Shown piece by piece: positions 1 to 64,000 of a DNA stretch of 64,000 nucleotides. The stretch covers positions 31,587 through 95,586 of the IMG/VR virus record IMGVR_UViG_3300044716_000844, one strand, 5' to 3'. A model generated the notes under the pieces. The model was not told the origin of the DNA. It saw only the letters and a list, made by a program, of their open reading frames with translations, and ran no database searches. This DNA is from a virus. Every line of letters starts with the position of its first letter. Positions within the stretch are counted from its first letter, which is position 1. The translations under genes and the position numbers were made by a program.

Positions 1-2277
1 AACCTTGGCGCGACAAATGTAGGAAACGCGAGGGGTGTACTCAATCTTGTAAGTACCGGCGCTCTAACAATTGGTGGAAGTGTTGCTCTTACTGCAAGCA
101 ACTTTAACACTTATGCTCCAACGCTAACAGGTACAGGTGCTTCTGGTAACTGGGGCATCAATATTACTGGTAACGCCGCGACTGTTACCAACGGTGCTCT
201 TACTACTGGAACATTAGCTCAATTTGCCGCAACCACTTCTTCTCAACTTGCAGGCGTTATATCAGATGAAACAGGTAGTGGCGCATTAGTATTTGGTACC
301 GCTCCAACATTTACAACCACAATCGACGGTGGTGCGACATTCGGTGCATTTGCAAGTTCAACTGCGTTAACATTAGGTTATACTGGCACTGCAGCTTCTA
401 CAATTAATATTAGTACAGGTGCAACAGCTACAGCCACAACAAAAACTGTTAACCTAGGTACTGGTGGTGCGGCAGGTTCCACCACAAACATCAATATTGG
501 TTCAAATATTGCCGGCACCACAGCTATTTCATCGCCTACAATTACAATGGCAGGCGTAGTCGATACCGCTACAACGGCAACACACTACTATGTTGAAACA
601 TCTGGCGGTAATATTGCACCAAAAACACTTGCGAATGCAAGAACTGAAATCGTTAATACTGCTGCGGTTAATGCCGCTGGAGCAACAACACTTGGTACGG
701 TATCAGTTGGTACTTGGAACGGTAGTGTTATTAATGGCCAATATGGCGGCACCGGAGTTAACAATACTGGCCGCACAATCACGCTCGGCGGAAATATTTC
801 AACTGCTAACTCGGTCACAACATCCGGCAACTTCGCTCTTACCCTAACAACAACTGCGGCTACGAACGTAACTCTGCCAACTACCGGCACTCTTGCGACT
901 ACTGACAACTTATCTCAATTTGCAGCCACCACTTCTGCTCAATTAGCTGGCGTTATCTCAGATGAAACTGGCACTGGTGTATTAGTATTTGGCACCTCCC
1001 CAACATTTACTACCGGCATCAATGCTGCTAGTACGACAATGGCGTTATTTGACACAACTGCAACTACTGTCAACTTTGCCGGTGCCGCTACTACAGGTAA
1101 CTTCGGCTATGACGGCACAGCGGCTAGCACCACCAGACTTTCAACAGGAGCAACTGTTTCTGGTTCTACCAAAACTGTCAATATTGGTACTGGAGGAGCA
1201 TCTGGTTCTACAACAAATATTAATATTGGTTCAAGCACTCTCGGTGCATTAGGCACCACATACATTGACACTCCTATTGTACTGTTGTCGACCTCGACCG
1301 CGTTACCCGCGGCAAGACCCAAGGTAGGAGTTGGGGCGTACGCGCCGGCGACAATAGTCGGCGGAACCGACACCAGCGCCGTGCTTTCTATCGGCGGGAC
1401 CGACTTGAGTCTAGGGGTCGGTGATAGCACTGGATCGCTTAGCTTCATCACCGAGAGTGCTTCTTACTTTGCGACGTATGCTGATGCTGTTACTGGTGAA
1501 ATTGCTTCCATTTCGGAATCCGCTACAGGTGCTGCCTTTGGTCTTGCTTTCTATACCGGCACAACTACCGGTAGCAATCGCGGTGAACGGGTAAGGATCA
1601 GCGCCAATGGCAACGTAGGCATTGGAACGACGAGTCCAGCCTCAAGATTAGATGTAAACGGTACAGCTAGAGCAACTTCCATAGTAATAAACGGTGGCAC
1701 GCTTACAGCCAACTCTTCTGTAGGTACTGCTGGTCAAGTTCTAACATCGAATGGCACTGCAGTATATTGGTCAACGACAGGCGGCGCAGCTGTTTCTGAT
1801 ACTGCTCCAAGTACTCCAACAAGCGGTCAACTCTGGTTTGATTCTTCTGATAACACAATAAACGTCTTCTATAATGATGGAACAAGTTCACAGTGGGTAA
1901 GCGCTGTGAGCAGTCAAGCAGACGCAGCATTTAGAATCAAGACTTCAAACTACACCGCATCAAACCGTGATAACATTATTGCAGACACCAGCGCTGGTGG
2001 CTTTACCGTTACTCTTCCGGCTTCTCCCACTGCAGGTCAATACGTTACGATTTACGATAATGCGAGTTGGGGAATTAACAATCTGACGATCGGAAGAAAC
2101 GGCAGCACTATCGAAAGCCTTGCAGATGATTTTGTTATAGACGTCTCATCGATCAAAGTAGAGTTTATATATAATGGTAGCACTTGGCAAATCTATTCGT
2201 CTGTCGCACAGACCGGACCCGGAACAGCTGTTCCATCTCTCGATGAAGTCGCAGCAATAGCAATCGCACTAGGATAA
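1..2277 (+). CDS. Tail fibre protein, 5' end outside window
   Basis: The reading frame is open from base 1 to the stop at 2275-2277, so the gene starts upstream of the window; the ATG at 547 is internal. The protein is low-complexity, rich in Thr, Gly, Ser, Ala and Asn, and built from repeated fibre modules. The module QFAATTS.QLAGVISDETG followed by LVFGT.PTFTT occurs twice (near 220-315 and 915-1010), and GNVGIGTTSP near 1610 is a motif very common in phage tail fibres. The C-terminal half has the fibre motif SGQLWFDSSDN and a trimeric-fibre-like tip. It is probably a long or side tail fibre that contacts the host surface. The stretch 1270-1480 is visibly more GC-rich than its flanks, a sign of mosaic exchange. 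Fibre class and receptor cannot be told. Confidence 0.85.
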   Translation, partial: NLGATNVGNARGVLNLVSTGALTIGGSVALTASNFNTYAPTLTGTGASGNWGINITGNAATVTNGALTTGTLAQFAATTSSQLAGVISDETGSGALVFGTAPTFTTTIDGGATFGAFASSTALTLGYTGTAASTINISTGATATATTKTVNLGTGGAAGSTTNINIGSNIAGTTAISSPTITMAGVVDTATTATHYYVETSGGNIAPKTLANARTEIVNTAAVNAAGATTLGTVSVGTWNGSVINGQYGGTGVNNTGRTITLGGNISTANSVTTSGNFALTLTTTAATNVTLPTTGTLATTDNLSQFAATTSAQLAGVISDETGTGVLVFGTSPTFTTGINAASTTMALFDTTATTVNFAGAATTGNFGYDGTAASTTRLSTGATVSGSTKTVNIGTGGASGSTTNINIGSSTLGALGTTYIDTPIVLLSTSTALPAARPKVGVGAYAPATIVGGTDTSAVLSIGGTDLSLGVGDSTGSLSFITESASYFATYADAVTGEIASISESATGAAFGLAFYTGTTTGSNRGERVRISANGNVGIGTTSPASRLDVNGTARATSIVINGGTLTANSSVGTAGQVLTSNGTAVYWSTTGGAAVSDTAPSTPTSGQLWFDSSDNTINVFYNDGTSSQWVSAVSSQADAAFRIKTSNYTASNRDNIIADTSAGGFTVTLPASPTAGQYVTIYDNASWGINNLTIGRNGSTIESLADDFVIDVSSIKVEFIYNGSTWQIYSSVAQTGPGTAVPSLDEVAAIAIALG

Positions 2278-2287
2278 TGAGGAAATA

Positions 2288-5200
2288 ATGGGAAAGAAGC
2301 TTATTACAGATTATGTGTTTACTCCAGGTTCAGCTGGAGTTGGTACTATCAGAATTCCTGGTAGATTCACACTTGAGAAATTTCTCGTAATCACTAACGT
2401 TACTCGCAACAAAGTTATTTACAACTTCGCGAGTACAGAATACTTTGGCACAGCCACTTCGTTCGTTACTGGAAACGATTCAGTTAACTTTCCAGTGATA
2501 ACTGACAGACACGACGGGTATACAGTCCTTACTCTTGCAGTCAGCACTTCGACACATAATGCTGCTGACCGACTACAGATCTTCATTGAAGATACCGAAA
2601 AGCACGTACAGATTAAACCATGGGACTTCGGTACTGACGCGATTGAAAGAATGCGAGTATCAAATCCAGAGTCACTCATCGACGCTGACTTTGAATACGG
2701 CCTTCAGCCAACGAAATGGGCTGGATACGGTACTGTTCGTGGTTATCCATCTGCGTATGAATTGCCAGGCGTGGATTTGATTACAACTGCAGTTACTACA
2801 GACTTTCAAACTACAAGTACAACGAACAGCTTAATTACCGTATCTACATCTACAGCTCATGGTATTTCTGCCGGTCAAGTAATCAACATTTCAGCTCTCA
2901 ACTCTGGAATTGCAGGATTTAGTAGAGCTGACGGTACATTCATTGTTAACTCTGCTCCATCTGGAAATACCGTCACGTATTTCGCGAGAGGTGTTGTTGG
3001 CGCATCAAGTGGTCAGTCGTTGCTTACAGATGCGACTGTGATGAAGCGAGGCGCGCTCTATTCAGGAGCATCGATACCAGTCGCTTCTGCAGCGAGTAAC
3101 GGTGCTAACCCATCAGTAATTACCTTGACATTTACTAATCCACACGGATTAATTCCAGGTACAGCTATTCATGCTATCGTTGCATCTGGCACTAACGCTG
3201 CCCTTGCTTCCGGGCCGTTTGTTGTCACAAGCGTCCCGAGCTTAACCACGCTGACATATACGGCAAGAGCCGGTGGTGTTGTCGCAACCCCAGCGACTGT
3301 TACGTTGTACGCATTTACAAATTCTACTATTATACATAGATCACAAGACGGTGGCGTTATTCTTTCAACTAAAACTCCAACTTACGGCGCGACTGTTGCG
3401 CGTCAGAGTAAAAGATACTTCCGTTATCAATCCGGTAAAGGTTTCCTTTGGTCAACTGGAACTTTATTCAGACCAAACTATGATATTCGAAGTATGACTG
3501 CTTCTGGAACAACTGTCGGTTCCACAATTACCGTCACAACTGATGATATCGATCATGGTTTACAAATCGGTGCAGTTATACAAATAGCTGGATCAACCAC
3601 TTCCGGTTATAACGGCACGTATACAGTAGCGTCTATTGTAAGTGACTACCAATTTACTGTAACGGCGACAAGTGTGCTTGGCGCAACTACTGCAGTACTA
3701 AACATTACCCCAAAGGTGTATGTAATAACGTGGGACGGCGCGGCGGTAAGAGCTGGATTATTTGACGAACAGAACGGGCTGTTCTGGGAATATGACGGTA
3801 GCATTCTATCGGTTGTAAAAAGAAACGCTACTGCTCAATTAAGTGGAACGCTTACGATTACACAAAACTCAAATGCTGTAACTGGCGCAAATACAAGATT
3901 TACTCAACAATTACGAGCAGGTGATAGAATCGTCATTCGCGGTATGACTCATCACGTCATACAAGTAGTAAGTGATACGTCCATGTTCGTGTCGCCTGAT
4001 TACAGAGGTGTTAACGCTGCTGGTGTAAAGGGTAATTTAATTCAAGAAACACGAATTAGACAAGAACAATTTAACATTGATACGATTGACGGCACTGGAC
4101 CAAGCGGATTCAATATTAATCTAAGCAAGATGCACATGGTAGGTCTACAGTATTCATGGTACGGTGCAGGCTTTGTTGATTTTATGGTCCGCGGTAGTGA
4201 TGGTAATTGGATTTTTGTGCATCGCATGAAAAACAATAACGTCAATGACGAAGCTTACATGAGATCTGGTAACCTTCCAGTCCGGTATTCTATCGAAAAC
4301 GACACGCCGGTAACATCTCTCACCTCTACCATTAACAGCTCAGTTACATCAATACCAGTTGCAGAACTAGCACACTTCCCAACGGCAGGAACGTTATACA
4401 TTGATAACGAAATCATTCGCTATAGCGGTAAATCTGCAGCGACTGGTGCTGGTAACTTGACTGGAGCTACTCGGGCAGCAACGCTGACCCAATGGCAAGC
4501 TGGTACTTCGTCCAACTTTACTGCTGCAGCTGCAGCGAGCCATACCGCAGGCACGGGTGTAATTCTGATCAGTAACACATGTTCTCCAACATTGAGTCAC
4601 TGGGGTTCTGCGTTGATCATGGACGGTGGATTCACAAAGGACCGCGGTTACATCTTTAACTATCAGCGGATCGGCTTGAGTCTTACGACTGCGAACCAAA
4701 CAGCGTTCCTCATTCGCCTTGCGCCATCTGTGTCAAACAGCCAGGTTGGTGGTCTTGGGGTAAGAGATCTATTGAATCGTTCTCAGCTTCTTCTACAAGC
4801 GGTTGGTGTATCTGTTTCCGGTGGTACAAACCCTGGTGCTTGTGTTGTTGAAGGTGTGTTGAATCCTAAGAATTTCGCTAACGCGACATGGCTTCCATTA
4901 AACGTAGAATCTGCGGGTGGACAACCAAGTCTTGCACAAGTCGCGACTGCTGTGACTTATAGTGCGGGCACTGTTGCAGTACCTGGAGAACAGGTCTTCG
5001 CTTTTGCTGCTCCTTCTACCGCGTCCGGAGCCGTGAACGACAGATTAGAACTTACAGAATTGAAGGAATTGACCGGTGCTCCACTCGGTGGTGACTTCCA
5101 GTATCCAGACGGATCTGATATTCTTGCGATCAATATTCGTTTAACCGCTGGTACTGGTCAAGGTCACGTTCTTCTTCGTTGGTCAGAAGCTCAAGCATAA
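2288..5200 (+). CDS. Large virion/tail protein (970 aa)
   Basis: Starts 10 bp after the upstream fibre gene with GAGGAAATA before ATG. It is a long, Ser/Thr/Gly-rich, beta-type protein without recognisable enzymatic motifs. The middle holds repeated Ig-like or bacterial-surface-type stretches ending in HGL/HGI (TAHGISAGQ, NPHGLIPGT, IDHGLQIGA), about 150-250 residues apart. The part around residues 600-690 (IDTIDGTGPSG, then LPVRYSIEN) matches a segment of the late protein at 56962-58263, so the two share a virion domain. Likely a baseplate-proximal or fibre-attached structural protein. Exact position in the virion is unknown. Confidence 0.75.
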   Translation: MGKKLITDYVFTPGSAGVGTIRIPGRFTLEKFLVITNVTRNKVIYNFASTEYFGTATSFVTGNDSVNFPVITDRHDGYTVLTLAVSTSTHNAADRLQIFIEDTEKHVQIKPWDFGTDAIERMRVSNPESLIDADFEYGLQPTKWAGYGTVRGYPSAYELPGVDLITTAVTTDFQTTSTTNSLITVSTSTAHGISAGQVINISALNSGIAGFSRADGTFIVNSAPSGNTVTYFARGVVGASSGQSLLTDATVMKRGALYSGASIPVASAASNGANPSVITLTFTNPHGLIPGTAIHAIVASGTNAALASGPFVVTSVPSLTTLTYTARAGGVVATPATVTLYAFTNSTIIHRSQDGGVILSTKTPTYGATVARQSKRYFRYQSGKGFLWSTGTLFRPNYDIRSMTASGTTVGSTITVTTDDIDHGLQIGAVIQIAGSTTSGYNGTYTVASIVSDYQFTVTATSVLGATTAVLNITPKVYVITWDGAAVRAGLFDEQNGLFWEYDGSILSVVKRNATAQLSGTLTITQNSNAVTGANTRFTQQLRAGDRIVIRGMTHHVIQVVSDTSMFVSPDYRGVNAAGVKGNLIQETRIRQEQFNIDTIDGTGPSGFNINLSKMHMVGLQYSWYGAGFVDFMVRGSDGNWIFVHRMKNNNVNDEAYMRSGNLPVRYSIENDTPVTSLTSTINSSVTSIPVAELAHFPTAGTLYIDNEIIRYSGKSAATGAGNLTGATRAATLTQWQAGTSSNFTAAAAASHTAGTGVILISNTCSPTLSHWGSALIMDGGFTKDRGYIFNYQRIGLSLTTANQTAFLIRLAPSVSNSQVGGLGVRDLLNRSQLLLQAVGVSVSGGTNPGACVVEGVLNPKNFANATWLPLNVESAGGQPSLAQVATAVTYSAGTVAVPGEQVFAFAAPSTASGAVNDRLELTELKELTGAPLGGDFQYPDGSDILAINIRLTAGTGQGHVLLRWSEAQA

Positions 5201-5209
5201 GGAAATACT

Positions 5210-5425
5210 ATGCCAACTAGACTTAGTACGTTTATCACTGCAACGTCTCCAATCGGTGGAGCGACCGGAGGAGACGGCGATCGGGTATTTTTTGAGAACG
5301 ACCAAACTGTTACTTCAAACTATACTTTAGGTACGAACAAAAACGCTCTTACAGCTGGTCCAGTAACTGTTGCAAATAGTGTAGTAGTAACTGTACCAAC
5401 CGGTTCTTCTTGGACGATTGTGTGA
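5210..5425 (+). CDS. Small tail-fibre-associated protein (71 aa)
   Basis: Short gene 9 bp after the large tail protein, with AAGGAAATACT before ATG. The product is Thr/Val/Gly-rich; its second half (VTVANSVVVTVPTGSSWTIV) has the beta pattern that ends many phage fibre proteins. It sits in a tight run of fibre genes and is probably a small fibre or fibre-connector subunit. No specific function can be assigned. Confidence 0.65.
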   Translation: MPTRLSTFITATSPIGGATGGDGDRVFFENDQTVTSNYTLGTNKNALTAGPVTVANSVVVTVPTGSSWTIV

Positions 5426-5433
5426 GGTGACAT

Positions 5434-6123
5434 ATGCCAATTAAAATCGAATCTCATCCATCTGCTTCTGGCATTTTTACGATTACAAATCCTAATAGTT
5501 CAACGCCAAGAGGTATTACACTTCCTGATGCTACAACTACTTTGGTTGGTACTGATACAACTCAGACCCTGACTAACAAGACGCTTTCCGGTGGGACTGT
5601 GACAGGGGCGACGATCTCTGGTAGCACTATCCAAGGCGGTGGGCTTACGCTTGGAACGGCTGTAGCTTCCACCTCTGGCACCTTTATAGACTTTACGGGT
5701 GTTCCTTCGTGGGCAAAGCGTGTGACTGTCATGTTTAACGAAGTTTCGACTAATGGAACAAGTCCCATAATAGTGCAGCTTGGGGATTCTGGAGGCGTTG
5801 AAACGACCGGATATCTGTCAATGGTTGGGGCAAGAGACCCATCAGGCGGGGTTCTTGGCGCGCTTACCAGCACAGCAGGTTTTGCGACCCAGTATATTGG
5901 AGCAGCCACATCGGTCTTTAATGGAACCCTTCAACTTTCAAACCTGACCTCAAACACATGGGTTGGCTCCGGTGTTGGTAACAACAATACCACCACAGCA
6001 TATGTGTACTTCTACTCTGGCTCAAAGACGCTTTCAGCGACTCTCGACCGCGTCCGCATTACTATGTCAAACGGCACCGACACCTTCGATGCTGGCCTTA
6101 TCAACGTCATGTGGGAGGGCTGA
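5434..6123 (+). CDS. Tail fibre protein (229 aa)
   Basis: Starts 8 bp after the previous stop with a GAGGTGAC leader. The N-terminal 60 residues contain the fibre signature TTQTLTNKTLSGGTVTGA, typical of phage fibre shafts. The C-terminal domain begins TSGTFIDFTGVPSWAKRVTV and ends GTDTFDAGLINVMWEG, a compact tip domain known from many prophage and phage fibre proteins. From about 5690 the DNA becomes more GC-rich, consistent with the tip having been exchanged from another phage. Confidence 0.8.
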   Translation: MPIKIESHPSASGIFTITNPNSSTPRGITLPDATTTLVGTDTTQTLTNKTLSGGTVTGATISGSTIQGGGLTLGTAVASTSGTFIDFTGVPSWAKRVTVMFNEVSTNGTSPIIVQLGDSGGVETTGYLSMVGARDPSGGVLGALTSTAGFATQYIGAATSVFNGTLQLSNLTSNTWVGSGVGNNNTTTAYVYFYSGSKTLSATLDRVRITMSNGTDTFDAGLINVMWEG

Positions 6124-6125
6124 GA

Positions 6126-6533
6126 ATGTCTACGCTAAGAGCTGATCAAATAACTAATTCTGCTGGTACCGGTGCTCCGTTATTTCCAAATGGTGCGAAC
6201 CTTTCAGGCGGTGTATCTATCGGTTATAGAAACATTCCTCCAGTTGGAACAAAAACATCTAGTTATACTCTAGCAGTAGGTGATGTAGGAAAGTATGTCC
6301 AAGTTGGAACTAGTGGTAGCATAACAATACCAAACGCTACTTTTAGCGAAGGTGACGCAATCACTATTTTTAATAACACTACAGGGAATATTACTGTTAC
6401 ATGTACCATTACAACAGCTTATATAGCTGGAACAGATACAGATAAAAACTCTGTCACATTAGCAACCCGCGGAATAGCGAATATCTTTTTCATCAGTGGC
6501 ACAGTATGTGTGATTACAGGAAACGTTACATAA
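6126..6533 (+). CDS. Short tail fibre/tip protein (135 aa)
   Basis: ATG at 6126 lies 2 bp after the previous stop; a GTG at 6111 in the same frame would overlap the upstream gene and is less likely. The start MSTLRADQITNSAGTGAP is a common phage fibre N-terminus (structural proteins beginning STL..D.I.N..G). The rest is a small beta domain (GKYVQVGTSGSITIPNATFSEGD) of the kind that binds or caps fibre shafts. It overlaps the adhesin gene by one base (TAATG), suggesting coupled translation. Confidence 0.75.
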   Translation: MSTLRADQITNSAGTGAPLFPNGANLSGGVSIGYRNIPPVGTKTSSYTLAVGDVGKYVQVGTSGSITIPNATFSEGDAITIFNNTTGNITVTCTITTAYIAGTDTDKNSVTLATRGIANIFFISGTVCVITGNVT

Positions 6534-7312
6534 TGTCAGGTATTATACAAATGATGTTAGGTGCGCCATTTGCCTCTGCAGCATTTTTGGCGACAATCTC
6601 TTCTAACCAAACAGATCTCAATTTACGAACATGGGCTCTTGCAAATGGTTGGAATGGAACCGCACAAGCTACTATCACTGTCGGCTCAGGTGTTATTATA
6701 TCTGGAAGTGTTCAGGGCAACAGCACTGCAGCATTGACGATTGATGGATCTTGGCCAGGCGGGATTACTCTTATCAATAGTGGAGTAATCGCTGGTAGAG
6801 GTGGAACAGGAGGCGCCGGCGGCAGTGCCTCTAGTACTAACGGTGTAAATGGAAATATTGGTGGCACCGCTTTGACTGTTAGTGTCTCTGCATCTGTAAA
6901 CAACGCTGGGACAATTGCTGGAGGAGGCGGAGGCGGGGGTGGTGGGGGCCTATCGCTTGGCGGAGCACCTGGCGGTGATGATAGTGTTATCTCGTATTAT
7001 GGTGGTTGTGGTGGTGGCGGGGGTGCTTCTAGCAATACAACTGCTGCCGGAGGCGCTGCAGGTAGCAATGATGGCCTTCCAGGTGCCAGTGGCAATGCTG
7101 GTGGATCAGGAACATATAATTCTGCGGGACTTGGTGGGACCAAGACACTACATGCTTCTGGAGGAAACGGTGGGTCTTGGGGTGCAACAGGGTCGAATGG
7201 CGGCGCTGGTAATTATACAGCAGGTCTAGGCGGTGCGGGTGGTAGAGCTGTTAATGGTAATGCTAGCATAACTTGGATTGCGACTGGAACAAGATTAGGT
7301 TCTATAGTATAA
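6533..7312 (+). CDS. Glycine-rich receptor-binding adhesin
   Basis: Begins at the TAATG overlap with the upstream gene. Residues about 90-240 consist of glycine-rich runs, including a stretch of ten consecutive glycines, separated by short variable segments (GGAPGGDDSVISYY, GGCGGGGGASS, GLPGASGNAGG). It ends in GGAGGRAVNGNASITW followed by a short tail. This pattern resembles the polyglycine-II adhesins at the tip of T-even fibres (gp38 of T2/T6/S16 type), where the variable loops between glycine motifs contact the receptor. I infer that this is the receptor-binding tip. The gene is also much richer in GGN codons than its neighbours. Confidence 0.75.
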   Translation: MSGIIQMMLGAPFASAAFLATISSNQTDLNLRTWALANGWNGTAQATITVGSGVIISGSVQGNSTAALTIDGSWPGGITLINSGVIAGRGGTGGAGGSASSTNGVNGNIGGTALTVSVSASVNNAGTIAGGGGGGGGGGLSLGGAPGGDDSVISYYGGCGGGGGASSNTTAAGGAAGSNDGLPGASGNAGGSGTYNSAGLGGTKTLHASGGNGGSWGATGSNGGAGNYTAGLGGAGGRAVNGNASITWIATGTRLGSIV

Positions 7313-7322
7313 GGATAAAAAA

Positions 7323-7571
7323 ATGGATTTGCAATACAATTATAAAATAATCAAAGTAGATGAAGAAAATAAAGTGATGGAGATAGTATATACTCCCCAA
7401 GAACCTTCACATCTAGGAGAATATACTGTCGGCGCAAGGCTGCCGTATGTAGGTGAGAGTTTAGAGTCTGTAGTACAGATGTATGCACCCCTAGGGTTGT
7501 GGCATCAACAAATATACGAATTTGATACAGTAATTGAAGGATCTGAAGGATCTCTTATCTGCACTGTTTAA
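7323..7571 (+). CDS. Hypothetical protein (82 aa)
   Basis: Follows the adhesin after 10 bp (AAGGATAAAAAA leader). The product is acidic with alternating beta-like stretches (YKIIKVDEENKVMEIVY, IYEFDTVIEG) and no recognised motif. Its position between the adhesin and the oxygenase suggests a fibre chaperone or an accessory virion protein, but this is inference from place only. Confidence 0.6.
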   Translation: MDLQYNYKIIKVDEENKVMEIVYTPQEPSHLGEYTVGARLPYVGESLESVVQMYAPLGLWHQQIYEFDTVIEGSEGSLICTV

Positions 7572-7575
7572 AATT

Positions 7576-8199
7576 ATGAATATACATTTATTGAACCATC
7601 CGTTTCCTCACGTTGTGATATATGACTTTTACACTGAAAAAGAGTTAGAAGATATTAAGCACGAATTGAAGTTCTTGACTAAGCCCGATAAGTTGATGCC
7701 CCCGGGTATTATGCATGGCGGAGGAGGACCGACTAATCATCACGCTCTATTGTTAGAGGATGCTTACACAAACAGAAAAATTTCAGACATACTTACTATA
7801 TTCAAAAGAAAGTATGATAAAAATCTTGTAGATTTAATAGTTGATAAGTTTCCTGAGTTTATGAAAATCAAACACATAAACAGTAGAATAACAAAAGTCA
7901 GATATTACTACAATGATGATGCTTATCCTCCACATATTGATATTACTAGAGACTTTCTAGCATTTTCATATTTCCATTCTCACCCACGCAAATTTAGCGG
8001 CGGTGAATTACATTGCACTGATTACAATTATACTTTAGATTGTTCTGATAACGTATTTGTGCTACTACCGTCATATGTAAAACACGAAGTTTTGAAAGTA
8101 CAAATAGAAGATGACGCATATTTTAATGGTAATGGGCGATACTGCGTATCGCAATTCCTCGACGTGATCCCGCACCAAATTGATAAAAAAATTGCATGA
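7576..8199 (+). CDS. 2OG-Fe(II) oxygenase, prolyl-hydroxylase-like
   Basis: I use ATG 7576, just after the upstream stop. The 207-residue protein has the full double-stranded beta-helix signature: iron ligands H120 and D122 (PHID), the GGEL strand at 142-145, distal His 170 (VKHEVLKV) and R188 (GRYCVSQF) in the place of the 2-oxoglutarate-binding Arg. Such enzymes hydroxylate protein side chains or nucleobases using 2-oxoglutarate and O2. It lies inside the tail-fibre region, two genes after a glycine-rich adhesin, so a virion protein is a reasonable target. The substrate is not shown by the sequence. Confidence 0.8.
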   Translation: MNIHLLNHPFPHVVIYDFYTEKELEDIKHELKFLTKPDKLMPPGIMHGGGGPTNHHALLLEDAYTNRKISDILTIFKRKYDKNLVDLIVDKFPEFMKIKHINSRITKVRYYYNDDAYPPHIDITRDFLAFSYFHSHPRKFSGGELHCTDYNYTLDCSDNVFVLLPSYVKHEVLKVQIEDDAYFNGNGRYCVSQFLDVIPHQIDKKIA

Positions 8200-8899
8200 G
8201 ATTAAGCAAATATATCACGTAGCAAGATGCGGATCCACTCTCATGGGTTCGCTTCTTTCAACAGTTTCTAAGACCTATCTCGAGCCTGAACATGGTATTG
8301 AGATGGCTAATACTGGAAAGATATACGATCAATACGAAGGTTCTGTAGTAAAATTTCAAAGCTTGTCTTTAATGAAACCTATACTGTTAAATGGACCAAA
8401 AGTATTTCTGTATCGGCCACTCGCTCAACACTTACACAAAATATCCAACGTACAGTCATATTGGTTAACCTTTCGGGCTGAATACTTAAGGACAAACTAC
8501 AAGGAATATGACGTATGGACTCCAACTTCTGATATAGAAATGATAGCTTATCACTGGATTCGATCAGTTCATGAGATGTCTCAACATACCAATGTGTTAT
8601 GGATTGAATCGAACAATTTGTTTATGCAACCAAAAATGACTATGGATTCTGTTTGTGACCATTTTAATTTTCCTAAGATTAGTGATTTTTCATTATCGCA
8701 AGTTGATGTTAAGAAAATGATGATCAACGGTAGATCTAGTGCGTGTGAGATAAATATAGCAGAAGCAACTCGTGTTTCAGTTGATCATGGCGTCATTCAT
8801 ACAAATGAAGCATCTACTGAAATTTTTAGTTTATGTAATATGATCGGAGAAACGTATAAGGTTTCTAATTCACTATTATACGGCAACAACGAATATTAG
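8180..8899 (+). CDS. Sulfotransferase-like protein
   Basis: The frame opens with TTG at 8180 (or TTG 8192), overlapping the oxygenase gene by 20 bp; the first ATG would cut through the nucleotide loop, so a TTG start is preferred despite no clear Shine-Dalgarno. Residues 14-24, VARCGSTLMGS, match the PAPS-binding loop of the sulfotransferase superfamily, followed by helices and a YRPLAQHLHKIS segment where the 3'-phosphate-binding residues usually lie. It would transfer sulfate from PAPS to a sugar or protein. The partner and substrate are unknown; being in the fibre cluster suggests modification of fibre or cell-surface groups. Confidence 0.55.
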   Translation: MIKKLHEIKQIYHVARCGSTLMGSLLSTVSKTYLEPEHGIEMANTGKIYDQYEGSVVKFQSLSLMKPILLNGPKVFLYRPLAQHLHKISNVQSYWLTFRAEYLRTNYKEYDVWTPTSDIEMIAYHWIRSVHEMSQHTNVLWIESNNLFMQPKMTMDSVCDHFNFPKISDFSLSQVDVKKMMINGRSSACEINIAEATRVSVDHGVIHTNEASTEIFSLCNMIGETYKVSNSLLYGNNEY

Positions 8900-8910
8900 G
8901 AATGTATTAA

Positions 8911-9876
8911 ATGCCAGTTACAATCAATGGAACAACAGGTATTGCTGGAGCAAACGGCTCTGCTACCACTCCAGCCGTGCAGGGCGGGGACAATAACACT
9001 GGTATCTTCTTCCCAGCAGCTGACACAATTGCTTTTGCTGAGGGTGGGTCCGAGGTCGCGCGGTTTGACAGTAGCGGGAACCTTGTTATTGGTACGACTA
9101 CCGCACTCAAAAGATTGACTACTGCTAGTAGTACTGATGGCGAAGGTATTGCCATTTGGAATCCAAGTACAGGTGCCACCACCGCCAAAAACACAAACCT
9201 CGCATTCTATTCAACAGACACTGTTGGTACAACAAAAGAAACTGCTAGTATTATTACGGTTCTTGCTGATAGTAACGCTGTCAACAGTGCCCTTTCTTTT
9301 AGAACAAGAGGGTCTGACTCTAATACAGAACGCATGAGGATCGCCTCTACTGGTGATATAACTCAACTTAACGCTACATCTGGGGCTGGTGCTATTGTAG
9401 GCGAACAGACGTTCCGCCGGACGGCTGATGGAACTGCAATTGGACCTGCTATCGCTGACTTCTTTGGTGCTACTTCGGCGATATCATTAGAAGCATTGTC
9501 AGTTTACGAGATCATAGCTTATCTAGTGTTTACGAAAACTACTGCCGGCACGATTACCCTTACTATGGCTGCATCATCTGCGCAGAATCGTATGGCAGGA
9601 ATTTATATAGGATCGCCTCTAACTGGTATTGGTGCAGGCAGCCCACAGTGGGGCTCTGCAGGATCACAAGGAGCCACTACAGCCCCGTTTGTCACAACTG
9701 GTTCTCTTACTACTGGAGTTAACCATGTATTCCAATTAAATATGCAAGTACAAACGATACTTACATCAAGCTGGAGATTACAAATTACTAGCTCTGCTGG
9801 TACTGTAACACCTTTAGCTGGTTCATATTACACCGTGAAGAAGATTAGCGCCACAACCGGCACGTTTGTATCATAA
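8911..9876 (+). CDS. Tail fibre protein (321 aa)
   Basis: Starts MPVTINGTTGIAGANGSA, the classic opening of phage fibre and structural proteins, with GGAATG 11 bp upstream. It contains a NTGIFFPAADTIAFAEGG block and a NTERMRIASTGD block, both widespread fibre-shaft modules, then a globular C-terminal part (about residues 155-321) that begins GEQTFRRTADGTAIGP. It is part of the set of interchangeable fibre genes. Which tail appendage it belongs to is not resolvable here. Confidence 0.8.
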   Translation: MPVTINGTTGIAGANGSATTPAVQGGDNNTGIFFPAADTIAFAEGGSEVARFDSSGNLVIGTTTALKRLTTASSTDGEGIAIWNPSTGATTAKNTNLAFYSTDTVGTTKETASIITVLADSNAVNSALSFRTRGSDSNTERMRIASTGDITQLNATSGAGAIVGEQTFRRTADGTAIGPAIADFFGATSAISLEALSVYEIIAYLVFTKTTAGTITLTMAASSAQNRMAGIYIGSPLTGIGAGSPQWGSAGSQGATTAPFVTTGSLTTGVNHVFQLNMQVQTILTSSWRLQITSSAGTVTPLAGSYYTVKKISATTGTFVS

Positions 9877-9885
9877 GGAATAATC

Positions 9886-11559
9886 ATGCCAATCAATTTT
9901 CCAAATACACCAGCAACAAATGACGTGTATCTCGCTCCAAACGGGATCGAATACATTTACACAGGTGCTAAGTGGACGCCCTTTAAACCGGTTGAGCCAA
10001 CAATTGGTGTAATCACTGCTTCGAGCCAACTAGACCTGTCTGCAGGTGGTACAAACCAAAACGTCGTGATCTCTCCATCTGGTTCTGGCAATATTCAACT
10101 TGCTGGAAATGTTGGCATCGGCACCATCACTCCAGCGACCAAGATGGAAGTTTCAGGCGATACGTCTCTCGCCTGCGTCTTTACGGCCACGGTCACGGAC
10201 ACAACCCTTGACGTAACCGCAGTCTCCAGCGGCGCTTTGGCTGTCGGTCAGTATCTGGGTTCTGCAAACGGTCGCGTCCGCATCACTGCGCTCGGCACGG
10301 GTACGGGTGGTGTCGGTACCTACACCATCGACACCAACCAGAATGGTCTTACGTTCAACAGAAGCTACGTTGCTGACCCCACGACAACGCGCTTGGGGAA
10401 CTCGCAGGCATCCATTTTCTCTAACATGCCACACGGGACGCTCGAGTTTGCTTCGGGTGTATCTACCGCCGGGCCGCGGGCCTACATTCAGGCTCAGGTG
10501 GGGCCAAGTACCCTCCCGACCCAGCTGGCAACTATGCTTTTCGGCGTCGGGGCCAATAACGGGGCTGCTCCTCCAAGAACTGCACTGAGCCTTGCTGCAA
10601 CAGGCAGCTTGTTCCCAAGCGGCATATCCCTCGGTCAACCGTCTCTATCTCCACGCAATCTGAACATCGCCCCGGCTACGATTGTATTTGGCGGTCGTTC
10701 CCAGTCCATCTACACGTCAGGTGCCAGCCTTTCCAGCCTCAACTTCAGCACCAGCTACATCGACGCCAGCGTGGAGACCACTGCCGCCTACGGCCAGATC
10801 GGCTACGTCGTAGACAGCTCGATCACCTCGGGCCAGCTCCCGGCGAACTTCTACATCCAGACTCGCAACTCTGGTGGCGTACTAGCTGAACGCTTCCGTA
10901 TCACTGCCACCGGCGATGTAGGTATTGGCACAACATTACCGACTGAAAAACTGGAAGTAGCTGGTAATATCCAAGCAATCGTCAATGGAGGAGCCTCATC
11001 TGTCCTCGCAGTGTCTGGAACATCAACAGACTACTCTTTTCTTCGTCTTCGTCAGACGGCTACAGAAAGTCGCATCGAGAGTGCTGCTGTCGGAACTGGT
11101 ACGGCCTCTCCTATTACATTTTTTGCTGGTGCCAGTGAACGATTACGTATCGCCTTGGCCGGGCAGCTAGGCATCGGCGGGGAGAACTATGGTACGTCGG
11201 GCCAAGTGCTGACATCTGGTGGACCAAGCGCAGCACCGAGTTGGACTACATTGTCATCAGCAGCTCCAACAACTGCTCAAGTTGGTACTGCCACGGCGGG
11301 TTTAGCGGTTGGTGATGTTGGTTCTTATGCACTCCTTTGGCATAATACTACTGCCGCAGAAACTCCAGGGACCACCGTTGCAGGATCAACCCTGCGCTAT
11401 GCTAGTACTACCACAGATGCAACAAACCCACTCGTCGGCTATGGCCCAACAGCTCCCGCTGGTACTTGGAGATGTATGGGCCATACCGCGGTGCAAGGCG
11501 GGGGCACCGCTTATGCATTCACCATATCAAACGTAACAGTCTGGTTAAGGATATCTTAA
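9886..11559 (+). CDS. Tail fibre protein, mosaic (557 aa)
   Basis: Starts MPINFPNTPATNDVY 9 bp after the previous gene (AAGGAATAATC leader). The N-terminus has the PxxxGxxxxYxGxxWxP baseplate-fibre type module (NGIEYIYTGAKWTPFKP). Two chaperone-like fibre motifs VGIGT..P..K.EV.G occur near residues 80 and 345. Between about 10150 and 10870 the DNA is clearly more GC-rich, with C/G third positions, than either flank, so a fibre segment has been swapped in from another source. The end (VWLRIS) closes a small tip domain. Confidence 0.8.
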   Translation: MPINFPNTPATNDVYLAPNGIEYIYTGAKWTPFKPVEPTIGVITASSQLDLSAGGTNQNVVISPSGSGNIQLAGNVGIGTITPATKMEVSGDTSLACVFTATVTDTTLDVTAVSSGALAVGQYLGSANGRVRITALGTGTGGVGTYTIDTNQNGLTFNRSYVADPTTTRLGNSQASIFSNMPHGTLEFASGVSTAGPRAYIQAQVGPSTLPTQLATMLFGVGANNGAAPPRTALSLAATGSLFPSGISLGQPSLSPRNLNIAPATIVFGGRSQSIYTSGASLSSLNFSTSYIDASVETTAAYGQIGYVVDSSITSGQLPANFYIQTRNSGGVLAERFRITATGDVGIGTTLPTEKLEVAGNIQAIVNGGASSVLAVSGTSTDYSFLRLRQTATESRIESAAVGTGTASPITFFAGASERLRIALAGQLGIGGENYGTSGQVLTSGGPSAAPSWTTLSSAAPTTAQVGTATAGLAVGDVGSYALLWHNTTAAETPGTTVAGSTLRYASTTTDATNPLVGYGPTAPAGTWRCMGHTAVQGGGTAYAFTISNVTVWLRIS

Positions 11560-11560
11560 T

Positions 11561-11962
11561 ATGAATTATAGAAACGCAAAAAAATTAGCAAATAATCGCA
11601 TAGACTGTGAGATCGAACATGAGAAATTCGGGTGGATACCGTTCACCTGCGATCCTAACGACACTGGGGCCTTGTTTGATGCTGCTGCGCTTCACGCTAC
11701 GATGGATGCAGACCCTGCGACCGAAGCTTATGTTCCGCCAACGCAAGCAGAGCTTGATGCGGCAGCAGGCGCTGCAGTGAGGGTGCAACGGGACTACCTG
11801 CTGTCAGCAGAGGTTGACCCTATCGTCAGCAACCCTCTCCGTTGGGCCGATCTAAGCGCAGAGAAGCAGGCCGAGTGGACCGCATATCGCCGCGCGCTGC
11901 TCGACATCACAGTGCAGTCGGGCTTCCCGCACTCAGTAATCTGGCCCATCAAACCAGAGTAA
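11561..11962 (+). CDS. Tail fibre assembly chaperone-like protein
   Basis: Starts one base after the fibre stop. The C-terminal half has the pattern RDYLLSAEVDPI...SAEKQAEWTAYRRALLDI followed by GFP and WP..P, which is the hallmark of the small phage tail assembly chaperones found right after fibre genes in many phages. These help fold or trimerise the preceding fibre. The 3' two-thirds is GC-rich like the imported segment of the upstream gene, so fibre and chaperone may have been acquired together. Confidence 0.75.
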   Translation: MNYRNAKKLANNRIDCEIEHEKFGWIPFTCDPNDTGALFDAAALHATMDADPATEAYVPPTQAELDAAAGAAVRVQRDYLLSAEVDPIVSNPLRWADLSAEKQAEWTAYRRALLDITVQSGFPHSVIWPIKPE

Positions 11963-11971
11963 AACTATTGT

Positions 11972-11979
11972 TATAAATA
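11972..11979 (+). promoter_or_regulatory. Late promoter for neck operon
   Basis: TATAAATA octamer, the T4-type late promoter recognised by gp55-RNA polymerase, 32 bp before the gp13 ATG. The leader contains a TTCATCAAAGGA Shine-Dalgarno block shared with other late genes here. Confidence 0.8.
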
Positions 11980-12010
11980 TCTAATAGATATTCATCAAAG
12001 GATCTGTCCC

Positions 12011-12751
12011 ATGGCACAACCAACGACTAGAGCAGAATTTAAAGAGTGGTGCCTACGTAAGTTAGGTAAGCCTGTTATTGAAATCAACGTTGATGACGAT
12101 CAGATCGATGATCGTATCGACGAAGCGCTCACGTATTACTGGGACTATCACTTCGATGGTACCGAAAAGATGTATGTCAAGCGCCAGGTCACTCAACAAG
12201 ATAAAGATAACGGATATGTTCCAGTCGCAGATAATATCATTGGTGTTGTAAACTTGTTCCCGATTCAAGGTAATTTGACCGGGTCCGGTATTTTTAGCGC
12301 GACATATCAATTTGTTCTGAACAACCTCCATGACTTTGTTAACTATGATCTAATCAACTATTATATGTCTTTCCAGTATCTTGCGTTCATGCAAGAGATT
12401 CTAACTGGGCGTCAACCTATTCGCTATAATCGTCATATGAACAAATTATACATCGATATGAATAAAGACAAGATTGAAGTGGGAGACTTTATTGTATACG
12501 AATGCTATCAGGTTGTAGACCCTGCGGTGTATACAGATGTTTGGAAAGATCGTTGGTTGCAGAACTATGCAACAGCAAAGATCAAGTATCAGTGGGGTTC
12601 AAACCTCACGAAATTCATCGGAATGAATTTACCAGGAAACGTTCAATTCAACGGCGAGAGAATTCTTCAAGACGCTCAAGAAGAAATCCAGAGAATGGAA
12701 CAAGAGATGATTAGCTCATACTCACTTCCTGTCCATGACCTTGTAGGATAA
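12011..12751 (+). CDS. 13: Neck protein gp13
   Basis: The product is 246 aa and begins MAQPTTRAEFKEWCLRKLG followed by PVIEINVDDDQIDDRIDEAL, the typical start of gp13 homologues in marine T4-like phages; T4 gp13 is somewhat longer (309 aa). gp13 is a head-completion/neck protein that, with gp14, closes the filled head and forms the tail attachment site. It is first in the late run gp13-14-15-16-17 behind a TATAAATA promoter, and the next gene starts 4 bp later. Confidence 0.9.
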   Translation: MAQPTTRAEFKEWCLRKLGKPVIEINVDDDQIDDRIDEALTYYWDYHFDGTEKMYVKRQVTQQDKDNGYVPVADNIIGVVNLFPIQGNLTGSGIFSATYQFVLNNLHDFVNYDLINYYMSFQYLAFMQEILTGRQPIRYNRHMNKLYIDMNKDKIEVGDFIVYECYQVVDPAVYTDVWKDRWLQNYATAKIKYQWGSNLTKFIGMNLPGNVQFNGERILQDAQEEIQRMEQEMISSYSLPVHDLVG

Positions 12752-12755
12752 TGAA

Positions 12756-13415
12756 GTGGCTACAAATTTTTACTTCAACAACTTTACGAACTCGGGTGAG
12801 CAACGTCTTATTGAAGACTTGATCATTGAAAGCATTCGTATCCATGGTATTGATGTATGGTACATCCCGCATAAGTTCGGAGCTCTTGATGATCTCTTAA
12901 ACGAAGATGATCTTCCTTACTACGATGATGCTTATATGGTTGAAATGTACATCAAGAATGTCGAAGGATTCCAGGGTGACGGCGACTTCTTGAGCAAGTT
13001 TGGTCTACAGATCAATGACTCAATGACTCTTACAATCTCGATGAGAAAGTTTCTTGAAGATGTTGCGTTGTTTAACGAAAAGGTTAGACCAAACGAAGGC
13101 GATCTGATCTACTTCCCGCTCAACAATAAGATCTTTGAGATTAAACACGTTGAGCATGAAGCGATCTTCTATCAAATGGGTTCGCTTCAGACGTATGATC
13201 TTCGTGTTGAACTCTTTGAATACTCAAACGAAAGATTCAATACTGGTATTCTAGAGATTGATACTTGGGCGAATCAGTTCAAGACGACTTCGAATACTTC
13301 GATTCAGGCAATTGATCTGTTTGATCCTCTTGCAGATAACTTTACGATTGAGACTGAGGCAAACACTATTCTAGATTTTACCGAGGCAAATCCATTCGGG
13401 GATGATATCTACTAA
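12756..13415 (+). CDS. 14: Neck protein gp14
   Basis: 219 aa, starting at GTG (MATNFYFNNFTNSGEQ), which keeps the conserved N-terminus of exo-T4 gp14 proteins; no ATG is available nearby in this frame. gp14 joins gp13 in the neck that links the packaged head to the tail. Its stop TAATG overlaps the gp15 start, consistent with coupled translation. The order gp13-gp14-gp15 supports the call. Confidence 0.88.
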   Translation: MATNFYFNNFTNSGEQRLIEDLIIESIRIHGIDVWYIPHKFGALDDLLNEDDLPYYDDAYMVEMYIKNVEGFQGDGDFLSKFGLQINDSMTLTISMRKFLEDVALFNEKVRPNEGDLIYFPLNNKIFEIKHVEHEAIFYQMGSLQTYDLRVELFEYSNERFNTGILEIDTWANQFKTTSNTSIQAIDLFDPLADNFTIETEANTILDFTEANPFGDDIY

Positions 13416-14218
13416 TGTTCGGTACTCAATTTTACAATCAAACAACTCGTCGGTACGTAGCAATATTTGGTACGCTCTTCAATGATATTACAATTGATAG
13501 AAGAGACTCGAATGGTGCAGTCGTTCAAGCAATGAAGGTGCCATTAAACTACGGGCCAATGGAACGATTCCTTGCTCGGATTCAGCAAGATCCTGACCTT
13601 ACTGCTCCAGCGATTCGACTCCCTCGTATGTCATTTGAAATGGTATCGATGTCTTACGATCCAGAACGTAAGCTAACTCCTACGACGTACTCTGTAAAGG
13701 GTATAGCGAATAACGATAGCGCAGTAAAGACTCAATATACTCCTGCTCCGTACGACCTCGAATTTCAACTGAATATTATGGTCAAGTATGCAGAAGATGG
13801 CACAAAGATCATCGAACAGATCCTTCCATTCTTTAAACCGGAGTTTACTGTTACTGCGAGATTAGTTGATGGAATGGATGTTCTTGTGGATATTCCCATT
13901 GTACTTAATTCAATAAACGTTGAGGACACGTATGAGGGGTCTTATGAAGAAAGACGTGCTATCATATGGACACTTAACTTTACGCTAAAGGGCTATTACT
14001 ATGGACCAGTCACTCAGCGCAAGATTATTAAGTTTGCGAATACTGACATTTACTCTACAATGGCTGCGACTGATCCTATTTCGAGAGTCATAGTTCGACC
14101 GGGCTTAACCGCAAATGGCCAGCCTACAACAGATATTAATCAAACTGTAGCTTATTCTGCTATTAACATAGATGATGATTGGGACTACATAGTGCAAATA
14201 GTGGATCCAAATGACTAA
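13415..14218 (+). CDS. 15: Tail sheath stabiliser gp15
   Basis: 267 aa, close to T4 gp15 (272 aa). The sequence MFGTQFYNQTTRRYVAIFG with the following FNDITIDR resembles gp15, the hexameric terminator that caps the finished tail tube and sheath and docks to the neck. It overlaps gp14 by one base and the terminase small subunit by 8 bases, as expected in the neck-terminase operon. Confidence 0.88.
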   Translation: MFGTQFYNQTTRRYVAIFGTLFNDITIDRRDSNGAVVQAMKVPLNYGPMERFLARIQQDPDLTAPAIRLPRMSFEMVSMSYDPERKLTPTTYSVKGIANNDSAVKTQYTPAPYDLEFQLNIMVKYAEDGTKIIEQILPFFKPEFTVTARLVDGMDVLVDIPIVLNSINVEDTYEGSYEERRAIIWTLNFTLKGYYYGPVTQRKIIKFANTDIYSTMAATDPISRVIVRPGLTANGQPTTDINQTVAYSAINIDDDWDYIVQIVDPND

Positions 14219-14723
14219 AGATGTGCTTGGAAAGTATCTCGGATTGCCTCCTATTGGCGCAGTTGAAGATGCCGAAATTGTTGAAGATAAACCTATCGTG
14301 AAAAAGATGTCACCTGATGCTTCTCACCTTTCAAAGAAGCTATCATCGAATCTTCCAAAGGAACCAGAGAAACCTTTGACACGCAGTGAACAGGCTGAGA
14401 ATGATTACGACTATGCTCGTGAGAACATGTACAACGTAATTGAAAAGGGAACTAGCGCGCTTGAAGATCTACTTGGTGTAGCTACTCAATCACAGCACCC
14501 TCGTGCTTACGAGGTATTAGCTACGACGATGAAAACTCTTGTTGATGCTAATAAAGAACTTGTTCAACTATCAAAGAAAAAAGTTGAAGAAGAAAAGAAT
14601 AATGATGAACCTCAGAGTGGATCTGGTGGTAACGTGACAAATAACAATCTATTCGTCGGTACTACGCATGATCTGCTGAAGGTTTTAGCGGACATGAGGA
14701 AAAATGGACAACCAAACTCCTAA
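14211..14723 (+). CDS. 16: Terminase small subunit gp16
   Basis: 170 aa, about the size of T4 gp16 (164 aa). The middle (residues about 60-130) is a long helical region (SEQAENDYDYARENMYNVIE, then LLGVATQSQHPRAYEVLATT) like the oligomerising coiled core of small terminases. The tail is Asn-rich. It binds concatemeric DNA and regulates the gp17 motor. It overlaps gp17 by 20 bp. Confidence 0.85.
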   Translation: MTKDVLGKYLGLPPIGAVEDAEIVEDKPIVKKMSPDASHLSKKLSSNLPKEPEKPLTRSEQAENDYDYARENMYNVIEKGTSALEDLLGVATQSQHPRAYEVLATTMKTLVDANKELVQLSKKKVEEEKNNDEPQSGSGGNVTNNNLFVGTTHDLLKVLADMRKNGQPNS

Positions 14724-16341
14724 ATCAGAGAAGGGTTACTTAGGTAATAACCTTCTTAAACGCATTGGTCAAGAACAAAATTGGACTTCTGAGCAACTAG
14801 CTGAAATGGCTAAGTGTATGATGGATCCTATTTACTTTGCTGAGAATTACATTAAAATTGTACATGTTGACCGTGGTTTGATTCCTCTTCAGATGTATGA
14901 TTACCAGAAAGATATCGCTACGAAGATCTTCAACAGTCGTCGTGTCGCTGTACTTACTGCACGTCAGGCTGGTAAGACTACTACTGCAGTCGCTATCATT
15001 CTACACTATATCATCTTTAATGAACACAAAAATGTTGGTATTCTTTCAAATAAAGGCGAAGGTTCAAAGGAAGTTCTTGAGCGTATTAAGTTAGCATACG
15101 AAAATTTACCGAAGTGGATGCAGCACGGAATCCTTGAATGGAATAAGAACTCAATTGAACTTGAGAACGGATGTAAGATCTACGCAGGTACAACCACATC
15201 AAGCTCAATTCGTGGTAAGTCAATTGCTTTCCTTTACATTGACGAATGTGCTTTCGTAGAAGGATACGATGAATTCTTCGCTTCAGTTTATCCTACTATC
15301 TCATCTGGTACTGAAACTAAGCTACTCATGACTTCTACACCAAATGGTCTCAATCACTTCTTCAAGATCTGTGAAGGTGCAAAGCAAGGTACAAATGGTT
15401 ATCAATACACCGAAGTTACATGGGATCTTGTACCTGGTCGTGGTGAGGCATGGAAGCAAGAGACTCTTGAAGCACTGAACTTCGACCAAGAGAAGTTCGC
15501 GCAAGAATATGAGTGTCAGTTCCTTGGTTCATCTGGTACTCTTATCGACGGTGCAACGCTCAAGTATCTTCAGTCAGCATATCGAGAACCATTACACGAG
15601 TCACAAGGCCTTGCGCTTTACGAGAGACCTGAAAAAGGAAAGACTTATGTATGTATTGCTGACGTCTCTCGTGGAAAGGGATTAGACTATTCAGCATTCC
15701 ATATTATTGATGTATCGAGTATGCCGTATAAACAAGTAGCAAGATACCGCAATAATTACGTAACACCTGTTGATTATGCAGATGTTATTTTTAGAACAAC
15801 TAAATCATATAATGATGCCTACGTACTTATCGAAATCAACGACATTGGTGGTCAAGTTTCTGATACTCTGCACTTTGACTTCGAGGTTGAAACACTGTTA
15901 TATACTGAATCTGCTGGTAGATCGGGTAAACGAATCTCAGGCGGTTTTGGATCAAACGTAGATAAAGGTATTCGTACGACCAAACAAGTAAAAGCGATGG
16001 GTTGTTCTGTTTTAAAACTGTTGTGCGAACAGAAACAACTCCAGGTTGTAGACTTCAATACGATCAACGAACTATCGACGTTCTCACGTAGAGGAGTTTC
16101 TTATGAAGCAGAAGCAGGATGCCATGACGATCTGGTCATGGGCTTAGTTCTGTTTTCATGGTTAACTACACAAACATTCTTTAAAGAGATTACCGATATT
16201 AATACTATGATGAGGCTTCGAGAAAAAACTGATGAACAAATTATGGATGAGTTGCTGCCATTTGGTTTAACCTATGACGATATTGAGCATGTAGAAGAAG
16301 TAAGGATGCCGTCGAGAGACGCGTGGCTAAGTGATTGGTAA
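14704..16341 (+). CDS. 17: Terminase large subunit gp17
   Basis: 545 aa packaging motor and headful nuclease. Walker A ARQAGKT is at residues 86-92, Walker B LYIDECAF at 177-184, the ATPase coupling motif MTSTPNG at 209-215, and the RNase H-like nuclease domain starts with CIADVSRGKG containing catalytic Asp 320. T4 gp17 is 610 aa; no intein or intron interrupts it. Starts with ATG 14704 inside the end of gp16 (GAGGAAAAATG). Confidence 0.95.
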   Translation: MDNQTPKSEKGYLGNNLLKRIGQEQNWTSEQLAEMAKCMMDPIYFAENYIKIVHVDRGLIPLQMYDYQKDIATKIFNSRRVAVLTARQAGKTTTAVAIILHYIIFNEHKNVGILSNKGEGSKEVLERIKLAYENLPKWMQHGILEWNKNSIELENGCKIYAGTTTSSSIRGKSIAFLYIDECAFVEGYDEFFASVYPTISSGTETKLLMTSTPNGLNHFFKICEGAKQGTNGYQYTEVTWDLVPGRGEAWKQETLEALNFDQEKFAQEYECQFLGSSGTLIDGATLKYLQSAYREPLHESQGLALYERPEKGKTYVCIADVSRGKGLDYSAFHIIDVSSMPYKQVARYRNNYVTPVDYADVIFRTTKSYNDAYVLIEINDIGGQVSDTLHFDFEVETLLYTESAGRSGKRISGGFGSNVDKGIRTTKQVKAMGCSVLKLLCEQKQLQVVDFNTINELSTFSRRGVSYEAEAGCHDDLVMGLVLFSWLTTQTFFKEITDINTMMRLREKTDEQIMDELLPFGLTYDDIEHVEEVRMPSRDAWLSDW

Positions 16342-16351
16342 TTACTATTCT

Positions 16352-16359
16352 TATAAATA
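16352..16359 (+). promoter_or_regulatory. Late promoter for tail sheath
   Basis: TATAAATA, 47 bp before the gp18 ATG, in the short gap after gp17. The leader ends in AAAAGGAGATAAC, a strong Shine-Dalgarno. Confidence 0.8.
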
Positions 16360-16405
16360 GAAAGAACAATTCTCTAAAATAATGCTCACAAAAGGAGATA
16401 ACAAT

Positions 16406-17983
16406 ATGGCATTTCAACTAAGTCCAGGAATCAATGTATCTGAAATTGATTTAACAACAGTTGTGCCTGCGGTGTCGTCTACAACCGGCGCAATTGCTGG
16501 TGTTTTCACATGGGGTCCAACTGATGTTGCAACATTGGTTACGTCAGAGACTGATCTAGTAAATCGTTTTGGTAAGCCAGTAATCGGCTTTAACGAAGAA
16601 ACATTTTTTACTGCTGCAGACTTTCTAGCATATGGTAATTCATTATACGTTGTACGTATATCAAGCGGTAATACCGCAACAACCGCTGTTGGATCTCCGG
16701 TTGGTGCTGGAGTAACAGCAAAGCACAAAGGAACTTACGGTAATAGTCTAGCAATTGCAGTAGTTGGTTCATCTGGTGCTGCACTGTCAAACGCAGGCGC
16801 GGCTGCTGCTGCAGCTAAGCTACGTACACCAGCTACTGGTACCTATAACGTAATCGTTATGGATACTACTGCTAACGTTGCACTAGAAGCGTATGAGTCA
16901 CTTTCTACAACGAGTACTGCGAAAAACGCTGATGGCTCCACTAACTATATTACAGAAGTAATTAGTCAAAAGTCTAAGTACATTGTTGCTCCTGCTGACG
17001 TCTCAGTCGCTATTGCTGGTGTTGGAGCATCTGCATCCATATACGCAGCTCTTTCTGGTGGAACAAACGGTTTAGACGAGAGTTCTTTATCTGTAGGCGC
17101 ACTACAAGCTGGATATGCCCTATTCGCTTCTCCAGAAGATATTGATGTTTCACTTATTCTTGCCGGAGAAGCTAGAGGTACTGGAAACGGTACAGAGCTT
17201 GCAAACTGGATTGCTGACAACGTTGTTAGCGTAAGAAAAGATTGTGTACTCTTCGTTTCTCCAGAAAAAGCAGACGTAGTAAACAATGCTGGCAACGAAG
17301 TTACAGCAGTGAAAGCTTTCTCAGATGCACTACGCGATTCCTCATATATCGTTCTTGACTCTGGTTACAAGTACCGTTATGACCGTTACAACGACGTTTA
17401 CATTCACACACCTTTGAATGGTGATGTCGCTGGTCTTTGCGCAAGAACTGATACCACACGTGATCCATGGTTCTCCCCTGCTGGATATAGCAGAGGTAAC
17501 ATCAAGAACATCATTAAGCTAGCTTTCAATCCAAATAAGGCTCAGCGCGATGAACTTTACAAAAACTCGATCAACCCGATTATTACTCAACCGGGTCAAG
17601 GTACGATCTTGTTTGGAGATAAGACTCACTTGAATCAATCTTCAGCGTTTGACCGTATTAATGTACGTCGTCTATTCATTGTGCTTGAGAAAGCAATCTC
17701 TCGTGCATCACGCTCAACTCTCTTTGAATTCAACGACGAATTTACTCGCGCACAATTCAGAAACCTAATCGAGCCATTCCTTCGCGACGTACAGGGCCGC
17801 AGAGGTATCTTCGACTTTAAAGTAGTTTGCGACGAAACAAATAACACATCAGAGGTTATCGATCGCAATGAATTTATCGGCGATATCTATATTAAGCCAG
17901 CACGTTCAATCAACTTCATTCAACTTAACTTTATCGCTGTTAGAAGCGGTGTTGAGTTTGAAGAAATCATTGGTCAGCGCTAA
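16406..17983 (+). CDS. 18: Tail sheath protein gp18
   Basis: 525 aa, start chosen at ATG 16406 (MAFQLSPGINVSEIDLTT) because it follows AAAAGGAGATAAC; an upstream ATG at 16382 lacks this. The N-terminus with SPGINVSEIDLT and the C-terminal RGVRSFNFI-like end (PARSINFIQLNFIAVRSGV) are typical of gp18, whose contraction drives the tube through the envelope. T4 gp18 is 659 aa; the shorter length fits the exo-T4 form lacking a surface domain. Confidence 0.93.
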   Translation: MAFQLSPGINVSEIDLTTVVPAVSSTTGAIAGVFTWGPTDVATLVTSETDLVNRFGKPVIGFNEETFFTAADFLAYGNSLYVVRISSGNTATTAVGSPVGAGVTAKHKGTYGNSLAIAVVGSSGAALSNAGAAAAAAKLRTPATGTYNVIVMDTTANVALEAYESLSTTSTAKNADGSTNYITEVISQKSKYIVAPADVSVAIAGVGASASIYAALSGGTNGLDESSLSVGALQAGYALFASPEDIDVSLILAGEARGTGNGTELANWIADNVVSVRKDCVLFVSPEKADVVNNAGNEVTAVKAFSDALRDSSYIVLDSGYKYRYDRYNDVYIHTPLNGDVAGLCARTDTTRDPWFSPAGYSRGNIKNIIKLAFNPNKAQRDELYKNSINPIITQPGQGTILFGDKTHLNQSSAFDRINVRRLFIVLEKAISRASRSTLFEFNDEFTRAQFRNLIEPFLRDVQGRRGIFDFKVVCDETNNTSEVIDRNEFIGDIYIKPARSINFIQLNFIAVRSGVEFEEIIGQR

Positions 17984-17985
17984 GG

Positions 17986-17993
17986 TATAAATA
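17986..17993 (+). promoter_or_regulatory. Late promoter for tail tube
   Basis: TATAAATA directly after the gp18 stop, 21 bp before the gp19 ATG; the leader holds AGAAGGAGA. Confidence 0.75.
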
Positions 17994-18014
17994 TCAGAAA
18001 GAAGGAGATAAAAA

Positions 18015-18569
18015 ATGGCTTTCAATATTAATGACCTTAGATCACAACTAACATTTGGAGGAGCGAAGACTACGCTCTTCCAAGTGCAGATCACGAACCC
18101 GATCAACGGTATCGCTGATATTAAAGTTCCGTTCATGGTTAAAGCAGCTCAGCTTCCAGGTTCTACTCTTGGTAACATCGAAGTTCCATACTTTGGCCGT
18201 AAGATTAAGATTGCTGGAGACAGAACGTTTGAACCATGGACTGTTACTGTAATCAATGACGAAGACTTCCTTGTCAGAAATGCTATGGAGTCTTGGATGT
18301 CGGCGATTAACTCACACCAAGGTAACTTAACTGCACTTGGTAGCGCATCGCCACTTCAGTATAAGACTCAAGCACAAATCACACAGTTCTCTAAGACTGG
18401 TGTTCCACTTCGTGTATACAACTTTAACGGCCTATTCCCAACTGAAGTATCACCTATCGATATGTCATGGGAAGACACTGACCGTATTGAAGAATTCAGC
18501 GTAACGTTCCAGTACGATTGGTGGGATATTAATGGTGGAATTACTGGGGATGCTGGCACTCGTGCTTAA
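18015..18569 (+). CDS. 19: Tail tube protein gp19
   Basis: 184 aa (T4 gp19: 163 aa). The pattern INDLRSQLTFGGAKTTLFQV, PGSTLGNIEVPYFGRKIKIAG and the terminal FSVTFQYDWWDI matches tail tube proteins, which stack as hexamers inside the sheath. It follows gp18 with its own late promoter. A related smaller protein lies at 25151-25642. Confidence 0.92.
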   Translation: MAFNINDLRSQLTFGGAKTTLFQVQITNPINGIADIKVPFMVKAAQLPGSTLGNIEVPYFGRKIKIAGDRTFEPWTVTVINDEDFLVRNAMESWMSAINSHQGNLTALGSASPLQYKTQAQITQFSKTGVPLRVYNFNGLFPTEVSPIDMSWEDTDRIEEFSVTFQYDWWDINGGITGDAGTRA

Positions 18570-18605
18570 TAGCTAAGCCAGTAACCACAGGAAAAGGAAT
18601 TTATA

Positions 18606-20183
18606 ATGCAGCTATTTGGCTTTGAGATCAAACGTAAAGAAGAAGCAAAGGATACAGTGCGATCCTTTGCTGAACCTATTAATGACGACGGTGCAGTATC
18701 TATTGCTTCCGGCGGTTCTCAGAGTACTTTCGTTGATCTTGATGGAACTGCAAAAACTGAAGCAGAACTTGTTAACAGATATCGTTCAATGTTGCAACAA
18801 CCAGAGGTTCAAGCAGCCGTAGACGATATCGTTAACGAAGCGATTACGATTGCCGACGACAAACCTCCGGTCGAGTGTGTAACTGACGACTTAGAGATGC
18901 CAGACTCAATCAAGAAAAAGATTCGTGAAGAGTTTGATAACGTATTAAAGCTCCTTGACTTTAGTAATCAGGGATATGAGATCTTTACTCGTTGGTATGT
19001 TGACGGTAGACTCCATTATCATGTGATGATCGATGAGTCTTCTCCTCGTCGTGGTATTGTTGAACTTCGTTCTATAGACCCTCGTAAATTGAGAAAAGTG
19101 CGTGAGTACGAAAAAGAGAAGGTAACACCTGGCTCTCAATTCGCGTTCAGAAAGTTAAAGAACGAGTACTACATGTACTCAGAACGTGGGTATGACGCGG
19201 CGTCAGTAACGAATAGTATTGGTACTATTGACTCTATTCAGGGTCTTAAGATCGCAAAAGATTCCATCATTAGCTGTAACTCTGGTGTGCTGAATGAAAG
19301 GAATACAATCGTTCTTTCTCATTTGCACAAAGCGTATAAACCACTTAACCAACTTCGTATGATGGAAGACGCAGTCGTTATCTATCGTATCTCTCGTGCT
19401 CCTGAACGTCGTATCTTTTATATCGATGTTGGTAACCTTCCGAAGGTAAAGGCAGAACAGTATCTTCGTGAGATGATGGTTAACCATAAGAACAAACTTG
19501 TATACGATGCATCAACTGGCGAGATGAGAGATGATCGTAAGTTTATGACGATCACTGATGACTTCTGGCTTCCACGCCGTGAAGGCAACCGCGGCACTGA
19601 GATCACGTCTCTTCCAGGTGGCCAGAACCTTGGTGAGATGGATGACGTTGTTTACTTTCAACGTAAACTATATAAGTCTTTAAACGTTCCTATCTCTCGT
19701 CTCGAACCTGAAACCGGGTTCTCACTCGGAAGATCATCTGAAATTTCTCGTGATGAAGTAAAGTTCGCTAAGTTTATTCGTAGATTGCGTTCGCGGTTCT
19801 CAAACATCTTTGACAAAGCTCTAGAAAAGCAACTCATTCTAAAAGGTATCATCAAGCCAGAAGAGTGGGATATAATTAAGGATAAGCTTCGTTATAACTT
19901 CCAACTCGATAACCATTTCGAAGAGTTGAAGCAAGCAGAAATTGTTCGCGACAGATTGAGTGTTCTTGCTGATATTAATAATTATGCTGGAGACTACTAC
20001 TCAAAAGCGTGGATTCGTAAGAACGTACTACATATGTCTGAAGATGAAATCGAAGACATCAAGAAACAAATTGATCAAGAAGCAAAAGATGAACCGCCTG
20101 AAGATAATCAACAAGATGGTCCTGGCGTAGTTCCACAACAAATTGATTCAAATCCTCAGAATGAACCAAATAAAGGAGACTAA
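18606..20183 (+). CDS. 20: Portal protein gp20
   Basis: 525 aa (T4 gp20: 524 aa). It contains portal features: VEAIVNEAI-type stretch (VDDIVNEAITIADDKPPVE), RWYVDGRLHYHVMID, then LGEMDDVVYFQRKLYKSLNVP and the SRLEPETGFSLGRSSEISRDE block. The dodecameric portal is the initiator of head assembly and the DNA channel. The C-terminal 40 residues are acidic and Gln/Pro-rich. Start follows GGAAAAGGAATTTATA. Confidence 0.95.
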   Translation: MQLFGFEIKRKEEAKDTVRSFAEPINDDGAVSIASGGSQSTFVDLDGTAKTEAELVNRYRSMLQQPEVQAAVDDIVNEAITIADDKPPVECVTDDLEMPDSIKKKIREEFDNVLKLLDFSNQGYEIFTRWYVDGRLHYHVMIDESSPRRGIVELRSIDPRKLRKVREYEKEKVTPGSQFAFRKLKNEYYMYSERGYDAASVTNSIGTIDSIQGLKIAKDSIISCNSGVLNERNTIVLSHLHKAYKPLNQLRMMEDAVVIYRISRAPERRIFYIDVGNLPKVKAEQYLREMMVNHKNKLVYDASTGEMRDDRKFMTITDDFWLPRREGNRGTEITSLPGGQNLGEMDDVVYFQRKLYKSLNVPISRLEPETGFSLGRSSEISRDEVKFAKFIRRLRSRFSNIFDKALEKQLILKGIIKPEEWDIIKDKLRYNFQLDNHFEELKQAEIVRDRLSVLADINNYAGDYYSKAWIRKNVLHMSEDEIEDIKKQIDQEAKDEPPEDNQQDGPGVVPQQIDSNPQNEPNKGD

Positions 20184-20185
20184 AT

Positions 20186-20653
20186 ATGTCAATTAAAGAT
20201 CTTATTTCAGCAGCTATCTATAAAGATGCGTCTGCCTTTGAATCCACTTTTGCTGATATCATGCAAGCAAAAGTGTCTGCAGCTATTGAAGCTCGCTTCT
20301 CACCTGTCGCAGAAGAGCTCGACCTCGAAGAATCAAAAGATGAAGATGAAGACGAGGAAGACGAAGAAGAAGAAGATGATGAAGACGAGGATGAAGATGA
20401 AGACGAGGATGAAGATGAAGATGAAGATATGAAAGAAGAAGCCGATCAAATCGACGAAATTTCAGACGACAAGCTTCGTAGCTACCACGCAGCAGCTGGT
20501 GCTGACCGCAAGAAAGCAAAGGCTGAAGTCGAAAAAGGTATGGCTGCGAAAAAGTTCACTCCTGCAAGTGTTCAAAAAACTTCAGACTCGTACAAGCGTT
20601 TTGTTAAGCGTGGCAAAGGTATGACCACTGCTGCAAACAAGATGTCAGAATAA
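20186..20653 (+). CDS. 67: Prohead core protein gp67-like, with extra C-terminal module
   Basis: 155 aa. The N-terminal helix (LISAAIYKDASAFESTFADI) and a following almost pure Asp/Glu stretch at residues 52-79 match the layout of T4 gp67, an 80-residue prohead core protein with an acidic tail. This version has an added basic helical module after residue 85 (IDEISDDKLRSYHAAAGADR onward). IDE at 87-89 fits the (L/I)xE site cut by the prohead protease, so the core part and the module may be separated during maturation. Lies between portal and protease genes, as in T4. Confidence 0.8.
   Translation: MSIKDLISAAIYKDASAFESTFADIMQAKVSAAIEARFSPVAEELDLEESKDEDEDEEDEEEEDDEDEDEDEDEDEDEDEDMKEEADQIDEISDDKLRSYHAAAGADRKKAKAEVEKGMAAKKFTPASVQKTSDSYKRFVKRGKGMTTAANKMSE
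20336..20430 (+). repeat. GAN-rich codon repeat (Asp/Glu tract)
   Basis: Imperfect tandem GATGAAGAC/GAGGAT units encode an almost uninterrupted acidic tract in the gp67-like protein. Such tracts are prone to length change by slippage. Confidence 0.8.
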
Positions 20654-20664
20654 TAGGTACTAAA

Positions 20665-21816
20665 ATGAAATCATTTAAAAAAATCCTAGAAACTGTTTAC
20701 CGCCCAAAAGGCGGAGATGAACAGGCTTTTCTTGACAAACATGTCATTAATGTTCTAGCTCATCCAACTGCTACTGAGTTTCAGTTCAAAGGTGCTAAGC
20801 CGCCAAAGGCTAAGCGCAAAGCTGACTATGATGAAAAAGAAGATCAAAAGGTTTATGAAGCAGCTGAGGTACACACCAAGCGCGCTGACAAAGAACCAGT
20901 CATTGTTCGTGCAGTAGATCCTAAGACGGGTGCTAGCAAGACAAAGGCCGTCATGCGTCGTGCTGGAGAGATTAAAATTGGTGAAGAAGTCGAGCTTGAC
21001 GAATCTATCACAAAGATGTCCGATGCACGTCTAAAGTTTCATGCTACAAAAAACGTACCACACGGCAGCTATACTCGTAAAGAAGTAGAAGATGAACATA
21101 AACGCCGGATGAAAACTGGTGGTATTTCATATACTTCTGTTAAGCCTTCATTGAACGAAGATGCCGATCTTGACGAGAAAGTAGATAATCCATACGCAGT
21201 CGGCATGGCTGCTGCTATGAAGTCAACTGGTGATACACCTCCTTTGAAGAAATCAACTATCGTTAAAGGTCATGAGATCGCAAAGAGCATCAAGAAAGAA
21301 GCAATGGATCCAGTCGGTAAGCACGATGCTGATATCGACAACGACGGTGACACTGACAAGTCTGACAAGTACTTAATCGCTCGTCGTAAGGCGATTGGCA
21401 AAGCACTTCGTAAAGAAGAAGCAGATCTTGAAGAAGCTACAGACTGGATTGTACATGTTCATAAGCCAGTGAATAAACTAAAGGCTGGTCAGTTTGTAAA
21501 AGTAAAAGCGCGTAACCAAGCAGAAGCAATTCGCAAAGGTGCTGCGAAGCATGGTGACGATTCAGCAAGACATGGTGACTTTCTTCGTGCAAAGAAGATG
21601 AACGAAGAAACCGAAGAACTTGATGAAGCTTTCAAGATTGGTGCGATGAAACTCAAAGATGGTTCTTCTGTAACACTTACTCGTGAAGATGTTGATGCGT
21701 TAAACAGTTTGTCTAAACTTCTTAATAGCGCTAATCAATCCAAAATGCAGGATCAAGTGACATCTAGTAAAAAAGAATTTAATCAAATCCTAGCATTTGC
21801 AAAGGAAGCAGTGTAA
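20665..21816 (+). CDS. Putative prohead/virion protein with EF-hand-like loop and cleavage sites
   Basis: 383 aa, very charged, no overall family recognised. It contains at least five (L)xE sites of the kind cut by the T4 prohead protease: LDE 111-113, LNE 163-165, LDE 169-171, LEE 255-257 and LDE 319-321. Between them lie small modules, including DADIDNDGDTDKSDKY at 221-236, which has the Asp spacing of an EF-hand or dockerin calcium loop. Its place between the core protein and protease genes suggests a protein packed into the prohead and cut into peptides at maturation. Starts with ATG after GTACTAAA; Shine-Dalgarno is weak. Confidence 0.7.
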   Translation: MKSFKKILETVYRPKGGDEQAFLDKHVINVLAHPTATEFQFKGAKPPKAKRKADYDEKEDQKVYEAAEVHTKRADKEPVIVRAVDPKTGASKTKAVMRRAGEIKIGEEVELDESITKMSDARLKFHATKNVPHGSYTRKEVEDEHKRRMKTGGISYTSVKPSLNEDADLDEKVDNPYAVGMAAAMKSTGDTPPLKKSTIVKGHEIAKSIKKEAMDPVGKHDADIDNDGDTDKSDKYLIARRKAIGKALRKEEADLEEATDWIVHVHKPVNKLKAGQFVKVKARNQAEAIRKGAAKHGDDSARHGDFLRAKKMNEETEELDEAFKIGAMKLKDGSSVTLTREDVDALNSLSKLLNSANQSKMQDQVTSSKKEFNQILAFAKEAV

Positions 21817-22064
21817 TGGTTGATATTATTCTTAAGCCAACTGGTACTCAGGTAAATATTTCTACCGCGAATACCGTTCATAACTCAACGTTGGTGCGGG
21901 TTTACGCACCAACTGAAGCCCTTGTTACATACTCTGATTCTACTAATGCTACAATTGGTACTATCACGATTCCTGCTGGATTTGTTGAAATTATGGAGAA
22001 ACTCCGTACGGATAAACTCTCGGCGAACACGACAGTCTGGGCTACTCCATTGGCTTATAAATAA
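21816..22064 (+). CDS. Small virion-type protein (82 aa)
   Basis: Overlaps the previous stop by one base (TAATG). The product is beta-rich (VNISTANTVHNSTLVRVYAP, then TIPAGFVEIMEKLRTDKL) and looks like a small capsid decoration or structural protein. Its gene end contains the late promoter for gp21. No named family recognised. Confidence 0.65.
   Translation: MVDIILKPTGTQVNISTANTVHNSTLVRVYAPTEALVTYSDSTNATIGTITIPAGFVEIMEKLRTDKLSANTTVWATPLAYK
22056..22063 (+). promoter_or_regulatory. Late promoter for prohead protease
   Basis: TATAAATA placed on the last codons of the preceding gene, 18 bp before the gp21 ATG; leader AAAAAGGAGATTAAT. Confidence 0.72.
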
Positions 22065-22081
22065 AGAAAAAGGAGATTAAT

Positions 22082-22741
22082 ATGGCCTTACTTATTAAAG
22101 ATATCGTCGAAGAGGTTCAGTATATTACTGAAGCTACCGAAAAGGGTGAAAAGAACTATTACATCGAAGGTATCATCATGCAAGGTGATATTAAGAATCG
22201 TAATGGCCGTATTTACCCGTCAAACGTTTTAATGCGCGAAATGAATCGTTATAACGAGAACTATGTGTCAAAGAATCGTGCATTTGGCGAACTTGGCCAC
22301 CCACAGGGGCCAACCATTAATCTTGATAGAGTTTCACACCTATTTACAGAATTAAGAGCCGATGGTTCAAACGTTGTAGGTAAAGCTAAAATTACTAAAA
22401 CTCCTATGGGTGATGTTGTTAAAGGACTCATCGATAGCGGTGCTCAATTAGGAATTTCTTCCCGTGGAATGGGATCTGTGAAGCCAAATGAAAAGGGCAT
22501 CATGGAAGTACAAAATGACTTTATGCTTGCTACGGCAGGTGATATTGTCGCAGACCCATCAGCTCCAGATGCTTTTGTAAAAGGTATTATGGAAGGTGTT
22601 GAATGGATCTACGACGTTGCGGCTTCTTCATGGACAGTGGCAAACACTTTTGATCAAATTGAAGAAGAAGTAAAAAAATCGAAGCAGATCGATGAAGCCG
22701 CTGCTTTAAAGATGTTCGAAAAGTTCTTAAAGAGCATGTAA
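22082..22741 (+). CDS. 21: Prohead protease gp21
   Basis: 219 aa (T4 gp21: 212 aa). The serine protease signature is visible: His 73 in FGELGHP and the Ser pair in LGISSRGMGSV (residues 123-133). It sits inside the prohead, activates itself, and cuts core, scaffold and capsid proteins after (L/I)xE. Flanked by gp67-like and gp22/gp23 genes as in T4. Its presence supports the cleavage-site predictions for other proteins in this window. Confidence 0.95.
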   Translation: MALLIKDIVEEVQYITEATEKGEKNYYIEGIIMQGDIKNRNGRIYPSNVLMREMNRYNENYVSKNRAFGELGHPQGPTINLDRVSHLFTELRADGSNVVGKAKITKTPMGDVVKGLIDSGAQLGISSRGMGSVKPNEKGIMEVQNDFMLATAGDIVADPSAPDAFVKGIMEGVEWIYDVAASSWTVANTFDQIEEEVKKSKQIDEAAALKMFEKFLKSM

Positions 22742-22760
22742 TTAACAAAATTTGAAATAT

Positions 22761-22768
22761 TATAAATA
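22761..22768 (+). promoter_or_regulatory. Late promoter for scaffold gp22
   Basis: TATAAATA, 39 bp before the gp22 ATG; leader contains ATCATCACAAAGGAGA, close to the gp23 leader. Confidence 0.8.
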
Positions 22769-22806
22769 ATATTGATTATTTGAATCATCACAAAGGAGAA
22801 CCTTAA

Positions 22807-23724
22807 ATGGATGTAAATCTAGAAAAAGGGTTAGAGGAAGCAAAAGCAACTGGCGAAGACTCAATGTCAACCGATCCAGTTACACCAGCTGGCGGCGCAG
22901 TAAAGAAGCGCAAAGCAGATGCTTTCAAATCTGACTCGACTGCGCAAGCAGACAACGTTGAAAAGAACGTTAAGACCCCACAGGGCAGCAACAATGCTGG
23001 TCTACATGAAATGATCGAAGCTATCTTTGGTGATGCAGATCTTTCAGAGGACTTCAAGAGCAAAACCACAACATTGTTTGAAGCAGCTCTCCATGAGAAA
23101 GCTGAAGCAATTCGTGCAGAGCTTGAAGAGCAGTTTGAAGCTGATCTTAATGAGCAAGTTGAAGCTATTGTAGAAGACCTTACCGACAAAGTTGATTCAT
23201 ACCTTGACTACGTCGTTGAGAACTGGATGAAAGAAAACGAAGTCGCTCTTGAGTCTGGTTTCAAAGTTGAAGTTGCTGAGTCAATCATCGCTGGCCTTAA
23301 GTCACTTGTCGAAGATCATAAGATTGATATCGAAGACGAAGAGCTCGAAGCACTTGCAGCAATGGAAGAAGAAGTTGCTCAGTCTACTGCTAAGTACAAT
23401 GCTCTATTCGAAGAGCTTCTTGCAGAGCGTGCAGAGAAGGAAGAGCTTCAGAAGAATGCAGCGCTTTCACACTTCACTGAAGGCATGGTAGCAACTGATG
23501 CAGAGCGCTTCAAGGTTCTTGCAGAAGGCGTTTCTTATGAGTCAGTTGATGACTTTGCTAAGAAGCTTGAGACCATCAAAGAGTCATACTTCACTGAGCA
23601 AGTTGTTCGTGCAGAAGATCAAGCAGAAGTCCTCGAGGAAGAAGTAGAAGAAGTAAAGGCTCCTGTACTTGAACCTTCGGTTTCGGCTTACGTCGCATCA
23701 CTAAACAAATTTAGTAAATCTTAA
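22807..23724 (+). CDS. 22: Prohead scaffold gp22
   Basis: 305 aa, almost entirely charged helix with coiled-coil heptads (LHEKAEAIRAELEEQFEADL and later repeats) and high Glu/Ala content, as in T4 gp22 (269 aa). It forms the inner core on which gp23 assembles and is degraded by gp21. Many LxE sites are present. Located directly before gp23 behind its own late promoter. Confidence 0.92.
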   Translation: MDVNLEKGLEEAKATGEDSMSTDPVTPAGGAVKKRKADAFKSDSTAQADNVEKNVKTPQGSNNAGLHEMIEAIFGDADLSEDFKSKTTTLFEAALHEKAEAIRAELEEQFEADLNEQVEAIVEDLTDKVDSYLDYVVENWMKENEVALESGFKVEVAESIIAGLKSLVEDHKIDIEDEELEALAAMEEEVAQSTAKYNALFEELLAERAEKEELQKNAALSHFTEGMVATDAERFKVLAEGVSYESVDDFAKKLETIKESYFTEQVVRAEDQAEVLEEEVEEVKAPVLEPSVSAYVASLNKFSKS

Positions 23725-23728
23725 TTTA

Positions 23729-23736
23729 TATAAATA
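23729..23736 (+). promoter_or_regulatory. Late promoter for major capsid gene
   Basis: TATAAATA 36 bp before the gp23 ATG; leader CCATCAAAGGAGATCAT. Confidence 0.82.
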
Positions 23737-23771
23737 TACTAGATTAAATCCATCAAAGGAGATCATAAAAA

Positions 23772-25055
23772 ATGAGAAACGAAGAACTATTGAAGAAGTG
23801 GGGCCCAGTGCTTGAGCACACCGCTCTTCCATCGATCAAGGATGCACATCGTAAAGCTGTCACCGCTCAGCTTCTCGAGAACACCGAAGTCGCTATCCGG
23901 GAAGGTCAGACATACGGTTCTGGTTCTTTCCTTACAGAAACCCCAGTGAACAACACTGGCGTTGCTGCAAACTACGATCCAGTGCTTATTAGCCTTGTTC
24001 GTCGTGCAATGCCTAACTTGATCGCATACGACATTGCTGGCGTTCAGCCAATGACTGGCCCAACCGGCTTGATCTTCGCAATGCGTTCAAACTACGCAAA
24101 CACCACCGCCGCAACAGCAGAAGCTTTCTACGGCGAAGCTGACACTGACTTCTCAGGCACCGGCACAATGGCTGGTTCAACCGGTAACGTTGCTACTGCA
24201 AACACTGGTACTGGTATGTCAACAGCAGCTGCTGAAGCTCTTGGTGACGGTGCTGGAACTGACTTCGCACAAATGTCATTCGACATTTCGAAGGTTACAG
24301 TTTCTGCTAAGAGCCGTGCGCTTAAAGCAGAATACACCAGTGAACTTGCACAGGACTTGAAAGCAATTCACGGCCTTGACGCTGAGACTGAGCTTGCAAA
24401 CATGCTTCAGGCTGAGCTTCTTGCAGAAATCAACCGTGAAGTTGTTCGTACAGTCTACAACACTGCAGTCACCGGTGCACAAACTGGTACAGCAACCGCT
24501 GGTATCTTCGACCTTGACGTTGACGCAAATGGCCGTTGGTCAGTTGAGAAGTTCAAGGGTCTTATGTTCCAGATCGAGCGCGAAGCTAACCAGCTCGCAA
24601 AAGACACCCGTCGTGGTAAGGGTAACATCATCATCTGCTCGTCAGATGTTGCATCTGCTCTTCAAATGGCTGGTATCCTTGACTACACCCCAGCGCTTAA
24701 CAGCAATGCTCTTAACGTAGACGACACCGGCAACACCTTCGCAGGTGTTCTCAATGGTCGCTTCCGCGTATACATTGACCCATATGCTGGCGCAAACTAC
24801 ATGGTTGTCGGCTACAAAGGTTCTTCACCTTTCGACGCTGGTATGTTCTACTGCCCATACGTTCCACTACAGATGGTACGTGCAGTTGGTGAGAACAGCT
24901 TCCAGGCTAAAATCGGCTTCAAAACCCGTTACGGCATGGTTGCTAACCCATTCGCAAAAGGCGCGACCAGATGGGTTGACGGCGATAACGATTCGGGTCT
25001 TACCAATAACTCGAACAGATACTACCGTCGCGTTCGCGTCACCAACATCCTCTAA
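23772..25055 (+). CDS. 23: Major capsid protein gp23
   Basis: 427 aa HK97-fold capsid subunit. Conserved gp23 blocks include DIAGVQPMTGPTGLIFAMRS at about residues 84-103, the AEYTSELAQDLKAIHGLDAE E-loop/spine region and the C-terminal RYGMVANPFA. The likely maturation cut is after LTE at residues 54-56, matching the gp21 consensus; T4 cuts after residue 65. T4 gp23 is 521 aa; the shorter form lacks the insertion domain. Codons are strongly biased to C-ending types, as expected for a very highly expressed gene. Confidence 0.96.
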   Translation: MRNEELLKKWGPVLEHTALPSIKDAHRKAVTAQLLENTEVAIREGQTYGSGSFLTETPVNNTGVAANYDPVLISLVRRAMPNLIAYDIAGVQPMTGPTGLIFAMRSNYANTTAATAEAFYGEADTDFSGTGTMAGSTGNVATANTGTGMSTAAAEALGDGAGTDFAQMSFDISKVTVSAKSRALKAEYTSELAQDLKAIHGLDAETELANMLQAELLAEINREVVRTVYNTAVTGAQTGTATAGIFDLDVDANGRWSVEKFKGLMFQIEREANQLAKDTRRGKGNIIICSSDVASALQMAGILDYTPALNSNALNVDDTGNTFAGVLNGRFRVYIDPYAGANYMVVGYKGSSPFDAGMFYCPYVPLQMVRAVGENSFQAKIGFKTRYGMVANPFAKGATRWVDGDNDSGLTNNSNRYYRRVRVTNIL

Positions 25056-25085
25056 TAAAAAGAGTAGGGATAACCTACCAGAACT

Positions 25086-25111
25086 GGGAGCCTTCGGGCT
25101 CCCATTTTCGT
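25086..25111 (+). terminator. Intrinsic terminator after gp23
   Basis: 7-bp stem GGGAGCC/GGCTCCC with a TTCG loop (C(TTCG)G type, very stable) followed by ATTTTCGTT. UUCG hairpins are common between T4 genes. Confidence 0.85.
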
Positions 25112-25117
25112 TGGTGC

Positions 25118-25125
25118 TATAAATA
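25118..25125 (+). promoter_or_regulatory. Late promoter for tube-like protein
   Basis: TATAAATA right after the gp23 terminator, 25 bp before the next ATG. Confidence 0.8.
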
Positions 25126-25150
25126 TAGTAGGTATCAACTGAGGTAATTC

Positions 25151-25642
25151 ATGCAACAGAATTTTCTTTCTCCTACTGGATTTAGATTCATAGTCAAAAG
25201 GCTACCAAACGTTTCGTTCTACGTACAGTCAGCAAGTATTCCAGGCATTAACATGGGATTTACACCAAACGCTACGCCGTTTAGAACCCTCAAATATGCT
25301 GGTGACAAATTAAACCACGAGTCGTTTACTATCACCATGCGTGTAGATGAATACATGGAATCTTATAATGAGATATATAACTGGATGGTTGCGCTTACAA
25401 AGAATGAATCATATTCGCAGTTTGCAGATCTAAAGGCGAGTGAATACGGTTTGTACTCAGATGCTTCTCTCGTTGTTCTAAACAGCCGTCAAAATCCTTC
25501 GCTCGAAGTTACTCTCAAAGATGTATTTCCGGTATCGCTTAGTGAAATTCGATTTGATACAACTCAATCAAGTATCAACTACGTTACCTGTGATGTCACG
25601 TTCGAACACAACGGACATACAGTGAACCGAATAAACGGTTGA
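25151..25642 (+). CDS. Tail completion / tail-tube-fold protein (gp3/gp19-like)
   Basis: 163 aa. The opening FLSPTGFRFIVKRLPNVSFY and the stretch ASIPGINMGF..NATPFRTLKYAGDKL have the tail-tube fold signature (P-G...tube strand), and FTITMRVDEYMESYNEIYNWM fits the alpha-helix of tube subunits. In related phages a tail completion protein (gp3) sits between gp23 and uvsY; T4 gp3 is 176 aa and is thought to share the tube fold. I therefore favour gp3, with a gp19 paralogue as the alternative. Confidence 0.75.
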   Translation: MQQNFLSPTGFRFIVKRLPNVSFYVQSASIPGINMGFTPNATPFRTLKYAGDKLNHESFTITMRVDEYMESYNEIYNWMVALTKNESYSQFADLKASEYGLYSDASLVVLNSRQNPSLEVTLKDVFPVSLSEIRFDTTQSSINYVTCDVTFEHNGHTVNRING

Positions 25643-25667
25643 CATTTCCCTTCATCTGTAATATTAT
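25639..25667 (+). promoter_or_regulatory. Early promoter for uvsY-uvsW
   Basis: TTGACA, 17-bp spacer, TATTAT; overlaps the stop of the preceding late gene. Marks the change from late to early genes. Confidence 0.8.
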
Positions 25668-25693
25668 AGTATGAAAACGTGAAGGAGATGATG

Positions 25694-26128
25694 ATGGATA
25701 TTGAAACACTTTATAACGAATGGGCTAAGGACGGAGAAATTGATCAATCAAACATCTCCAAGTCAACCACAGACATCCCGAAGCTTCACAATAAATACTT
25801 CAGATGGTATGTCGAAGAAGGCTTGAAACTCAAGAAGCTGAAAGCCGAATACAAAGTTCTCTACAAGCGCAAAGGCGAATGGTACCGTGGAGAACTTGAC
25901 GACGAGGAATTAAAGGAACACGGTTGGAAACCACAGCCCCTCAAAATTCTTCGAGCTGACGTGCCGTCATATCTTGAAGCCGATGCCGACGTTATTAGGT
26001 TGTCGCTGAAGATTGGACTTCAAGAAGAGATTGTAGCATATCTCGAATCAATCATTAAACATATTAGTAATAGAAACTTTCTGCTTAAAACAATCGTAGA
26101 TTGGGAGAAGTTCAGAACAGGGGCATAA
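25694..26128 (+). CDS. uvsY: Recombination mediator UvsY
   Basis: 144 aa (T4 UvsY: 137 aa). I take ATG 25694 because AAGGAG lies 6 bp upstream and the protein then begins MDIETLYNEWAKDGEID, as in known UvsY proteins; three ATGs stand in tandem here. UvsY loads UvsX recombinase onto ssDNA coated with gp32. It overlaps uvsW by one base (TAATG) and shares the early promoter at 25639. Confidence 0.92.
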   Translation: MDIETLYNEWAKDGEIDQSNISKSTTDIPKLHNKYFRWYVEEGLKLKKLKAEYKVLYKRKGEWYRGELDDEELKEHGWKPQPLKILRADVPSYLEADADVIRLSLKIGLQEEIVAYLESIIKHISNRNFLLKTIVDWEKFRTGA

Positions 26129-27585
26129 TGGATTTAGTAACTGTTGAAAAAGTGAATGAGGTGTTTGTTCGTGTTCTAGCAGAACCTTCGTTGAAGATGG
26201 AAATGTCTGAGCACTTTACTTTTGAAGTGCCAGGAGCTAAGTTTATGCCTGCAGTCCGAAATAAAGTTTGGGACGGCAAAGTGCGTTTGTTAAATACCAT
26301 GACTGGATATATCTATGCGGGCTTGGTTCCATACATCAAAAAATTCTGTGACCAGCGCGGTTATGAATGTTCCGTATCAAAAGAGCTTGGTGAAACAGAA
26401 GCTGTACCAGATGATTACGGCTATGACTTAGCGCAACAAGTAGATGCTGCATTCGAAGTTCGTGATTACCAGAACGATGCTATTGTACATGCCATTCGTC
26501 AAAACCGTGCCTTGTTCTTATCACCAACAGCATCCGGTAAGTCATTCATCATCTACCTGATTATGGCTCACCATCTTATGCTTGATCGTAAAATTCTTAT
26601 TGTCGTCCCTACTACTTCACTAGTAGATCAAATGGCTTCAGATTTTGTTGAGTATAACAAAGGAAAGAAGCTAGACATCCATAAGATCCGTGGCGGTATG
26701 GAAAAGAACGTTGATGCAGAGATTACTATTACTACTTGGCAATCTGTCTATAAGATGCCTAAAACTTTCTTTGAAAAATTTGACGTAGTCTTTGGTGATG
26801 AAGCCCACAACTTTAAAGCAAAGTCTCTTACATCCATCCTTGAGAAGATGCCGCATGTGAAGTATCGTTACGGTCTCACTGGTACGCTCGATGGTACACA
26901 GACACACAAGCTTGTTCTTGAAGGTTTGTTTGGAACGGTGTTTACAGTAACGAAGACAAAGAAACTTATCGACGATAATGTTCTCTCTAGCTTTAAAATT
27001 AAAGCGCTAGTACTTAAATATCCAGATGATATTAAGAAAGCAAATAAGGGTAAGTCATATCAAGAAGAAATCGATTGGATAGTTCGAAATCAATCACGAA
27101 ACATGTTCATTCGAAATCTAGCTTGGAATCTTCCTGGTAACACACTTATTCTTTTCCAATATGTTGACAAACATGGCCAAGCTTTGTTCGATATGCTCAA
27201 TAAGTCTGAAGAGCATAGCGTGTACTTTGTTCACGGCGGCGTGAAAACCGATGAACGAGAAACCATACGCCATGATGTAAGAAAGACAAAAGGTAACATC
27301 ATTTGTGCTTCTTACGGTACGTTTTCTACAGGTATAAATATTCCAGAGTTGGACAACCTTATCTTTGCTTCTCCTTCTAAAGGTCGTATTCGAAATCTTC
27401 AGTCTATCGGACGAGTACTTCGTAAAGGCAAAGACAAATCATCTGCAGTACTATATGATGTAGTTGACGACTTACAGTGGAAGAATACTCAGAACTTTGC
27501 AGTTAAGCACTTCATGGAAAGAGTCAAGATCTATAGTGAAGAAGGTTTTGAATTTAAGATCTATAATGTAGATGTGAAAGGATAA
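26128..27585 (+). CDS. uvsW: UvsW helicase
   Basis: 485 aa superfamily 2 helicase (T4 UvsW: 503 aa). Walker A PTASGKS at 133-139, DEAH box at about 224-227, TGTLDGT motif III and the C-terminal SIGRVLRKG motif VI are all present. The N-terminal 100 residues form the UvsW DNA-binding domain (AKFMPAVRNKVWDGKVRLLN). It unwinds branched and R-loop structures and shifts replication from origin to recombination dependence. Start fixed by TAATG coupling to uvsY. Confidence 0.94.
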   Translation: MDLVTVEKVNEVFVRVLAEPSLKMEMSEHFTFEVPGAKFMPAVRNKVWDGKVRLLNTMTGYIYAGLVPYIKKFCDQRGYECSVSKELGETEAVPDDYGYDLAQQVDAAFEVRDYQNDAIVHAIRQNRALFLSPTASGKSFIIYLIMAHHLMLDRKILIVVPTTSLVDQMASDFVEYNKGKKLDIHKIRGGMEKNVDAEITITTWQSVYKMPKTFFEKFDVVFGDEAHNFKAKSLTSILEKMPHVKYRYGLTGTLDGTQTHKLVLEGLFGTVFTVTKTKKLIDDNVLSSFKIKALVLKYPDDIKKANKGKSYQEEIDWIVRNQSRNMFIRNLAWNLPGNTLILFQYVDKHGQALFDMLNKSEEHSVYFVHGGVKTDERETIRHDVRKTKGNIICASYGTFSTGINIPELDNLIFASPSKGRIRNLQSIGRVLRKGKDKSSAVLYDVVDDLQWKNTQNFAVKHFMERVKIYSEEGFEFKIYNVDVKG

Positions 27586-27587
27586 AC

Positions 27588-27953
27588 ATGAAAGATCAAG
27601 TTTTACACCACGTCAAGTTAAAGAACGGAGAAGATCTTCTTTCGTTTGTAAACTACAATGACAACCAAGTAGAGTTGCATGCTCCCATCTCAGTACAGAT
27701 CGATCCATCTCTTGGCATCTTCGCGAAGAGTTGGTTGTTACTTACCGAAGGGAACAGCGTAGTGATAGCTACAGACTTTGTAGTCTTTGCAAGCAAAGCT
27801 TCGAATAAAGCGGTTAACTACTACGAAGAATTCATGCACCGCATTAACGAAAGATCACAGATCAAACAGATGGAAGAAGACTCAGAATTTACTTCTGAGC
27901 TGGAAGAGCTCTTTGCAGCCTTAGTAGAATCCAAAACAGCTACTAAGAACTAA
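27588..27953 (+). CDS. Hypothetical protein, conserved beside uvsW (121 aa)
   Basis: Two bases after uvsW with AAGGATAAAC before ATG. The N-terminal 60 residues read as a small beta barrel (HHVKLKNGEDLLSFVNYNDN, VELHAPISVQIDP) reminiscent of Sm/LSM-like folds; the C-terminus is an acidic helix (EDSEFTSELEELFAALVES). No function is known to me. The operon position suggests a nucleic acid-linked role. Confidence 0.65.
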   Translation: MKDQVLHHVKLKNGEDLLSFVNYNDNQVELHAPISVQIDPSLGIFAKSWLLLTEGNSVVIATDFVVFASKASNKAVNYYEEFMHRINERSQIKQMEEDSEFTSELEELFAALVESKTATKN

Positions 27954-28027
27954 TATTTCAATACCATAAATTCATTATACCCACTTCTACGCAGATGTCA
28001 ACCAAAAAGTTGAACTGAAAAGACTTG

Positions 28028-28056
28028 TTGACATTTTTGTACAGATATGATATACT
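28028..28056 (+). promoter_or_regulatory. Early promoter for gp55-gp47-gp46
   Basis: TTGACA, 17 bp, TATACT, then AAAAGGAGGGAG before the gp55 ATG. The 130-bp gap 27954-28085 holds only this promoter. Confidence 0.88.
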
Positions 28057-28085
28057 TAGTCAATAACACATGAAAAGGAGGGAGA

Positions 28086-28646
28086 ATGACCCTTACACCG
28101 AGAAAAAAGCGGAACTATGTGAACAACGCAGAGTTCCTTGAAGCAATGATCAAGTACAAAAAGGCTGTACGAGAGGCAGAAGACAGTGGCGAAGAACCAC
28201 CTCGCATTCCAAACTACATTGGTGAATGCCTCTATCAAATTGCTAACAGATTAGCATATAAGCCAAACTTCATTAACTACACATACCGTGACGACATGAT
28301 CGCTGATGGTCTTGAAAATGCGATCATGTGTGTTAACAACTTTGATCCAGAGAAGTCGAGCAACCCATTTGCGTACTTCACTCAGGTCATTTGGTTCGCA
28401 TTCATCCGTCGTATTCATAAGGAAAAGAAGCAAACCTATATTCGCCATAAAGTTATGGAAAACTCCCTCATTTCTGATACTGCCTTTGAACGCGGTGTTG
28501 ATAGTGACTTCAATGCTGCTTCCATGCGAGAGATGACAAACGACCGCATGAATGACTTTGTTGAAAAGTATGAAGCCAACATTCAAAGCAAAAAGAAGCC
28601 ATCAGCAAAGAAAAAGGGTCTTGAGAAGTTTATGGGTGAAGAATGA
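28086..28646 (+). CDS. 55: Late sigma factor gp55
   Basis: 186 aa (T4 gp55: 185 aa). The core region YTYRDDMIADGLENAIMCVN then FDPEKSSNPFAYFTQVIWFA is the sigma region 2-like segment of gp55. It directs host RNA polymerase to TATAAATA promoters, of which many are seen in this window. The C-terminus KKGLEKFMGEE has an L-x-x-F-M pattern similar to the sliding-clamp-binding tail of T4 gp55; this is an inference. Overlaps gp47 by ATGA. Confidence 0.93.
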   Translation: MTLTPRKKRNYVNNAEFLEAMIKYKKAVREAEDSGEEPPRIPNYIGECLYQIANRLAYKPNFINYTYRDDMIADGLENAIMCVNNFDPEKSSNPFAYFTQVIWFAFIRRIHKEKKQTYIRHKVMENSLISDTAFERGVDSDFNAASMREMTNDRMNDFVEKYEANIQSKKKPSAKKKGLEKFMGEE

Positions 28647-29704
28647 AAGTAGCGGTTATTACTGACCAACACTTCGGAGTTCGAGGTGATAGTATCATAT
28701 TCCTCGATTACTACGAAAAATTCTATCGTGATGTATTCTTTCCTGCACTTGAAGCCCGTGGAATCGATACTGTTCTAGATCTTGGTGATACCTTCGATCG
28801 TCGTAAGTATGTTAACTTTGTTACGCTTCGCCGTGCTAAACAGATGTACTTCACACCACTCAAGGAGCGTGGCATCACCGTTCATTCAGTAGTAGGTAAC
28901 CACACTACCTATTTTAAGAATACGAACGAGATCAACACAATGGAACTACTACTCAAGGAGTATGACAACTATCATGTTTACACTCATGAGCCCGTTACTG
29001 TTACTCTTGGAAGTTGCGATATTCTGTTATCGCCTTGGATCTGCCCCAGCAACGCAGAAGTTTCTTTCAAAACTTTTAAGGAAACGACAGCAAAAATAGT
29101 AATGGGTCACTTTGAGTTTGCTGGATTCGAGATGATGAAAGGTCAAGTATCTGATCATGGTCTAGAACGTAGCGAATTCAAGAAGTTCCTTGCAGTATAC
29201 TCAGGCCACTATCACCACCCGTCAAGCCACGAGAACATCACATACCTTGGTGCTCCATATGAGATGACCTGGACTGACTACGCAGGTAAGCGTGGATTCC
29301 ACATCTTCGACACTGAGACCCTTGAGATGGAGTTCATTGCTAATCCGTTCTCTATCTTCCACAAACTGGATTATGATGATGCTGACCTCACTGTAGAAGA
29401 TATTGAGTCTCTTGATGTTTCTATGTTGACATCTGCCTACGTTAAGGTTATAGTTAAGAAGAAGAACAATCCATACATCTTCGACTTGTTTATAGACAAG
29501 TTACAATCTGCAGGTGCAGCTGACATCAAGGTAGTCGAAGACCATTTGAACTTCGACATCATAGATGAAGGTGAACTCGTGGATGAAGCACAGGATACTT
29601 TGTCTCTACTTCGTGTGTATGTAGATAGTCTAGAAGTCAAAACAAACAAAGAACGAATCAATACGTTTTTGCGTGATCTTTACCAGGAAGCAGTGAGTCT
29701 TTAA
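28643..29704 (+). CDS. 47: Recombination nuclease gp47 (Mre11-like)
   Basis: 353 aa (T4 gp47: 339 aa). Metallophosphoesterase motifs are clear: DQHFG at residues 8-12, GDTFDRR, GNHTTY, GHFEF and SGHYHHP. With gp46 it forms the SbcCD/Mre11-Rad50 type complex that resects dsDNA ends for recombination-dependent replication. Starts inside the gp55 stop (ATGA) and overlaps gp46 by one base. Confidence 0.95.
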   Translation: MKVAVITDQHFGVRGDSIIFLDYYEKFYRDVFFPALEARGIDTVLDLGDTFDRRKYVNFVTLRRAKQMYFTPLKERGITVHSVVGNHTTYFKNTNEINTMELLLKEYDNYHVYTHEPVTVTLGSCDILLSPWICPSNAEVSFKTFKETTAKIVMGHFEFAGFEMMKGQVSDHGLERSEFKKFLAVYSGHYHHPSSHENITYLGAPYEMTWTDYAGKRGFHIFDTETLEMEFIANPFSIFHKLDYDDADLTVEDIESLDVSMLTSAYVKVIVKKKNNPYIFDLFIDKLQSAGAADIKVVEDHLNFDIIDEGELVDEAQDTLSLLRVYVDSLEVKTNKERINTFLRDLYQEAVSL

Positions 29705-31413
29705 TGTTAACATTTACCCAAGTAAAATATAAAAACATTCTGTCGACAGGTAATGCTTGGACTACTATTGAGCTTAACCGTAACAAAAGTACTTTGATCG
29801 TCGGCGAGAATGGTGCAGGAAAGTCGACCATTCTCGATGCAATTTCATTTGCGTTGTATGGTAAAGCGTTTCGTAAGATTAACAAACCACAGCTCATGAA
29901 CTCTATCAACCAGAGAGATCTTTCAGTTGAAGTTTACTTTCAATCGAACGGCGCTGAGTTTGTTATCAAGCGGGGTATGAAGCCAAATCTCTTTGAGATC
30001 TGGAAGAACGGCGAGTTACTCAACCAAGATGCTTCTGCTCGTGACTACCAAGCTTATCTTGAAGATAGCATTCTCAAGATGAACTACAAGTCATTCGGTC
30101 AAGTTGTCGTTCTTGGCAGTTCCACCTTTGTCCCATTCATGCAACTTCCGGCTCAACACCGTCGTGAAGTGATCGAAGACCTTCTTGATATTCAGATCTT
30201 CAGCACAATGAATAACCTTCTCAAAGAAAAGGTGAACACAAACAAATCTGACCTGGTGCAGATCAAATACGATGTTGATCTTGTAAAGACGAAGATTGAT
30301 TCTGCGAAGGAACACAACGAGTCTATTCGTAAGCTGAAAGAAAGCGAAGTGTCTCGTATTAAGACGAAGATGCAAGAACGCTTCGAGTTTATTGACGGCG
30401 AAGAAAGCAGAGCTGAAGAACTTGAAGAGCAGATAACCGCTCTCATCGGAACAATCTCTGATAAAGCTGAAGCATCTAGCAAACTTCAGCAGTTTAAGAC
30501 TCTCAGAGGCGATCTGAATACGAAGCTTGGTACTCTTCATAAAGACGTCAAGTTCTATCATGCGCATGACAATTGTCCAACATGCCGGCAAGGAATCGAG
30601 CACGACTTTAAAGCATCAACCATCAACGAGAAGTCTGGAAAAATTTCTGAGATCGAAAACGCCATTCTAGTTCTTGATGACAAAGCAGCGAAAGTCGAAG
30701 AACGGTTGTCCAATATTGCTAATACTGAGACTGAAATACATAAACTCAGTCTCGCAAGGAATGAGCATACCGCGAACATACGAATCGCAAAGTCAACGAT
30801 TGTTGGACTTAAAAAAGAACTCGATGAAGCAGAAAAGAACGTTGCTGAAATCGATACAAGTAAGATCGTTGGATACAAGGAAGAGCTAAAAATTCTTATG
30901 GATAAGGCGAAAGACCTTTCTGAAGACAAAGAGACTCTTGCTGTGGTTGGGTCTATGCTAAAAGACGGCGGTATCAAGACTCGTATCATCAAGCAGTACG
31001 TTCCTATCATGAATAAGCTGATCAATAAATATCTCGCAGCAATGGAGTTCTTTGTTGACTTTCAGCTCGATGAAAGCTTTAACGAGAAGATCTTGTCTCG
31101 TTTCCGCGATGAGTTCTCCTATGCTTCTTTTAGTGAAGGTGAAAAGCTTCGTATTGACTTGGCTTTGATGTTTACGTGGCGTGCAGTATCTAAGCTTCGT
31201 AACTCAGTGACTACAAATCTGTTGATTATGGACGAAGTTCTCGACGGTTCTCTTGACCAAGCTGGTACCGATGAGTTCCTAAAGATCGTCAACGAGATTA
31301 CTGCTGACTCGAACGTCTTCATCATCAGCCACAAAGGCGACTCTCTTCACGATAAGTTTGATCATGTGATTAAGTTTGAAAAGAAAAAGAACTTTAGCCA
31401 GATAGCAGCATGA
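29704..31413 (+). CDS. 46: Recombination ATPase gp46 (Rad50-like)
   Basis: 569 aa (T4 gp46: 560 aa). Walker A GENGAGKS at 34-41, zinc-hook CPTC at 291-294 between two coiled-coil arms, ABC signature FSEGEKLRIDLAL and Walker B LLIMDEVLDGS near the C-terminus. Partner of gp47 in end resection. The long arms between residues about 170 and 420 are charged heptads. Confidence 0.95.
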   Translation: MLTFTQVKYKNILSTGNAWTTIELNRNKSTLIVGENGAGKSTILDAISFALYGKAFRKINKPQLMNSINQRDLSVEVYFQSNGAEFVIKRGMKPNLFEIWKNGELLNQDASARDYQAYLEDSILKMNYKSFGQVVVLGSSTFVPFMQLPAQHRREVIEDLLDIQIFSTMNNLLKEKVNTNKSDLVQIKYDVDLVKTKIDSAKEHNESIRKLKESEVSRIKTKMQERFEFIDGEESRAEELEEQITALIGTISDKAEASSKLQQFKTLRGDLNTKLGTLHKDVKFYHAHDNCPTCRQGIEHDFKASTINEKSGKISEIENAILVLDDKAAKVEERLSNIANTETEIHKLSLARNEHTANIRIAKSTIVGLKKELDEAEKNVAEIDTSKIVGYKEELKILMDKAKDLSEDKETLAVVGSMLKDGGIKTRIIKQYVPIMNKLINKYLAAMEFFVDFQLDESFNEKILSRFRDEFSYASFSEGEKLRIDLALMFTWRAVSKLRNSVTTNLLIMDEVLDGSLDQAGTDEFLKIVNEITADSNVFIISHKGDSLHDKFDHVIKFEKKKNFSQIAA

Positions 31414-31420
31414 GGGTAGC

Positions 31421-31570
31421 ATGTCGAGGAAACATCTTGAAGAAGAACTCAAAAAAATCGCAGATCGTATTATAGTCCTCGAATCTGAGAAGGTAGATGA
31501 GAAATATATTAAGCCGCTTTATACTGAGCGGTCAAAAATGATTCAAAAGTGGTGGGAGATTGATGAATAG
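31421..31570 (+). CDS. Small helical protein (49 aa)
   Basis: ATG 31421 is seven bases after the gp46 stop, with GAGGGTAGC upstream. The product (start MSRKHLEEELKKIADRIIV) is a charged single helix or coiled coil and ends WWEIDE, overlapping the next gene by 8 bp. Tight packing supports a real gene; the function is unknown. Confidence 0.55.
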   Translation: MSRKHLEEELKKIADRIIVLESEKVDEKYIKPLYTERSKMIQKWWEIDE

Positions 31571-32264
31571 ATTTATTTTTGATGTTGATGGTACACTTAC
31601 ACCATCTCGTGATGTGATTGACCCTATCTTTAAGACTTGGTTTCTACGATTTTGTTCGAACAACCCAGTCTATATCGTAACCGGAAGCGATAAGGCAAAG
31701 ACTATTGAGCAAATCGGGCAAGACGTATGGGACGCTTGTGCTCGAGTGTATCAATGTTCAGGTAACGATGTATGGGAAAACGGTGAAAGCATTCGAGTTA
31801 ACTCGTTTGAACCTACGGACGACATGAACAAGTTCTTCTCAATTTGGCTTAACTTAAGTAACTACAAGATAAGAACTGGACAACATGTAGATGTACGTCC
31901 AGGTCTGATTAACTTCAGTATCATCGGCCGCGGAGCCACAAAGGGCGAACGAGCCGATTATGTAAAATACGATGAAGAGAACGGTGATCGCCGTACTATC
32001 GCTGAAGCATTCAATAACTACTTTAGACCTGGTTACGTTGCTCAGGTGGCTGGTGAGACGGGTATCGATATTATGAGAGCCGGAGAAGATAAGTCACAGA
32101 TCATTCGTGACTTTACTTCAGGCGATAGACTACACTTCTTTGGTGATAAGATTATGCCTGGCGGTAATGATTACACCCTTGCGGCTGAAGTAATTAAAAG
32201 AAGTGGAAGTGTTTATAGTGTAAGAGATTGGAGAGAGACATGGCAGCACCTGAAAAGATCATAG
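31563..32264 (+). CDS. HAD phosphatase, phosphomannomutase-like
   Basis: 233 aa, start ATG 31563 after GGGAGATTG. HAD motif I DVDGT with nucleophile D7 and acid D9, TG(S) motif II (IVTGSD), and motif IV FGDKIMPGGNDY, plus RPGLINFSIIGRGA, which closely recalls eukaryotic-type phosphomannomutases (HAD IIB). It could convert mannose/glucose-6-phosphate to the 1-phosphate or act as a phosphatase. It overlaps the cytidylyltransferase gene by 25 bp, pointing to a shared sugar-nucleotide or polyol pathway. Confidence 0.75.
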   Translation: MNRFIFDVDGTLTPSRDVIDPIFKTWFLRFCSNNPVYIVTGSDKAKTIEQIGQDVWDACARVYQCSGNDVWENGESIRVNSFEPTDDMNKFFSIWLNLSNYKIRTGQHVDVRPGLINFSIIGRGATKGERADYVKYDEENGDRRTIAEAFNNYFRPGYVAQVAGETGIDIMRAGEDKSQIIRDFTSGDRLHFFGDKIMPGGNDYTLAAEVIKRSGSVYSVRDWRETWQHLKRS

Positions 32265-32683
32265 GATTTACTGCATCAACGTTTGACCTTCTTCATGCTG
32301 GTCATATCTCAATGCTGCGTGAAGCAAAAGAGCACTGTACCTATCTTATCGCTGCTTTGCAGGTAGATCCGTCTATCGACCGCAAAGAGAAGAACAAACC
32401 GGTTCAAACACTCGTAGAACGATACGTACAATTGTCTGCAGTGAAGTATGTAGATGAGATTGTGTGCTATGTGACTGAGCAAGATCTTGTTGACATTCTG
32501 CAGATGTATGATATAAATGTAAGGATACTTGGTGACGAGTACAAAGACAAAGACTTCACGGGTAAAGATGTGTGTCAAGCCCGAGGTATTGATTTGTACT
32601 TTAACAAGCGAGACCATCGCTTCAGTAGTTCTGGTCTACGTAAACGAATTTATGATATGGAGAAACTAAAAGATGTCAACTAA
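32240..32683 (+). CDS. Cytidylyltransferase (glycerol-3-P/TagD-like)
   Basis: 147 aa from ATG 32240, preceded by TTGGAGAGAGAC. The nucleotidyltransferase signature is complete: HAGH at 19-22 in STFDLLHAGHISML, and the closing RFSSSGLRKRI. Members of this family make CDP-glycerol or CDP-polyols from CTP. Substrate is unknown; adjacent to the HAD gene. An early-type promoter for the next gene lies within it (32490-32517). Confidence 0.8.
   Translation: MAAPEKIIGFTASTFDLLHAGHISMLREAKEHCTYLIAALQVDPSIDRKEKNKPVQTLVERYVQLSAVKYVDEIVCYVTEQDLVDILQMYDINVRILGDEYKDKDFTGKDVCQARGIDLYFNKRDHRFSSSGLRKRIYDMEKLKDVN
32490..32517 (+). promoter_or_regulatory. Early promoter inside cytidylyltransferase gene
   Basis: TTGACA, 16 bp, TATAAA; 155 bp before the pyrophosphohydrolase gene. 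Intragenic, so moderate confidence. Confidence 0.5.
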
Positions 32684-33095
32684 CTGGGTACAGGATATTA
32701 ACGACATGCATGCTAAGTTCGGCGTGCATAAGTGGGTAGGACAAAAGCTTACTGAAGGTGACATTGAGTCTCTTCGTAAATTCATGCAGTTTCGTATTGA
32801 CTTTCTCAAAGAAGAGTTGGCTGAAACTGAAAAAGCTTTTGGTACCTATGACGCAGAAGAGATCGTCGATGGTCTCATCGATCTTTGTGTTGTGGCTATC
32901 GGTACACTTGATGCTTTTGGTATCGACGCCCACAAAGCTTGGGATGCAGTTCATTCAGCAAACATGAGCAAGGAACCAGGTGTGAAACCTTCACGACCCA
33001 ATCCGCTTGGGCTACCTGATCTGATCAAGCCTGAAGGGTGGACTGCTCCTTCTCATGAAGGTAATCACTCGATCATGGGAATTTTGCACAAATAA
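32673..33095 (+). CDS. All-alpha NTP pyrophosphohydrolase (MazG/HisE-like)
   Basis: 140 aa. FLKEELAETEKAF and EEIVDGLIDLCVVAIG are the metal-binding EExxE and ExxD helices of the all-alpha NTP-PPase superfamily; WDAVHSANMSK is the usual closing motif. These enzymes cleave (d)NTPs to (d)NMP and PPi. In T4 the dCTPase gp56, which belongs to this fold, removes dCTP so that hydroxymethyl-dCTP is used instead. A similar house-cleaning role is plausible here given the nearby modification genes, but specificity cannot be read from the sequence. Confidence 0.82.
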   Translation: MSTNWVQDINDMHAKFGVHKWVGQKLTEGDIESLRKFMQFRIDFLKEELAETEKAFGTYDAEEIVDGLIDLCVVAIGTLDAFGIDAHKAWDAVHSANMSKEPGVKPSRPNPLGLPDLIKPEGWTAPSHEGNHSIMGILHK

Positions 33096-33108
33096 TGCAT
33101 TTTAGGGG

Positions 33109-33137
33109 TTGACATCTGAGGAGATGTAGTTTATAGG
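33109..33137 (+). promoter_or_regulatory. Early promoter with palindromic spacer
   Basis: TTGACA, 17 bp, TATAGG. A perfect palindrome ACATCT-GAGG-AGATGT (33112-33127) overlaps the -35 hexamer and spacer, so an operator is possible. Confidence 0.65.
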
Positions 33138-33164
33138 TATACTCTAACGTGAAAAGGAAATCAC

Positions 33165-33509
33165 ATGTCCTATACCTACACTCCCACCAATCGTTTTTTC
33201 ATCGACAACCACTACAACCCCGAACTCGACACTGACAAAACTCCTTTCACATCTCAACAAATTCTTGACTACATCACATCCATCGACCACCAAACGGCTG
33301 AGATTAACGGAAATATCGTCATCGCGGAATATACTATCGACGGAAAATACAAATATCCTGTCATCGCATTCCCTCACGACATTTGGACTCCTACCGGAAA
33401 AATCAAAAAATCTTTCAAACAATCTTTGGAACCCATACCCTATAACGACGATTACACTCCCACAAATCTTTGGCCACAACCTTACGACAAAAAAAGTGAA
33501 AAAATGTGA
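33165..33509 (+). CDS. Hypothetical early protein (114 aa)
   Basis: Preceded by its own promoter and GAAAAGGAAATCAC. The product is rich in Tyr, Pro, Asn and Thr (MSYTYTPTNRFFIDNHYNP), ends in basic residues, and resembles no family I know. Codons are unusually C-rich (AAC, ATC, CTC, CCT), unlike its neighbours, suggesting recent arrival. Single-gene early unit; possibly a host-takeover protein. Confidence 0.6.
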   Translation: MSYTYTPTNRFFIDNHYNPELDTDKTPFTSQQILDYITSIDHQTAEINGNIVIAEYTIDGKYKYPVIAFPHDIWTPTGKIKKSFKQSLEPIPYNDDYTPTNLWPQPYDKKSEKM

Positions 33510-33517
33510 AAAAAGTG

Positions 33518-33557
33518 CGCTCAGCCAGTTGACATTGGCTGAGCGATGTACTATATT
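33518..33557 (+). promoter_or_regulatory. Early promoter with -35 in hairpin loop
   Basis: TTGACA (33529-33534), 17 bp, TATATT. A perfect 10-bp inverted repeat CGCTCAGCCA/TGGCTGAGCG (33518-33527, 33536-33545) has the -35 hexamer as its 8-nt loop. No T-run follows, so a simple terminator is unlikely. Confidence 0.8.
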
Positions 33558-33591
33558 CATATAGTAAGGCAAAACAAAGAAGGTAGAGAAA

Positions 33592-33954
33592 ATGACCAAG
33601 TTCGCAAAATTCGATCGTAAGAACCTCACTGCCCTTCGCGCTGAAATGAGCGCTCTACTGAGCAAGTACGGTGTTGACTCGAACCTCGAGTTTTATGTCG
33701 GTGATATGAAATTTAGCGAAGCTGAAGTTGAGATCAAAGTGAAAGCGAAAGTTACCGGTGCAAAGACTCTCACTAACGTGATCCTTGAGTCTCGTGCTGC
33801 TGCTCTCGGTTTGAAGATCAAAAACAAATTTGGTGACGAGCTTGTAGACTACAACACTCGTGCCCACAAGATGCCCTTCGTGTATATCAATGCTGCTGAC
33901 GGTAAGCGTTACAAGTGCGACGAACGTATGGCAAAAATGCGCTTCGCAGCTTAA
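33592..33954 (+). CDS. Hypothetical early protein (120 aa)
   Basis: Own promoter and GAAGGTAGAGAAA leader. Begins MTKFAKFDRKNLTALRAEMS and has an alternating helix-strand pattern (KFSEAEVEIKVKAKV). Similar small proteins occur in early regions of other phages, but I know no function. Lys-rich and soluble. Confidence 0.65.
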   Translation: MTKFAKFDRKNLTALRAEMSALLSKYGVDSNLEFYVGDMKFSEAEVEIKVKAKVTGAKTLTNVILESRAAALGLKIKNKFGDELVDYNTRAHKMPFVYINAADGKRYKCDERMAKMRFAA

Positions 33955-33962
33955 TTTGTGAA

Positions 33963-33999
33963 AAGAGGGGTTGACATTCTTCTCCTCTTGACTTATATC
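33963..33999 (+). promoter_or_regulatory. Early promoter with imperfect dyad
   Basis: TTGACA (33971-33976), 17 bp, TATATC. AAGAGG (33963-33968) and CCTCTT (33984-33989) flank the -35 hexamer. Confidence 0.8.
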
Positions 34000-34028
34000 T
34001 AACTGGTAACCAACAGAAAGAGAATATC

Positions 34029-34262
34029 ATGACTCGCACTACCAACTACGTTATGACAGTCGATCTTGAAAACGGTAAAGCCAATGACGATCTTTTGACT
34101 CTCGTTCGTACTCTCATCCGTCTTGAGAACAAGTATACCGGCTCTAAAAAGTATGTGAAGCTGCAGGGTCGTGGCCCTCGTCTCGGCAATCGGCGGTATA
34201 ACCAATCGCTTCCTTTGCCTCTTGCAAAAACCGCTGACGTTTACATTTACGAACGGAACTAA
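34029..34262 (+). CDS. Hypothetical early protein (77 aa)
   Basis: Follows its promoter with AGAAAGAGAATATC before ATG. Basic second half (KYVKLQGRGPRLGNRRYN) could contact nucleic acid. First of three packed genes (next ATG 2 bp after the stop). No family recognised. Confidence 0.6.
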   Translation: MTRTTNYVMTVDLENGKANDDLLTLVRTLIRLENKYTGSKKYVKLQGRGPRLGNRRYNQSLPLPLAKTADVYIYERN

Positions 34263-34264
34263 TC

Positions 34265-34513
34265 ATGGCTACCTTTGATCTTGACGTTCTTCGTGGTCTC
34301 GAAAATCTTTCGCTTGACGAGGCTAAAACTATTTCAATCGACATCATCAAAACCAGTAAGACAAAGCCTGCTGTCATGAATCGATTGGTTAATGACCTCA
34401 CGAAAGCCCCTACCCCGAAAGAAGTCTCACGCATTATGTGGCAGACTTACATGTCTGGAACCGGCTTTGGAACACTCAACTCAGCTTGGAAAAAGCATTA
34501 TAAAAGTGTATAA
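34265..34513 (+). CDS. Hypothetical early protein (82 aa)
   Basis: Starts 2 bp after the preceding stop and overlaps the next gene through TAATG. Mostly helical (LDVLRGLENLSLDEAKTISI). The end SGTGFGTLNSAWKKHYKSV resembles short phage early proteins, but no function is known to me. Confidence 0.6.
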   Translation: MATFDLDVLRGLENLSLDEAKTISIDIIKTSKTKPAVMNRLVNDLTKAPTPKEVSRIMWQTYMSGTGFGTLNSAWKKHYKSV

Positions 34514-35088
34514 TGATGATTTGTAAAGTACCAGAAAAAATTACCTTTGTACTAACTGAAGATCAGAAGAACCATATTCTTCAAATGGCAAAGGAAATTC
34601 ATGCCTGTCCTGTGCGCTCGCGGGGCAGGCCTTATGACATGATCTATAGAGCTGTACGCAATGGTGCTATTCTTGAATATGCTCTTGTAGCTCAAGGCGC
34701 TACTAAGAACGACGCCACATTCGATCATACTGATCCACTCACATACTGTTGGGATGTATTCTGGGATGGTCTTCGTGCAGAAGTGAAGTGTTTTTACTTC
34801 GATGAAAATACCCGATGGGTATCATTCCCATTACGGTTTGTGCAAACATTTATAAACACTACGCGACGAGGCAGAAATCTTGTTGACATAATCATCTTTG
34901 GGTATTATACTGAGAGTAAGGATGGCGAGATCACTGCAAAATGGCGCCTTGTAGCGCCAAGTGATACGTTCGAGTCACGACTGCGAAAATGCAATAGCGA
35001 ATATAAAAGTAGCTATGATCAGTACACCGGTCAGCTTAAGTACTTCTATTCTCATCCGGCTGAGCCGCGAGCAATTTATATTAAGTGA
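34513..35088 (+). CDS. Putative PD-(D/E)XK nuclease-like protein (191 aa)
   Basis: Coupled to the upstream gene (TAATG). Around residues 78-92 YCWDVFWDGLRAEVK offers D81 and E90-x-K92 with the spacing of a PD-(D/E)XK catalytic core, preceded by an EYALVAQGA helix common in phage restriction-type nucleases. This is motif-level inference only. An early promoter for the kinase gene lies within its 3' half. Confidence 0.5.
   Translation: MMICKVPEKITFVLTEDQKNHILQMAKEIHACPVRSRGRPYDMIYRAVRNGAILEYALVAQGATKNDATFDHTDPLTYCWDVFWDGLRAEVKCFYFDENTRWVSFPLRFVQTFINTTRRGRNLVDIIIFGYYTESKDGEITAKWRLVAPSDTFESRLRKCNSEYKSSYDQYTGQLKYFYSHPAEPRAIYIK
34883..34911 (+). promoter_or_regulatory. Early promoter inside nuclease-like gene
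   Basis: TTGACA, 17 bp, TATACT; about 185 bp before the dNMP kinase gene, so it could drive the 35-41 kb cluster. Confidence 0.6.
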
Positions 35089-35094
35089 GGTTTC

Positions 35095-35646
35095 ATGATT
35101 CTAATTATCGAAGGTATGGATCGTTGTGGTAAGTCGACACTCGTCGAACAACTGCGTAAACGATACTTTTTGAATAACACTCGAGTGCTCGTTCATCACT
35201 CGTCGTCTCCGCCAAAGGTGGTTAATCCGAATGAGTGGGAAGTGCATCACTACAAGTCACTACTTGATGCGAGCTACATGCTGAACTATGCTCATGACTT
35301 TGACGTAATCTATGATCGCTTCCACCTCGGTGCTATCGTCTATGGCAAGAAGTATCGCAACGCAGATCCAGAAGACATCTATGCAATCGAAAACATGTAC
35401 ATCCATCCTAATGATGAGATTGCTCTCGTTCTTCTGACTGATCATACCTCTGCGATCCTTGAACGTGACGACGATGACTCACTCGAATCGTCTGCTGCAG
35501 AGTTTGATGAAACTCGCGAAGCTTTTGAGCAAGCATTCAAACGATCAATCATTCCCAACAAACTTCACATCAATATCACTGAGAACGGTGGATTCATCAA
35601 TACTTATGATACCGTTACTCAATTTCTAGACGGAGTAAGAAAATGA
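35095..35646 (+). CDS. Deoxynucleoside monophosphate kinase (thymidylate kinase-like)
   Basis: 183 aa P-loop kinase: GMDRCGKST at residues 7-15, the DRFHLGAIVYG segment (DRx motif) at about 73, and an acidic lid region. It resembles thymidylate kinases and would phosphorylate a dNMP. As it directly precedes the dCMP-type thymidylate synthase homologue and overlaps it by 4 bp (ATGA), it may play the part of T4 gp1, which phosphorylates 5-hydroxymethyl-dCMP. Specificity is inference. Confidence 0.75.
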   Translation: MILIIEGMDRCGKSTLVEQLRKRYFLNNTRVLVHHSSSPPKVVNPNEWEVHHYKSLLDASYMLNYAHDFDVIYDRFHLGAIVYGKKYRNADPEDIYAIENMYIHPNDEIALVLLTDHTSAILERDDDDSLESSAAEFDETREAFEQAFKRSIIPNKLHINITENGGFINTYDTVTQFLDGVRK

Positions 35647-36314
35647 AACAGTACAAAGTAAAAGACATTCGTATTGCACTTCGTGACAAGCTACACAAAC
35701 AAGACTTTGTTACAGACAAAACTGGTGTGAAGACTATTGAACTTATGGGTACGAGCTTCATCGCTGACGAAGATGCTATCTTCGGCCAAGTAAATTGGGA
35801 CTATGTTGAGCGTGAACTCGAGTGGTATAAGTCTATGTCGCTTAACGTGAACGACATTCCGGGTGGTGTAAAGCAAGAGACAAATCCGCCTCAGATCTGG
35901 ATGTCTGTTGCTGATCCTGATGGTCTTATCAATTCAAACTATGGTTGGGCAATCTGGCACGAAGATAACTGTGAACAGTATGAACACTGTGTTGCAGAGC
36001 TGAAGAAGAATCGTGACTCTCGTCGTGCAATTATGATTTACACTCGGCCACAAATGTGGTATGATTACAACAAGAACGGTCGTTCTGACTTCATGTGTAC
36101 AAACTCTGTGCAGTATCTTGTTCGTAATGATAAAGTCCATGCCGTTGTACAGATGCGATCGAACGATGCTATCTTTGGTTACAAGAATGACCGTGCATGG
36201 CAAGAGCATGTATTGAATAAAGTTGCTCAAGATACAGGTTATGCCCAAGGCGATATCATCTGGAACGCCGGAAGCCTTCACATCTATTCTCGACATTTCG
36301 GGTTGGTTGAATGA
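35643..36314 (+). CDS. dCMP hydroxymethylase/methylase (thymidylate synthase family)
   Basis: 223 aa. TS-family residues are recognisable: the phosphate-binding DSRRA (124-128), nucleophile Cys 152 (FMCTNSVQY), MRSND (171-175) and the closing NAGSLHIYSRH with H213 and Y215. At the position of the Asn that reads dUMP in thymidylate synthases (E. coli N177) this protein has Asp 183 (FGYKNDRAW), as does T4 gp42, which uses dCMP. I infer a dCMP hydroxymethylase or dCMP methyltransferase. The first 40 residues are reduced relative to thymidylate synthase. T4 gp42 is 246 aa. Confidence 0.72.
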   Translation: MKQYKVKDIRIALRDKLHKQDFVTDKTGVKTIELMGTSFIADEDAIFGQVNWDYVERELEWYKSMSLNVNDIPGGVKQETNPPQIWMSVADPDGLINSNYGWAIWHEDNCEQYEHCVAELKKNRDSRRAIMIYTRPQMWYDYNKNGRSDFMCTNSVQYLVRNDKVHAVVQMRSNDAIFGYKNDRAWQEHVLNKVAQDTGYAQGDIIWNAGSLHIYSRHFGLVE

Positions 36315-36763
36315 ATAAGTGGGATCATCGTTATCTTAAACTCGCTTATCAGATCGCTCAGTGGTCGAAAGATCCATCGAGTAAGATCGGTGCGGTCACC
36401 GTTGGATCCAAGGGTCAAGTCTTGTCTCAAGGATTCAACGGATTCCCTCGTGGCCTGAAAGATGATCCTGCTCGGCTGAATGATAGAGAAACGAAGTACC
36501 GTTATGTAGTTCATGCCGAAATGAATGCTATCTATAACGCTACTTACAATGGTGTATCTCTTGACGGTGCGACATTGTATGTCTATGGATTGCCTACTTG
36601 CTTTGAATGTGCTAAGGGTGTTATCCAAGTTGGCATTCGGAGAGTGGTCATGCCAAACCAAAAAATCGATGGTAAGTGGCTTGATTCATGGATGCAAAGC
36701 GAATCTTTCTTTACAGAAGCCGGAGTAGATTTTGACTTCATCGATTTTGATCCTGGGCGTTAA
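36311..36763 (+). CDS. cd: dCMP deaminase
   Basis: 150 aa. Zinc ligands and catalytic Glu are visible: HAE at 68-70 and PTCFEC with Cys 97 and Cys 100. The layout follows T4 Cd and other phage dCMP deaminases, which convert dCMP to dUMP. Note PTC rather than the more usual PC before the first Cys. ATGA overlap with the upstream gene; the next gene starts within its 3' end. Confidence 0.88.
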   Translation: MNKWDHRYLKLAYQIAQWSKDPSSKIGAVTVGSKGQVLSQGFNGFPRGLKDDPARLNDRETKYRYVVHAEMNAIYNATYNGVSLDGATLYVYGLPTCFECAKGVIQVGIRRVVMPNQKIDGKWLDSWMQSESFFTEAGVDFDFIDFDPGR

Positions 36764-37097
36764 TCCCTCGAGTGGTAAACCGAACAAAACAAGTGCAACC
36801 ATCCAGCGACTTAACCGCTGGATGGACTTTCTTCATGTGAAACATTATTCGTTTACAAATGTGATCCATACGACTGGAAAGTATACACAAGATCTTGTTG
36901 ACTTTGAAGCATTGAGAACGTTCACAACTGATGCTAACAAGATCATCGCTCTAGGCCCCTTTGTTTCGAAATCACTAAATAGAGCACACATCAACCATTT
37001 TACACTTCCTCATCCGTCGCCTCTGAATCGACAGTTGAATGATAAGACCTTTGAACACGAATGTCTTATGAAGTGCAAAGCATTTATCGGAGAATGA
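36732..37097 (+). CDS. Uracil-DNA glycosylase superfamily protein
   Basis: 121 aa from TTG 36732; CGGAG lies 6 bp upstream and no early ATG exists, so TTG is favoured, overlapping the deaminase gene by 32 bp. ILGVNPSSG (residues 7-15) corresponds to UDG motif A and LPHPSPLNR (92-100) to the HPSPL motif that flips and contacts the base. It is shorter than classical UDGs and the catalytic Asp/Asn is not certain, so it may be a base-binding rather than base-removing member. Lies within the nucleotide modification cluster. Confidence 0.65.
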   Translation: MTSSILILGVNPSSGKPNKTSATIQRLNRWMDFLHVKHYSFTNVIHTTGKYTQDLVDFEALRTFTTDANKIIALGPFVSKSLNRAHINHFTLPHPSPLNRQLNDKTFEHECLMKCKAFIGE

Positions 37098-37098
37098 T

Positions 37099-37959
37099 AT
37101 GAAAGTACTCATAACTGGTGCAAGTGGATATATCGGATCACACATCGTAAAAGCACTCTATAACAAAGGGTATACCATCGATACGCTCGACCAACGTATC
37201 ACTCAGAACACTGGGATGATACAACATATGGTGAATCGTATTCATCATGGAGATATCACTGAACATATCAACATCACTACTCATTACGACGCAGTGATTC
37301 ATTGTGCTGCACTTATTTCTGTCGAAGAGTCGATGAGAATGCCGGAGTCTTACTACGATGTAAATACAAATGGTACGCTTAAACTTCTTCAAAGTCTCAA
37401 GTATAATCATTTCATCTTTGCATCTACCGGTGGTGCATTTGACCCTATTTCGCCATATGCTAAATCAAAGATCATTGCTGAAGAAGCTGTTCGGCAGATC
37501 GCGGCCGAGTATTCAATCTTCAGGTTTTTCAACGTTGCAGGTAACGACGGAGAGCTTGGCCAACCTTATCCGGCGAGCCACATCATTCGAATTGCTGCAG
37601 AAGCTGCAGCTGGCAAGCGAGACAAGATGGTAATCTTTGGAAATGATTATGATACCCCTGATGGCACATGTATTCGTGACTATGTACATGTTGTCGATCT
37701 AGCTGAAGCCATTGTTCGAAGTGTTCCTCTTCCTGCAAATTCAAAATATGAATGCATCGGTTCTGGCCGAGGATTCTCGAATCTTGAAGTCATAAATACA
37801 ATGAAGGAAGTCAGCGGTATCGACTTTCCTGTAGAATTCGGTCCACGACGTTCTGGTGATCCAGCGAAACTTCTTGTTGACACCGTATCAAAGTATGTTA
37901 AGATTGATCATGATTTGAAAGATATGTGCCTCTCGGCTTACACTATGGAGTTGAAATGA
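37099..37959 (+). CDS. galE: UDP-glucose 4-epimerase-like (GalE)
   Basis: 286 aa extended SDR. NAD-binding GASGYIGS at 7-14, catalytic Tyr 120 and Lys 124 in PYAKSK, preceded by the STGGAF segment. It would interconvert UDP-glucose and UDP-galactose, giving the substrate for the mutase at 39056. Somewhat shorter than bacterial GalE (about 338 aa). ATGA overlap with the following glycosyltransferase indicates a common operon. Confidence 0.82.
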   Translation: MKVLITGASGYIGSHIVKALYNKGYTIDTLDQRITQNTGMIQHMVNRIHHGDITEHINITTHYDAVIHCAALISVEESMRMPESYYDVNTNGTLKLLQSLKYNHFIFASTGGAFDPISPYAKSKIIAEEAVRQIAAEYSIFRFFNVAGNDGELGQPYPASHIIRIAAEAAAGKRDKMVIFGNDYDTPDGTCIRDYVHVVDLAEAIVRSVPLPANSKYECIGSGRGFSNLEVINTMKEVSGIDFPVEFGPRRSGDPAKLLVDTVSKYVKIDHDLKDMCLSAYTMELK

Positions 37960-39059
37960 AAAAGATTCTGATTACCGGTATGAACCGGCTGCAGTGCAAT
38001 AAAGACTTTTATTTGAAGCAGCAATTGCAAGTTGTCCCATCCCACTATTCGGTTATTCGTTGCCTTGAAGATATGGGATATGAAGTTGAACAGAGAGAAG
38101 TTGCTCTCGGTGAAGATCTGTCGTCGTATGATGAAGTGATCGTTTACATCCACAGCATTCAAGCGTTCTGCCAACACATTTGGTCTGGTCTATACGCTGT
38201 TGCAGCTCGGCCGAATTGCATCATTGCTTTCGATGACTGGCAATTCAATCAGATCTATGGCGCTATCCAGACGTACCACGACGACCTCGTAGCAGGTGAT
38301 GAGTCAGTTTATCGTGACTATCTCTTCGATCTGTGGGCAGGTAAAGAAGATCGCGAGACTGTTAAGAAGTACCATCAGTCATACATTGATGCATGTAAGA
38401 TCGTTGTATCGAAACAGAACCGGTTACTTGTCAGTGCTTTCGACGGTGGTGATATCTCCTTGCTGAACCTTGGTTGGGATGAGTCGAAAGTTCATGTATT
38501 CAATCCAAACCCCTACCACCTGAATCGTCGTGCCGACAATGGCTATGGCACCGGTGTAGTTACATCAACTCTTGATTCGTTCTTTAATGAAGAGCCTGCG
38601 AAGCTTTTCCGTTGGAACTTTGCATCTCTTGTTCAAGAGAAGACTCGCAAATGGCTCAAAGCCCAGAACCCTGAGAAGTGGCAATGGGAAATCGAGTACT
38701 TCGGTGCTAAGCGTGGTAAGTACAAGTCCGAACGTAAGACTGAACCTGAGATGGTGAAAGTCTTTGAGCAACAGTGGGGTTGCTTGATGCCAGGCTATTT
38801 CCATGCAGGTTCTGGTTGGTGGCGCGCTCGTCCTTTGCAGGTTGCTGATGCTGGATCGATCATTATTGGTGACAAGCCTGAGATGATGGTGTATTATAAG
38901 GATGAAGCCATTGCTGGCTTGAGAGTACAGGACATTGAAGCCATGGACTTGACTCAACTGAAAGCTACAGCTGCAGCTCAAAAAGAAGCGCTGTATGCTA
39001 CTCATCCTCTCGATAAAGCAGTTCAGCGTGAAGAACTGAGAAAGATCCTTGAAGCATGA
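37956..39059 (+). CDS. GT-B glycosyltransferase, T4 beta-glucosyltransferase-like
   Basis: 367 aa from ATG 37956 (ATGA overlap with galE). T4 BGT is 351 aa. By eye the N-terminal Rossmann pattern (VIRCLEDMGYEVEQREVALG, SYDEVIVYIHSIQAF) and the C-terminal donor-side region (GWWRARPLQVADAGSIIIGD, then MMVYY) follow the order of T4 BGT (TLRVWETMASDAVML region). No signal peptide or membrane segment is seen. I infer a sugar transfer to DNA bases, with a UDP-hexose or UDP-galactofuranose donor. The match is distant and needs a profile search; a surface-glycan transferase is the alternative. Confidence 0.55.
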   Translation: MKKILITGMNRLQCNKDFYLKQQLQVVPSHYSVIRCLEDMGYEVEQREVALGEDLSSYDEVIVYIHSIQAFCQHIWSGLYAVAARPNCIIAFDDWQFNQIYGAIQTYHDDLVAGDESVYRDYLFDLWAGKEDRETVKKYHQSYIDACKIVVSKQNRLLVSAFDGGDISLLNLGWDESKVHVFNPNPYHLNRRADNGYGTGVVTSTLDSFFNEEPAKLFRWNFASLVQEKTRKWLKAQNPEKWQWEIEYFGAKRGKYKSERKTEPEMVKVFEQQWGCLMPGYFHAGSGWWRARPLQVADAGSIIIGDKPEMMVYYKDEAIAGLRVQDIEAMDLTQLKATAAAQKEALYATHPLDKAVQREELRKILEA

Positions 39060-40066
39060 AGAAGATTCTTGTAGTTGGTGCTGGCTTGTCTGGCGCCACT
39101 ATTGCTCGTGAGCTTGCAGAAACTGAGCAATACAAAGTTTGGGTATTTGACAAGCGTGGCCACGTTGCTGGTAATGCTTATGACTACACTAACATTCACA
39201 ATATTCGTGTACATGAGTATGGCCCTCACCTGTTTCATACAAACAATAAAGAGGTGTTTGATTACCTTGGCCGCTTTACTGAATGGGTTGAGTACAAGCA
39301 TAAGGTGAAAGCTCAGCTCGATGACGGTCGATATGTCACACTTCCTGTGAACAAAGAGACCAAAGAGATCGTTGGCGAAGAGAATGTTCTCGACATCTTC
39401 TTCCGTCCTTACACAAAGAAGATGTGGGGAATGGAACTTGACGAATTGAATCCTGACATTATCAACCGTGTACCGATTCGTAATGATATGAACGAGCTAT
39501 ACTTCCCTGATGATCAGTATCAAGCCATGCCGAAAGATGGCTATACTGAAATGGTTGCAAACATGCTTGACCACCCAAACATCATTGTTAAACTTAACAC
39601 TGAGTATTCAAAAGACTACGATCATCTATTTGATCATATCTTTAACTCGATGCCGATCGATGAATACTTTGACTTTGTCCATGGCGAACTTCCGTATCGT
39701 TCGATCAAGTTTCATACTACAACACTGCCAAATCCTCACGTACTTCCATCAGCAACAGTCAACTTCACGAATGATGGTATCTACACTCGTGTAACTGAAT
39801 GGAAGAAACTGCCTCATCATGGAGACAATAAATATTGCACAACACTGACTTACGAAGAACCGTGCGATTACCGTGATAACAACCGAGAACGGTTCTATCC
39901 AGTGAAAGACCGTGATGGTAAGAACAGAGAGTTGTATGAGAAGTACAAATCCATGACTCCGAGTAATACGACCTTCATTGGTCGTTGTGGCCTCTATGCT
40001 TATCTTGATCTTCACCAAGCAGTCAACTCGGCCTTAGCAATAGTGAGAAAATTTAAGAATGAGTAA
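39056..40066 (+). CDS. glf: UDP-galactopyranose mutase (Glf)
   Basis: 336 aa flavoenzyme (bacterial Glf about 370-390 aa). FAD dinucleotide motif GAGLSG at 8-13, GPHLFHTNN at about 61-69, FFRPYTKKMWG, and the C-terminal FIGRCGLYAYLDLHQAVNSA are hallmarks of the family. It isomerises UDP-galactopyranose to UDP-galactofuranose. Overlaps both the glycosyltransferase (ATGA) and methyltransferase genes, so the galE-GT-glf trio is expressed together. Rare in phages. Confidence 0.92.
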   Translation: MKKILVVGAGLSGATIARELAETEQYKVWVFDKRGHVAGNAYDYTNIHNIRVHEYGPHLFHTNNKEVFDYLGRFTEWVEYKHKVKAQLDDGRYVTLPVNKETKEIVGEENVLDIFFRPYTKKMWGMELDELNPDIINRVPIRNDMNELYFPDDQYQAMPKDGYTEMVANMLDHPNIIVKLNTEYSKDYDHLFDHIFNSMPIDEYFDFVHGELPYRSIKFHTTTLPNPHVLPSATVNFTNDGIYTRVTEWKKLPHHGDNKYCTTLTYEEPCDYRDNNRERFYPVKDRDGKNRELYEKYKSMTPSNTTFIGRCGLYAYLDLHQAVNSALAIVRKFKNE

Positions 40067-41261
40067 CTTCACCCACGCGTCTATCGTTCCTCTTATTGGC
40101 GGCGAAACTATTGGATCGGAAAGAGCCTTTGGCGCTCCTCCTATTCACTTCATGTCATATGAAGCTTTTGCTGCAAACGATTCTCATATTCTGAACCACT
40201 ATGAGAATCGTATTCCATATTACGTTCTTGATAAGGGCCAAGCACCTTCCGAGCGCGCAGATGTGGTTGCGTCCGTGTGCCCGTGCGCAGGACTATCTAT
40301 GATGTCTCATGGCTATGGCGACCACAATGAAAACAACAAGTGGATGGACATTACCGCAAAGTACGTCCTTGGCGAATATAAGCCAAAAGTGTTATGGGGA
40401 GAGAATGCTCCAGGTTTTGCTGGCAAGATCGGTAAGAACGTTCGTGAGAACCTGAAAAAGATCGGACAAGAGAACGGCTACACAATGTCGGTCTATCGTA
40501 CAAAGTCTTTGCTTCATGGTGTTCCACAGATTCGTGAACGTTCATTCTACTTCTTCTGGAAAGGTACGCAGACTCCACTCCTGAATTACTATAATCGCCC
40601 ATACACTCCTATTGAGGAAGTCATTCGTAATGTGAAGTCGAACTTCCAGCACGAGCCGATCAACAAGAAGAAGCCATCGGAAAATCCATACTACAAGTAC
40701 ATCCTTGAAGCAATTCATGGTGGTCGTACTCACGTACAACATTCACATGAGATCGATCCATCATCTGCTCGTGGTAATGACTCATTTAGTTATATTGAGA
40801 AGTCTGGCCATAATTATAAGCAAGTTGCTGAATGGATGGAAGCCAATGGATTCTCTGAAGAAGTCGAGAAGTGCCTCTACAAGTACAATAAGCTTGAAGA
40901 AGGCGGAAGCATCATGCGCCGGGGTGTAATTGTCCCTAAGGATCGCATCGGCGCTTTTGTAGGACACTATCCGATCATGCTTACACATCCAGACGAAGAT
41001 CGCTTCATTACCTACCGCGAAGCCATGACTATTATGGGCCTTCCAGAGAACTTTGAACTTGTGAATGCTAGCCCGAAGAATGCTAACCATATTTGCCAAA
41101 ACGTTCCAGTTCAGACTGCGACTGACATGGCGACAGAAGTTCTTGCTGTGTTAAATGGCCAAAGAAAAATGGTTGACACCGATTACATTTTGCAGTATAA
41201 TGGAACTCAGACAGAGGAATTCACCGCTGCTGAAAATACACTTGAGAGCTTTTTTGAATGA
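40059..41261 (+). CDS. DNA cytosine-C5 methyltransferase with clamp-binding-like tail
   Basis: 400 aa. Motif IV CPCAGLS with catalytic Cys 76, motif VI GENAPG at 114-119, motif VIII QIRER at 157-161 and motif X QNVPVQTATDMATEV near 350-365. Motif I is divergent (LIGGETIG). It methylates or otherwise attacks C5 of cytosine in DNA. The protein ends in ENTLESFFE, nearly identical to the C-terminus of this phage's DNA polymerase (RNTLESFFA), a PIP-like sliding-clamp motif. The target sequence is unknown. Confidence 0.85.
   Translation: MSNFTHASIVPLIGGETIGSERAFGAPPIHFMSYEAFAANDSHILNHYENRIPYYVLDKGQAPSERADVVASVCPCAGLSMMSHGYGDHNENNKWMDITAKYVLGEYKPKVLWGENAPGFAGKIGKNVRENLKKIGQENGYTMSVYRTKSLLHGVPQIRERSFYFFWKGTQTPLLNYYNRPYTPIEEVIRNVKSNFQHEPINKKKPSENPYYKYILEAIHGGRTHVQHSHEIDPSSARGNDSFSYIEKSGHNYKQVAEWMEANGFSEEVEKCLYKYNKLEEGGSIMRRGVIVPKDRIGAFVGHYPIMLTHPDEDRFITYREAMTIMGLPENFELVNASPKNANHICQNVPVQTATDMATEVLAVLNGQRKMVDTDYILQYNGTQTEEFTAAENTLESFFE
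41173..41201 (+). promoter_or_regulatory. Consensus early promoter inside methyltransferase gene
   Basis: TTGACA, 17 bp, TATAAT: perfect sigma70 consensus, 57 bp before the exonuclease gene. Confidence 0.75.
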
Positions 41262-41896
41262 ACCAACACTTTATCTTTGACTTTGAAACGCTTGGTCAAG
41301 ATGTGTTTCAAATCCCAATGCTTGAATGCTCGTATGTAGTATTCGATTGGGGTCGTTTTACATCTGACAATCCTTACACACTTGAAGAACTGGTACGTCT
41401 TTCTCGTAAAGACAAGTTAGAAATGGTTCATCAGGTTCAAGAGCATGGAGCTAAATACACTCAACGCGATCTTGATTGGTGGCTATCACAATCTGAAGAA
41501 GCAAAGAAAGTACTACGGCCGAGTAAATCAGACGTTAGTGCTGAAGTGTTTATTAATAACTTCATTGATTATCTAAAAGAAGCTGGTAAGATTAACTACT
41601 GGTGGTCTCGTTCAAATTCATTCGATCCCATCATTCTTCAGCGTTGGGGTACCATTGTTGGTCGTCAAGAAGAAATCGGTGAATTGTTAAAGTTCTGGCT
41701 CGTACGAGATACTCGTACATGGATCGATGCAAAGCTAAACTTCCCAAAGAAGAACGGCTTCGTTCCCTTAGCAGATGAAGAGTATTGGAACAACACATTC
41801 GTACACCATGATAGCCGGTTTGATATTGCTGCAGATATTCTTCGCCTTCAGACCATCGCTCGCCTTGAAAATGATATGGAACAACCTACACGATGA
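41258..41896 (+). CDS. dexA: 3'-5' exonuclease DexA-like
   Basis: 212 aa (T4 DexA: 227 aa). DEDD exonuclease residues: D8 and E10 in IFDFETLG, an Asp in WSRSNSFDPIIL and the closing HDSRFDIAADIL. Phage DexA degrades DNA from 3' ends. ATGA overlaps on both sides. It has its own promoter in the upstream gene. Confidence 0.88.
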   Translation: MNQHFIFDFETLGQDVFQIPMLECSYVVFDWGRFTSDNPYTLEELVRLSRKDKLEMVHQVQEHGAKYTQRDLDWWLSQSEEAKKVLRPSKSDVSAEVFINNFIDYLKEAGKINYWWSRSNSFDPIILQRWGTIVGRQEEIGELLKFWLVRDTRTWIDAKLNFPKKNGFVPLADEEYWNNTFVHHDSRFDIAADILRLQTIARLENDMEQPTR

Positions 41897-42315
41897 ATAA
41901 ATATAATGAAACCGATACAGGCGCTGTGCGTGAAGCACTCGGCATTCCTTACACCCGACATGTTCCACTTGAAGCAGTAGCTGCTGGTGCTGCTTCTCTT
42001 GAATACGGTGCTAAGAAGTATTCCGATCGTAATTGGGAGAAGGGTCTCCCATGGCAGCAAATGATTGACAGCCTAAAAAGGCATGTTGAAGATTTTGAAC
42101 GCCGTCGCGACTATGACGACGGTGAAGACGGTTCAGATCTTCATCAGGTGTGTATGATCATGGCTTCTGCTATGATGCTATCCGCGTCAGTTATTCGCGG
42201 TATCGGGGTAGACGACAGGCTTCCGGCTGTAGATGAGCATGCACTATCTGCAAAGCAGTGTGCAAAGTTTATCAAAGGACAACTTGAAAATGCAAGACCA
42301 GTGAAAGGTAAATAA
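41893..42315 (+). CDS. dNTP pyrophosphohydrolase (MazG-like, dATP/dGTP type)
   Basis: 140 aa. GAKKYSDRNWEKGLPW and DSLKRHVEDFE are the conserved start of the phage dATP/dGTP diphosphohydrolase family, and DLHQVCMIMASAMML the metal-binding helix. Members hydrolyse dNTPs to dNMPs; MazZ in Z-genome phages is a relative, but no PurZ or Z-type polymerase is seen here. Overlaps neighbours by 4 and 1 bp. Confidence 0.78.
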   Translation: MNKYNETDTGAVREALGIPYTRHVPLEAVAAGAASLEYGAKKYSDRNWEKGLPWQQMIDSLKRHVEDFERRRDYDDGEDGSDLHQVCMIMASAMMLSASVIRGIGVDDRLPAVDEHALSAKQCAKFIKGQLENARPVKGK

Positions 42316-43247
42316 TGGAAATCAAAATTGAAATTGAAAAACTGAGAAAGAAAAAGCTCTTTATCGCTACTCCCATGTACGGTGGGCAGTGTTCTGGCTT
42401 GTATACTAAATCAACTAACGACCTCGCTATGAGCTGTGCCAAGTATGGTATTGACGTAAAATTCTACTACTTGTTCAATGAGTCGCTTATCACTCGTGCT
42501 CGTAACTATTGCGTAGATGAGTTTCTTCGTTCTGATTATACTCATCTCATGTTCATTGACTCGGATATTGGATTCCATTACAAGGATGTATATACTCTTA
42601 TGCATCTCTGTGAGTCTACAGACGAATATGGTGTAATCACCGGTGCTTATCCAAAGAAGACTATTGCTTGGGAAAAGATTCGTACCGCTGTTGAAATGGG
42701 ATTTGCCGATCCGAATCCGTTCCAGCTGGAAAACTTTGTAGGCGATTACGTCTTCAATCCAGATGAAAATTCTACTTCGTTTAGAATTGACGAACCAGTA
42801 AAGATCCGTGAAGGTGGTACTGGCTTCATGATGATTCATCGTGATGTATTTGACAAGTACGCTAAAGCCTATCCTGAGCTGAGTTATATTCCCGACCATG
42901 TTCGTACTGAACACTTTGACGGTAGCCGCGAGATCACTGCTTTCTTTGATTGTGTCATTGATCCGAAGAGTAAGCGCTATCTGTCAGAAGACTATATGTT
43001 TAGTCAATACGCTCGTGCAATTGGTATTAACGTATGGCTTTGCCCGTGGATCCAGTTGAAGCACGTAGGCTCTTATACCTTCGGTGGTTCGCTTTCTGCA
43101 ATGGCTGCGATTCAATCGTCTCCTACCGCAAGTGCTGCGTCGAACCAGAAAAACTATTTGACACCTGCACCAAAGAGTGATATAGTAGACTCTGTACAAC
43201 AACCAAACCGCCAACAGCGGCGTGCTGCAATGAAAAAAGGTAAATGA
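42315..43247 (+). CDS. GT-A fold glycosyltransferase-like protein
   Basis: 310 aa. ESLITRARNYCVDEFL and THLMFIDSDIGFH, with a DxD-type metal site (DSD), then GVITGAYPKKTI and GGTGFMMIHRDVF match GT-A transferases common in marine T4-like phages next to the clamp gene. The last 60 residues are low-complexity and end NRQQRRAAMKKGK, a basic tail. Possible roles are sugar addition to DNA, to virion protein or to host glycans. An early promoter for gp45 lies within its end. Confidence 0.75.
   Translation: MEIKIEIEKLRKKKLFIATPMYGGQCSGLYTKSTNDLAMSCAKYGIDVKFYYLFNESLITRARNYCVDEFLRSDYTHLMFIDSDIGFHYKDVYTLMHLCESTDEYGVITGAYPKKTIAWEKIRTAVEMGFADPNPFQLENFVGDYVFNPDENSTSFRIDEPVKIREGGTGFMMIHRDVFDKYAKAYPELSYIPDHVRTEHFDGSREITAFFDCVIDPKSKRYLSEDYMFSQYARAIGINVWLCPWIQLKHVGSYTFGGSLSAMAAIQSSPTASAASNQKNYLTPAPKSDIVDSVQQPNRQQRRAAMKKGK
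43158..43186 (+). promoter_or_regulatory. Early promoter for sliding clamp
   Basis: TTGACA, 17 bp, TATAGT; within the glycosyltransferase gene, 64 bp before the gp45 ATG. Confidence 0.7.
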
Positions 43248-43249
43248 TT

Positions 43250-43900
43250 ATGAAATTTAGTAATGAAACTATTAGTGTCTTGAAGAACTTCTCGATGATT
43301 AATCCAGGCTTGGTGTTTAAGCCTGGATCTGTGATTCGAACAATGCATCCACAAAAAACTGTTATGGCCTCAGCCACCGTATCTGAAAATATTGAGAAGT
43401 CTGCAAGGATCTATGACCTTTCACGCTTCCTCGCAACTCTCTCGTTGTTTGATGATCCCGACGTGGAGTTCACTGAAGATAAGTTCATCATCTCTTCAGG
43501 TAAAAGTAAAGTATCTTATACTTACGCGGCTGAAGCGATGGTAGTCGCTGCTCCAGAAAAAGAAATCAACTTTCCAACGCCAGAAGCTGTTGTCACAGTT
43601 AAATGGAAAGATCTTGACTCGGTTATTAAAGCTTCCGGCGTCTTGAAGCTTTCCGAAGTCGCTTTTATAAGTGATGGTTCAAACGTATCGCTTTCGGCGG
43701 TTGACTCAAAGAACCCGACTGCAGACTCGTATAGCGTCATCATCGCGGAAAACACCGGCGCATCACCGTTTAAGATGATCGTCAAGGTGGAAAATTTGAA
43801 ACTCATGCCTCATGACTATGAAGTTTCTCTCTCAGCAAAAGGTCTTGCTCATTTTAAGTCGAGCAAGTCTGAATATTACATCGCACTCGAAGCAAAATAA
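43250..43900 (+). CDS. 45: Sliding clamp gp45
   Basis: 216 aa (T4 gp45: 228 aa). Starts MKFSNETISVLKNFSMINPG, clearly parallel to the T4 gp45 start; ATG 43250 is chosen over 43244 for this reason and for its better spacing from AAAAAAGG. The trimeric ring holds DNA polymerase on DNA and activates late transcription with gp55 and gp33. Its client peptides probably include the tails of gp43, gp55 and the C5 methyltransferase. Confidence 0.94.
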   Translation: MKFSNETISVLKNFSMINPGLVFKPGSVIRTMHPQKTVMASATVSENIEKSARIYDLSRFLATLSLFDDPDVEFTEDKFIISSGKSKVSYTYAAEAMVVAAPEKEINFPTPEAVVTVKWKDLDSVIKASGVLKLSEVAFISDGSNVSLSAVDSKNPTADSYSVIIAENTGASPFKMIVKVENLKLMPHDYEVSLSAKGLAHFKSSKSEYYIALEAK

Positions 43901-43909
43901 GGAGTTAAT

Positions 43910-44098
43910 ATGCAAATTACAGTAAACGATATCGCCGCAGCCCTCCAGGTTATTGACATCGTCTCAGCCCGCGGAGCTTTCCGTGGAGACGAGCTTTCTC
44001 AAGTTGGAGCTCTTCGTGACAAACTTGCAGCCTTCGTAAAGGCCAGCCAAGAAGCTCAAGCCGAAGAAGTGGTTGACACCCCTGCAGAAGCAGAGTAA
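43910..44098 (+). CDS. Hypothetical protein (62 aa)
   Basis: Follows gp45 by 9 bp with AAGGAGTTAAT, a strong ribosome site. The product is one long helix (INDIAAALQVIDIVSARGAF) with an acidic tail. Similar small genes stand between clamp and clamp-loader genes in related phages. Unknown role. Confidence 0.65.
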   Translation: MQITVNDIAAALQVIDIVSARGAFRGDELSQVGALRDKLAAFVKASQEAQAEEVVDTPAEAE

Positions 44099-44117
44099 TA
44101 TAGACTATACTACTACA

Positions 44118-44151
44118 GCGACTACGTTTCGGCGTAGTCGCTTTATCTTTT
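44118..44151 (+). terminator. Intrinsic terminator before gp44
   Basis: 9-bp stem GCGACTACG/CGTAGTCGC, loop TTTCGG, then TTTATCTTTT. Ends or attenuates transcription from gp45 before the clamp loader. Confidence 0.88.
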
Positions 44152-44169
44152 ATTATGATTGGAGTGAAC

Positions 44170-45111
44170 ATGGAAGAATTCTTGTGGGTGCAAAAGTACC
44201 GTCCTCGTACCGTTGATGAAGCTATTCTACCGAAAGAACTAAAGGATACATTCCAGAAATTTGTCGACGATAGGAATGTACCTAACCTTCTGTTGTCTGG
44301 TCGAGCTGGTGTAGGTAAGACCACAGTTGCTCGAGCGATGCTTGATGAACTCGGCGCAGACTATATTGTTATCAACGGTTCTATGAATGGTAACATCGAC
44401 ACACTTCGTGTTGATATTCAAAACTTCGCATCGACTGTCTCATTTTCTGGTGGACGTAAGTACGTTATCCTTGACGAAGCAGACTATCTGAACGCAAACT
44501 CAACTCAACCGGCTCTTCGTAACTTTATGGAAGAGTTCTCAAAGAACTGCGGCTTTATCCTCACTTGTAACTTTGCTAATCGCATCATCGAGCCTCTTCA
44601 GTCTCGATGCTCTGTTGTTAACTTTAGTATCAATACCAGTGATCGACCTAAGCTTGCTGCACAGTTCTTTAAGAGAGTGTTGACTATTCTCGATGCTGAG
44701 CACGTTGAATATGAACAAAAAGCAGTAGCTGAACTTATCAACACATACTTCCCAGACTGGCGGCGAGTACTGAACGAACTACAGCGTTATGCAGCAACAG
44801 GCCGTATTGACTCCGGTATCCTTCGTAACAAAGGTTCTGAGTCTATCGAAACTCTTATCGGGCTTTTGAAAGACAAGCGTTTCAGCGATGTACGTAAGTG
44901 GGTCGGCGAGAACTCTGATATTGACTCTTCGACTCTCTATCGGGCGTTGTACGATATTCTCCCGACTAAAATCGTTAGCACATCTTCTATTGCAAACGCT
45001 ATCATTATTCTGGCTGAATATGAATACAAAGAAGCATTCGTAGCAAACCCAGAGATCAACCGTGCTGCAGCCATGGCTACATTGATGGCCGAACTATCAG
45101 ACTGGAAATGA
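44170..45111 (+). CDS. 44: Clamp loader large subunit gp44
   Basis: 313 aa (T4 gp44: 319 aa). Start ATG 44170 is used because GGAG lies 6 bp upstream; ATG 44155 lacks a site. AAA+ motifs: Walker A GRAGVGKTT at 44-52, Walker B VILDEADYL and SRC sensor (LQSRCSVVNF). With gp62 it loads gp45 onto primer-template DNA. Confidence 0.95.
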   Translation: MEEFLWVQKYRPRTVDEAILPKELKDTFQKFVDDRNVPNLLLSGRAGVGKTTVARAMLDELGADYIVINGSMNGNIDTLRVDIQNFASTVSFSGGRKYVILDEADYLNANSTQPALRNFMEEFSKNCGFILTCNFANRIIEPLQSRCSVVNFSINTSDRPKLAAQFFKRVLTILDAEHVEYEQKAVAELINTYFPDWRRVLNELQRYAATGRIDSGILRNKGSESIETLIGLLKDKRFSDVRKWVGENSDIDSSTLYRALYDILPTKIVSTSSIANAIIILAEYEYKEAFVANPEINRAAAMATLMAELSDWK

Positions 45112-45112
45112 T

Positions 45113-45310
45113 ATGTCTTGGTTCAGCAACTTTAAGAATAAGAAAACACCATGTCTGATTTGTGAAAAAAAGTATCAAAAGAAGGACATGATTGAAATAA
45201 AATATCGTTATGGCGGCGGTGAAGGAACGATTGGTACCGCTCACATGTGCAACACTTGTAACGATAAGTATAATAATCAAGAGGAAGAAGATTATGTCGA
45301 AGCCGTTTGA
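45113..45310 (+). CDS. Small zinc-ribbon protein (65 aa)
   Basis: One base after gp44. CLIC and CNTC pairs (Cys 14, Cys 17 and a second pair about 30 residues later) form a treble-clef or zinc-ribbon type site, with a basic stretch between. It overlaps the gp62 gene by 17 bp. Could bind nucleic acid or the clamp loader; no known function. Confidence 0.65.
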   Translation: MSWFSNFKNKKTPCLICEKKYQKKDMIEIKYRYGGGEGTIGTAHMCNTCNDKYNNQEEEDYVEAV

Positions 45311-45686
45311 TTATGTTACGAGTATCCTTCAGACGAAGACACACATGATGCGTGGTACCGAAAATGATAAGCTAGCTGAAAGCGGGTACAATCCATGGCT
45401 TACAAATGCTTCCTTATCGTATCACGCTGATACTATCTTGATGGCAAACCTTGTAAACGGCTTGCATCATCTGCCAAAGTCTGCGCAATATGACATCCTT
45501 ATAAATATGGTTAGACCCAAGAAACGACAGTTTCATAAATGGGCTAAAGCAACGGTCAGTGAAGACTTGGATCTCGTGTGTGAAGTTTATAAATGTAACC
45601 GAACAGTAGGTAACGAGTATCTATCTTTATTGAGCGCCGAACAACTAGAATCGCTGAGAAAACAGCGGCACAAAGGTGGAACATAA
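45294..45686 (+). CDS. 62: Clamp loader small subunit gp62
   Basis: 130 aa from ATG 45294 (GAGGAAGAAGAT upstream); begins MSKPFDYVTSILQTKTHMM. T4 gp62 is 187 aa, and short forms are usual in exo-T4 phages. Position between gp44 and regA is as in T4. A TATAAATA octamer occurs inside at 45500. Confidence 0.85.
   Translation: MSKPFDYVTSILQTKTHMMRGTENDKLAESGYNPWLTNASLSYHADTILMANLVNGLHHLPKSAQYDILINMVRPKKRQFHKWAKATVSEDLDLVCEVYKCNRTVGNEYLSLLSAEQLESLRKQRHKGGT
45500..45507 (+). promoter_or_regulatory. Possible late promoter inside gp62
   Basis: TATAAATA within gp62 coding sequence, 182 bp before regA. May be fortuitous. Confidence 0.35.
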
Positions 45687-45688
45687 GG

Positions 45689-46084
45689 ATGAATATCGTT
45701 GATGATTTAGTAGAGGTTTCTCTACCATCTCAAGATTCTTTCTTGAAGGTGAAGGAAACGCTTACACGAATTGGTGTTGCTTCAAAGAAAGATAAAATCT
45801 TGTACCAATCCTGTCATATATTACATAAGCAGGGCAAATATTATATCGTGCATTTCAAAGAACTTTTTATTCTAGACGGAAAAGCGAACACTCTCTCAGA
45901 AGAAGACGCGAGCCGTAGAAACACGATTGTTAATCTTCTCGAAGAATGGGGCTTAGTGAAAGCAGTAAATCCTGAAAAGGTTCAGGATCCTGTCGCGCCT
46001 CTTTCTCAGATCAAAGTACTTCCTCATAAAGAAAAAGACGAGTGGACGCTCGTCGCTAAATACAGTATCGGCAAAAGAAAATAA
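45689..46084 (+). CDS. regA: Translational repressor RegA
   Basis: 131 aa (T4 RegA: 122 aa). The block DSFLKVKETLTRIGVASKKD then KILYQSCHILHKQGKYYIVH is almost the T4 sequence, and the C-terminus DEWTLVAKYSIGK also matches. RegA binds ribosome sites of early mRNAs and blocks their translation. Shares the clamp-loader operon. Confidence 0.95.
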   Translation: MNIVDDLVEVSLPSQDSFLKVKETLTRIGVASKKDKILYQSCHILHKQGKYYIVHFKELFILDGKANTLSEEDASRRNTIVNLLEEWGLVKAVNPEKVQDPVAPLSQIKVLPHKEKDEWTLVAKYSIGKRK

Positions 46085-46087
46085 CAG

Positions 46088-46118
46088 TTGACATTTTTAG
46101 CAATTTGATGTATAAATA
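46088..46118 (+). promoter_or_regulatory. Overlapping early and late promoter for hsp20
   Basis: TTGACA, 17 bp, then TATAAATA at 46111-46118: the -10 element TATAAA is the first part of a full late octamer. One start could serve both host sigma70 and gp55 polymerase. Confidence 0.75.
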
Positions 46119-46120
46119 AC

Positions 46121-46146
46121 GGTGGGATGCCATAACGGGTCCCACC
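46121..46146 (+). promoter_or_regulatory. Leader hairpin before hsp20
   Basis: GGTGGGA/TCCCACC inverted repeat with 12-nt loop, located at the presumed 5' end of the hsp20 mRNA, followed by TTTATCC. May protect the 5' end or act as an attenuator. Confidence 0.45.
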
Positions 46147-46172
46147 TTTATCCTTGCTAATTGGAGGCTTTT

Positions 46173-46625
46173 ATGACTAATCAATACGACCCATTTTCTA
46201 TCGGCTTTGACAAATTCTTTGAAAGATTCAAAGAACTTCAGACTCAGACCGCTAAATCTATTACTTACCCGCCATATAACATCAAGAAGACCGCTGATAA
46301 CACTTATGTTATTGAGATGGCAGTTGCTGGTTTTGGTAAGCACGATATTGAGATTACACTCGATAAAAACACTTTGAAGATCGATGGCCACGTTAAGCGT
46401 GATGCTGACGACGAAAAGAACTATCTCTTCAAAGGAATCGCTGAGCGCCCGTTCAGCCGCGCTTTCACTCTTGCAGACACTGTTGAAATCAAGAATGCTG
46501 AGCTTATCAATGGTATGCTTCGTGTATGGCTTGACAACATTCTTCCAGAGAAGAAACCACGCAAGGTAAATATCACAGAGCCGAGCGAACCAAGCCAAGG
46601 TTCTTACGGCTACCTTAGCGAATAA
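46173..46625 (+). CDS. hsp20: Small heat-shock protein Hsp20
   Basis: 150 aa from ATG 46173 (TTGGAGG upstream). The alpha-crystallin domain runs from about YPPYNIKKTADNTYVIEMAV to NGMLRVWLDNILPE, with the closing GMLRVWL motif. Hsp20 genes are a mark of cyanophage-like T4 relatives and may help virion protein folding. It has an overlapping early and late promoter. Confidence 0.92.
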   Translation: MTNQYDPFSIGFDKFFERFKELQTQTAKSITYPPYNIKKTADNTYVIEMAVAGFGKHDIEITLDKNTLKIDGHVKRDADDEKNYLFKGIAERPFSRAFTLADTVEIKNAELINGMLRVWLDNILPEKKPRKVNITEPSEPSQGSYGYLSE

Positions 46626-46646
46626 CACAAAAATAAAAGACTAAAT

Positions 46647-46670
46647 CTTAGGGGACTTCGGTCCCCTAAG
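46647..46670 (+). terminator. UUCG hairpin after hsp20
   Basis: Perfect 10-bp stem CTTAGGGGAC/GTCCCCTAAG with TTCG loop. No T-run on the + strand, so it may stabilise the hsp20 mRNA 3' end more than terminate. Confidence 0.65.
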
Positions 46671-46673
46671 TAG

Positions 46674-46702
46674 TTGACACCTCATGCATGATGGTGTATA
46701 GT
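46674..46702 (+). promoter_or_regulatory. Early promoter for DNA polymerase
   Basis: TTGACA, 17 bp, TATAGT, then TAGGAGTTTGA before the gp43 ATG. Confidence 0.85.
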
Positions 46703-46729
46703 GGTACTAATTATATCATAGGAGTTTGA

Positions 46730-49246
46730 ATGTCGTTTTATACTTCAGTCCATCGTATGGGTGGCAGCATTTTGTACCGCGGTTATACTGACAACGGCAC
46801 TCGCATTCACGAAAAGGTAAAGTTTGCACCAACGTTCTTTGTGAACACGAGTGCTGACCGCTGGACCGGCGAGTGGACTGCTCTTGATGGTACTCGTGTT
46901 GAACCTATCAAATTTGGATCTATCAACGACGCAAAAGAGTTTATCGAAACAAATGGTGATGTCGATAACTTTAAAGTCTTTGGTAACAACAACTACGTTG
47001 CACAGTTTATCAATGAACGGTTTCCAGGTAACATTGAAGCAGATCTTCGCCATGTTGCAATTGGTAACATCGATATCGAAGTTCAATCTGACGACGGCTT
47101 TCCATATCCAGAACAAGCAGCGTATCCTGTTACTTCTATCACCATGAAAAACAGTAAGAGCTCAATCTACCATGTATGGGGATTGAAGAACTATGACGCA
47201 TCTAAGTGTGAAACTGTACCTGAAGGCTGTATGGTTCGTTATGTCAAGTGCTCAAACGAAGGCGAACTTCTCATGAAGTTCTTGACCTATTGGGAAGAAC
47301 ACTATCCAGATGTTATCACCGGTTGGAACGTAAGACTCTTTGACATTCCGTATCTCGTTAATCGCATTAAGCGCCTTCTCAATGAGGATTGGGCAAAGAA
47401 GCTATCGCCTTGGAACATCGTGAACTATCGCCAGATCGGTGTGAAAGGTAAGTCTCTTGACGCTTACGAGATCTACGGCGTACATCAGCTCGATTACATG
47501 GATCTGTTCCAAAAGTTTGGATATGTGTACGGGCCACAAGAATCGTATTCACTTAATCATATCTGCCATGTAATCCTCGGTGAGAAAAAGCTATCGTATG
47601 AAGAGTACGGTTCGCTTCATAACCTTTACGAACAAGACCACCAGAAGTTCATCGACTATAACATCCGCGACGTTGTTCTTGTTGATAAGCTTGAAGAACA
47701 AACTGGTCTTCTTGCCCTTGCACTCATCATTGCATACAAAGGTGGCGTGAACTATCCAGATACTCTTGGCACCACAGCTATCTGGGATTCGATCATCTAT
47801 CGGTATCTGAGTGAAAAGAAGATTGCTATTCCACCATCAACTGAAAAGCACCGTCCGGAGTATCCTGGTGGTTATGTGAAAGATCCTCAGGTTGGCCGTC
47901 ACGAGTGGGTAGTATCGTTCGACTTGAACTCTCTGTATCCGATGACGATTGTTCAATACAACATGTCGCCTGAGACTATCGTTGAGAACGCTTCGTATGG
48001 TATGCCATGTGATGTAGACTTCTACCTGAAAGGTGTTGAGCTACCACAAGAGATCCGAGATATGAACGTAGCGGTTGCTGCAAACGGCGCAATGTTCAGA
48101 AAGGATAAGCAAGGATTCCTTCCCGAGATCATTGAGAGCTACTATGCTGAACGTAAAGCGACAAAAAAGAAGATGCTTGGTGTAAAGCAAAAGTATGAAG
48201 AGACTCATGCTGACGATCTTAAGCGTGAGATGAACCAGCTTGACAATACTCAACAAGCAATTAAAATTCTTATGAACTCACTTTATGGTGCTTTGGGTAA
48301 TAAATACTTCAGATACTTCGATATTCGTATTGCAGAAGGTATTACTCTTTCTGGCCAGCTATCTATTCGTTGGGCTGAAAAGCACATGAATATCGCCATG
48401 AACAAGATCATGAACACCACCGCAATTGACTATGTTCTCTATATGGATACAGACTCGCTGTATCTTAACATGGCTCCACTTGTCAAGCAAGTAAAACCTG
48501 CAGATGCTGTAGCCTTCCTCGATAAAGCATGTGACCAAAGGTTCGAAAAGGTTCTCGAGAATGCTTATGGTATTCTTTTTGAACAACAGAACGCCTTTAA
48601 GAATACGATGGTGATGAAGCGAGAAGCTATTGCTGATGCTGGTATCTGGACAGCAAAGAAGCGGTATATCCTCAACGTTCATAACTCAGAAGGTGTTCAA
48701 TACGCCGAACCTAAACTGAAAATCATGGGCATCGAAGCTGTGAAGTCTTCTACACCAGCAGTTGTTCGTGGTAAGTTTAAAGAAGCTTATCGTATCATGT
48801 TGAGTGGTTCTGAAAGTGATCTTCAAAAGTTTGTGTCTGACTTCTATGAAGTGTTTAAGAGTCTTGCGCCTGAAGAAGTCAGCTTCCCTCGTGGTGTAAG
48901 TGAAATCGCTAAATGGCGAGCAAGTGGCGCATTGGTCCAGAGTGGATGTCCAATTCATGTTCGTGGCGCTATCGTTTATAATCACCATGTGAAAGAACTT
49001 AAGCTTCGTGACGATGAGATTAAAGACGGGAACAAGGTAAAGTTCTGTTATCTGAAGATGCCAAACCCTATTGGTTCGAATGTAATCGCATTCCCACAGT
49101 TCCTACCTAAAGAGTTGAATGCTCATCGATATATCGACTATGACACACAATTTAACAAGACGTTTAAGGAACCCTTGAAGCTCGTATCCGACGCTATCAA
49201 ATGGGAACTTGAATATCGTAACACATTGGAGAGTTTCTTTGCCTAA
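46730..49246 (+). CDS. 43: DNA polymerase gp43
   Basis: 838 aa family B polymerase (T4 gp43: 898 aa). Exonuclease motifs NIDIEV, GWNVRLFDIPYL and YNIRDVVLVD; polymerase motifs DLNSLYPMT, KILMNSLYGALGNK and YMDTDSLY. Not interrupted or split. It ends RNTLESFFA, a C-terminal sliding-clamp peptide comparable to the one co-crystallised with the RB69 clamp (SLFDMF). The methyltransferase at 40059 ends almost identically. Confidence 0.97.
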   Translation: MSFYTSVHRMGGSILYRGYTDNGTRIHEKVKFAPTFFVNTSADRWTGEWTALDGTRVEPIKFGSINDAKEFIETNGDVDNFKVFGNNNYVAQFINERFPGNIEADLRHVAIGNIDIEVQSDDGFPYPEQAAYPVTSITMKNSKSSIYHVWGLKNYDASKCETVPEGCMVRYVKCSNEGELLMKFLTYWEEHYPDVITGWNVRLFDIPYLVNRIKRLLNEDWAKKLSPWNIVNYRQIGVKGKSLDAYEIYGVHQLDYMDLFQKFGYVYGPQESYSLNHICHVILGEKKLSYEEYGSLHNLYEQDHQKFIDYNIRDVVLVDKLEEQTGLLALALIIAYKGGVNYPDTLGTTAIWDSIIYRYLSEKKIAIPPSTEKHRPEYPGGYVKDPQVGRHEWVVSFDLNSLYPMTIVQYNMSPETIVENASYGMPCDVDFYLKGVELPQEIRDMNVAVAANGAMFRKDKQGFLPEIIESYYAERKATKKKMLGVKQKYEETHADDLKREMNQLDNTQQAIKILMNSLYGALGNKYFRYFDIRIAEGITLSGQLSIRWAEKHMNIAMNKIMNTTAIDYVLYMDTDSLYLNMAPLVKQVKPADAVAFLDKACDQRFEKVLENAYGILFEQQNAFKNTMVMKREAIADAGIWTAKKRYILNVHNSEGVQYAEPKLKIMGIEAVKSSTPAVVRGKFKEAYRIMLSGSESDLQKFVSDFYEVFKSLAPEEVSFPRGVSEIAKWRASGALVQSGCPIHVRGAIVYNHHVKELKLRDDEIKDGNKVKFCYLKMPNPIGSNVIAFPQFLPKELNAHRYIDYDTQFNKTFKEPLKLVSDAIKWELEYRNTLESFFA

Positions 49247-49514
49247 AACAATAAAAGACTTTGACGATGACTTTGGGTTTTCTATGGTTGACACTGAAGA
49301 GATCCTGAGTTATAATCAACCTGAGATTAACACTCTTTCGGCTGAGAACGAAGACCTTCGTCTTAGACTCGAAAAGATGTACAAAGCTATTGATAAACTG
49401 CTTACAAATCTGTCAAAAAATCCAGAACAAGAATTAATTAAATGGCCGAACAGACTTGAGCGAATCGCAGAGTTTCGTATCAAGCTGGAACGCATTCGTA
49501 AAGGAGAAGAATAA
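49239..49514 (+). CDS. Hypothetical coiled-coil protein between gp43 and uvsX
   Basis: 91 aa. The likely start is TTG 49239, 5 bp after GGAGAG and overlapping gp43 by 8 bp (LPKTIKDFDDDFGFSMVDTE); ATG 49284 is the alternative. C-terminal half is a coiled coil (NEDLRLRLEKMYKAIDKLL). Ends one base into the uvsX start. A perfect sigma70 promoter is embedded in it. Unknown function. Confidence 0.65.
   Translation: MPKTIKDFDDDFGFSMVDTEEILSYNQPEINTLSAENEDLRLRLEKMYKAIDKLLTNLSKNPEQELIKWPNRLERIAEFRIKLERIRKGEE
49288..49316 (+). promoter_or_regulatory. Consensus early promoter for uvsX
   Basis: TTGACA, 17 bp, TATAAT, inside the preceding gene, about 200 bp before uvsX. Confidence 0.75.
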
Positions 49515-50590
49515 TGTCGTTAATGGATAAATTGCTCAAGGCATCTACGGTCAAGATGACCGCGCCATTGCTCGATTCAAAGGTGTTTGGTAAGAAAGAA
49601 ATGGTGCCAACGCAAGTTCCTATGGTGAACGTTGCACTATCTGGCAGTGTTGACGGTGGGCTTTTGCCGGGTCTCACAATGCTTGCAGGGCCTTCGAAAC
49701 ACTTTAAGTCAGCCTTTGCATTGCTTATGGCTGCAGCATATCAAAAGAAGTATGATGACGCAATCATTCTCTTCTATGACTCAGAATTTGGTACTCCTCA
49801 AGCGTACTTTGAAGCGTTTGGTGTTGACATGGCGCGAGTCATTCATACTCCTATCACGAATATTGAAGAGCTGAAGTTCGATATTGTTCAGCAGCTTGAA
49901 GCTATCGAGAAGAAAGATCACGTCATTATCGTTATCGACTCGATTGGTAACCTTGCATCGAAGAAAGAAGTCGATGATGCTGCTGATGGTAAATCGGTTG
50001 CAGACATGTCTCGGGCAAAGCAGTTGAAGTCGGTCTTCCGTATCGTCACTCCTCACTTGAACCTGAAAGACATTCCAATGGTTGTGGTCAACCACATCTA
50101 CATGGAACAAGGTCTGTATCCGAAGGCAATCGTCTCGGGTGGTACTGGTATCTACCTGTCGGCTGACAATATCTGGATTCTTGGTCGTCAGCAAGAAAAA
50201 GAAGGCACTGAGATCAAGGGCTATCACTTCGTGATTAACATCGAGAAGTCTCGTCACGTTCGTGAGAAGTCAAAGATTCCGATCACTGTTACCTTTGATG
50301 GTGGTATTGCTAAATGGTCTGGTTTGATGGAAGTCGCTGAAGAAGGCGGGTTCTTGCGTAAACCAAAAGTTGGTTGGTATGAAGCAGTCGATCCTGAAAG
50401 CGGTGAAGTACTCTCGGATAAATTGCTTCGTGCAAAAGAGATTGCTGACAACGGTGTATTCTGGAAAATGATGTTTGACAAAACTGGATTTGCAGAGTAT
50501 ATTAAGAACAAATACACTGTTGCAACTCGTACTCTTATTAACGATGACGAGGCACACGTTGATATTGACGACGAAGATCTTGAAGACTGA
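49514..50590 (+). CDS. uvsX: RecA-like recombinase UvsX
   Basis: 358 aa (T4 UvsX: 391 aa). Walker A GPSKHFKS at 59-66 has the same unusual form as T4 (GPSKSFKS). Walker B-like HVIIVIDSIGNL follows, and the acidic C-terminus (DDEDLED) is typical. It pairs homologous DNA for repair and recombination-dependent replication. TAATG coupling to the upstream gene. Confidence 0.95.
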   Translation: MSLMDKLLKASTVKMTAPLLDSKVFGKKEMVPTQVPMVNVALSGSVDGGLLPGLTMLAGPSKHFKSAFALLMAAAYQKKYDDAIILFYDSEFGTPQAYFEAFGVDMARVIHTPITNIEELKFDIVQQLEAIEKKDHVIIVIDSIGNLASKKEVDDAADGKSVADMSRAKQLKSVFRIVTPHLNLKDIPMVVVNHIYMEQGLYPKAIVSGGTGIYLSADNIWILGRQQEKEGTEIKGYHFVINIEKSRHVREKSKIPITVTFDGGIAKWSGLMEVAEEGGFLRKPKVGWYEAVDPESGEVLSDKLLRAKEIADNGVFWKMMFDKTGFAEYIKNKYTVATRTLINDDEAHVDIDDEDLED

Positions 50591-50600
50591 TAGAACTATA

Positions 50601-50627
50601 ACTGGTGGCAGATTCGCTGCCACCAGT
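50601..50627 (+). other. Hairpin between uvsX and gp41
   Basis: Perfect 11-bp stem ACTGGTGGCAG/CTGCCACCAGT with 5-nt loop ATTCG, 11 bp after the uvsX stop. No T-run follows, so a processing or stability element is likelier than a terminator. Confidence 0.65.
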
Positions 50628-50647
50628 CCAATTGATATGAGGTATGT

Positions 50648-52090
50648 ATGATCGAACAAACAATCTTAGCAGGTATGATTCATAATGAAGGTTATGTAAG
50701 AACGGTCTTGCCTTTCCTGAAAGACGAGTACTTCGAGGATCAAAACGAAAAGTTTATTTACACTACGATTAAGTCGTACATCGATCAATACAACGGATTG
50801 CCTACTCTTTCGGCTTTGAAGATTGCAATCGATGCATCGAATTCATTGAATGAAGAACGGTACAAACAAGTCAATACAACTCTTGATTCGTTGACTTACG
50901 ACGAAAAGACTGACATGACTTGGTTGGTTGATACGACCGAAAAGTTCTGTCAAGACAAAGCGATCTATAACGCAGTTCGTCAATCAATCCTTGTTCTCGA
51001 TGGTAAGATTAAAGATCTTGATAAGGGTGCAATCCCAGAACTATTGAGTGATGCTCTCGGTGTAAGCTTTGATACAAATGTTGGTCATGACTTCCTTGAA
51101 AATGCAGATGAGCGCTTTGACTTCTATCATCGAGTAGAAGAGAAGCTTGAGTTTGATCTTGAGTACTTCAACAAGATCACAAAGGGTGGCCTAAGTAAAA
51201 AGTCTCTGTCGGTTGCTCTTGCAGGCACTGGTGTTGGTAAGACTTTGTTCATGACTCATTGCGCTGCAGCATCTCTATCTGCTGGTAAGAACGTTCTCTA
51301 CATCACCATGGAAATGGCTGAAGAACGAATCGCCGAACGTATCGATTCAAATCTTCTTGATGTAACTCTTGACGATCTTCGTCTGCTTCCAAAGCCTATC
51401 TACAACTCGAAGATTGAAAAGATAAAGGCGAGAACAGTAGGCAAACTTATCGTGAAGGAATACCCTACGAGTTCTGCAGGTGCAAATCACTTTCGTCACC
51501 TGTTGAATGAATTGAAGCTAAAGAAAAACTTTGTGCCCGATGTTATCTTCATCGATTACTTAAACATCTGTATGAGTGCTCGGTTGAAACATGGTGCTAA
51601 CATGAACTCGTATATGATGATTAAAGCGATTGCAGAAGAGCTTCGTGGTCTTGCAATGGAGTTCAACGTTCCAGTTATGACTGCTACTCAGACCACTCGT
51701 TCTGGTTATGGTAACTCTGATGTCGAGTTAACCGATACATCAGAATCGTTCGGTCTACCTGCAACTGCCGACTTCATGTTTGCACTTATTTCGACAGAAG
51801 ATCATGAGAGCCGTGGTCAGCTTCTCGTCAAACAGCTGAAGAACCGTTGGGGTAGTGTTGATAGCCCTAAACGATTCGTTGTCGGTATCGACCGCTCAAA
51901 GATGCGCCTGTTTGATGTCGAAGAGTCTGCTCAAGAAGGTATCACTGGTGGGCCAAAACAACAAGATCGACCTATATTTGATGGTTCTTCTATGGTGCAA
52001 GACTCAGACTTTCAGCCAGATCATGACTTTGAACCGCAGCGACTAAGCAGCTTTAAGAAAAAGAAACCGAATTTTGGAGGGTTTAACTGA
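50648..52090 (+). CDS. 41: Replicative helicase gp41
   Basis: 480 aa DnaB-type helicase (T4 gp41: 475 aa). Walker A GTGVGKT at about 193-199, Walker B VIFIDYLNI, and ATQTTRSGYG (H4-type loop). Forms the hexameric helicase with primase gp61, which is not in this window. Acidic, Asn/Asp-rich tail ends RLSSFKKKKPNFGGFN. Overlaps the following small gene by one base. Confidence 0.95.
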   Translation: MIEQTILAGMIHNEGYVRTVLPFLKDEYFEDQNEKFIYTTIKSYIDQYNGLPTLSALKIAIDASNSLNEERYKQVNTTLDSLTYDEKTDMTWLVDTTEKFCQDKAIYNAVRQSILVLDGKIKDLDKGAIPELLSDALGVSFDTNVGHDFLENADERFDFYHRVEEKLEFDLEYFNKITKGGLSKKSLSVALAGTGVGKTLFMTHCAAASLSAGKNVLYITMEMAEERIAERIDSNLLDVTLDDLRLLPKPIYNSKIEKIKARTVGKLIVKEYPTSSAGANHFRHLLNELKLKKNFVPDVIFIDYLNICMSARLKHGANMNSYMMIKAIAEELRGLAMEFNVPVMTATQTTRSGYGNSDVELTDTSESFGLPATADFMFALISTEDHESRGQLLVKQLKNRWGSVDSPKRFVVGIDRSKMRLFDVEESAQEGITGGPKQQDRPIFDGSSMVQDSDFQPDHDFEPQRLSSFKKKKPNFGGFN

Positions 52091-52299
52091 TGGGCTACCG
52101 CGTAAATGAAAACAACAACTCGTTTGAGATCGTTGAAAAAGGATCCGAATTGATTGTAGCTCGTAGAAATGATAAGGATGCAGCAACGAAACTTTGTCGT
52201 TCGTTGAACTTAGGTTCTGGGTTCGATGGATTCACTCCACCGTTCTTTACACTCAAGTATCCAGATGATCATGCAAAAGGAAATACCGCTCAAACTTAA
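52090..52299 (+). CDS. Hypothetical protein after gp41 (69 aa)
   Basis: Translationally coupled to gp41 (TGATGG). The protein has the look of a small two-strand/helix domain (FEIVEKGSELIVARRNDKDA, ATKLCRSLNLGSGF) often found fused or adjacent to phage proteins as a sequence-specific helper. The stop codon lies in the loop of the following terminator hairpin. Confidence 0.65.
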   Translation: MGYRVNENNNSFEIVEKGSELIVARRNDKDAATKLCRSLNLGSGFDGFTPPFFTLKYPDDHAKGNTAQT

Positions 52300-52312
52300 T
52301 TGAGCGGTATTT
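52281..52312. terminator. Bidirectional terminator between convergent units
   Basis: Perfect 13-bp stem AAATACCGCTCAA/TTGAGCGGTATTT with 6-nt loop. On the + strand it overlaps the end of the gp41 operon; on the - strand it is followed by CCTTTT, so it also fits as terminator for a - strand transcript starting near 52444. Confidence 0.85.
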
Positions 52313-52440
52313 CACCGTGCACGATACGTGAATGTTGGGCGGAACCCCACCGGCATTCTTGATGCGACCCCAACTGTTCCATCTGTGATTTTGTATGCTA
52401 TCACACTTGCCTCTACGTTAATTAACGTGATTACACGCAC
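52312..52440 (-). CDS. Candidate - strand late small gene (42 aa) or ncRNA
   Basis: On the - strand a 42-codon frame runs from GTG (52440-52438) to TGA (52314-52312). The translation looks like real protein (starts VRVITLINVEASVIAYK, ends PVGFRPTFTYRAR). A TATAAATA octamer lies directly upstream on the same strand and a strong hairpin with a T-rich tail directly downstream. There is no Shine-Dalgarno, so a leaderless message, a decayed gene or a noncoding late RNA of about 160 nt are all possible. Confidence 0.4.
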   Translation of the reverse strand: MRVITLINVEASVIAYKITDGTVGVASRMPVGFRPTFTYRAR

Positions 52441-52449
52441 CCATACGAT

Positions 52450-52457
52450 TATTTATA
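52450..52457 (-). promoter_or_regulatory. Late promoter on - strand
   Basis: TATAAATA read on the - strand (TATTTATA on +), in an intergenic gap, pointing at the candidate small gene or RNA. The only - strand octamer I found between genes. Confidence 0.55.
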
Positions 52458-52477
52458 CAAAAAGTGTGCTCGGGCTA

Positions 52478-52505
52478 TTGACATTACTAAAAAAATGTTT
52501 ATATT
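52478..52505 (+). promoter_or_regulatory. Early promoter for small gene at 52538
   Basis: TTGACA, 16 bp, TATATT, 33 bp before the ATG. Diverges from the - strand late promoter 20 bp away. Confidence 0.8.
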
Positions 52506-52537
52506 ACTACTATAAGCAGAGCAAAGGTAGAACAACC

Positions 52538-52756
52538 ATGATGACCTTCGAACAGACCGGAACCGTCTTCACCGCCACCAACTCGATTAAGCCGGTGATT
52601 ATCAACAAGAACCATGCCAACCAATACATGCTCTTCACCCCCGAAGGTCGTCTGCTTGACAACTTCACCTCGGCCGGCCCTTTCGTAGACTTCGAAACAG
52701 CCAAACGTAATGCAGAATGCAACGTTGGTATGGCAATGAACTGGAGTGACTTCTAA
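52538..52756 (+). CDS. Hypothetical early protein (72 aa)
   Basis: Start at ATG 52538 (or 52541), behind its own promoter; the longer in-frame extension to 52328 is rejected because it crosses that promoter. The protein (starts MMTFEQTGTVFTATNSIKPV) is a small beta-rich domain. Codons are clearly C-ending and GC-richer than the neighbours. Coupled to the next mini-gene by TAATG. Confidence 0.65.
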   Translation: MMTFEQTGTVFTATNSIKPVIINKNHANQYMLFTPEGRLLDNFTSAGPFVDFETAKRNAECNVGMAMNWSDF

Positions 52757-52815
52757 TGACTGCTTTAATCATCCCCGTTATCTTTTTAATTGTAATCGTG
52801 TTTGGCCTTCTTTGA
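52756..52815 (+). CDS. Candidate 19-residue membrane peptide
   Basis: ATG overlaps the preceding stop (TAATG) and the frame encodes MTALIIPVIFLIVIVFGLL, a single hydrophobic segment with no charge, then TGA. The next gene follows after GAGGAAACGAACTA. Size and composition fit a small phage membrane peptide, but so short a frame could occur by chance. Confidence 0.4.
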   Translation: MTALIIPVIFLIVIVFGLL

Positions 52816-52827
52816 GGAAACGAACTA

Positions 52828-53523
52828 ATGGTTAACGTATATCCAATCACTGGCAAAGTATGGTATCGCGAAAGCACAGATGAGTGGGTGCTAGAGCTGG
52901 AAGGCTCTATCAATGATACCCACTTCATTAGTCGCCACACCGAACCTGGTAACATTGCTCCAGAAGATGTTGCAGGACTACCTTCGCTGTATAAAGAGGA
53001 AACAAAACTAATGACTGACGATCCGAAGTGTGTTGCGGGGTGCATTGTGTTCTACGGCGGCGAAAGGAAGCATCACAAAGACTGCCCGTATTACCCAGAA
53101 AGTCTAACGAAGGTGAATGCCGACCGCATCGAAGCCCTTGAAAAGGCCCTAAAGGATCAATCTTCTGTCTCTGATCGACTTGCTGAAAGGCTGCACAAGA
53201 CCGAAGGTCTCTTGGCAAAGGCGGTGGAGGATCGGGATCACTGGTCGGATGTCGCTCACCGAGAGGGTGTGTGCATGACCTGTCGCGGTCCCCACGGCGC
53301 ACTAGAGTCGTATGGCTGCACGGATTGCCTAAACACTGGCTATTGTGGAGAACACCACAACACCGTGGCTGACCTCGAAGCCAAGCTGGCGAAGGCGGTG
53401 GAGGCTTTGCGTTTTTACGCATGGGAGAACGAGATAAGACTACCTAGCGACGGCCCGTGGGGTGCAGGCAGCACGGATTTCGGCAAGGCCGCCCGCACCA
53501 TCCTCGCAGAGATCAAAGGGTAG
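52828..53523 (+). CDS. Hypothetical early protein with Cys cluster (231 aa)
   Basis: Behind TTGAGGAAACGAACTA. N-terminal about 60 residues form a small domain, followed by a Cys/His group (KCVAGCIVFYGGERKHHKDC), a coiled coil (RIEALEKALKDQSSVSDRLA) and a second Cys/His cluster (CMTCRGPHG, CTDCLNTGYCGEHH). Ends FGKAARTILAEIKG, a common end of phage 'ead/Lar-like' early proteins. The 3' two-thirds is GC-rich. Likely a modular, recently exchanged early gene; role unknown. Confidence 0.65.
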   Translation: MVNVYPITGKVWYRESTDEWVLELEGSINDTHFISRHTEPGNIAPEDVAGLPSLYKEETKLMTDDPKCVAGCIVFYGGERKHHKDCPYYPESLTKVNADRIEALEKALKDQSSVSDRLAERLHKTEGLLAKAVEDRDHWSDVAHREGVCMTCRGPHGALESYGCTDCLNTGYCGEHHNTVADLEAKLAKAVEALRFYAWENEIRLPSDGPWGAGSTDFGKAARTILAEIKG

Positions 53524-53527
53524 TGCC

Positions 53528-53629
53528 ATGAAGACTTGCCCACCATGCAATAACGATTGTAATCAGGGCCGTGATTGCCCACAACGCAAACCGAAGGATG
53601 TTTCGACAAAAATTCAACAAACCAGTTGA
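53528..53629 (+). CDS. Cys-rich mini-protein (33 aa)
   Basis: Four bases after the previous stop. The short product MKTCPPCNNDCNQGRDCPQR continues for 13 residues. The CNNDCNQGRDCP pattern is a known type of tiny phage protein with a probable zinc site. Its stop codon lies within the -35 box of the next promoter. Confidence 0.55.
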   Translation: MKTCPPCNNDCNQGRDCPQRKPKDVSTKIQQTS

Positions 53630-53654
53630 CATTTGGTTTGAAGTATCTTATATA
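53618..53654 (+). promoter_or_regulatory. Early promoter with -35 in hairpin loop
   Basis: TTGACA (53626-53631), 17 bp, TATATA. Perfect 7-bp inverted repeat CAAACCA/TGGTTTG (53618-53624, 53634-53640) encloses the -35 hexamer, as at 33518. Confidence 0.8.
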
Positions 53655-53682
53655 GATCTAGTAGAAGCAAAGAGGAAAAGCC

Positions 53683-53856
53683 ATGCTACTCGATACGTCT
53701 GTTACCGTCGGCCAAAACGTTCGCGCGTTCCTTAATAAGAATGCACGTGGAAAGGTTGTCGCAGTCAACGGTTCGCTGTTGACAGTTCAGTGGGAAGGTG
53801 GTAATATGGTAGAAGTTAATCGGTTCAGTGTTATCGTTATGAAACCTGGGTACTAA
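53683..53856 (+). CDS. Small beta-barrel early protein (57 aa)
   Basis: Own promoter and GAGGAAAAGCC leader. The second half GKVVAVNGSLLTVQWEGGNM resembles a KOW/SH3-like RNA- or protein-binding strand set. Contains an internal promoter-like site. Function unknown. Confidence 0.55.
   Translation: MLLDTSVTVGQNVRAFLNKNARGKVVAVNGSLLTVQWEGGNMVEVNRFSVIVMKPGY
53779..53807 (+). promoter_or_regulatory. Possible early promoter inside small gene
   Basis: TTGACA, 17 bp, TAATAT; 60 bp before ATG 53867. Confidence 0.4.
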
Positions 53857-53866
53857 GGAGCAACGA

Positions 53867-54031
53867 ATGCAAACTGTACGTGAACTTATCGAAGAAGCTA
53901 TCACAGAAGCTCGCATCATGGAGGCTGCTCGAGAAGTATTCGATGTAGATAACATGCTGCTCACCGCAATGCGCTTGAGTGGTGCACCGTATTCCTTTGT
54001 CGAAACTGTATACGAGCGAGCATCAGCATGA
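53867..54031 (+). CDS. Small helical early protein (54 aa)
   Basis: AAGGAGCAACGA precedes ATG. All-helical, acidic (MQTVRELIEEAITEARIMEA), ends overlapping the next gene (ATGA). No function known. Confidence 0.55.
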   Translation: MQTVRELIEEAITEARIMEAAREVFDVDNMLLTAMRLSGAPYSFVETVYERASA

Positions 54032-54351
54032 ACTACTTTGGAGCTACATACACCAAAAGCCGGGATCCTACTGATATCTACTATAAGCGCATTCTTGAGA
54101 TGATGCGTGATTACAAACTATCAATGCAAGATGCGATCAACTGGGATATGGATGGCTTTATGCCATACCCTTCTCGTGGAATGATTCTTACTGATGAAGA
54201 AGAGATTGACTTTTATCTTCACATAAATTATATTCCAGCTGATAGCCGTACATTCTTCACAGGAGTTGCCCTTGGCTTTTATGACTATACACTCGAAGAC
54301 AAAGAAGAGGAAACCGACCAAGAGGATGATCGAAGCACAAGCACGCCATGA
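54028..54351 (+). CDS. Hypothetical early protein (107 aa)
   Basis: ATGA overlap with the preceding gene. Tyr- and Asp-rich, with a region YYKRILEMMRDYKLSMQDAI and an acidic C-terminus (EDKEEETDQEDDRS). Overlaps the following gene by about 70 bp in another frame. No family recognised. Confidence 0.6.
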   Translation: MNYFGATYTKSRDPTDIYYKRILEMMRDYKLSMQDAINWDMDGFMPYPSRGMILTDEEEIDFYLHINYIPADSRTFFTGVALGFYDYTLEDKEEETDQEDDRSTSTP

Positions 54352-54601
54352 CGAATGGCTTGCCTCGATTGGAGTGAATGGTCGTAAGACACTGAAAGGT
54401 GTTGAGCATGTAAATCTTCGTGAAGGTATTGTTGAGAACGCACAGCTCACGAATGGTATTGCTGGTAACGGTACAAAGAAAGAAGCTAACGTATACACTG
54501 GCGACTACATCATGGGTATCGCCACTATGCACAAGTCAAACGCTGTCCCGATTACAAGCGGCCAACAAGCTATTGAAGTATCGCAGATGAGGAGGAACTA
54601 A
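54281..54601 (+). CDS. Hypothetical basic early protein (106 aa)
   Basis: Likely start ATG 54281 within the previous gene; ATG 54326 would cut the conserved-looking KRKPTKRMIEAQARHDEWL. This pattern (basic tract then EAxxxHxxWLxxxGV) is seen in many phage early proteins, some tied to DNA or RNA binding. The stop is part of the terminator hairpin. Confidence 0.6.
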   Translation: MTIHSKTKKRKPTKRMIEAQARHDEWLASIGVNGRKTLKGVEHVNLREGIVENAQLTNGIAGNGTKKEANVYTGDYIMGIATMHKSNAVPITSGQQAIEVSQMRRN

Positions 54602-54616
54602 GGTTCCTCCTTTTTT
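54591..54616 (+). terminator. Intrinsic terminator of small early genes
   Basis: 8-bp stem GGAGGAAC/GTTCCTCC, 4-nt loop, followed by TTTTTT. Overlaps the stop of the gene at 54281. Confidence 0.92.
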
Positions 54617-54623
54617 ATAAATA
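54616..54623 (+). promoter_or_regulatory. Late promoter for second late region
   Basis: TATAAATA overlapping the last T of the terminator, 25 bp before ATG 54648. Confidence 0.8.
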
Positions 54624-54647
54624 CTTCAAATGAACTGAGAGGTTGTT

Positions 54648-55733
54648 ATGGTTATCAAACCTTTTTCTAGCTTTGCTAAGTCAAAATCTGATATTTACAA
54701 AGAGATTGCCGATCTCTTGAATAAGATTGGAAAAGACAAGAACTATCAAGTAGCGCCAACTTTGCCGATGGGAAAGGTCGGTAAAGATAAAACTACACGT
54801 GAATTTAGAATGCAATTGATTGTGAAGACCGTTGATACATCTGAATCTTTTGTTGCGCATTTGAAAGCTGGTCTGCGTGGAAATAAGATTTTCGACGCTA
54901 AATACAACGTAATATCGCCAAATAGTTCAAAGTACTCAAGTTACACGTTTACGTATAAAGGTGTAATCGTTGATGCTGTCATTGCTCGGGGTGCAAACAA
55001 AGGTGAGAACTTCGAGACTCAGACCGTTGAAAATTTAAATATGTTTTTCATGGGAGCATCGGAACAAAGTTTTGCTAAGCTTGTAAGACAAATGGAAGAA
55101 GTATATCCACCATTTGCTGATACTGAAATCGTAAAGGTGAATCAGCGAAAAGGATCTACAAAAAAGACTGGAATACCGCTTGAAGAATTGAACGCAGTCA
55201 TTGGCGACATTGTTCTCACCGATCGTACTGGAAAGAAGTGGTATATCTCTCTGAAAGATGTGAGCGGCGGCACAGTAAGTGCATGGCCAGGTGGTGGTTC
55301 TATCTTCAACGCCAAAGGTGATCTGGTTGGAGATTCAGAAGGTGCAGAATTTCTTCGCACCTTCGGCGTAGATCTAAACAAAGTTCAAAGTGGCTTTGAT
55401 ATTCGAAACAACATTGATCCTAATACTCGTAGTAAACTTAAGACACCTAACGCGAATGTATCACAGATTGAAAAAATCTTTGAACGTGTATGGGGTCTGA
55501 ATTACTTCTATGTTCGTAAAAAATCGGGTGGATGGAAAGTATTCTGGCTAGACCGCAACAAACTCAACGAGCTATCACGGGGTATTAAGGTGACAAGGAT
55601 TGATTATCCTGGAATAACTTCAAAGTCAACACGAATTTTCTGCGAAAACACACATCAAAAATATCTTATTGAGATTCGAAACTCGAAGGGCGGCGAGTAT
55701 CCAAACGATATTAAATTTAGGGTAATACCATAA
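54648..55733 (+). CDS. Putative nuclease-like late protein (361 aa)
   Basis: Late promoter upstream; TAATG overlap with the ligase-like gene. Around residues 186-203 GDIVLTDRTGKKWYISLK gives D187 and S-L-K203, a pattern seen in PD-(D/E)XK nucleases that bind and cut DNA (D...xSxK). GANKGENFE at about 115 could supply another acidic residue. The rest shows no named family. I regard nuclease as a hypothesis; a virion protein is the alternative. Confidence 0.5.
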   Translation: MVIKPFSSFAKSKSDIYKEIADLLNKIGKDKNYQVAPTLPMGKVGKDKTTREFRMQLIVKTVDTSESFVAHLKAGLRGNKIFDAKYNVISPNSSKYSSYTFTYKGVIVDAVIARGANKGENFETQTVENLNMFFMGASEQSFAKLVRQMEEVYPPFADTEIVKVNQRKGSTKKTGIPLEELNAVIGDIVLTDRTGKKWYISLKDVSGGTVSAWPGGGSIFNAKGDLVGDSEGAEFLRTFGVDLNKVQSGFDIRNNIDPNTRSKLKTPNANVSQIEKIFERVWGLNYFYVRKKSGGWKVFWLDRNKLNELSRGIKVTRIDYPGITSKSTRIFCENTHQKYLIEIRNSKGGEYPNDIKFRVIP

Positions 55734-56962
55734 TGCTATCATTCGACAAGTTTCTCGTAGAATCAAAGAACACTCACATGGAGCATATCGAGGATAACAT
55801 CCTTAATGCTGGTGTCGAAGGTGCACGTCAGTCGATTAACTATCTTCGTTCTCTTCGTGACATGCTCGCTGGCAACTCTACGAAGTCAGTGAATGTAACT
55901 ATCAAGTGGGATGGTGCGCCAGCAGTCTTTGCAGGTATTGATCCAAGCGATGGTAAATTCTTTGTAGCAAAGAAGGGTATCTTCAATAAAGACCCAAAGG
56001 TGTATAAGACGCCAGCTGATATTGATGCAGATACATCAGGTGATTTGAACACTAAGCTCAAGATTGCTCTTGAAGAGCTCTCAAAGCTTGGTATTACAGG
56101 AGTGGTACAAGGTGACTTCTTATATTCGAAAGAAGATATACGAGAAGTGGATATTGATGGAGAATCGTATATTACTTTCCATCCTAACACGATTGTTTAC
56201 GCGATACCGAAGAACAGCCAACTTGCTCGTGAAATCCTTGCCTCAAGAATCGGTGTGGTCTGGCACACTACATACCGAGGAAACACTCTTGAATCAATGT
56301 CAGCGAGTTTTGGAGAGGAGATCGCAAGCGGCCTCAAGAAAACGAAGTCGGTCTGGTCAGTAGACGCAGTTTACAAAGACGTCTCGGGTTCTGCTAACTT
56401 TAATGCTGCCGAGACGAAAGAGATCACTGAGATCTTATCGAAGGCCGGTAAGATCTTCTCAGGATTAAAGAGATCAACTCTTGATGGAATCTCAGAGAAC
56501 GACGATCTTCTTATTCGTGTGAAGGCATACATCAACTCGAAGGTACGAGTTGGTGAACGTATTGGTAATACCACTCAGTTTGTTGATGGTCTTGTAAAAT
56601 ATGTGCACGACTATTATCAGAAAGAGATCGACAAGAAAGCGACTGATAAAGCAAAAGCTGCAGGTGAAGCGAAGCGTGCAGAAGTTATGAAGTACTTCTC
56701 AAATACTTCAAAGGCTGACATCGTGAAAATCTTTGATATGTACAACTACGTCGTAGATGCTAAGCACCTCATTATACGAAAACTAGATAAAGCAAAACAG
56801 ATTGGAACGTTCCTTAAAACTGCTGATGGCTACAAAGTTACAGAGCAAGAAGGATTCGTTGCAATCGATCACATGGGCAAGAACGCAGTAAAACTGGTCG
56901 ACAGACTTCAGTTCAGCCGCGCAAACTTCTCACCCGAAATCATAAAAGGATGGCAGCGTTAA
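55733..56962 (+). CDS. Nucleotidyltransferase (DNA/RNA ligase-like) protein
   Basis: 409 aa, a family I recall from many marine T4-like phages. VTIKWDGAPAVFAG puts K58 in a KxDG motif I like that of covalent nucleotidyltransferases (ligases, capping enzymes). Downstream elements fit the same fold: FFVAKKGIF, VVQGDFLYSKED (motif IV-like with Asp for Glu), FHPNTIVYAIP and GVVWHTTY. The 240-409 part is helical. It could join or adenylylate nucleic acid ends. No function has been shown to my knowledge; motif Arg residues are not certain. Confidence 0.6.
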   Translation: MLSFDKFLVESKNTHMEHIEDNILNAGVEGARQSINYLRSLRDMLAGNSTKSVNVTIKWDGAPAVFAGIDPSDGKFFVAKKGIFNKDPKVYKTPADIDADTSGDLNTKLKIALEELSKLGITGVVQGDFLYSKEDIREVDIDGESYITFHPNTIVYAIPKNSQLAREILASRIGVVWHTTYRGNTLESMSASFGEEIASGLKKTKSVWSVDAVYKDVSGSANFNAAETKEITEILSKAGKIFSGLKRSTLDGISENDDLLIRVKAYINSKVRVGERIGNTTQFVDGLVKYVHDYYQKEIDKKATDKAKAAGEAKRAEVMKYFSNTSKADIVKIFDMYNYVVDAKHLIIRKLDKAKQIGTFLKTADGYKVTEQEGFVAIDHMGKNAVKLVDRLQFSRANFSPEIIKGWQR

Positions 56963-58263
56963 TGGCACAGTTTAACAAAAATACACACCAATACACTGGT
57001 GATAATAAGACGCTGTTTGAAACAGTAATGTTAGCCGATCAATACGGCAATCTGGTTGGTCCATCGAACCCAACTGGTGTTGCAGTTGATGCGTTTGGCC
57101 GAGCAAGAGTTTCAATGCCGATGACACTCTTTGATTCATCACATAGATTCAAAGACAATGGTCTTTGGTCTACAGCAAATACCTCGGGTGGTACATATGC
57201 GCACTCTGCGAATGAAGGTCTGGTTAACCTAAACGTAAATACTTCATCTGGCGCCGAAGTAGTTCGTGAAACAACAAAGGTGTTTTCATATCAGCCAGGT
57301 AAGTCTTTGCTTAACCTAAACACATTCGTTATGGCTCCGGCAAAAACAAATCTAAGACAACGTGTTGGATACTTTGGCGCTCAAAACGGAATCTATCTTG
57401 AATTAAATGGAAGTTCATTAGCCTTTGTAGAAAGATCATACGTCACCGGTGCTATAACTGAGAATAGAGTTACACAAGCTAACTGGAATCTCGATAAACT
57501 TGATGGAACCGGCCCATCGCTTATGACACTTGATATCACAAAAGCTCAAATTATGTGGACAGATATTGAATGGTTAGGCCTTGGCACAGTCCGCGTTGGC
57601 TTTGTTATTGATGGTAGGTTAATTCATTGCCACTCATTCCATCACGCGAATATAATCACTTCGACATATATTACAACGGCATCATTGCCGGCACGATACG
57701 AAATAACCAATACAGGTGTTACATCTGGTTCTAGTACACTAAAGCAAATTTGTACAAGTGTTATGTCTGAAGGTGGTTATGAACTCAGAGGTCAACAGAA
57801 TGGTGTTGGTACACTTATTACCGCCCCAAAGAATCTAGCCACAAAGGGTACTTACTATCCGGTGGTATCAATTCGATTAAAGGCGACTGCACTTGATGCA
57901 ATTGTAATACCATCCGCGGTGTCGTTTCTGGGGACAGGTAACGGTATAAACTACAACTGGAAATTAGTTGTAGGAGCGGCTATTACTACGGGAGCTTGGG
58001 CAGACGGTGGCGCTGACTCTGCCGTCGAATACACAATACTTGGAACAGCGATGAGTGGTGGTCGAACTCTCGCCAGTGGGTTTATCAACTCATCAAATCA
58101 GGGTTCACCAGCGTTTCAAGGACTTAAGGAATCACTTTTCCAATTCCAACTTGAGCGTAACAGCTTAACTAGTACACCATCGTCACTTACTCTTGCAGTA
58201 ACATCCGATACAGATAACCAAAACTGCTTTGGTTCAATCGACTGGGAAGAAGTTACACGTTAA
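56962..58263 (+). CDS. Virion/tail surface protein (433 aa)
   Basis: TAATG coupling to the ligase-like gene; starts MAQFNKNTHQYTGDNKTLFE. Around residues 175-250 it has LDGTGPSLMTLDI... and SLPARYEITNTG, which align with IDGTGPSGFNINL... and LPVRYSIEN in the 970-aa protein at 2288, along with KVFSYQPGKSLL against RYFRYQSGKGFL. The two are paralogues sharing a beta domain. It is probably a baseplate, fibre or whisker-like component. No enzymatic motif. Confidence 0.75.
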   Translation: MAQFNKNTHQYTGDNKTLFETVMLADQYGNLVGPSNPTGVAVDAFGRARVSMPMTLFDSSHRFKDNGLWSTANTSGGTYAHSANEGLVNLNVNTSSGAEVVRETTKVFSYQPGKSLLNLNTFVMAPAKTNLRQRVGYFGAQNGIYLELNGSSLAFVERSYVTGAITENRVTQANWNLDKLDGTGPSLMTLDITKAQIMWTDIEWLGLGTVRVGFVIDGRLIHCHSFHHANIITSTYITTASLPARYEITNTGVTSGSSTLKQICTSVMSEGGYELRGQQNGVGTLITAPKNLATKGTYYPVVSIRLKATALDAIVIPSAVSFLGTGNGINYNWKLVVGAAITTGAWADGGADSAVEYTILGTAMSGGRTLASGFINSSNQGSPAFQGLKESLFQFQLERNSLTSTPSSLTLAVTSDTDNQNCFGSIDWEEVTR

Positions 58264-58316
58264 CGAAGTGACTACCGGCTATACCTAAATGTCAATGTAA
58301 ACTGTCGACTTTTTGT

Positions 58317-58324
58317 GATAAATA
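58317..58324 (+). promoter_or_regulatory. Late promoter variant
   Basis: GATAAATA, one base from the late octamer, 38 bp before ATG 58362. A TATAGT -10-like box lies between them. Confidence 0.5.
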
Positions 58325-58361
58325 TATCCGTATGACAAAGGTATAGTATACGGAGAAAAGA

Positions 58362-58589
58362 ATGTACGCCGCTGTAAATGAAACTGCTCGAGCAATTAGC
58401 CCGCTTAGCATCGCAATATCAAATGGAATCCTTCGCTCGATCGAACTTATGCTAAAAGCAATTCCATCCGGATCAAAAGAAAAAAAGATTAGAGATCTCG
58501 CTCATTCACTTAAGTTTGAGTATCCGCACGAATCACTTGATTATGTTACGAACATGGCCGCTAATATTTATGAGGATGGTCGCAAATGA
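58362..58589 (+). CDS. Hypothetical protein (75 aa)
   Basis: GGAGAAAAGA before ATG. Helical (ISPLSIAISNGILRSIELML) and basic near KKIRDLAHS. Overlaps the next mini-gene (ATGA). No family recognised. Confidence 0.55.
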   Translation: MYAAVNETARAISPLSIAISNGILRSIELMLKAIPSGSKEKKIRDLAHSLKFEYPHESLDYVTNMAANIYEDGRK

Positions 58590-58651
58590 TAGATCCAGAT
58601 CATTCATACTTTAAAGACATTGGCGACAAAAAGAAAAATGGTGGCAAATAA
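58586..58651 (+). CDS. Mini-protein (21 aa)
   Basis: ATGA and TAATG overlaps on both sides and in frame with tight gene packing. Product starts MIDPDHSYFKDIGDKKK. So short that chance cannot be excluded, but the coupling favours translation. Confidence 0.35.
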   Translation: MIDPDHSYFKDIGDKKKNGGK

Positions 58652-58791
58652 TGTGGAAAAAGATAGTTAAATTTTTTGAGAGATACGACGAGAAAACTTG
58701 GGCTCACAAGTATCTTTCTGAGTCGTATGATCATATCGATCTTGAACGCAGAATGGAAGAACTCGATCGTCGTGGTATTCGTTGGTACTGA
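58651..58791 (+). CDS. Small DUF3563-like protein (46 aa)
   Basis: TAATG coupling. The stretch YLSESYDHIDLERRMEELDR follows the pattern of DUF3563-type small proteins (YL..S.D..DLE.R...L.R.G), known in bacteria and several phages, function unknown. Followed by a terminator. Confidence 0.6.
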   Translation: MWKKIVKFFERYDEKTWAHKYLSESYDHIDLERRMEELDRRGIRWY

Positions 58792-58819
58792 TCAATCACA
58801 ATAAATAGAATTGAGTCAA

Positions 58820-58843
58820 GGAGAGTTTCGACTCTCCTTTTTT
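58820..58843 (+). terminator. Intrinsic terminator
   Basis: 7-bp stem GGAGAGT/ACTCTCC, TTCG loop, then TTTTTT. Directly precedes the ribosome site of the next gene, so it may also attenuate. Confidence 0.88.
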
Positions 58844-58856
58844 ATTGGAGGAAGAT

Positions 58857-59414
58857 ATGGTAATAATGGATCGTGGCCACAACGGCGGTAATGTGTGGCG
58901 GTGGAAGACTCTTGAAAGATTTGTGAAAGAAAATAACTGGACTCGTGGGGCAGAGCTCGGCGTATGGTATGGTGAAACCTTTAAGTGGTTAGTAAATAAC
59001 TGTCCAGATCTTCGTTTGTTTGGTGTTGACTTATATGCAGAACAACCTGAGAATGATGGGCCGCAAAAGTACATTCCGGGCGAAGATGGTCACGTATGGA
59101 AGCATGAACAATACTATGAAGATATTAAGTCTTTTTGTGATGCATCGAACGGTAGAGCAACTATCTATCGTGGATACACTAATGAAGCGTCAAAGCTTGT
59201 TGAAGATGAGAGCCTAGATTTTGTATTCATCGATGCAGACCATTCATTTAAGGGTGTAGATGAAGATATTATTCATTGGATGCCAAAGGTGAAAAAAGGC
59301 GGGTACGTGATTGGGCATGATATTCATTGGCCGACTGTAAAAGAAGCTGTAGAAAAGCATTTTGGCGAAAACTACTTTAAAGAACAAGATTTTATTTGGT
59401 ATGTGATAAAATGA
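58857..59414 (+). CDS. SAM-dependent methyltransferase (class I)
   Basis: 185 aa from ATG 58857 (GGAGGAAGAT upstream). Motif I GAELGVWYGET binds S-adenosylmethionine; FVFIDADHSFKGVDED is the metal or acid motif of the Methyltransf_24 type that acts on sugars or small molecules. First of four ATGA-linked or closely spaced genes for surface or virion modification. Confidence 0.8.
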   Translation: MVIMDRGHNGGNVWRWKTLERFVKENNWTRGAELGVWYGETFKWLVNNCPDLRLFGVDLYAEQPENDGPQKYIPGEDGHVWKHEQYYEDIKSFCDASNGRATIYRGYTNEASKLVEDESLDFVFIDADHSFKGVDEDIIHWMPKVKKGGYVIGHDIHWPTVKEAVEKHFGENYFKEQDFIWYVIK

Positions 59415-60040
59415 TAAATGACGAACTTGCTATGAGAACTGTGGCCATCGAAGGTGTAGATAAATTACTCTGGCCAGTACGTGACTTTAATGCTTTTCAT
59501 TGGCCACTTCAAGATTGGATACGCGACAAAGAAGCTTTTCTAAAATTTGTAAAAGCAAGAGATGTTGTAGTACAAGCTGGTGGATGTTGTGGTATGTATC
59601 CTCGATTCTACAAGAATCATTTTAAGCGTGTATACACGTTTGAACCGAATCCTACAAATTATTATTGTCTTGAAAGAAACTGTGATGTCGAAGGTATACA
59701 TCACCAAAATGTTGCACTCGGTTCTGCTGAAAAACTAGTAAGCCTTGATTCACCGACTGCACCTGGCGAAGAAAATAACGTCGGCATGTATACAGTGAAT
59801 GAAAGTCCGGGTGAAGTAAAAATGATCACTATCGATAGTTTAGGCCTTGATAAGTGTGATCTAATCCACTTTGATCTTGAGGGATATGAAACCGAGGCTT
59901 TGAAGGGTGCTATAAATTTAATTGAGATGTGTAGTCCAGTTATCATTACCGAAAGAGAATGTGGACGAGAATTCCTTGAATCAATTGGTTATCGACTGGT
60001 TCAAAAGACTTCGATGGATGCTATTTTTGTGAGAGGTTGA
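59411..60040 (+). CDS. FkbM-family methyltransferase
   Basis: 209 aa from ATG 59411 (ATGA). VVVQAGGCCGMYPRFY is the SAM motif I of FkbM enzymes, and LIHFDLEGYETEALKG is the family's IKxDxEGxE signature. FkbM methyltransferases O-methylate sugars or polyketides. Likely modifies a glycan made or targeted by the neighbouring glycosyltransferases. Confidence 0.85.
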   Translation: MINDELAMRTVAIEGVDKLLWPVRDFNAFHWPLQDWIRDKEAFLKFVKARDVVVQAGGCCGMYPRFYKNHFKRVYTFEPNPTNYYCLERNCDVEGIHHQNVALGSAEKLVSLDSPTAPGEENNVGMYTVNESPGEVKMITIDSLGLDKCDLIHFDLEGYETEALKGAINLIEMCSPVIITERECGREFLESIGYRLVQKTSMDAIFVRG

Positions 60041-60042
60041 AT

Positions 60043-60690
60043 ATGAACATTGAAAAGAAGATGACGCAGATCTGGATCGGACCAAGACCTGCACCTATGA
60101 AGTGGATGAATACTTGGAAAGAAAAACATCCGGACTGGGAATATAGTATCTTTACTCAACAAGATCTTGAGTCAAGAAAATTCCATAATCAGCACCTAAT
60201 CGACCATTATTATGCTATGGGATTATATAGCGGAGTTTCTGACCTAATCCGATATGAACTGTTATACGAACGCGGCGGTTTCTTTCCAGAAGCAGACTTC
60301 TTGTGCATGGAAAATACTGATGAACTCTTTACTGCTCCAAAAGAATTCTGCTACACCTGTTATGAACAAGAAAAGATTCGTCCAGGATTTGTACAGCCTA
60401 TTCTTGCAGCAAATCCTGGCAATGACTTTGTGAAAACACTCGTTGATATCTTGCATCCTTTGCGCACAGATCAAATGAGTAGGTATCCGTGGAAATCTAC
60501 TGGCAACGAATGGCTAGCACATGTCATTCCACACTTTAAACCAAACATCGTAATTTGGCCTTCGCATTACTTTATCCCAACTCATTACGACCGCGCGATG
60601 CCAAATTATAATGGCACGGATAAAGTTTATGCTCATCACTTATGGGGTTCAACTGGCGGCGGCGTCGATTATCGGGAAGGTGTAAAATGA
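60043..60690 (+). CDS. Glycosyltransferase GT32-like
   Basis: 215 aa from ATG 60043. SDLIRYELLYERGGFFPEAD is the conserved GT32/Gly_transf_sug region (SDxxRyxxLyxxGG.YxDxD), with EAD in place of DxD. GSTGGG near the end matches the closing HHLWGSTW-type motif. Transfers a hexose from a nucleotide sugar. Substrate unknown. Overlaps the GT25-like gene (ATGA). Confidence 0.78.
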   Translation: MNIEKKMTQIWIGPRPAPMKWMNTWKEKHPDWEYSIFTQQDLESRKFHNQHLIDHYYAMGLYSGVSDLIRYELLYERGGFFPEADFLCMENTDELFTAPKEFCYTCYEQEKIRPGFVQPILAANPGNDFVKTLVDILHPLRTDQMSRYPWKSTGNEWLAHVIPHFKPNIVIWPSHYFIPTHYDRAMPNYNGTDKVYAHHLWGSTGGGVDYREGVK

Positions 60691-61367
60691 TTCCTACTAA
60701 AGCATATATTTTAACTATTGACAATCATATCTCAAGAGAGTATGCTAAGACTTGTGCGGACTCGTGTGACGCGGTTGGGTTAGCATGGGAATATTTTGAA
60801 GGATACACCAACATATCGATATATGATTCCTGGCTCAGAACCGGAATAAACACTCCTACACTGCATGGCTTAGTTGGAAATCCACGTATAGATAATACAC
60901 AGTGTTGCTCTGCAGGCCATGCAGCTATTTGGAAAAAGATATCTGAAGGTAATGAAGCTGCTATTGTTCTTGAACACGATGCAATAATGTTACATAATCC
61001 AAACGTCGATATTCCCGATGATAGAATCGTAGTGCTTGGATATAAGACAACTGACCCTTCAAAGTATGACCACATCTCAGCTGGTCCTCCTCAAAGAGTT
61101 ATTGAATTAGCAGCACATGAAGGCGCCCACGCGTACGCGCTTACACCAACTACTGCTAAAGCAATGGTTACTGAAATCGAAACATATGGAGTTCTAGGTT
61201 GCATTGACAACGCATACTTCATTAAGAATCAGCGTAGAACAAATACTCCTTTGGCTATCATGGACCCAACTCCAGCTATTGGATGGCTACGAGAGTCGAC
61301 TCTGTGGAAAAAGTCAGCTACCGCAAACTATGATTTTATTCCATCGTTTTCTTGTCATTTCCGTTAA
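60687..61367 (+). CDS. Glycosyltransferase GT25-like
   Basis: 226 aa from ATG 60687 (ATGA). It opens KAYILTIDNHISREYAKTC, and CCSAGHAAIWKKISEGNEAA then IVLEHDAIML match GT25 (GCxxSH..aw..i...... .aiilEDDa) including the acidic EHD metal site. GT25 includes LPS galactosyltransferases and collagen galactosyltransferases. Last of the modification cassette, before a late promoter. Confidence 0.8.
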   Translation: MIPTKAYILTIDNHISREYAKTCADSCDAVGLAWEYFEGYTNISIYDSWLRTGINTPTLHGLVGNPRIDNTQCCSAGHAAIWKKISEGNEAAIVLEHDAIMLHNPNVDIPDDRIVVLGYKTTDPSKYDHISAGPPQRVIELAAHEGAHAYALTPTTAKAMVTEIETYGVLGCIDNAYFIKNQRRTNTPLAIMDPTPAIGWLRESTLWKKSATANYDFIPSFSCHFR

Positions 61368-61369
61368 AC

Positions 61370-61377
61370 TATAAATA
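61370..61377 (+). promoter_or_regulatory. Late promoter for the long multidomain gene
   Basis: TATAAATA three bases after the GT25 stop, 58 bp before ATG 61435; leader has GTGAGGAGAATCTT. Confidence 0.8.
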
Positions 61378-61434
61378 TGCATAATAGAAGCTTGCGGTTA
61401 GGCCAAGGCAAACCCGTGACGTGAGGAGAATCTT

Positions 61435-64000
61435 ATGGAAAAGAAGTCTAAAAAAGACGAAAAGCTTAATAACAACCGCATTGAAGTGAATCCAACTCTC
61501 AAGGAAGCTTCATCAAAAAAGGTAGTTATCTCTTGGGGAAGAATGAACCCTCCAACTATTGGCCACGAAAAGCTGGTAAAAAAGGTTCAGGAAGTTGCTC
61601 GTAAAATTGGCGGCAAGGCTGAAATTTACTTGAGCCAGTCACAAGACGCAAAAAAGAATCCACTCTCGTATTCAGATAAAGTTATGATCGCCAAAGAAGC
61701 ATTTGGCGGTATTATTCAGTCGTCACCTGCAAAAACAATTATTGACTTAATGAAGTCGCTTCAATCAAAATATGATGAAGTGACCGTTGTCGTAGGACAG
61801 GATCGTGTACAGGAGTTTGAGACTCTATTAAATAAGTATAATGGCAAAGACTATACAATGAAGTCAATTGCTGTTGTGTCTGCAGGCGAAAGAGATCCAG
61901 ATGCCGAAGGCGTAGAAGGTATGTCTGCTTCAAAAATGAGAGAAGCAGCAGCTAAGGGTGAAGAAGATAAATTCAAATCCGGTCTTCCAGTAAAGCTTAA
62001 ATCACATGCGCAAGACATCTATGATATGGTTCGGGCAGGTATGAAACTATCAGAAGATGTTGAACTTGACGAATATGTTTTGAATTTCTCACAGCGCAGA
62101 AAGCGTGCTCTTGTAATGCGTAAGTATGAACGCAAAATGGAAGCTGCTCGGGAAAGACTAAAGAACCGTATTGCTTCAAATCAAAAGCTAGCGATAAGAG
62201 CTCGTAAGAAAGCGATTGAACTCATCCGTAAAAGAGTTGCTGGTGATCGTGGCGCTAACTATGCAGATCTTTCGCCATCAGAAAAGATCATGATCGATCA
62301 AAGAGTTGAGAAGAGAAAAGGTGCTATCGCAAAGATTGCAGCACGTCTTCTTCCAAAGGTACGTAAAGCAGAGCTTCAAAGAGTTGCTTCTCTACACCAA
62401 CAGAAAGAAGACGTTGATCATGCATTTGAATCGTTGTTCAACGAAGATTATTATGCTGGTCTAAGCAAGTCAACTGCAGCAAAGCGTAAAGCTCACTTTA
62501 ATAAGTACGGTGAAATGGACGACGACAATCCAGCCGCATACAAGCCAGCGCCTGGAGATGCTACTGCTAAGACTAAGCCATCTGTCCATACTCGTCGTTA
62601 TCACATGATGTACAATGGAGACGGTTCATTAAAATATGATCGCCGCTTCCGTGCTTTCCGTCATATTGTTCGTCAAGAAGAACTCGAAGTAGAGAACGAC
62701 GCCGATCTTATCGAAATGATGATGATCGCAGAAGAGATTAGTAGTTCGATTAATCTTGACGAAGCAAAGGCCATGGAAGGCCTGAAAAATAAAGCTGAGA
62801 AGTCAGGTATCTCCTATAGTACTTTAAAGAAAGTATTTGACCGTGGAGTCGCTGCGTGGAAAACCGGTCATCGTCCAGGCACTACTCCGCAGCAATGGGG
62901 TTATGCTCGTGTAAATTCTTACATCACCAAAGGTAAGGGAACTTACCATGGTGCAGATAAAGATCTTCGCGAAGAGGGTCTAAACGAAGGCGTAAATGAT
63001 CCTTCAATCTTCAAAGCCGTGTTTCTTGCAGGTGGACCAGGATCAGGCAAGTCATTCATCGTTGGTAAGACTGCACTTACAGCACTTGGTTTTAAAGTAA
63101 TTAACTCTGACGATGTGTTCGAGCGTGCACTCGCAAAAGCAGGTCTTAAGACTACACCTGAAGACATCTACTCAGAAAAAGGTCAAGAGATTCGTAGTGC
63201 AGCGAAAGCTATCACCGGCAAGAAGATGGACCTTGCTCTTGCAGGACGTCTTGGTTTAGTTATCGACGGAACCGGTAAAGATTACGAAAAGATCGAGAAG
63301 CAAGCTTCAAAGCTCAAGAAGCTTGGGTATGAAGTCGCGATGATCTTTGTCAACACCGACCTCGATACTGCTAAAGCTCGTAATGCTGCACGTAGCAGAT
63401 CACTACCGGATACAGAAGTTGAGTCGATGTGGAACGGTGTTCAAAAGAACATTGGTAAGTTCCAGAACTTCTTTGGTACTAAGATGTTCGTAATCGATAA
63501 CTCTGAAGGATCTAACTTTGAAGGTGCTGTTACTTCTACATACCGCAAGATCAGTTCATGGGCAAAGATAACACCTACGAATCCTGAAGCAAAATCATGG
63601 ATCTCTTCAGCGAGAACTGTAAAAGAAGATAAGATGTCGGTGAAGCACCATCTTGGAATTGGTGTCCCGTTCAAGCATCAGTACAAAGATAATGTTAAGC
63701 ACATCGATACTGATCTTGATGGTGACGTAGATGCAGATGACTTCAAATACGCAGCCCCAGACGAGACAATCGGTGACGATGCTGAGACGAAGAAGCTTCT
63801 CAAAAAATATTCTAACGAGAAAAAGCACACTCGTAAGGGTGTAGCGTTTGAGCAAGTTATACCTACTCCAGTGATTCCGCCAGAATCAAATGACGGCACC
63901 GACGACCATGTTGAAAAGCACATCGATGCAGTTCTAAAACGCACAAAGAAGTTAAAGTATTTTAGAGCTTACCATGAAGCCTATGGTGCTGGATTCGAAA
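61435..64000 (+). CDS. Multidomain NMNAT-like/kinase-like protein, 3' end outside window
   Basis: The frame is open from ATG 61435 to the end of the window, at least 855 codons. N-terminal nucleotidyltransferase: GRMNPPTIGH at 35-44 (HxGH) and SASKMR at about 164-169, as in NMN adenylyltransferases. A basic coiled region (about 210-340) follows, then a KAHFNKYGEMDDDNPAAYKP module and a DUF5824-type module (SYSTLKKVFDRGVAAWKTGH). At 533-540 GGPGSGKS starts a P-loop kinase domain. An EF-hand-like loop DTDLDGDVDADD starts at 758. LDE 211-213, LDE 441-443 and LNE 516-518 at module borders fit prohead protease sites. Confidence 0.75.
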   Translation, partial: MEKKSKKDEKLNNNRIEVNPTLKEASSKKVVISWGRMNPPTIGHEKLVKKVQEVARKIGGKAEIYLSQSQDAKKNPLSYSDKVMIAKEAFGGIIQSSPAKTIIDLMKSLQSKYDEVTVVVGQDRVQEFETLLNKYNGKDYTMKSIAVVSAGERDPDAEGVEGMSASKMREAAAKGEEDKFKSGLPVKLKSHAQDIYDMVRAGMKLSEDVELDEYVLNFSQRRKRALVMRKYERKMEAARERLKNRIASNQKLAIRARKKAIELIRKRVAGDRGANYADLSPSEKIMIDQRVEKRKGAIAKIAARLLPKVRKAELQRVASLHQQKEDVDHAFESLFNEDYYAGLSKSTAAKRKAHFNKYGEMDDDNPAAYKPAPGDATAKTKPSVHTRRYHMMYNGDGSLKYDRRFRAFRHIVRQEELEVENDADLIEMMMIAEEISSSINLDEAKAMEGLKNKAEKSGISYSTLKKVFDRGVAAWKTGHRPGTTPQQWGYARVNSYITKGKGTYHGADKDLREEGLNEGVNDPSIFKAVFLAGGPGSGKSFIVGKTALTALGFKVINSDDVFERALAKAGLKTTPEDIYSEKGQEIRSAAKAITGKKMDLALAGRLGLVIDGTGKDYEKIEKQASKLKKLGYEVAMIFVNTDLDTAKARNAARSRSLPDTEVESMWNGVQKNIGKFQNFFGTKMFVIDNSEGSNFEGAVTSTYRKISSWAKITPTNPEAKSWISSARTVKEDKMSVKHHLGIGVPFKHQYKDNVKHIDTDLDGDVDADDFKYAAPDETIGDDAETKKLLKKYSNEKKHTRKGVAFEQVIPTPVIPPESNDGTDDHVEKHIDAVLKRTKKLKYFRAYHEAYGAGFE

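Follow-up and report, generated by a model that had tools for sequence, protein, structure and literature searches.

The intergenic space downstream of gp41

The DNA analysed here, a stretch of 64,000 nucleotides (hereafter the window) contained in a 95.6-kb IMG/VR record, comes from a phage with T4-type genes, among them those for gp43, gp44, gp62, gp45, RegA, UvsX, gp41 and the late sigma factor gp55, and all recognised genes of the window lie on the + strand. The gene for the DnaB-like primase-helicase gp41 (50648..52090, +; phrog_19, E=5e-125) is followed by a 69-codon ORF of the LNxGxGFDGxTPxFF type (52090..52299, +), whose comparison with PHROG gave a weak match to a family with no assigned function and nothing better. 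Beyond the end of this ORF at 52299 lies a gap (52300-52537) that extends to the start of the next + strand gene at 52538, and the operon to the right has a sigma70-type, early-like promoter within the gap (52478..52505, +; TTGACA-16-TATATT, 11/12).

For this gap the initial annotation had proposed a hidden leftward transcript, running from a perfect late octamer through a 42-codon GTG frame to a perfect 13-bp hairpin. We find that the minus strand between 52457 and 52275 does carry such signals as one element, composed of a perfect T4-type late promoter octamer (52450..52457, -; an exact match to TATAAATA), a core of about 120 nt and an intrinsic terminator (52280..52313, -). The octamer stands back to back with the early-like promoter. 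Across the window TATAAATA occurs 13 times, against 2.2 expected for both strands together and a count of 13 in none of 100 shuffles, and the copy in question is the lone one on the minus strand. A homologue of gp55 is encoded at 28086..28646 (+; phrog_234, E=4.6e-59); two marks of a T4-type late unit, an element of the TATAAATA type just 5' of the start and a phage-encoded gp55, are thus present.

The stem of the terminator is perfect, with 14 bp when the outer pair is counted (13 bp without it) and a 6-nt loop, and its tail on the minus strand reads CTTTTGCATG, the T tail on the + strand being weak. Within 44-64 kb no other minus-strand terminator-like site is as strong. Since the stem overlaps the last codons and the stop of the 69-codon ORF, one hairpin probably ends two converging transcripts, that is, the + strand gp41 transcript as well as the leftward one. 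With the +1 position placed near 52444 from T4 late-promoter spacing and the 3' end placed in the T-tract past the hairpin (~52275), the predicted transcript would span about 170 nt (52275..52444, -), which supports a discrete, terminator-bounded late transcript of about 160-170 nt, where one of about 160 nt had been envisaged; both signals are kept in relatives. Because the recognised genes are all on the + strand, no other credible minus-strand unit is seen in the window, as had also been proposed.

Hairpins shared in a like manner are seen in two further loci, L005 and L011. Elsewhere in the window, sigma70-type promoters that are perfect or nearly so (TTGACA-17-TATAAT and similar) lie at 49288-49316, 46674-46702 and 50475-50503, all on the + strand and 5' of or inside the gp43-UvsX-gp41 cluster. 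A strong, perfect 10-bp hairpin 5' of gp43 (46647-46670) has a weak minus-strand T tail and may be bidirectional.

A conserved RNA family 3' of gp41

Loci were fetched by similarity of the gp41 protein, and in several of these phages the same block was found 3' of gp41, on the minus or the + strand, with the order late octamer, core with the fixed motifs GAGGCAAG, GGAAYA and GGTGGGGTTCC, and terminator. A covariance model, R1, built from 12 of the gp41-fetched loci with the window left out, recovers the window in cmsearch with 79.5 bits (E=2.8e-16), placing the structured core at 52322..52442 (-), and matches 17 of 80 gp41 loci. Together with DNA-pattern scans of IMG/VR and further model searches, this established a family of 206 IMG/VR loci with 124 distinct sequences, the latter being the fair count, since the loci include contigs that were fetched more than once, in duplicate. 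Each large contig tested has one copy. Judged by sequence comparison, the part that exceeds chance is the conservation of the whole element in more than 100 relatives, and not the ORF. A near-identical copy with one difference is found in L406.

Pattern-fetched loci were chosen partly for their conserved motifs, and invariance was therefore judged only on the 18 sequences not so chosen, namely 17 loci found with the gp41 protein and the window. Among these 18 members, fetched without use of the octamer, TATAAATA is exact in 14 and [AC]TAAATA precedes helix P1 in all, the exact octamer being present in 0.8% of random 60-mers drawn from the same loci as a control. In a wider set the octamer is exact in the window and in 48 of 73 members, with [AC]TAAATA in the remainder, and across members the promoter element stands within 2-26 nt upstream. 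Likewise, a terminator-like hairpin, read by eye, follows P1 in nearly all family members. Loss of the octamer or the hairpin was looked for in close relatives, and both were found to be kept. In the closest diverged relative, L395, whose gp41 is 86% identical to that of the window and nearest to it in the tree, the octamer reads GATAAATA, an A-T pair of the terminator stem has become G-C through compensatory change on both sides, and the differences in the RNA are confined to loops or linkers; the promoter-side flank has diverged.

In each of the 188 loci that include gp41 the RNA lies downstream of it, on the same strand in 120 and on the opposite strand in 68. In a gp41 tree the opposite-strand rows, including the window, fall in one clade with a support of 99 and the same-strand rows in another; the opposite-strand clade also holds phiM12, in which the model finds no RNA. 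The tree requires 5 changes of orientation in all, versus 61 with shuffled labels, and by this measure one strand switch explains the pattern. The 69-codon ORF has tblastn matches in 127 of the 188 loci with gp41, and its small-protein family (LNxGxGFDGxTPxFF-like) adjoins the RNA in most carriers. A similar unannotated ORF is apparent by eye in the Sinorhizobium phage phiM12 (L086, 7640-7822), a phage with no detectable RNA.

A comparison of the window and 18 family loci with Rfam 15, whose families include CfrI, PhotoRC, wcaG, GOLLD, ROOL, OLE, 6S, tmRNA, RNase P and SRP, gave no match at the gathering score, and relaxed E-values gave chance-level matches only. Model searches (R1 and/or R2) of 14 cultured or single-cell phage records, including HTVC008M, Melnitz, phiM12, DLP6, P-SSM2, S-SM2 and S-CREM1, recovered no significant match, and blastn with three family RNAs against cultured and single-cell phages gave no credible one. 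Two pattern scans of about 85,000 bacterial and archaeal genomes, with patterns narrow enough that divergent copies may be missed, returned 0 and 1 matches, none of them confirmed: the single match, in an Acidimicrobiaceae MAG (L337), is not recovered by the model at E-values up to E=1 and is attributed to chance. A cyanophage lead (P-RSM4/S-TIM4) from a weak blastn match was likewise set aside as chance, the locus being without the motif. The gene psbA, a sign of cyanobacterial hosts, is absent from the 8 large contigs tested (one of them, G007, without a copy of the RNA), which fits non-cyanobacterial hosts, though short of proof. The papers searched contained no description of the RNA. In 2023 Fremin and colleagues reportedly predicted candidate structured viral RNAs across the whole of IMG/VR, and their set could list this RNA.

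Fold and covariation

The fold common to the family has four helices at a junction, to which a fifth may be added, and a 3-bp hairpin whose loop is UGGGGUU. In the window, on the minus strand, the junction is closed by helix P1 (52325..52439, with 52439-52434 pairing with 52330-52325), in which 6 of 6 pairs show double changes and 94.9% of cells are paired across 76 distinct sequences. P2 is a hairpin, ACGU-UAAUUA-ACGU (52415..52428, -), with double changes at all 5 modelled pairs and 94.7% of cells paired. It is followed by the junction strand J2/3 (52406..52413, -), with the motif GAGGCAAG, of which the GGCA is unpaired and nearly invariant; in the gp41-protein-found set its GG is kept in 18/18 and its CA in 94%. 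The hairpin P3 (52384..52405, -; UGUGAU/AUCACA in the window) is the weakest of the helices, with 74% of cells paired and double changes at 5 of 5 pairs. The unpaired junction strand J3/4, GGAA (52377..52380, -), is identical throughout the same set (18/18) and leads to P4 (52334..52374, -; 52374-52369 with 52339-52334), paired in 100% of cells across the 76 sequences. Within P4 lie the optional hairpin P4b (52365-52353, -) and helix P5 (52340..52352, -), a CGG/CCG stem closing the 7-nt loop UGGGGUU (52349-52343). This loop is identical in 18/18 of the gp41-protein-found set and in 76/76 aligned sequences, and the P5 pairs around it vary, among others, as CGG/CCG, AGG/CCU, CCG/CGG, CAG/CUG and CAC/GUG.

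Taken over the 76 distinct sequences, standard pairs make up 92.8% of pair cells and double changes occur at 29 of 29 pairs; the covariation score is 0.617, compared with 0.202 +/- 0.008 after shuffling and no more than 0.133 in slid controls. As this alignment was fitted to the model, we made two checks that do not depend on it. RNAalifold, applied to a MAFFT alignment made from sequence only, predicted P4 with 6 of 6 pairs covarying. In an alignment-free count, anchored only on GGAA and TGGGGTT, 96.0% of P4/P5 cells are paired, versus 73.5% in strand shuffles (maximum 77.4% in 1000), and 50 of 60 distinct combinations of P4/P5 strands are fully paired. G-U cells exceed A-C cells both in the partly model-fitted data (101 versus 29) and in the alignment-free count (51 versus 21), an excess that supports the minus strand of the window as the RNA strand. 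Minimum-free-energy folds of single sequences often depart from the consensus, and the folding energy of the core alone is modestly better than that of shuffles (z of -1.7 for the core of the window). The element thus combines compensatory change and a discrete terminator with the lack of a conserved reading frame, as in structured noncoding RNAs.

A pseudoknot between GGAA and a UUCC on the P5 side was considered and rejected, since it is broken in L001, L003, L006 and L011, where P5 covaries instead.

Proposed role and rival explanations

That the leftward unit is a real structured RNA gene we regard as very nearly certain, and the overall best explanation, which we consider quite probable, is a stand-alone, untranslated RNA gene of about 170 nt, transcribed late and acting in trans. 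From the sequence comparisons we infer both that the gene is transcribed late and that its folded product acts in trans. The gp55-type late RNA polymerase would transcribe leftward from TATAAATA late in infection, and the RNA would be released at the hairpin (52313-52280). Its predicted 5' end would lie almost directly at helix P1, and it would fold into the junction of P1, P2, P3 and P4/P5. So folded, it would act in trans, presenting the P5 loop UGGGGUU to one conserved partner, which may be a protein or, less likely, another RNA. Protein binding as the mechanism is a tentative proposal; the RegA-type translational repressor (45689-46084, +; phrog_242) is one candidate partner, as an RNA-binding protein of the phage. 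Action in trans is favoured because the RNA has a promoter and a terminator of its own, because its orientation to the neighbouring genes is flipped between two clades with the fold kept, and because none of the genes downstream accompanies it throughout.

The 42-codon GTG frame noted in the initial annotation does exist, being open in the window (52312..52440, -; 42 aa), and its start at 52440 lies about 4 nt past the expected transcription start, as would suit a leaderless late mRNA encoding a peptide of 42 codons. However, 18 of 24 same-class relatives have the frame closed by codon 5-23, and in L395 a 1-nt indel shifts and destroys it while the RNA remains about 94% identical. When codon and structural conservation were compared in relatives, as had been suggested, the substitutions were found to obey base pairs rather than codons, and no conserved coding frame from the first codon was found. 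We therefore judge the frame not to be a gene and consider the leaderless mRNA extremely improbable; of the earlier formulation, "leaderless or noncoding", the noncoding half stands and the leaderless coding half falls. Hardly more credible is a bidirectional terminator of the gp41 operon combined with a chance octamer and no RNA gene at all. The hairpin does coincide with the end of the 69-codon ORF, and on the + strand it is followed by a weak T tail, but this reading does not accommodate the roughly 120 nt between octamer and hairpin, conserved in both sequence and structure over 124 distinct sequences, nor the conservation of the octamer along with that core.

An antisense or transcription-interference regulator, directed at the operon of gp41 and the 69-codon ORF or at the early operon to the right, would suit the clade of the window, where the RNA and gp41 are on opposite strands and the RNA stands back to back with an early-type promoter. 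The second gp41 clade, however, has this RNA on the strand of gp41, again with a late-type promoter and a terminator of its own, and the RNA core overlaps no gene, only the terminator touching the end of the ORF. The orientation, being flipped between the clades, is not needed for function, which argues against antisense control of the neighbours; we regard such a regulator as improbable, and interference might arise as a by-product in a single clade but would not be the conserved function. A cis-acting element of a longer mRNA, such as a riboswitch-like leader or a 3' UTR, in place of a free RNA, is similarly improbable. The compact junction with its conserved unpaired strands is reminiscent of riboswitches, and in the same-strand clade the RNA comes after the 69-codon ORF; yet the promoter element only 2-26 nt upstream and the terminator hairpin directly 3' of P1 speak against it, as does the lack, in the clade of the window, of any gene in the direction of the RNA before the terminator. 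A somewhat better, though still unlikely, prospect is a free RNA whose UGGGGUU loop pairs with a host RNA, for instance the CCA end of tRNA, rather than with a protein. The invariance of the loop and its predicted exposure speak for this, its first bases UGG complement CCA, and T-box RNAs use UGGN to read the ends of tRNAs. Against this, a match of the size of UGG/CCA is expected by chance, and the loop complement AACCCCA is missing from the rRNA of E. coli (which may not be the host) and from the vicinity of the starts of the window genes, leaving a simple antisense role of the loop without support.

Returning to the trans-acting late RNA, there is an outside chance that it does the work in a late-phase process, so far undescribed, that a large group of T4-like phages would have. 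It might then be, for example, a ribonucleoprotein subunit, a reader of tRNA ends or a ribozyme, with the four-helix core and the UGGGGUU loop as its basis, as opposed to an ordinary regulatory sRNA. Although the gp41 proteins of the carriers are only ~55-60% identical and the strand has changed, the fold and the invariant bases have been kept, which is suggestive of selection for a role late in infection. Few viruses have been studied as well as the T4-like phages, yet stand-alone conserved RNAs with late promoters have hardly been described in them; RNA genes can evidently hide within seemingly blank intergenic space. A defined core of about 100 nt, a set of candidate critical bases and a locus just 3' of gp41 offer handles for a search in cultured relatives.

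Among known RNAs of T4-type phages, the stable RNAs C and D of T4 are small RNAs of the T4 tRNA cluster, with no assigned function. They resemble the window RNA as small RNAs of this group, but the latter adjoins gp41, and the window has no tRNA or tmRNA gene (ARAGORN); the two are set apart here by location. The packaging RNA of phi29 is also a small structured phage RNA of similar size, from which the window RNA differs in having no Rfam match, and an RNA is not known to be required in T4-type packaging. CfrI, PhotoRC-II, wcaG and the glutamine riboswitch are structured RNAs found in T4-like cyanophages (PMC9964418), and are likewise elements of T4-like genomes, though none matches the window RNA.

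GOLLD, of which a link to phage is known, ROOL and OLE are several times larger than the window RNA. Like it, they are conserved structured RNAs that comparative genomics brought to light and to which no function has been assigned; the window RNA differs in having no Rfam match. These large ornate RNAs form homo-oligomers, as seen by cryo-EM (PMC12286853). In the family of the window, in contrast, a kissing-loop homodimer formed through P2 was rejected as a general feature, a palindromic and hence dimer-capable loop being present in just 33 of 121 P2 hairpins and lost between the window and L395. As a separate observation, the apical loops of P2 in several clades (L225, L319, L234, L280, L091 and others) are 6-nt palindromes that differ by clade, including CTGCAG, TCTAGA, TGCGCA, ATGCAT and GCATGC, and the RNA may dimerise in those clades.

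Follow-up and report, generated by a model that had tools for sequence, protein, structure and literature searches.

The gene at the 3′ end of the window raises the question of why a T4-like phage should join an adenylyltransferase-like enzyme, a polynucleotide-kinase-like enzyme and several smaller modules in one long chain. By the window we mean the whole 64,000-nucleotide stretch analysed, positions 31,587–95,586 and hence the 3′ part of an uncultured virus record of 95,586 b (IMGVR_UViG_3300044716_000844). Our preferred answer, to which we assign a probability of roughly 0.7, is that the gene encodes a late T4-like head-cargo polyprotein that would be cut by the gp21 protease at its module junctions and delivered with the DNA. 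The evidence computed here consists of the modular build of the chain, the position and conservation of its protease sites, the capsid-targeting sequences (CTS) of standalone relatives, a late promoter and a gp21 gene.

The open reading frame (61435..63999, + strand, as are all its parts below) has an ATG start and no stop before the end of the window; since this is also the end of the record, the 855-aa product lacks its C-terminus. The initial annotation had looked to the sequence past 64000, where the record stops; the C-terminus is supplied by two near relatives, L002 (1022 aa) and L003 (1096 aa), which complete the polyprotein with one further, final module after the tail. The chain opens with a 24-residue peptide (61435..61506) that lacks a CTS heptad and ends NPTLKE/A, where the slash marks the predicted gp21 site after E24; this peptide has pLDDT <50 in the model, and long relatives keep P.[LIV].E ahead of the adenylyltransferase. 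Then come the NMN/NaMN-adenylyltransferase-like module (residues 25–207, 61507..62055; PHROG 3041/395), a double site LSE/DVELDE/Y after E207 and E213 (62047..62073) whose model segment 207–215 is of low confidence, and a basic helical module ending FESLFNE/D at E337 (62074..62445). A short, mostly disordered module (YYAGLSKST..., low model confidence) runs up to LDE/A at E443 (62446..62763), followed by the DUF5824 module up to LNE/G at E518 (62764..62988), the P-loop kinase (residues 519–731, 62989..63627) and a disordered tail with the calcium-loop-like DTDLDGDVDADDF (63628..63999), the C-terminal module being lost at the contig end. Standalone homologues of the helical and DUF5824 modules carry a CTS.

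Pfam matched DUF5824 at residues 450–512 (PF19141, E 2e-20), an AAA_33/Zeta kinase at 527–681 and, below threshold, CTP_transf_like at 34–170, while PHROGs assigned residues 11–315 to 'cytidyltransferase' (E 7e-91). These matches, with the structure matches given below and the presence of DTDLDGDVDADDF, bear out the initial annotation of a multi-module frame of at least 855 residues. An AlphaFold model of L003 has a mean pLDDT of 66.7; confidence is high within the adenylyltransferase, helical, DUF5824 and kinase modules and low in the stretches between them. Compared with the window protein, L003 has one complete extra module, bordered by LKE/ and LLDE/. A literature search on DUF5824 found nothing.

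From its gene content this is the genome of a T4-like phage, with PHROG profiles recognising terminase, portal, a gp67-like core protein, gp21 protease, gp22, gp23 and a gp55-type late sigma factor. The gp21-type prohead (head maturation) protease lies at 22082..22741 (+ strand; phrog_207, E 7e-78). The gp23 major capsid protein (23772..25055, + strand; phrog_138) has its expected gp21 site at GSFLTE/T, where T4 gp23 has GSFLTE/A at the equivalent place. A T4-type late promoter, TATAAATA (61370..61377, + strand), lies 57 b upstream of the polyprotein start codon; the window holds 13 sites of this type against 2.2 expected, a number reached in 0 of 100 shuffles. By this promoter the polyprotein gene would be a late gene, as first proposed, in a genome that also encodes gp21, the setting of a T4-type head protein.

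Several other genes around the locus deserve mention. Directly upstream of the polyprotein (window 58845–61367) are two methyltransferases (Methyltransf_24, FkbM) and two glycosyltransferases; L003 has another gene set at the matching position. A second HxGH-type nucleotidyltransferase (window 32228–32683) is heptose 1-phosphate adenylyltransferase-like (phrog_7878), and its start has no capsid-targeting peptide. Upstream of the window (G000:C1 9529–20464, comprising L017 9529–15684 and L018 776–4964) are five radical-SAM genes, possibly six, one with a B12-binding domain, close to the large tail-type genes of the phage; such a count is unusual for a phage.

The HxGH-type site of the polyprotein is intact (GRMNPPTIGH ... 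GMSASKMR), and among the matches listed GRxNPxTxGH occurs in 212/217 and S-x-S-x-x-R in 201/217 family members. The HxGH-type and SxSxxR-type motifs, in a nucleotidyltransferase fold for which Foldseek with the L003 model finds the NaMN adenylyltransferase 3e27 (E 7e-4), are those of an NMN/NaMN adenylyltransferase. Because NCBIfam matches fall far below the curated NMNAT cut-offs (e.g., 13.9 vs. 127 bits), we take NAD+ synthesis by this module to be plausible and not established; searching PDB sequences by means of the NMNAT profile gave weak matches only.

The kinase profile aligns with T4 PseT over the whole kinase domain (hhalign, 96% probability, E 4e-9), and the full-length PNK-like domain has its Walker A motif. 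Its best solved structures by Foldseek are polynucleotide kinases (4mde and 1ly1, TMt 0.69–0.72), Clostridium Pnkp and T4 PNK among them. Close behind come adenylate kinases and zeta toxins, so the fold alone leaves the substrate unsettled. Sequence and modelled fold together nonetheless place the domain closest to polynucleotide 5′-kinases, so that it most likely acts on nucleic-acid ends; for the kinase, the RNA/DNA end repair put forward earlier is thus favoured. Unlike T4 PseT and bacterial Pnkp, which it otherwise resembles in sequence and fold, the kinase module has no fused phosphatase domain; relatives encode a HAD phosphatase in a gene of its own that bears a CTS. The Agrobacterium phage Atu_ph07 (L347 1748–4084) encodes a 778-aa protein in which the kinase follows EVTE/GVN and the part N-terminal to it has ADP-ribosyltransferase-like motifs (YRGM...STSL), possibly an ADP-ribosyltransferase-kinase cargo fusion.

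A different account of function would have the cargo mainly restoring NAD+ against an NAD-depleting defence, its kinase being a nicotinamide-riboside kinase as in NadR, where an adenylyltransferase and a P-loop kinase also share one chain. The NMNAT-like fold and motifs fit this, and NAD+ salvage through NadR/NadM has been described in phages (PMC9503650). We nevertheless regard it as unlikely: the kinase resembles polynucleotide kinases rather than the NadR kinase, NadR-type models match only marginally, the kinase is absent from most NMNAT relatives among the matches listed, and the two modules stand ~300 residues and several protease sites apart in the polyprotein.

T4 gp21 cuts after L/I-x-E (PMC9026906), and LxE sites between modules were the feature from which the initial annotation argued for prohead processing. 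The inter-module sites are E24 (LKE/A), E207 (LSE/D), E213 (LDE/Y), E337 (FNE/D), E443 (LDE/A), E518 (LNE/G) and E731 (VKE/D), so that the gp21 consensus stands where cleavage of a T4-type head protein is expected, before the first module, and again at further borders. The site at E337 reads FNE and not LxE in the window protein, while relatives have LNE or LDE there, within the CTS-like FESFLNE or FESFLDE of L002 and L003. The raw LxE count of the single polyprotein is at chance relative to shuffled expectation, and the test was therefore moved to the position of sites. Several hundred related loci were fetched by pattern-based scans, which are biased to close relatives, and one profile was built per module.

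Among the multi-module proteins in the matches listed, linkers hold 819 [LI]xE sites against 444 after shuffling (1.84-fold; z 19.6, a score that overstates independence because many of the sequences are related), and folded modules 174 against 276 (0.63). The control motifs [LI]xD, [LI]xK, [LI]xxE and [AS]xE deviate from expectation in linkers by ~10% at most, with E.[LI] (1.17) and VxE (1.36) mildly up. A diverse linker subset of these matches, in which kinship is lessened and still present, agrees with the full set (556 vs. 309). Full CTS heptads follow the same division among the matches listed, with 51 in linkers (14.7 expected) and 1 in modules (15.7 expected). In the model of L003, 11/15 sites fall in low-confidence linkers, compared with 35/74 of all glutamates. 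Among the matches listed, the cleavage residue of the kinase keeps its position in 95% of standalone copies and in 90% of internal ones, and the basic helical module has its site at −2 in 56% and 54%, respectively; the weakest border is that before YYAGLSKST, with a site in 26% of family members. What supports the sites is thus where they stand, not how many there are.

This distribution bears on whether the chain might be packaged and injected whole, as a single uncut multidomain effector. Multidomain polyvalent virion proteins are established and some are injected unprocessed (PMC5512222), yet here linkers alone are enriched in the protease consensus, while modules are depleted of it, and standalone and fused kinases share the position of the cleavage residue, which makes an uncut effector improbable. 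The likeness to polyvalent proteins is otherwise real, for these too are multidomain, mosaic, probably injected and active early in infection (Iyer et al., 2017, PMC5512222), and among the related loci listed (at least 336) module order shuffles freely and modules often stand alone. Many polyvalent proteins carry their own peptidase domain (PMC5512222); Pfam scans of the window, L002 and L003 proteins found none of the polyvalent hallmark domains (zincin-like peptidase, ART, helicase, others), and with no in-chain peptidase found, we ascribe separation of the modules to the gp21 of the phage.

A slimmer chance attaches to a role as a part of the prohead core or scaffold, in which the enzyme-like folds would serve assembly and most of the protein would, as with gp22, gp67 and gp68, be degraded and disappear. 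The chain does contain basic helical and low-complexity modules, and the core proteins of T4 undergo cleavage at several LxE sites and for the most part exit the head (PMC9026906). The phage, however, already has gp22 and a gp67-like protein, and the catalytic motifs are intact in nearly all NMNAT and kinase copies among the matches listed.

Cargo enters the T4 head by way of a 10-residue N-terminal CTS with key positions 4, 7, 8 and 10 (PMC9026906); T4 IPII and IPIII both start MKTYQEFIAE/A (T4 genome record). By the heptad criterion [FY]xx[FYLIMVH][LIVMT]xE within the first residues, the N-terminus of the polyprotein itself, MEKKSKKDEKLNNNRIEVNPTLKE, has no CTS heptad, and for this reason we say that the chain works like the T4-type CTS internal head proteins and do not class it among them. 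Standalone copies of every module type do carry N-termini like those of T4 internal proteins, such as MLKFSQFISE/GVNDP, MKSFQQYLDE/GVNDP and similar for the kinase, MINSFKNFLVE/D for the adenylyltransferase, MLSFKQFVSE/VL for the helical module, MKFSQYISE/D for DUF5824, MINFKEFITE/Q for DUF6267 and MLSFKSFITE/Q for the HAD phosphatase. The strict pattern M..F..F[LI].E is found in 224/458 distinct standalone N-termini among the matches listed, compared with 0.56% of shuffled N-termini and 123/1844 neighbouring ORFs, a control set that is not clean, since many of these ORFs are plainly cargo too, so that the contrast is conservative. A distant relative of the kinase in Cronobacter phage S13 (Straboviridae; L348 2438–3307) starts MNFKEFCQLDE/A, indicating that enterobacterial relatives of T4 have the tagged kinase as well. 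Our search for the capsid targeting sequence in cyanophages turned up only a T4 review citing a cyanophage paper.

Published proteomes of CsCl-purified virions from the cyanomyoviruses S-SCSM1, S-CREM2 and S-SZBM1 include NMNAT-like proteins (PMC9602691, PMC10665884, PMC9146016), with possible lysate carry-over flagged by the authors of two of the proteomes, S-SCSM1 and S-CREM2 (PMC9602691, PMC10665884). The starts of these proteins, MKSFLQFLKE/A, MKNFSSFLTE/A and MRFRQFIIE/A, respectively, all fit the targeting pattern (3/3). These reports cover homologues of one module of the polyprotein only, the NMNAT. In S-SZBM1 the DUF6267 protein adjoining the NMNAT begins MAKNTHLEH, without a targeting peptide, and its locus tag is absent from the main text including the proteome table (PMC9146016); the direction is as expected, and the evidence weak. 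The cyanomyovirus module is homologous to ours and has a late or virion context, the difference being that it is usually a single-enzyme gene, with a CTS that went unnoticed by its authors, and here it is fused to kinase, DUF5824 and other modules.

A chance-level raw LxE count, an N-terminus without the heptad and possible carry-over in the proteomes would suit an unpackaged, cytoplasmic late metabolic or repair enzyme with incidental LxE sites, a slight prospect in view of the position-specific enrichment with its controls and of the CTS that standalone relatives share with each of the three NMNATs detected in virions. Head-cargo packaging of a prohead-processed chain, the reading first advanced, is instead well supported: border sites, targeting peptides on standalone relatives, the three proteomes, the late promoter and the gp21 gene speak for it, and the missing CTS heptad at the polyprotein's own N-terminus speaks against it. 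Cleavage and injection of this particular chain are inferred from sequence.

By analogy, the proposed mechanism is the one used by T4 internal proteins, here applied to a polyprotein that would be cut. Like IPI–IPIII and Alt, which are CTS-targeted and gp21-processed, the polyprotein has LxE sites and comes from a T4-like genome with a late promoter, its standalone relatives share the start pattern of MKTYQEFIAE/A, and the cargo is diverse and exchangeable. It differs in having many modules per chain with a site at each border, in its NMNAT- and PNK-type enzymes, and in its own N-terminus. The chain would be made late and taken into the prohead core, where gp21 would cut it after [LI]xE at the inter-module junctions, freeing inside the head two enzymes, one adenylyltransferase-like and one polynucleotide-kinase-like, together with a basic helical protein, a DUF5824 protein and smaller fragments. 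As to how it enters the head, its N-terminus has no heptad, while relatives contain CTS-like heptads inside their chains (FESFLNE, FETLLDE, FEALVEE). The freed enzymes would leave together with the DNA and go to work as infection begins, the kinase most likely mending nucleic-acid ends and the adenylyltransferase perhaps acting on nucleotides or NAD+.

Other genes may belong to the same system. A DUF6267 protein (55733..56962, + strand; Pfam E 6e-111) has the CTS-like start MLSFDKFLVE/S and is probably head cargo; the strict CTS pattern is found in 115/176 distinct standalone DUF6267 relatives among the matches listed, and DUF6267 often co-occurs with the adenylyltransferase, one PHROG profile covering both. 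Its motifs KWDGAP, EGFV and VKLV recall nucleotidyltransferase ligases. An RNA/DNA ligase assignment was tried and is kept as a motif-based idea only, with hhalign below 1% to T4 Rnl1, Rnl2 and gp30, no PDB sequence match, no Pfam ligase, and a best Foldseek E of 0.07, tRNA ligases appearing only at E 0.8–2. The genes beside DUF6267 possibly encode a packaged nuclease: the one in the window (54648–55733) has a possible PD-(D/E)XK-like pattern (DIVLTDSTGKKWYISLKD), and that of HTVC008M (L014 5191–6249) starts MLSFTGYSNLSE/A and contains TDFTIGNNKISLKSG. Between the gp67-like and gp21 genes, a 383-aa protein (20665..21816, + strand) starting MKSFKKILE/T has LDE/LEE spacers, five L[DEN]E sites against 0.3 expected and a loop DNDGDTDKSD; it is probably another head-cargo polyprotein processed by gp21. 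In L002 (9064–10270) and L003 (9301–10778), the genes immediately downstream of the module-chain polyprotein start MKTFKEMLAE/A, MKSFKLFLEH, MKSFKQFVESE and MQGFREFIEE, CTS-like starts that suggest a cargo gene cluster.

That cyanophage virions contain NMNAT was already known. The literature searched, which took in a minority of subscription papers, yielded no mention of its targeting peptide or of the modular family, punctuated by protease sites, to which it belongs, and this form of T4-type head cargo has apparently gone unrecognised in marine T4-like phages. The head-targeting peptides offer a sequence-based reason for the recurrence of NMNAT-like 'auxiliary metabolic' enzymes in these virions. 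They also yield a rule for predicting head cargo, M..F..F[LI].E at the start and [LI]xE between modules, applicable to hundreds of marine T4-like phages, by which 'hypothetical' genes (DUF5824, DUF6267, kinase) become testable early-infection factors, and the natural polyproteins may be a template for loading several enzymes into T4 capsids. More tentatively, at somewhat less than even odds, T4-like phages of sea and fresh water would share a cargo system of interchangeable tagged modules, encoded as single genes or as cut polyproteins, through which the virion may, right at the onset of infection, bring in a tailored kit for the repair of nucleic acids and nucleotides (polynucleotide kinase, phosphatase, adenylyltransferase and DUF6267), probably as a counter to nucleases of the host or to defences that deplete NAD.
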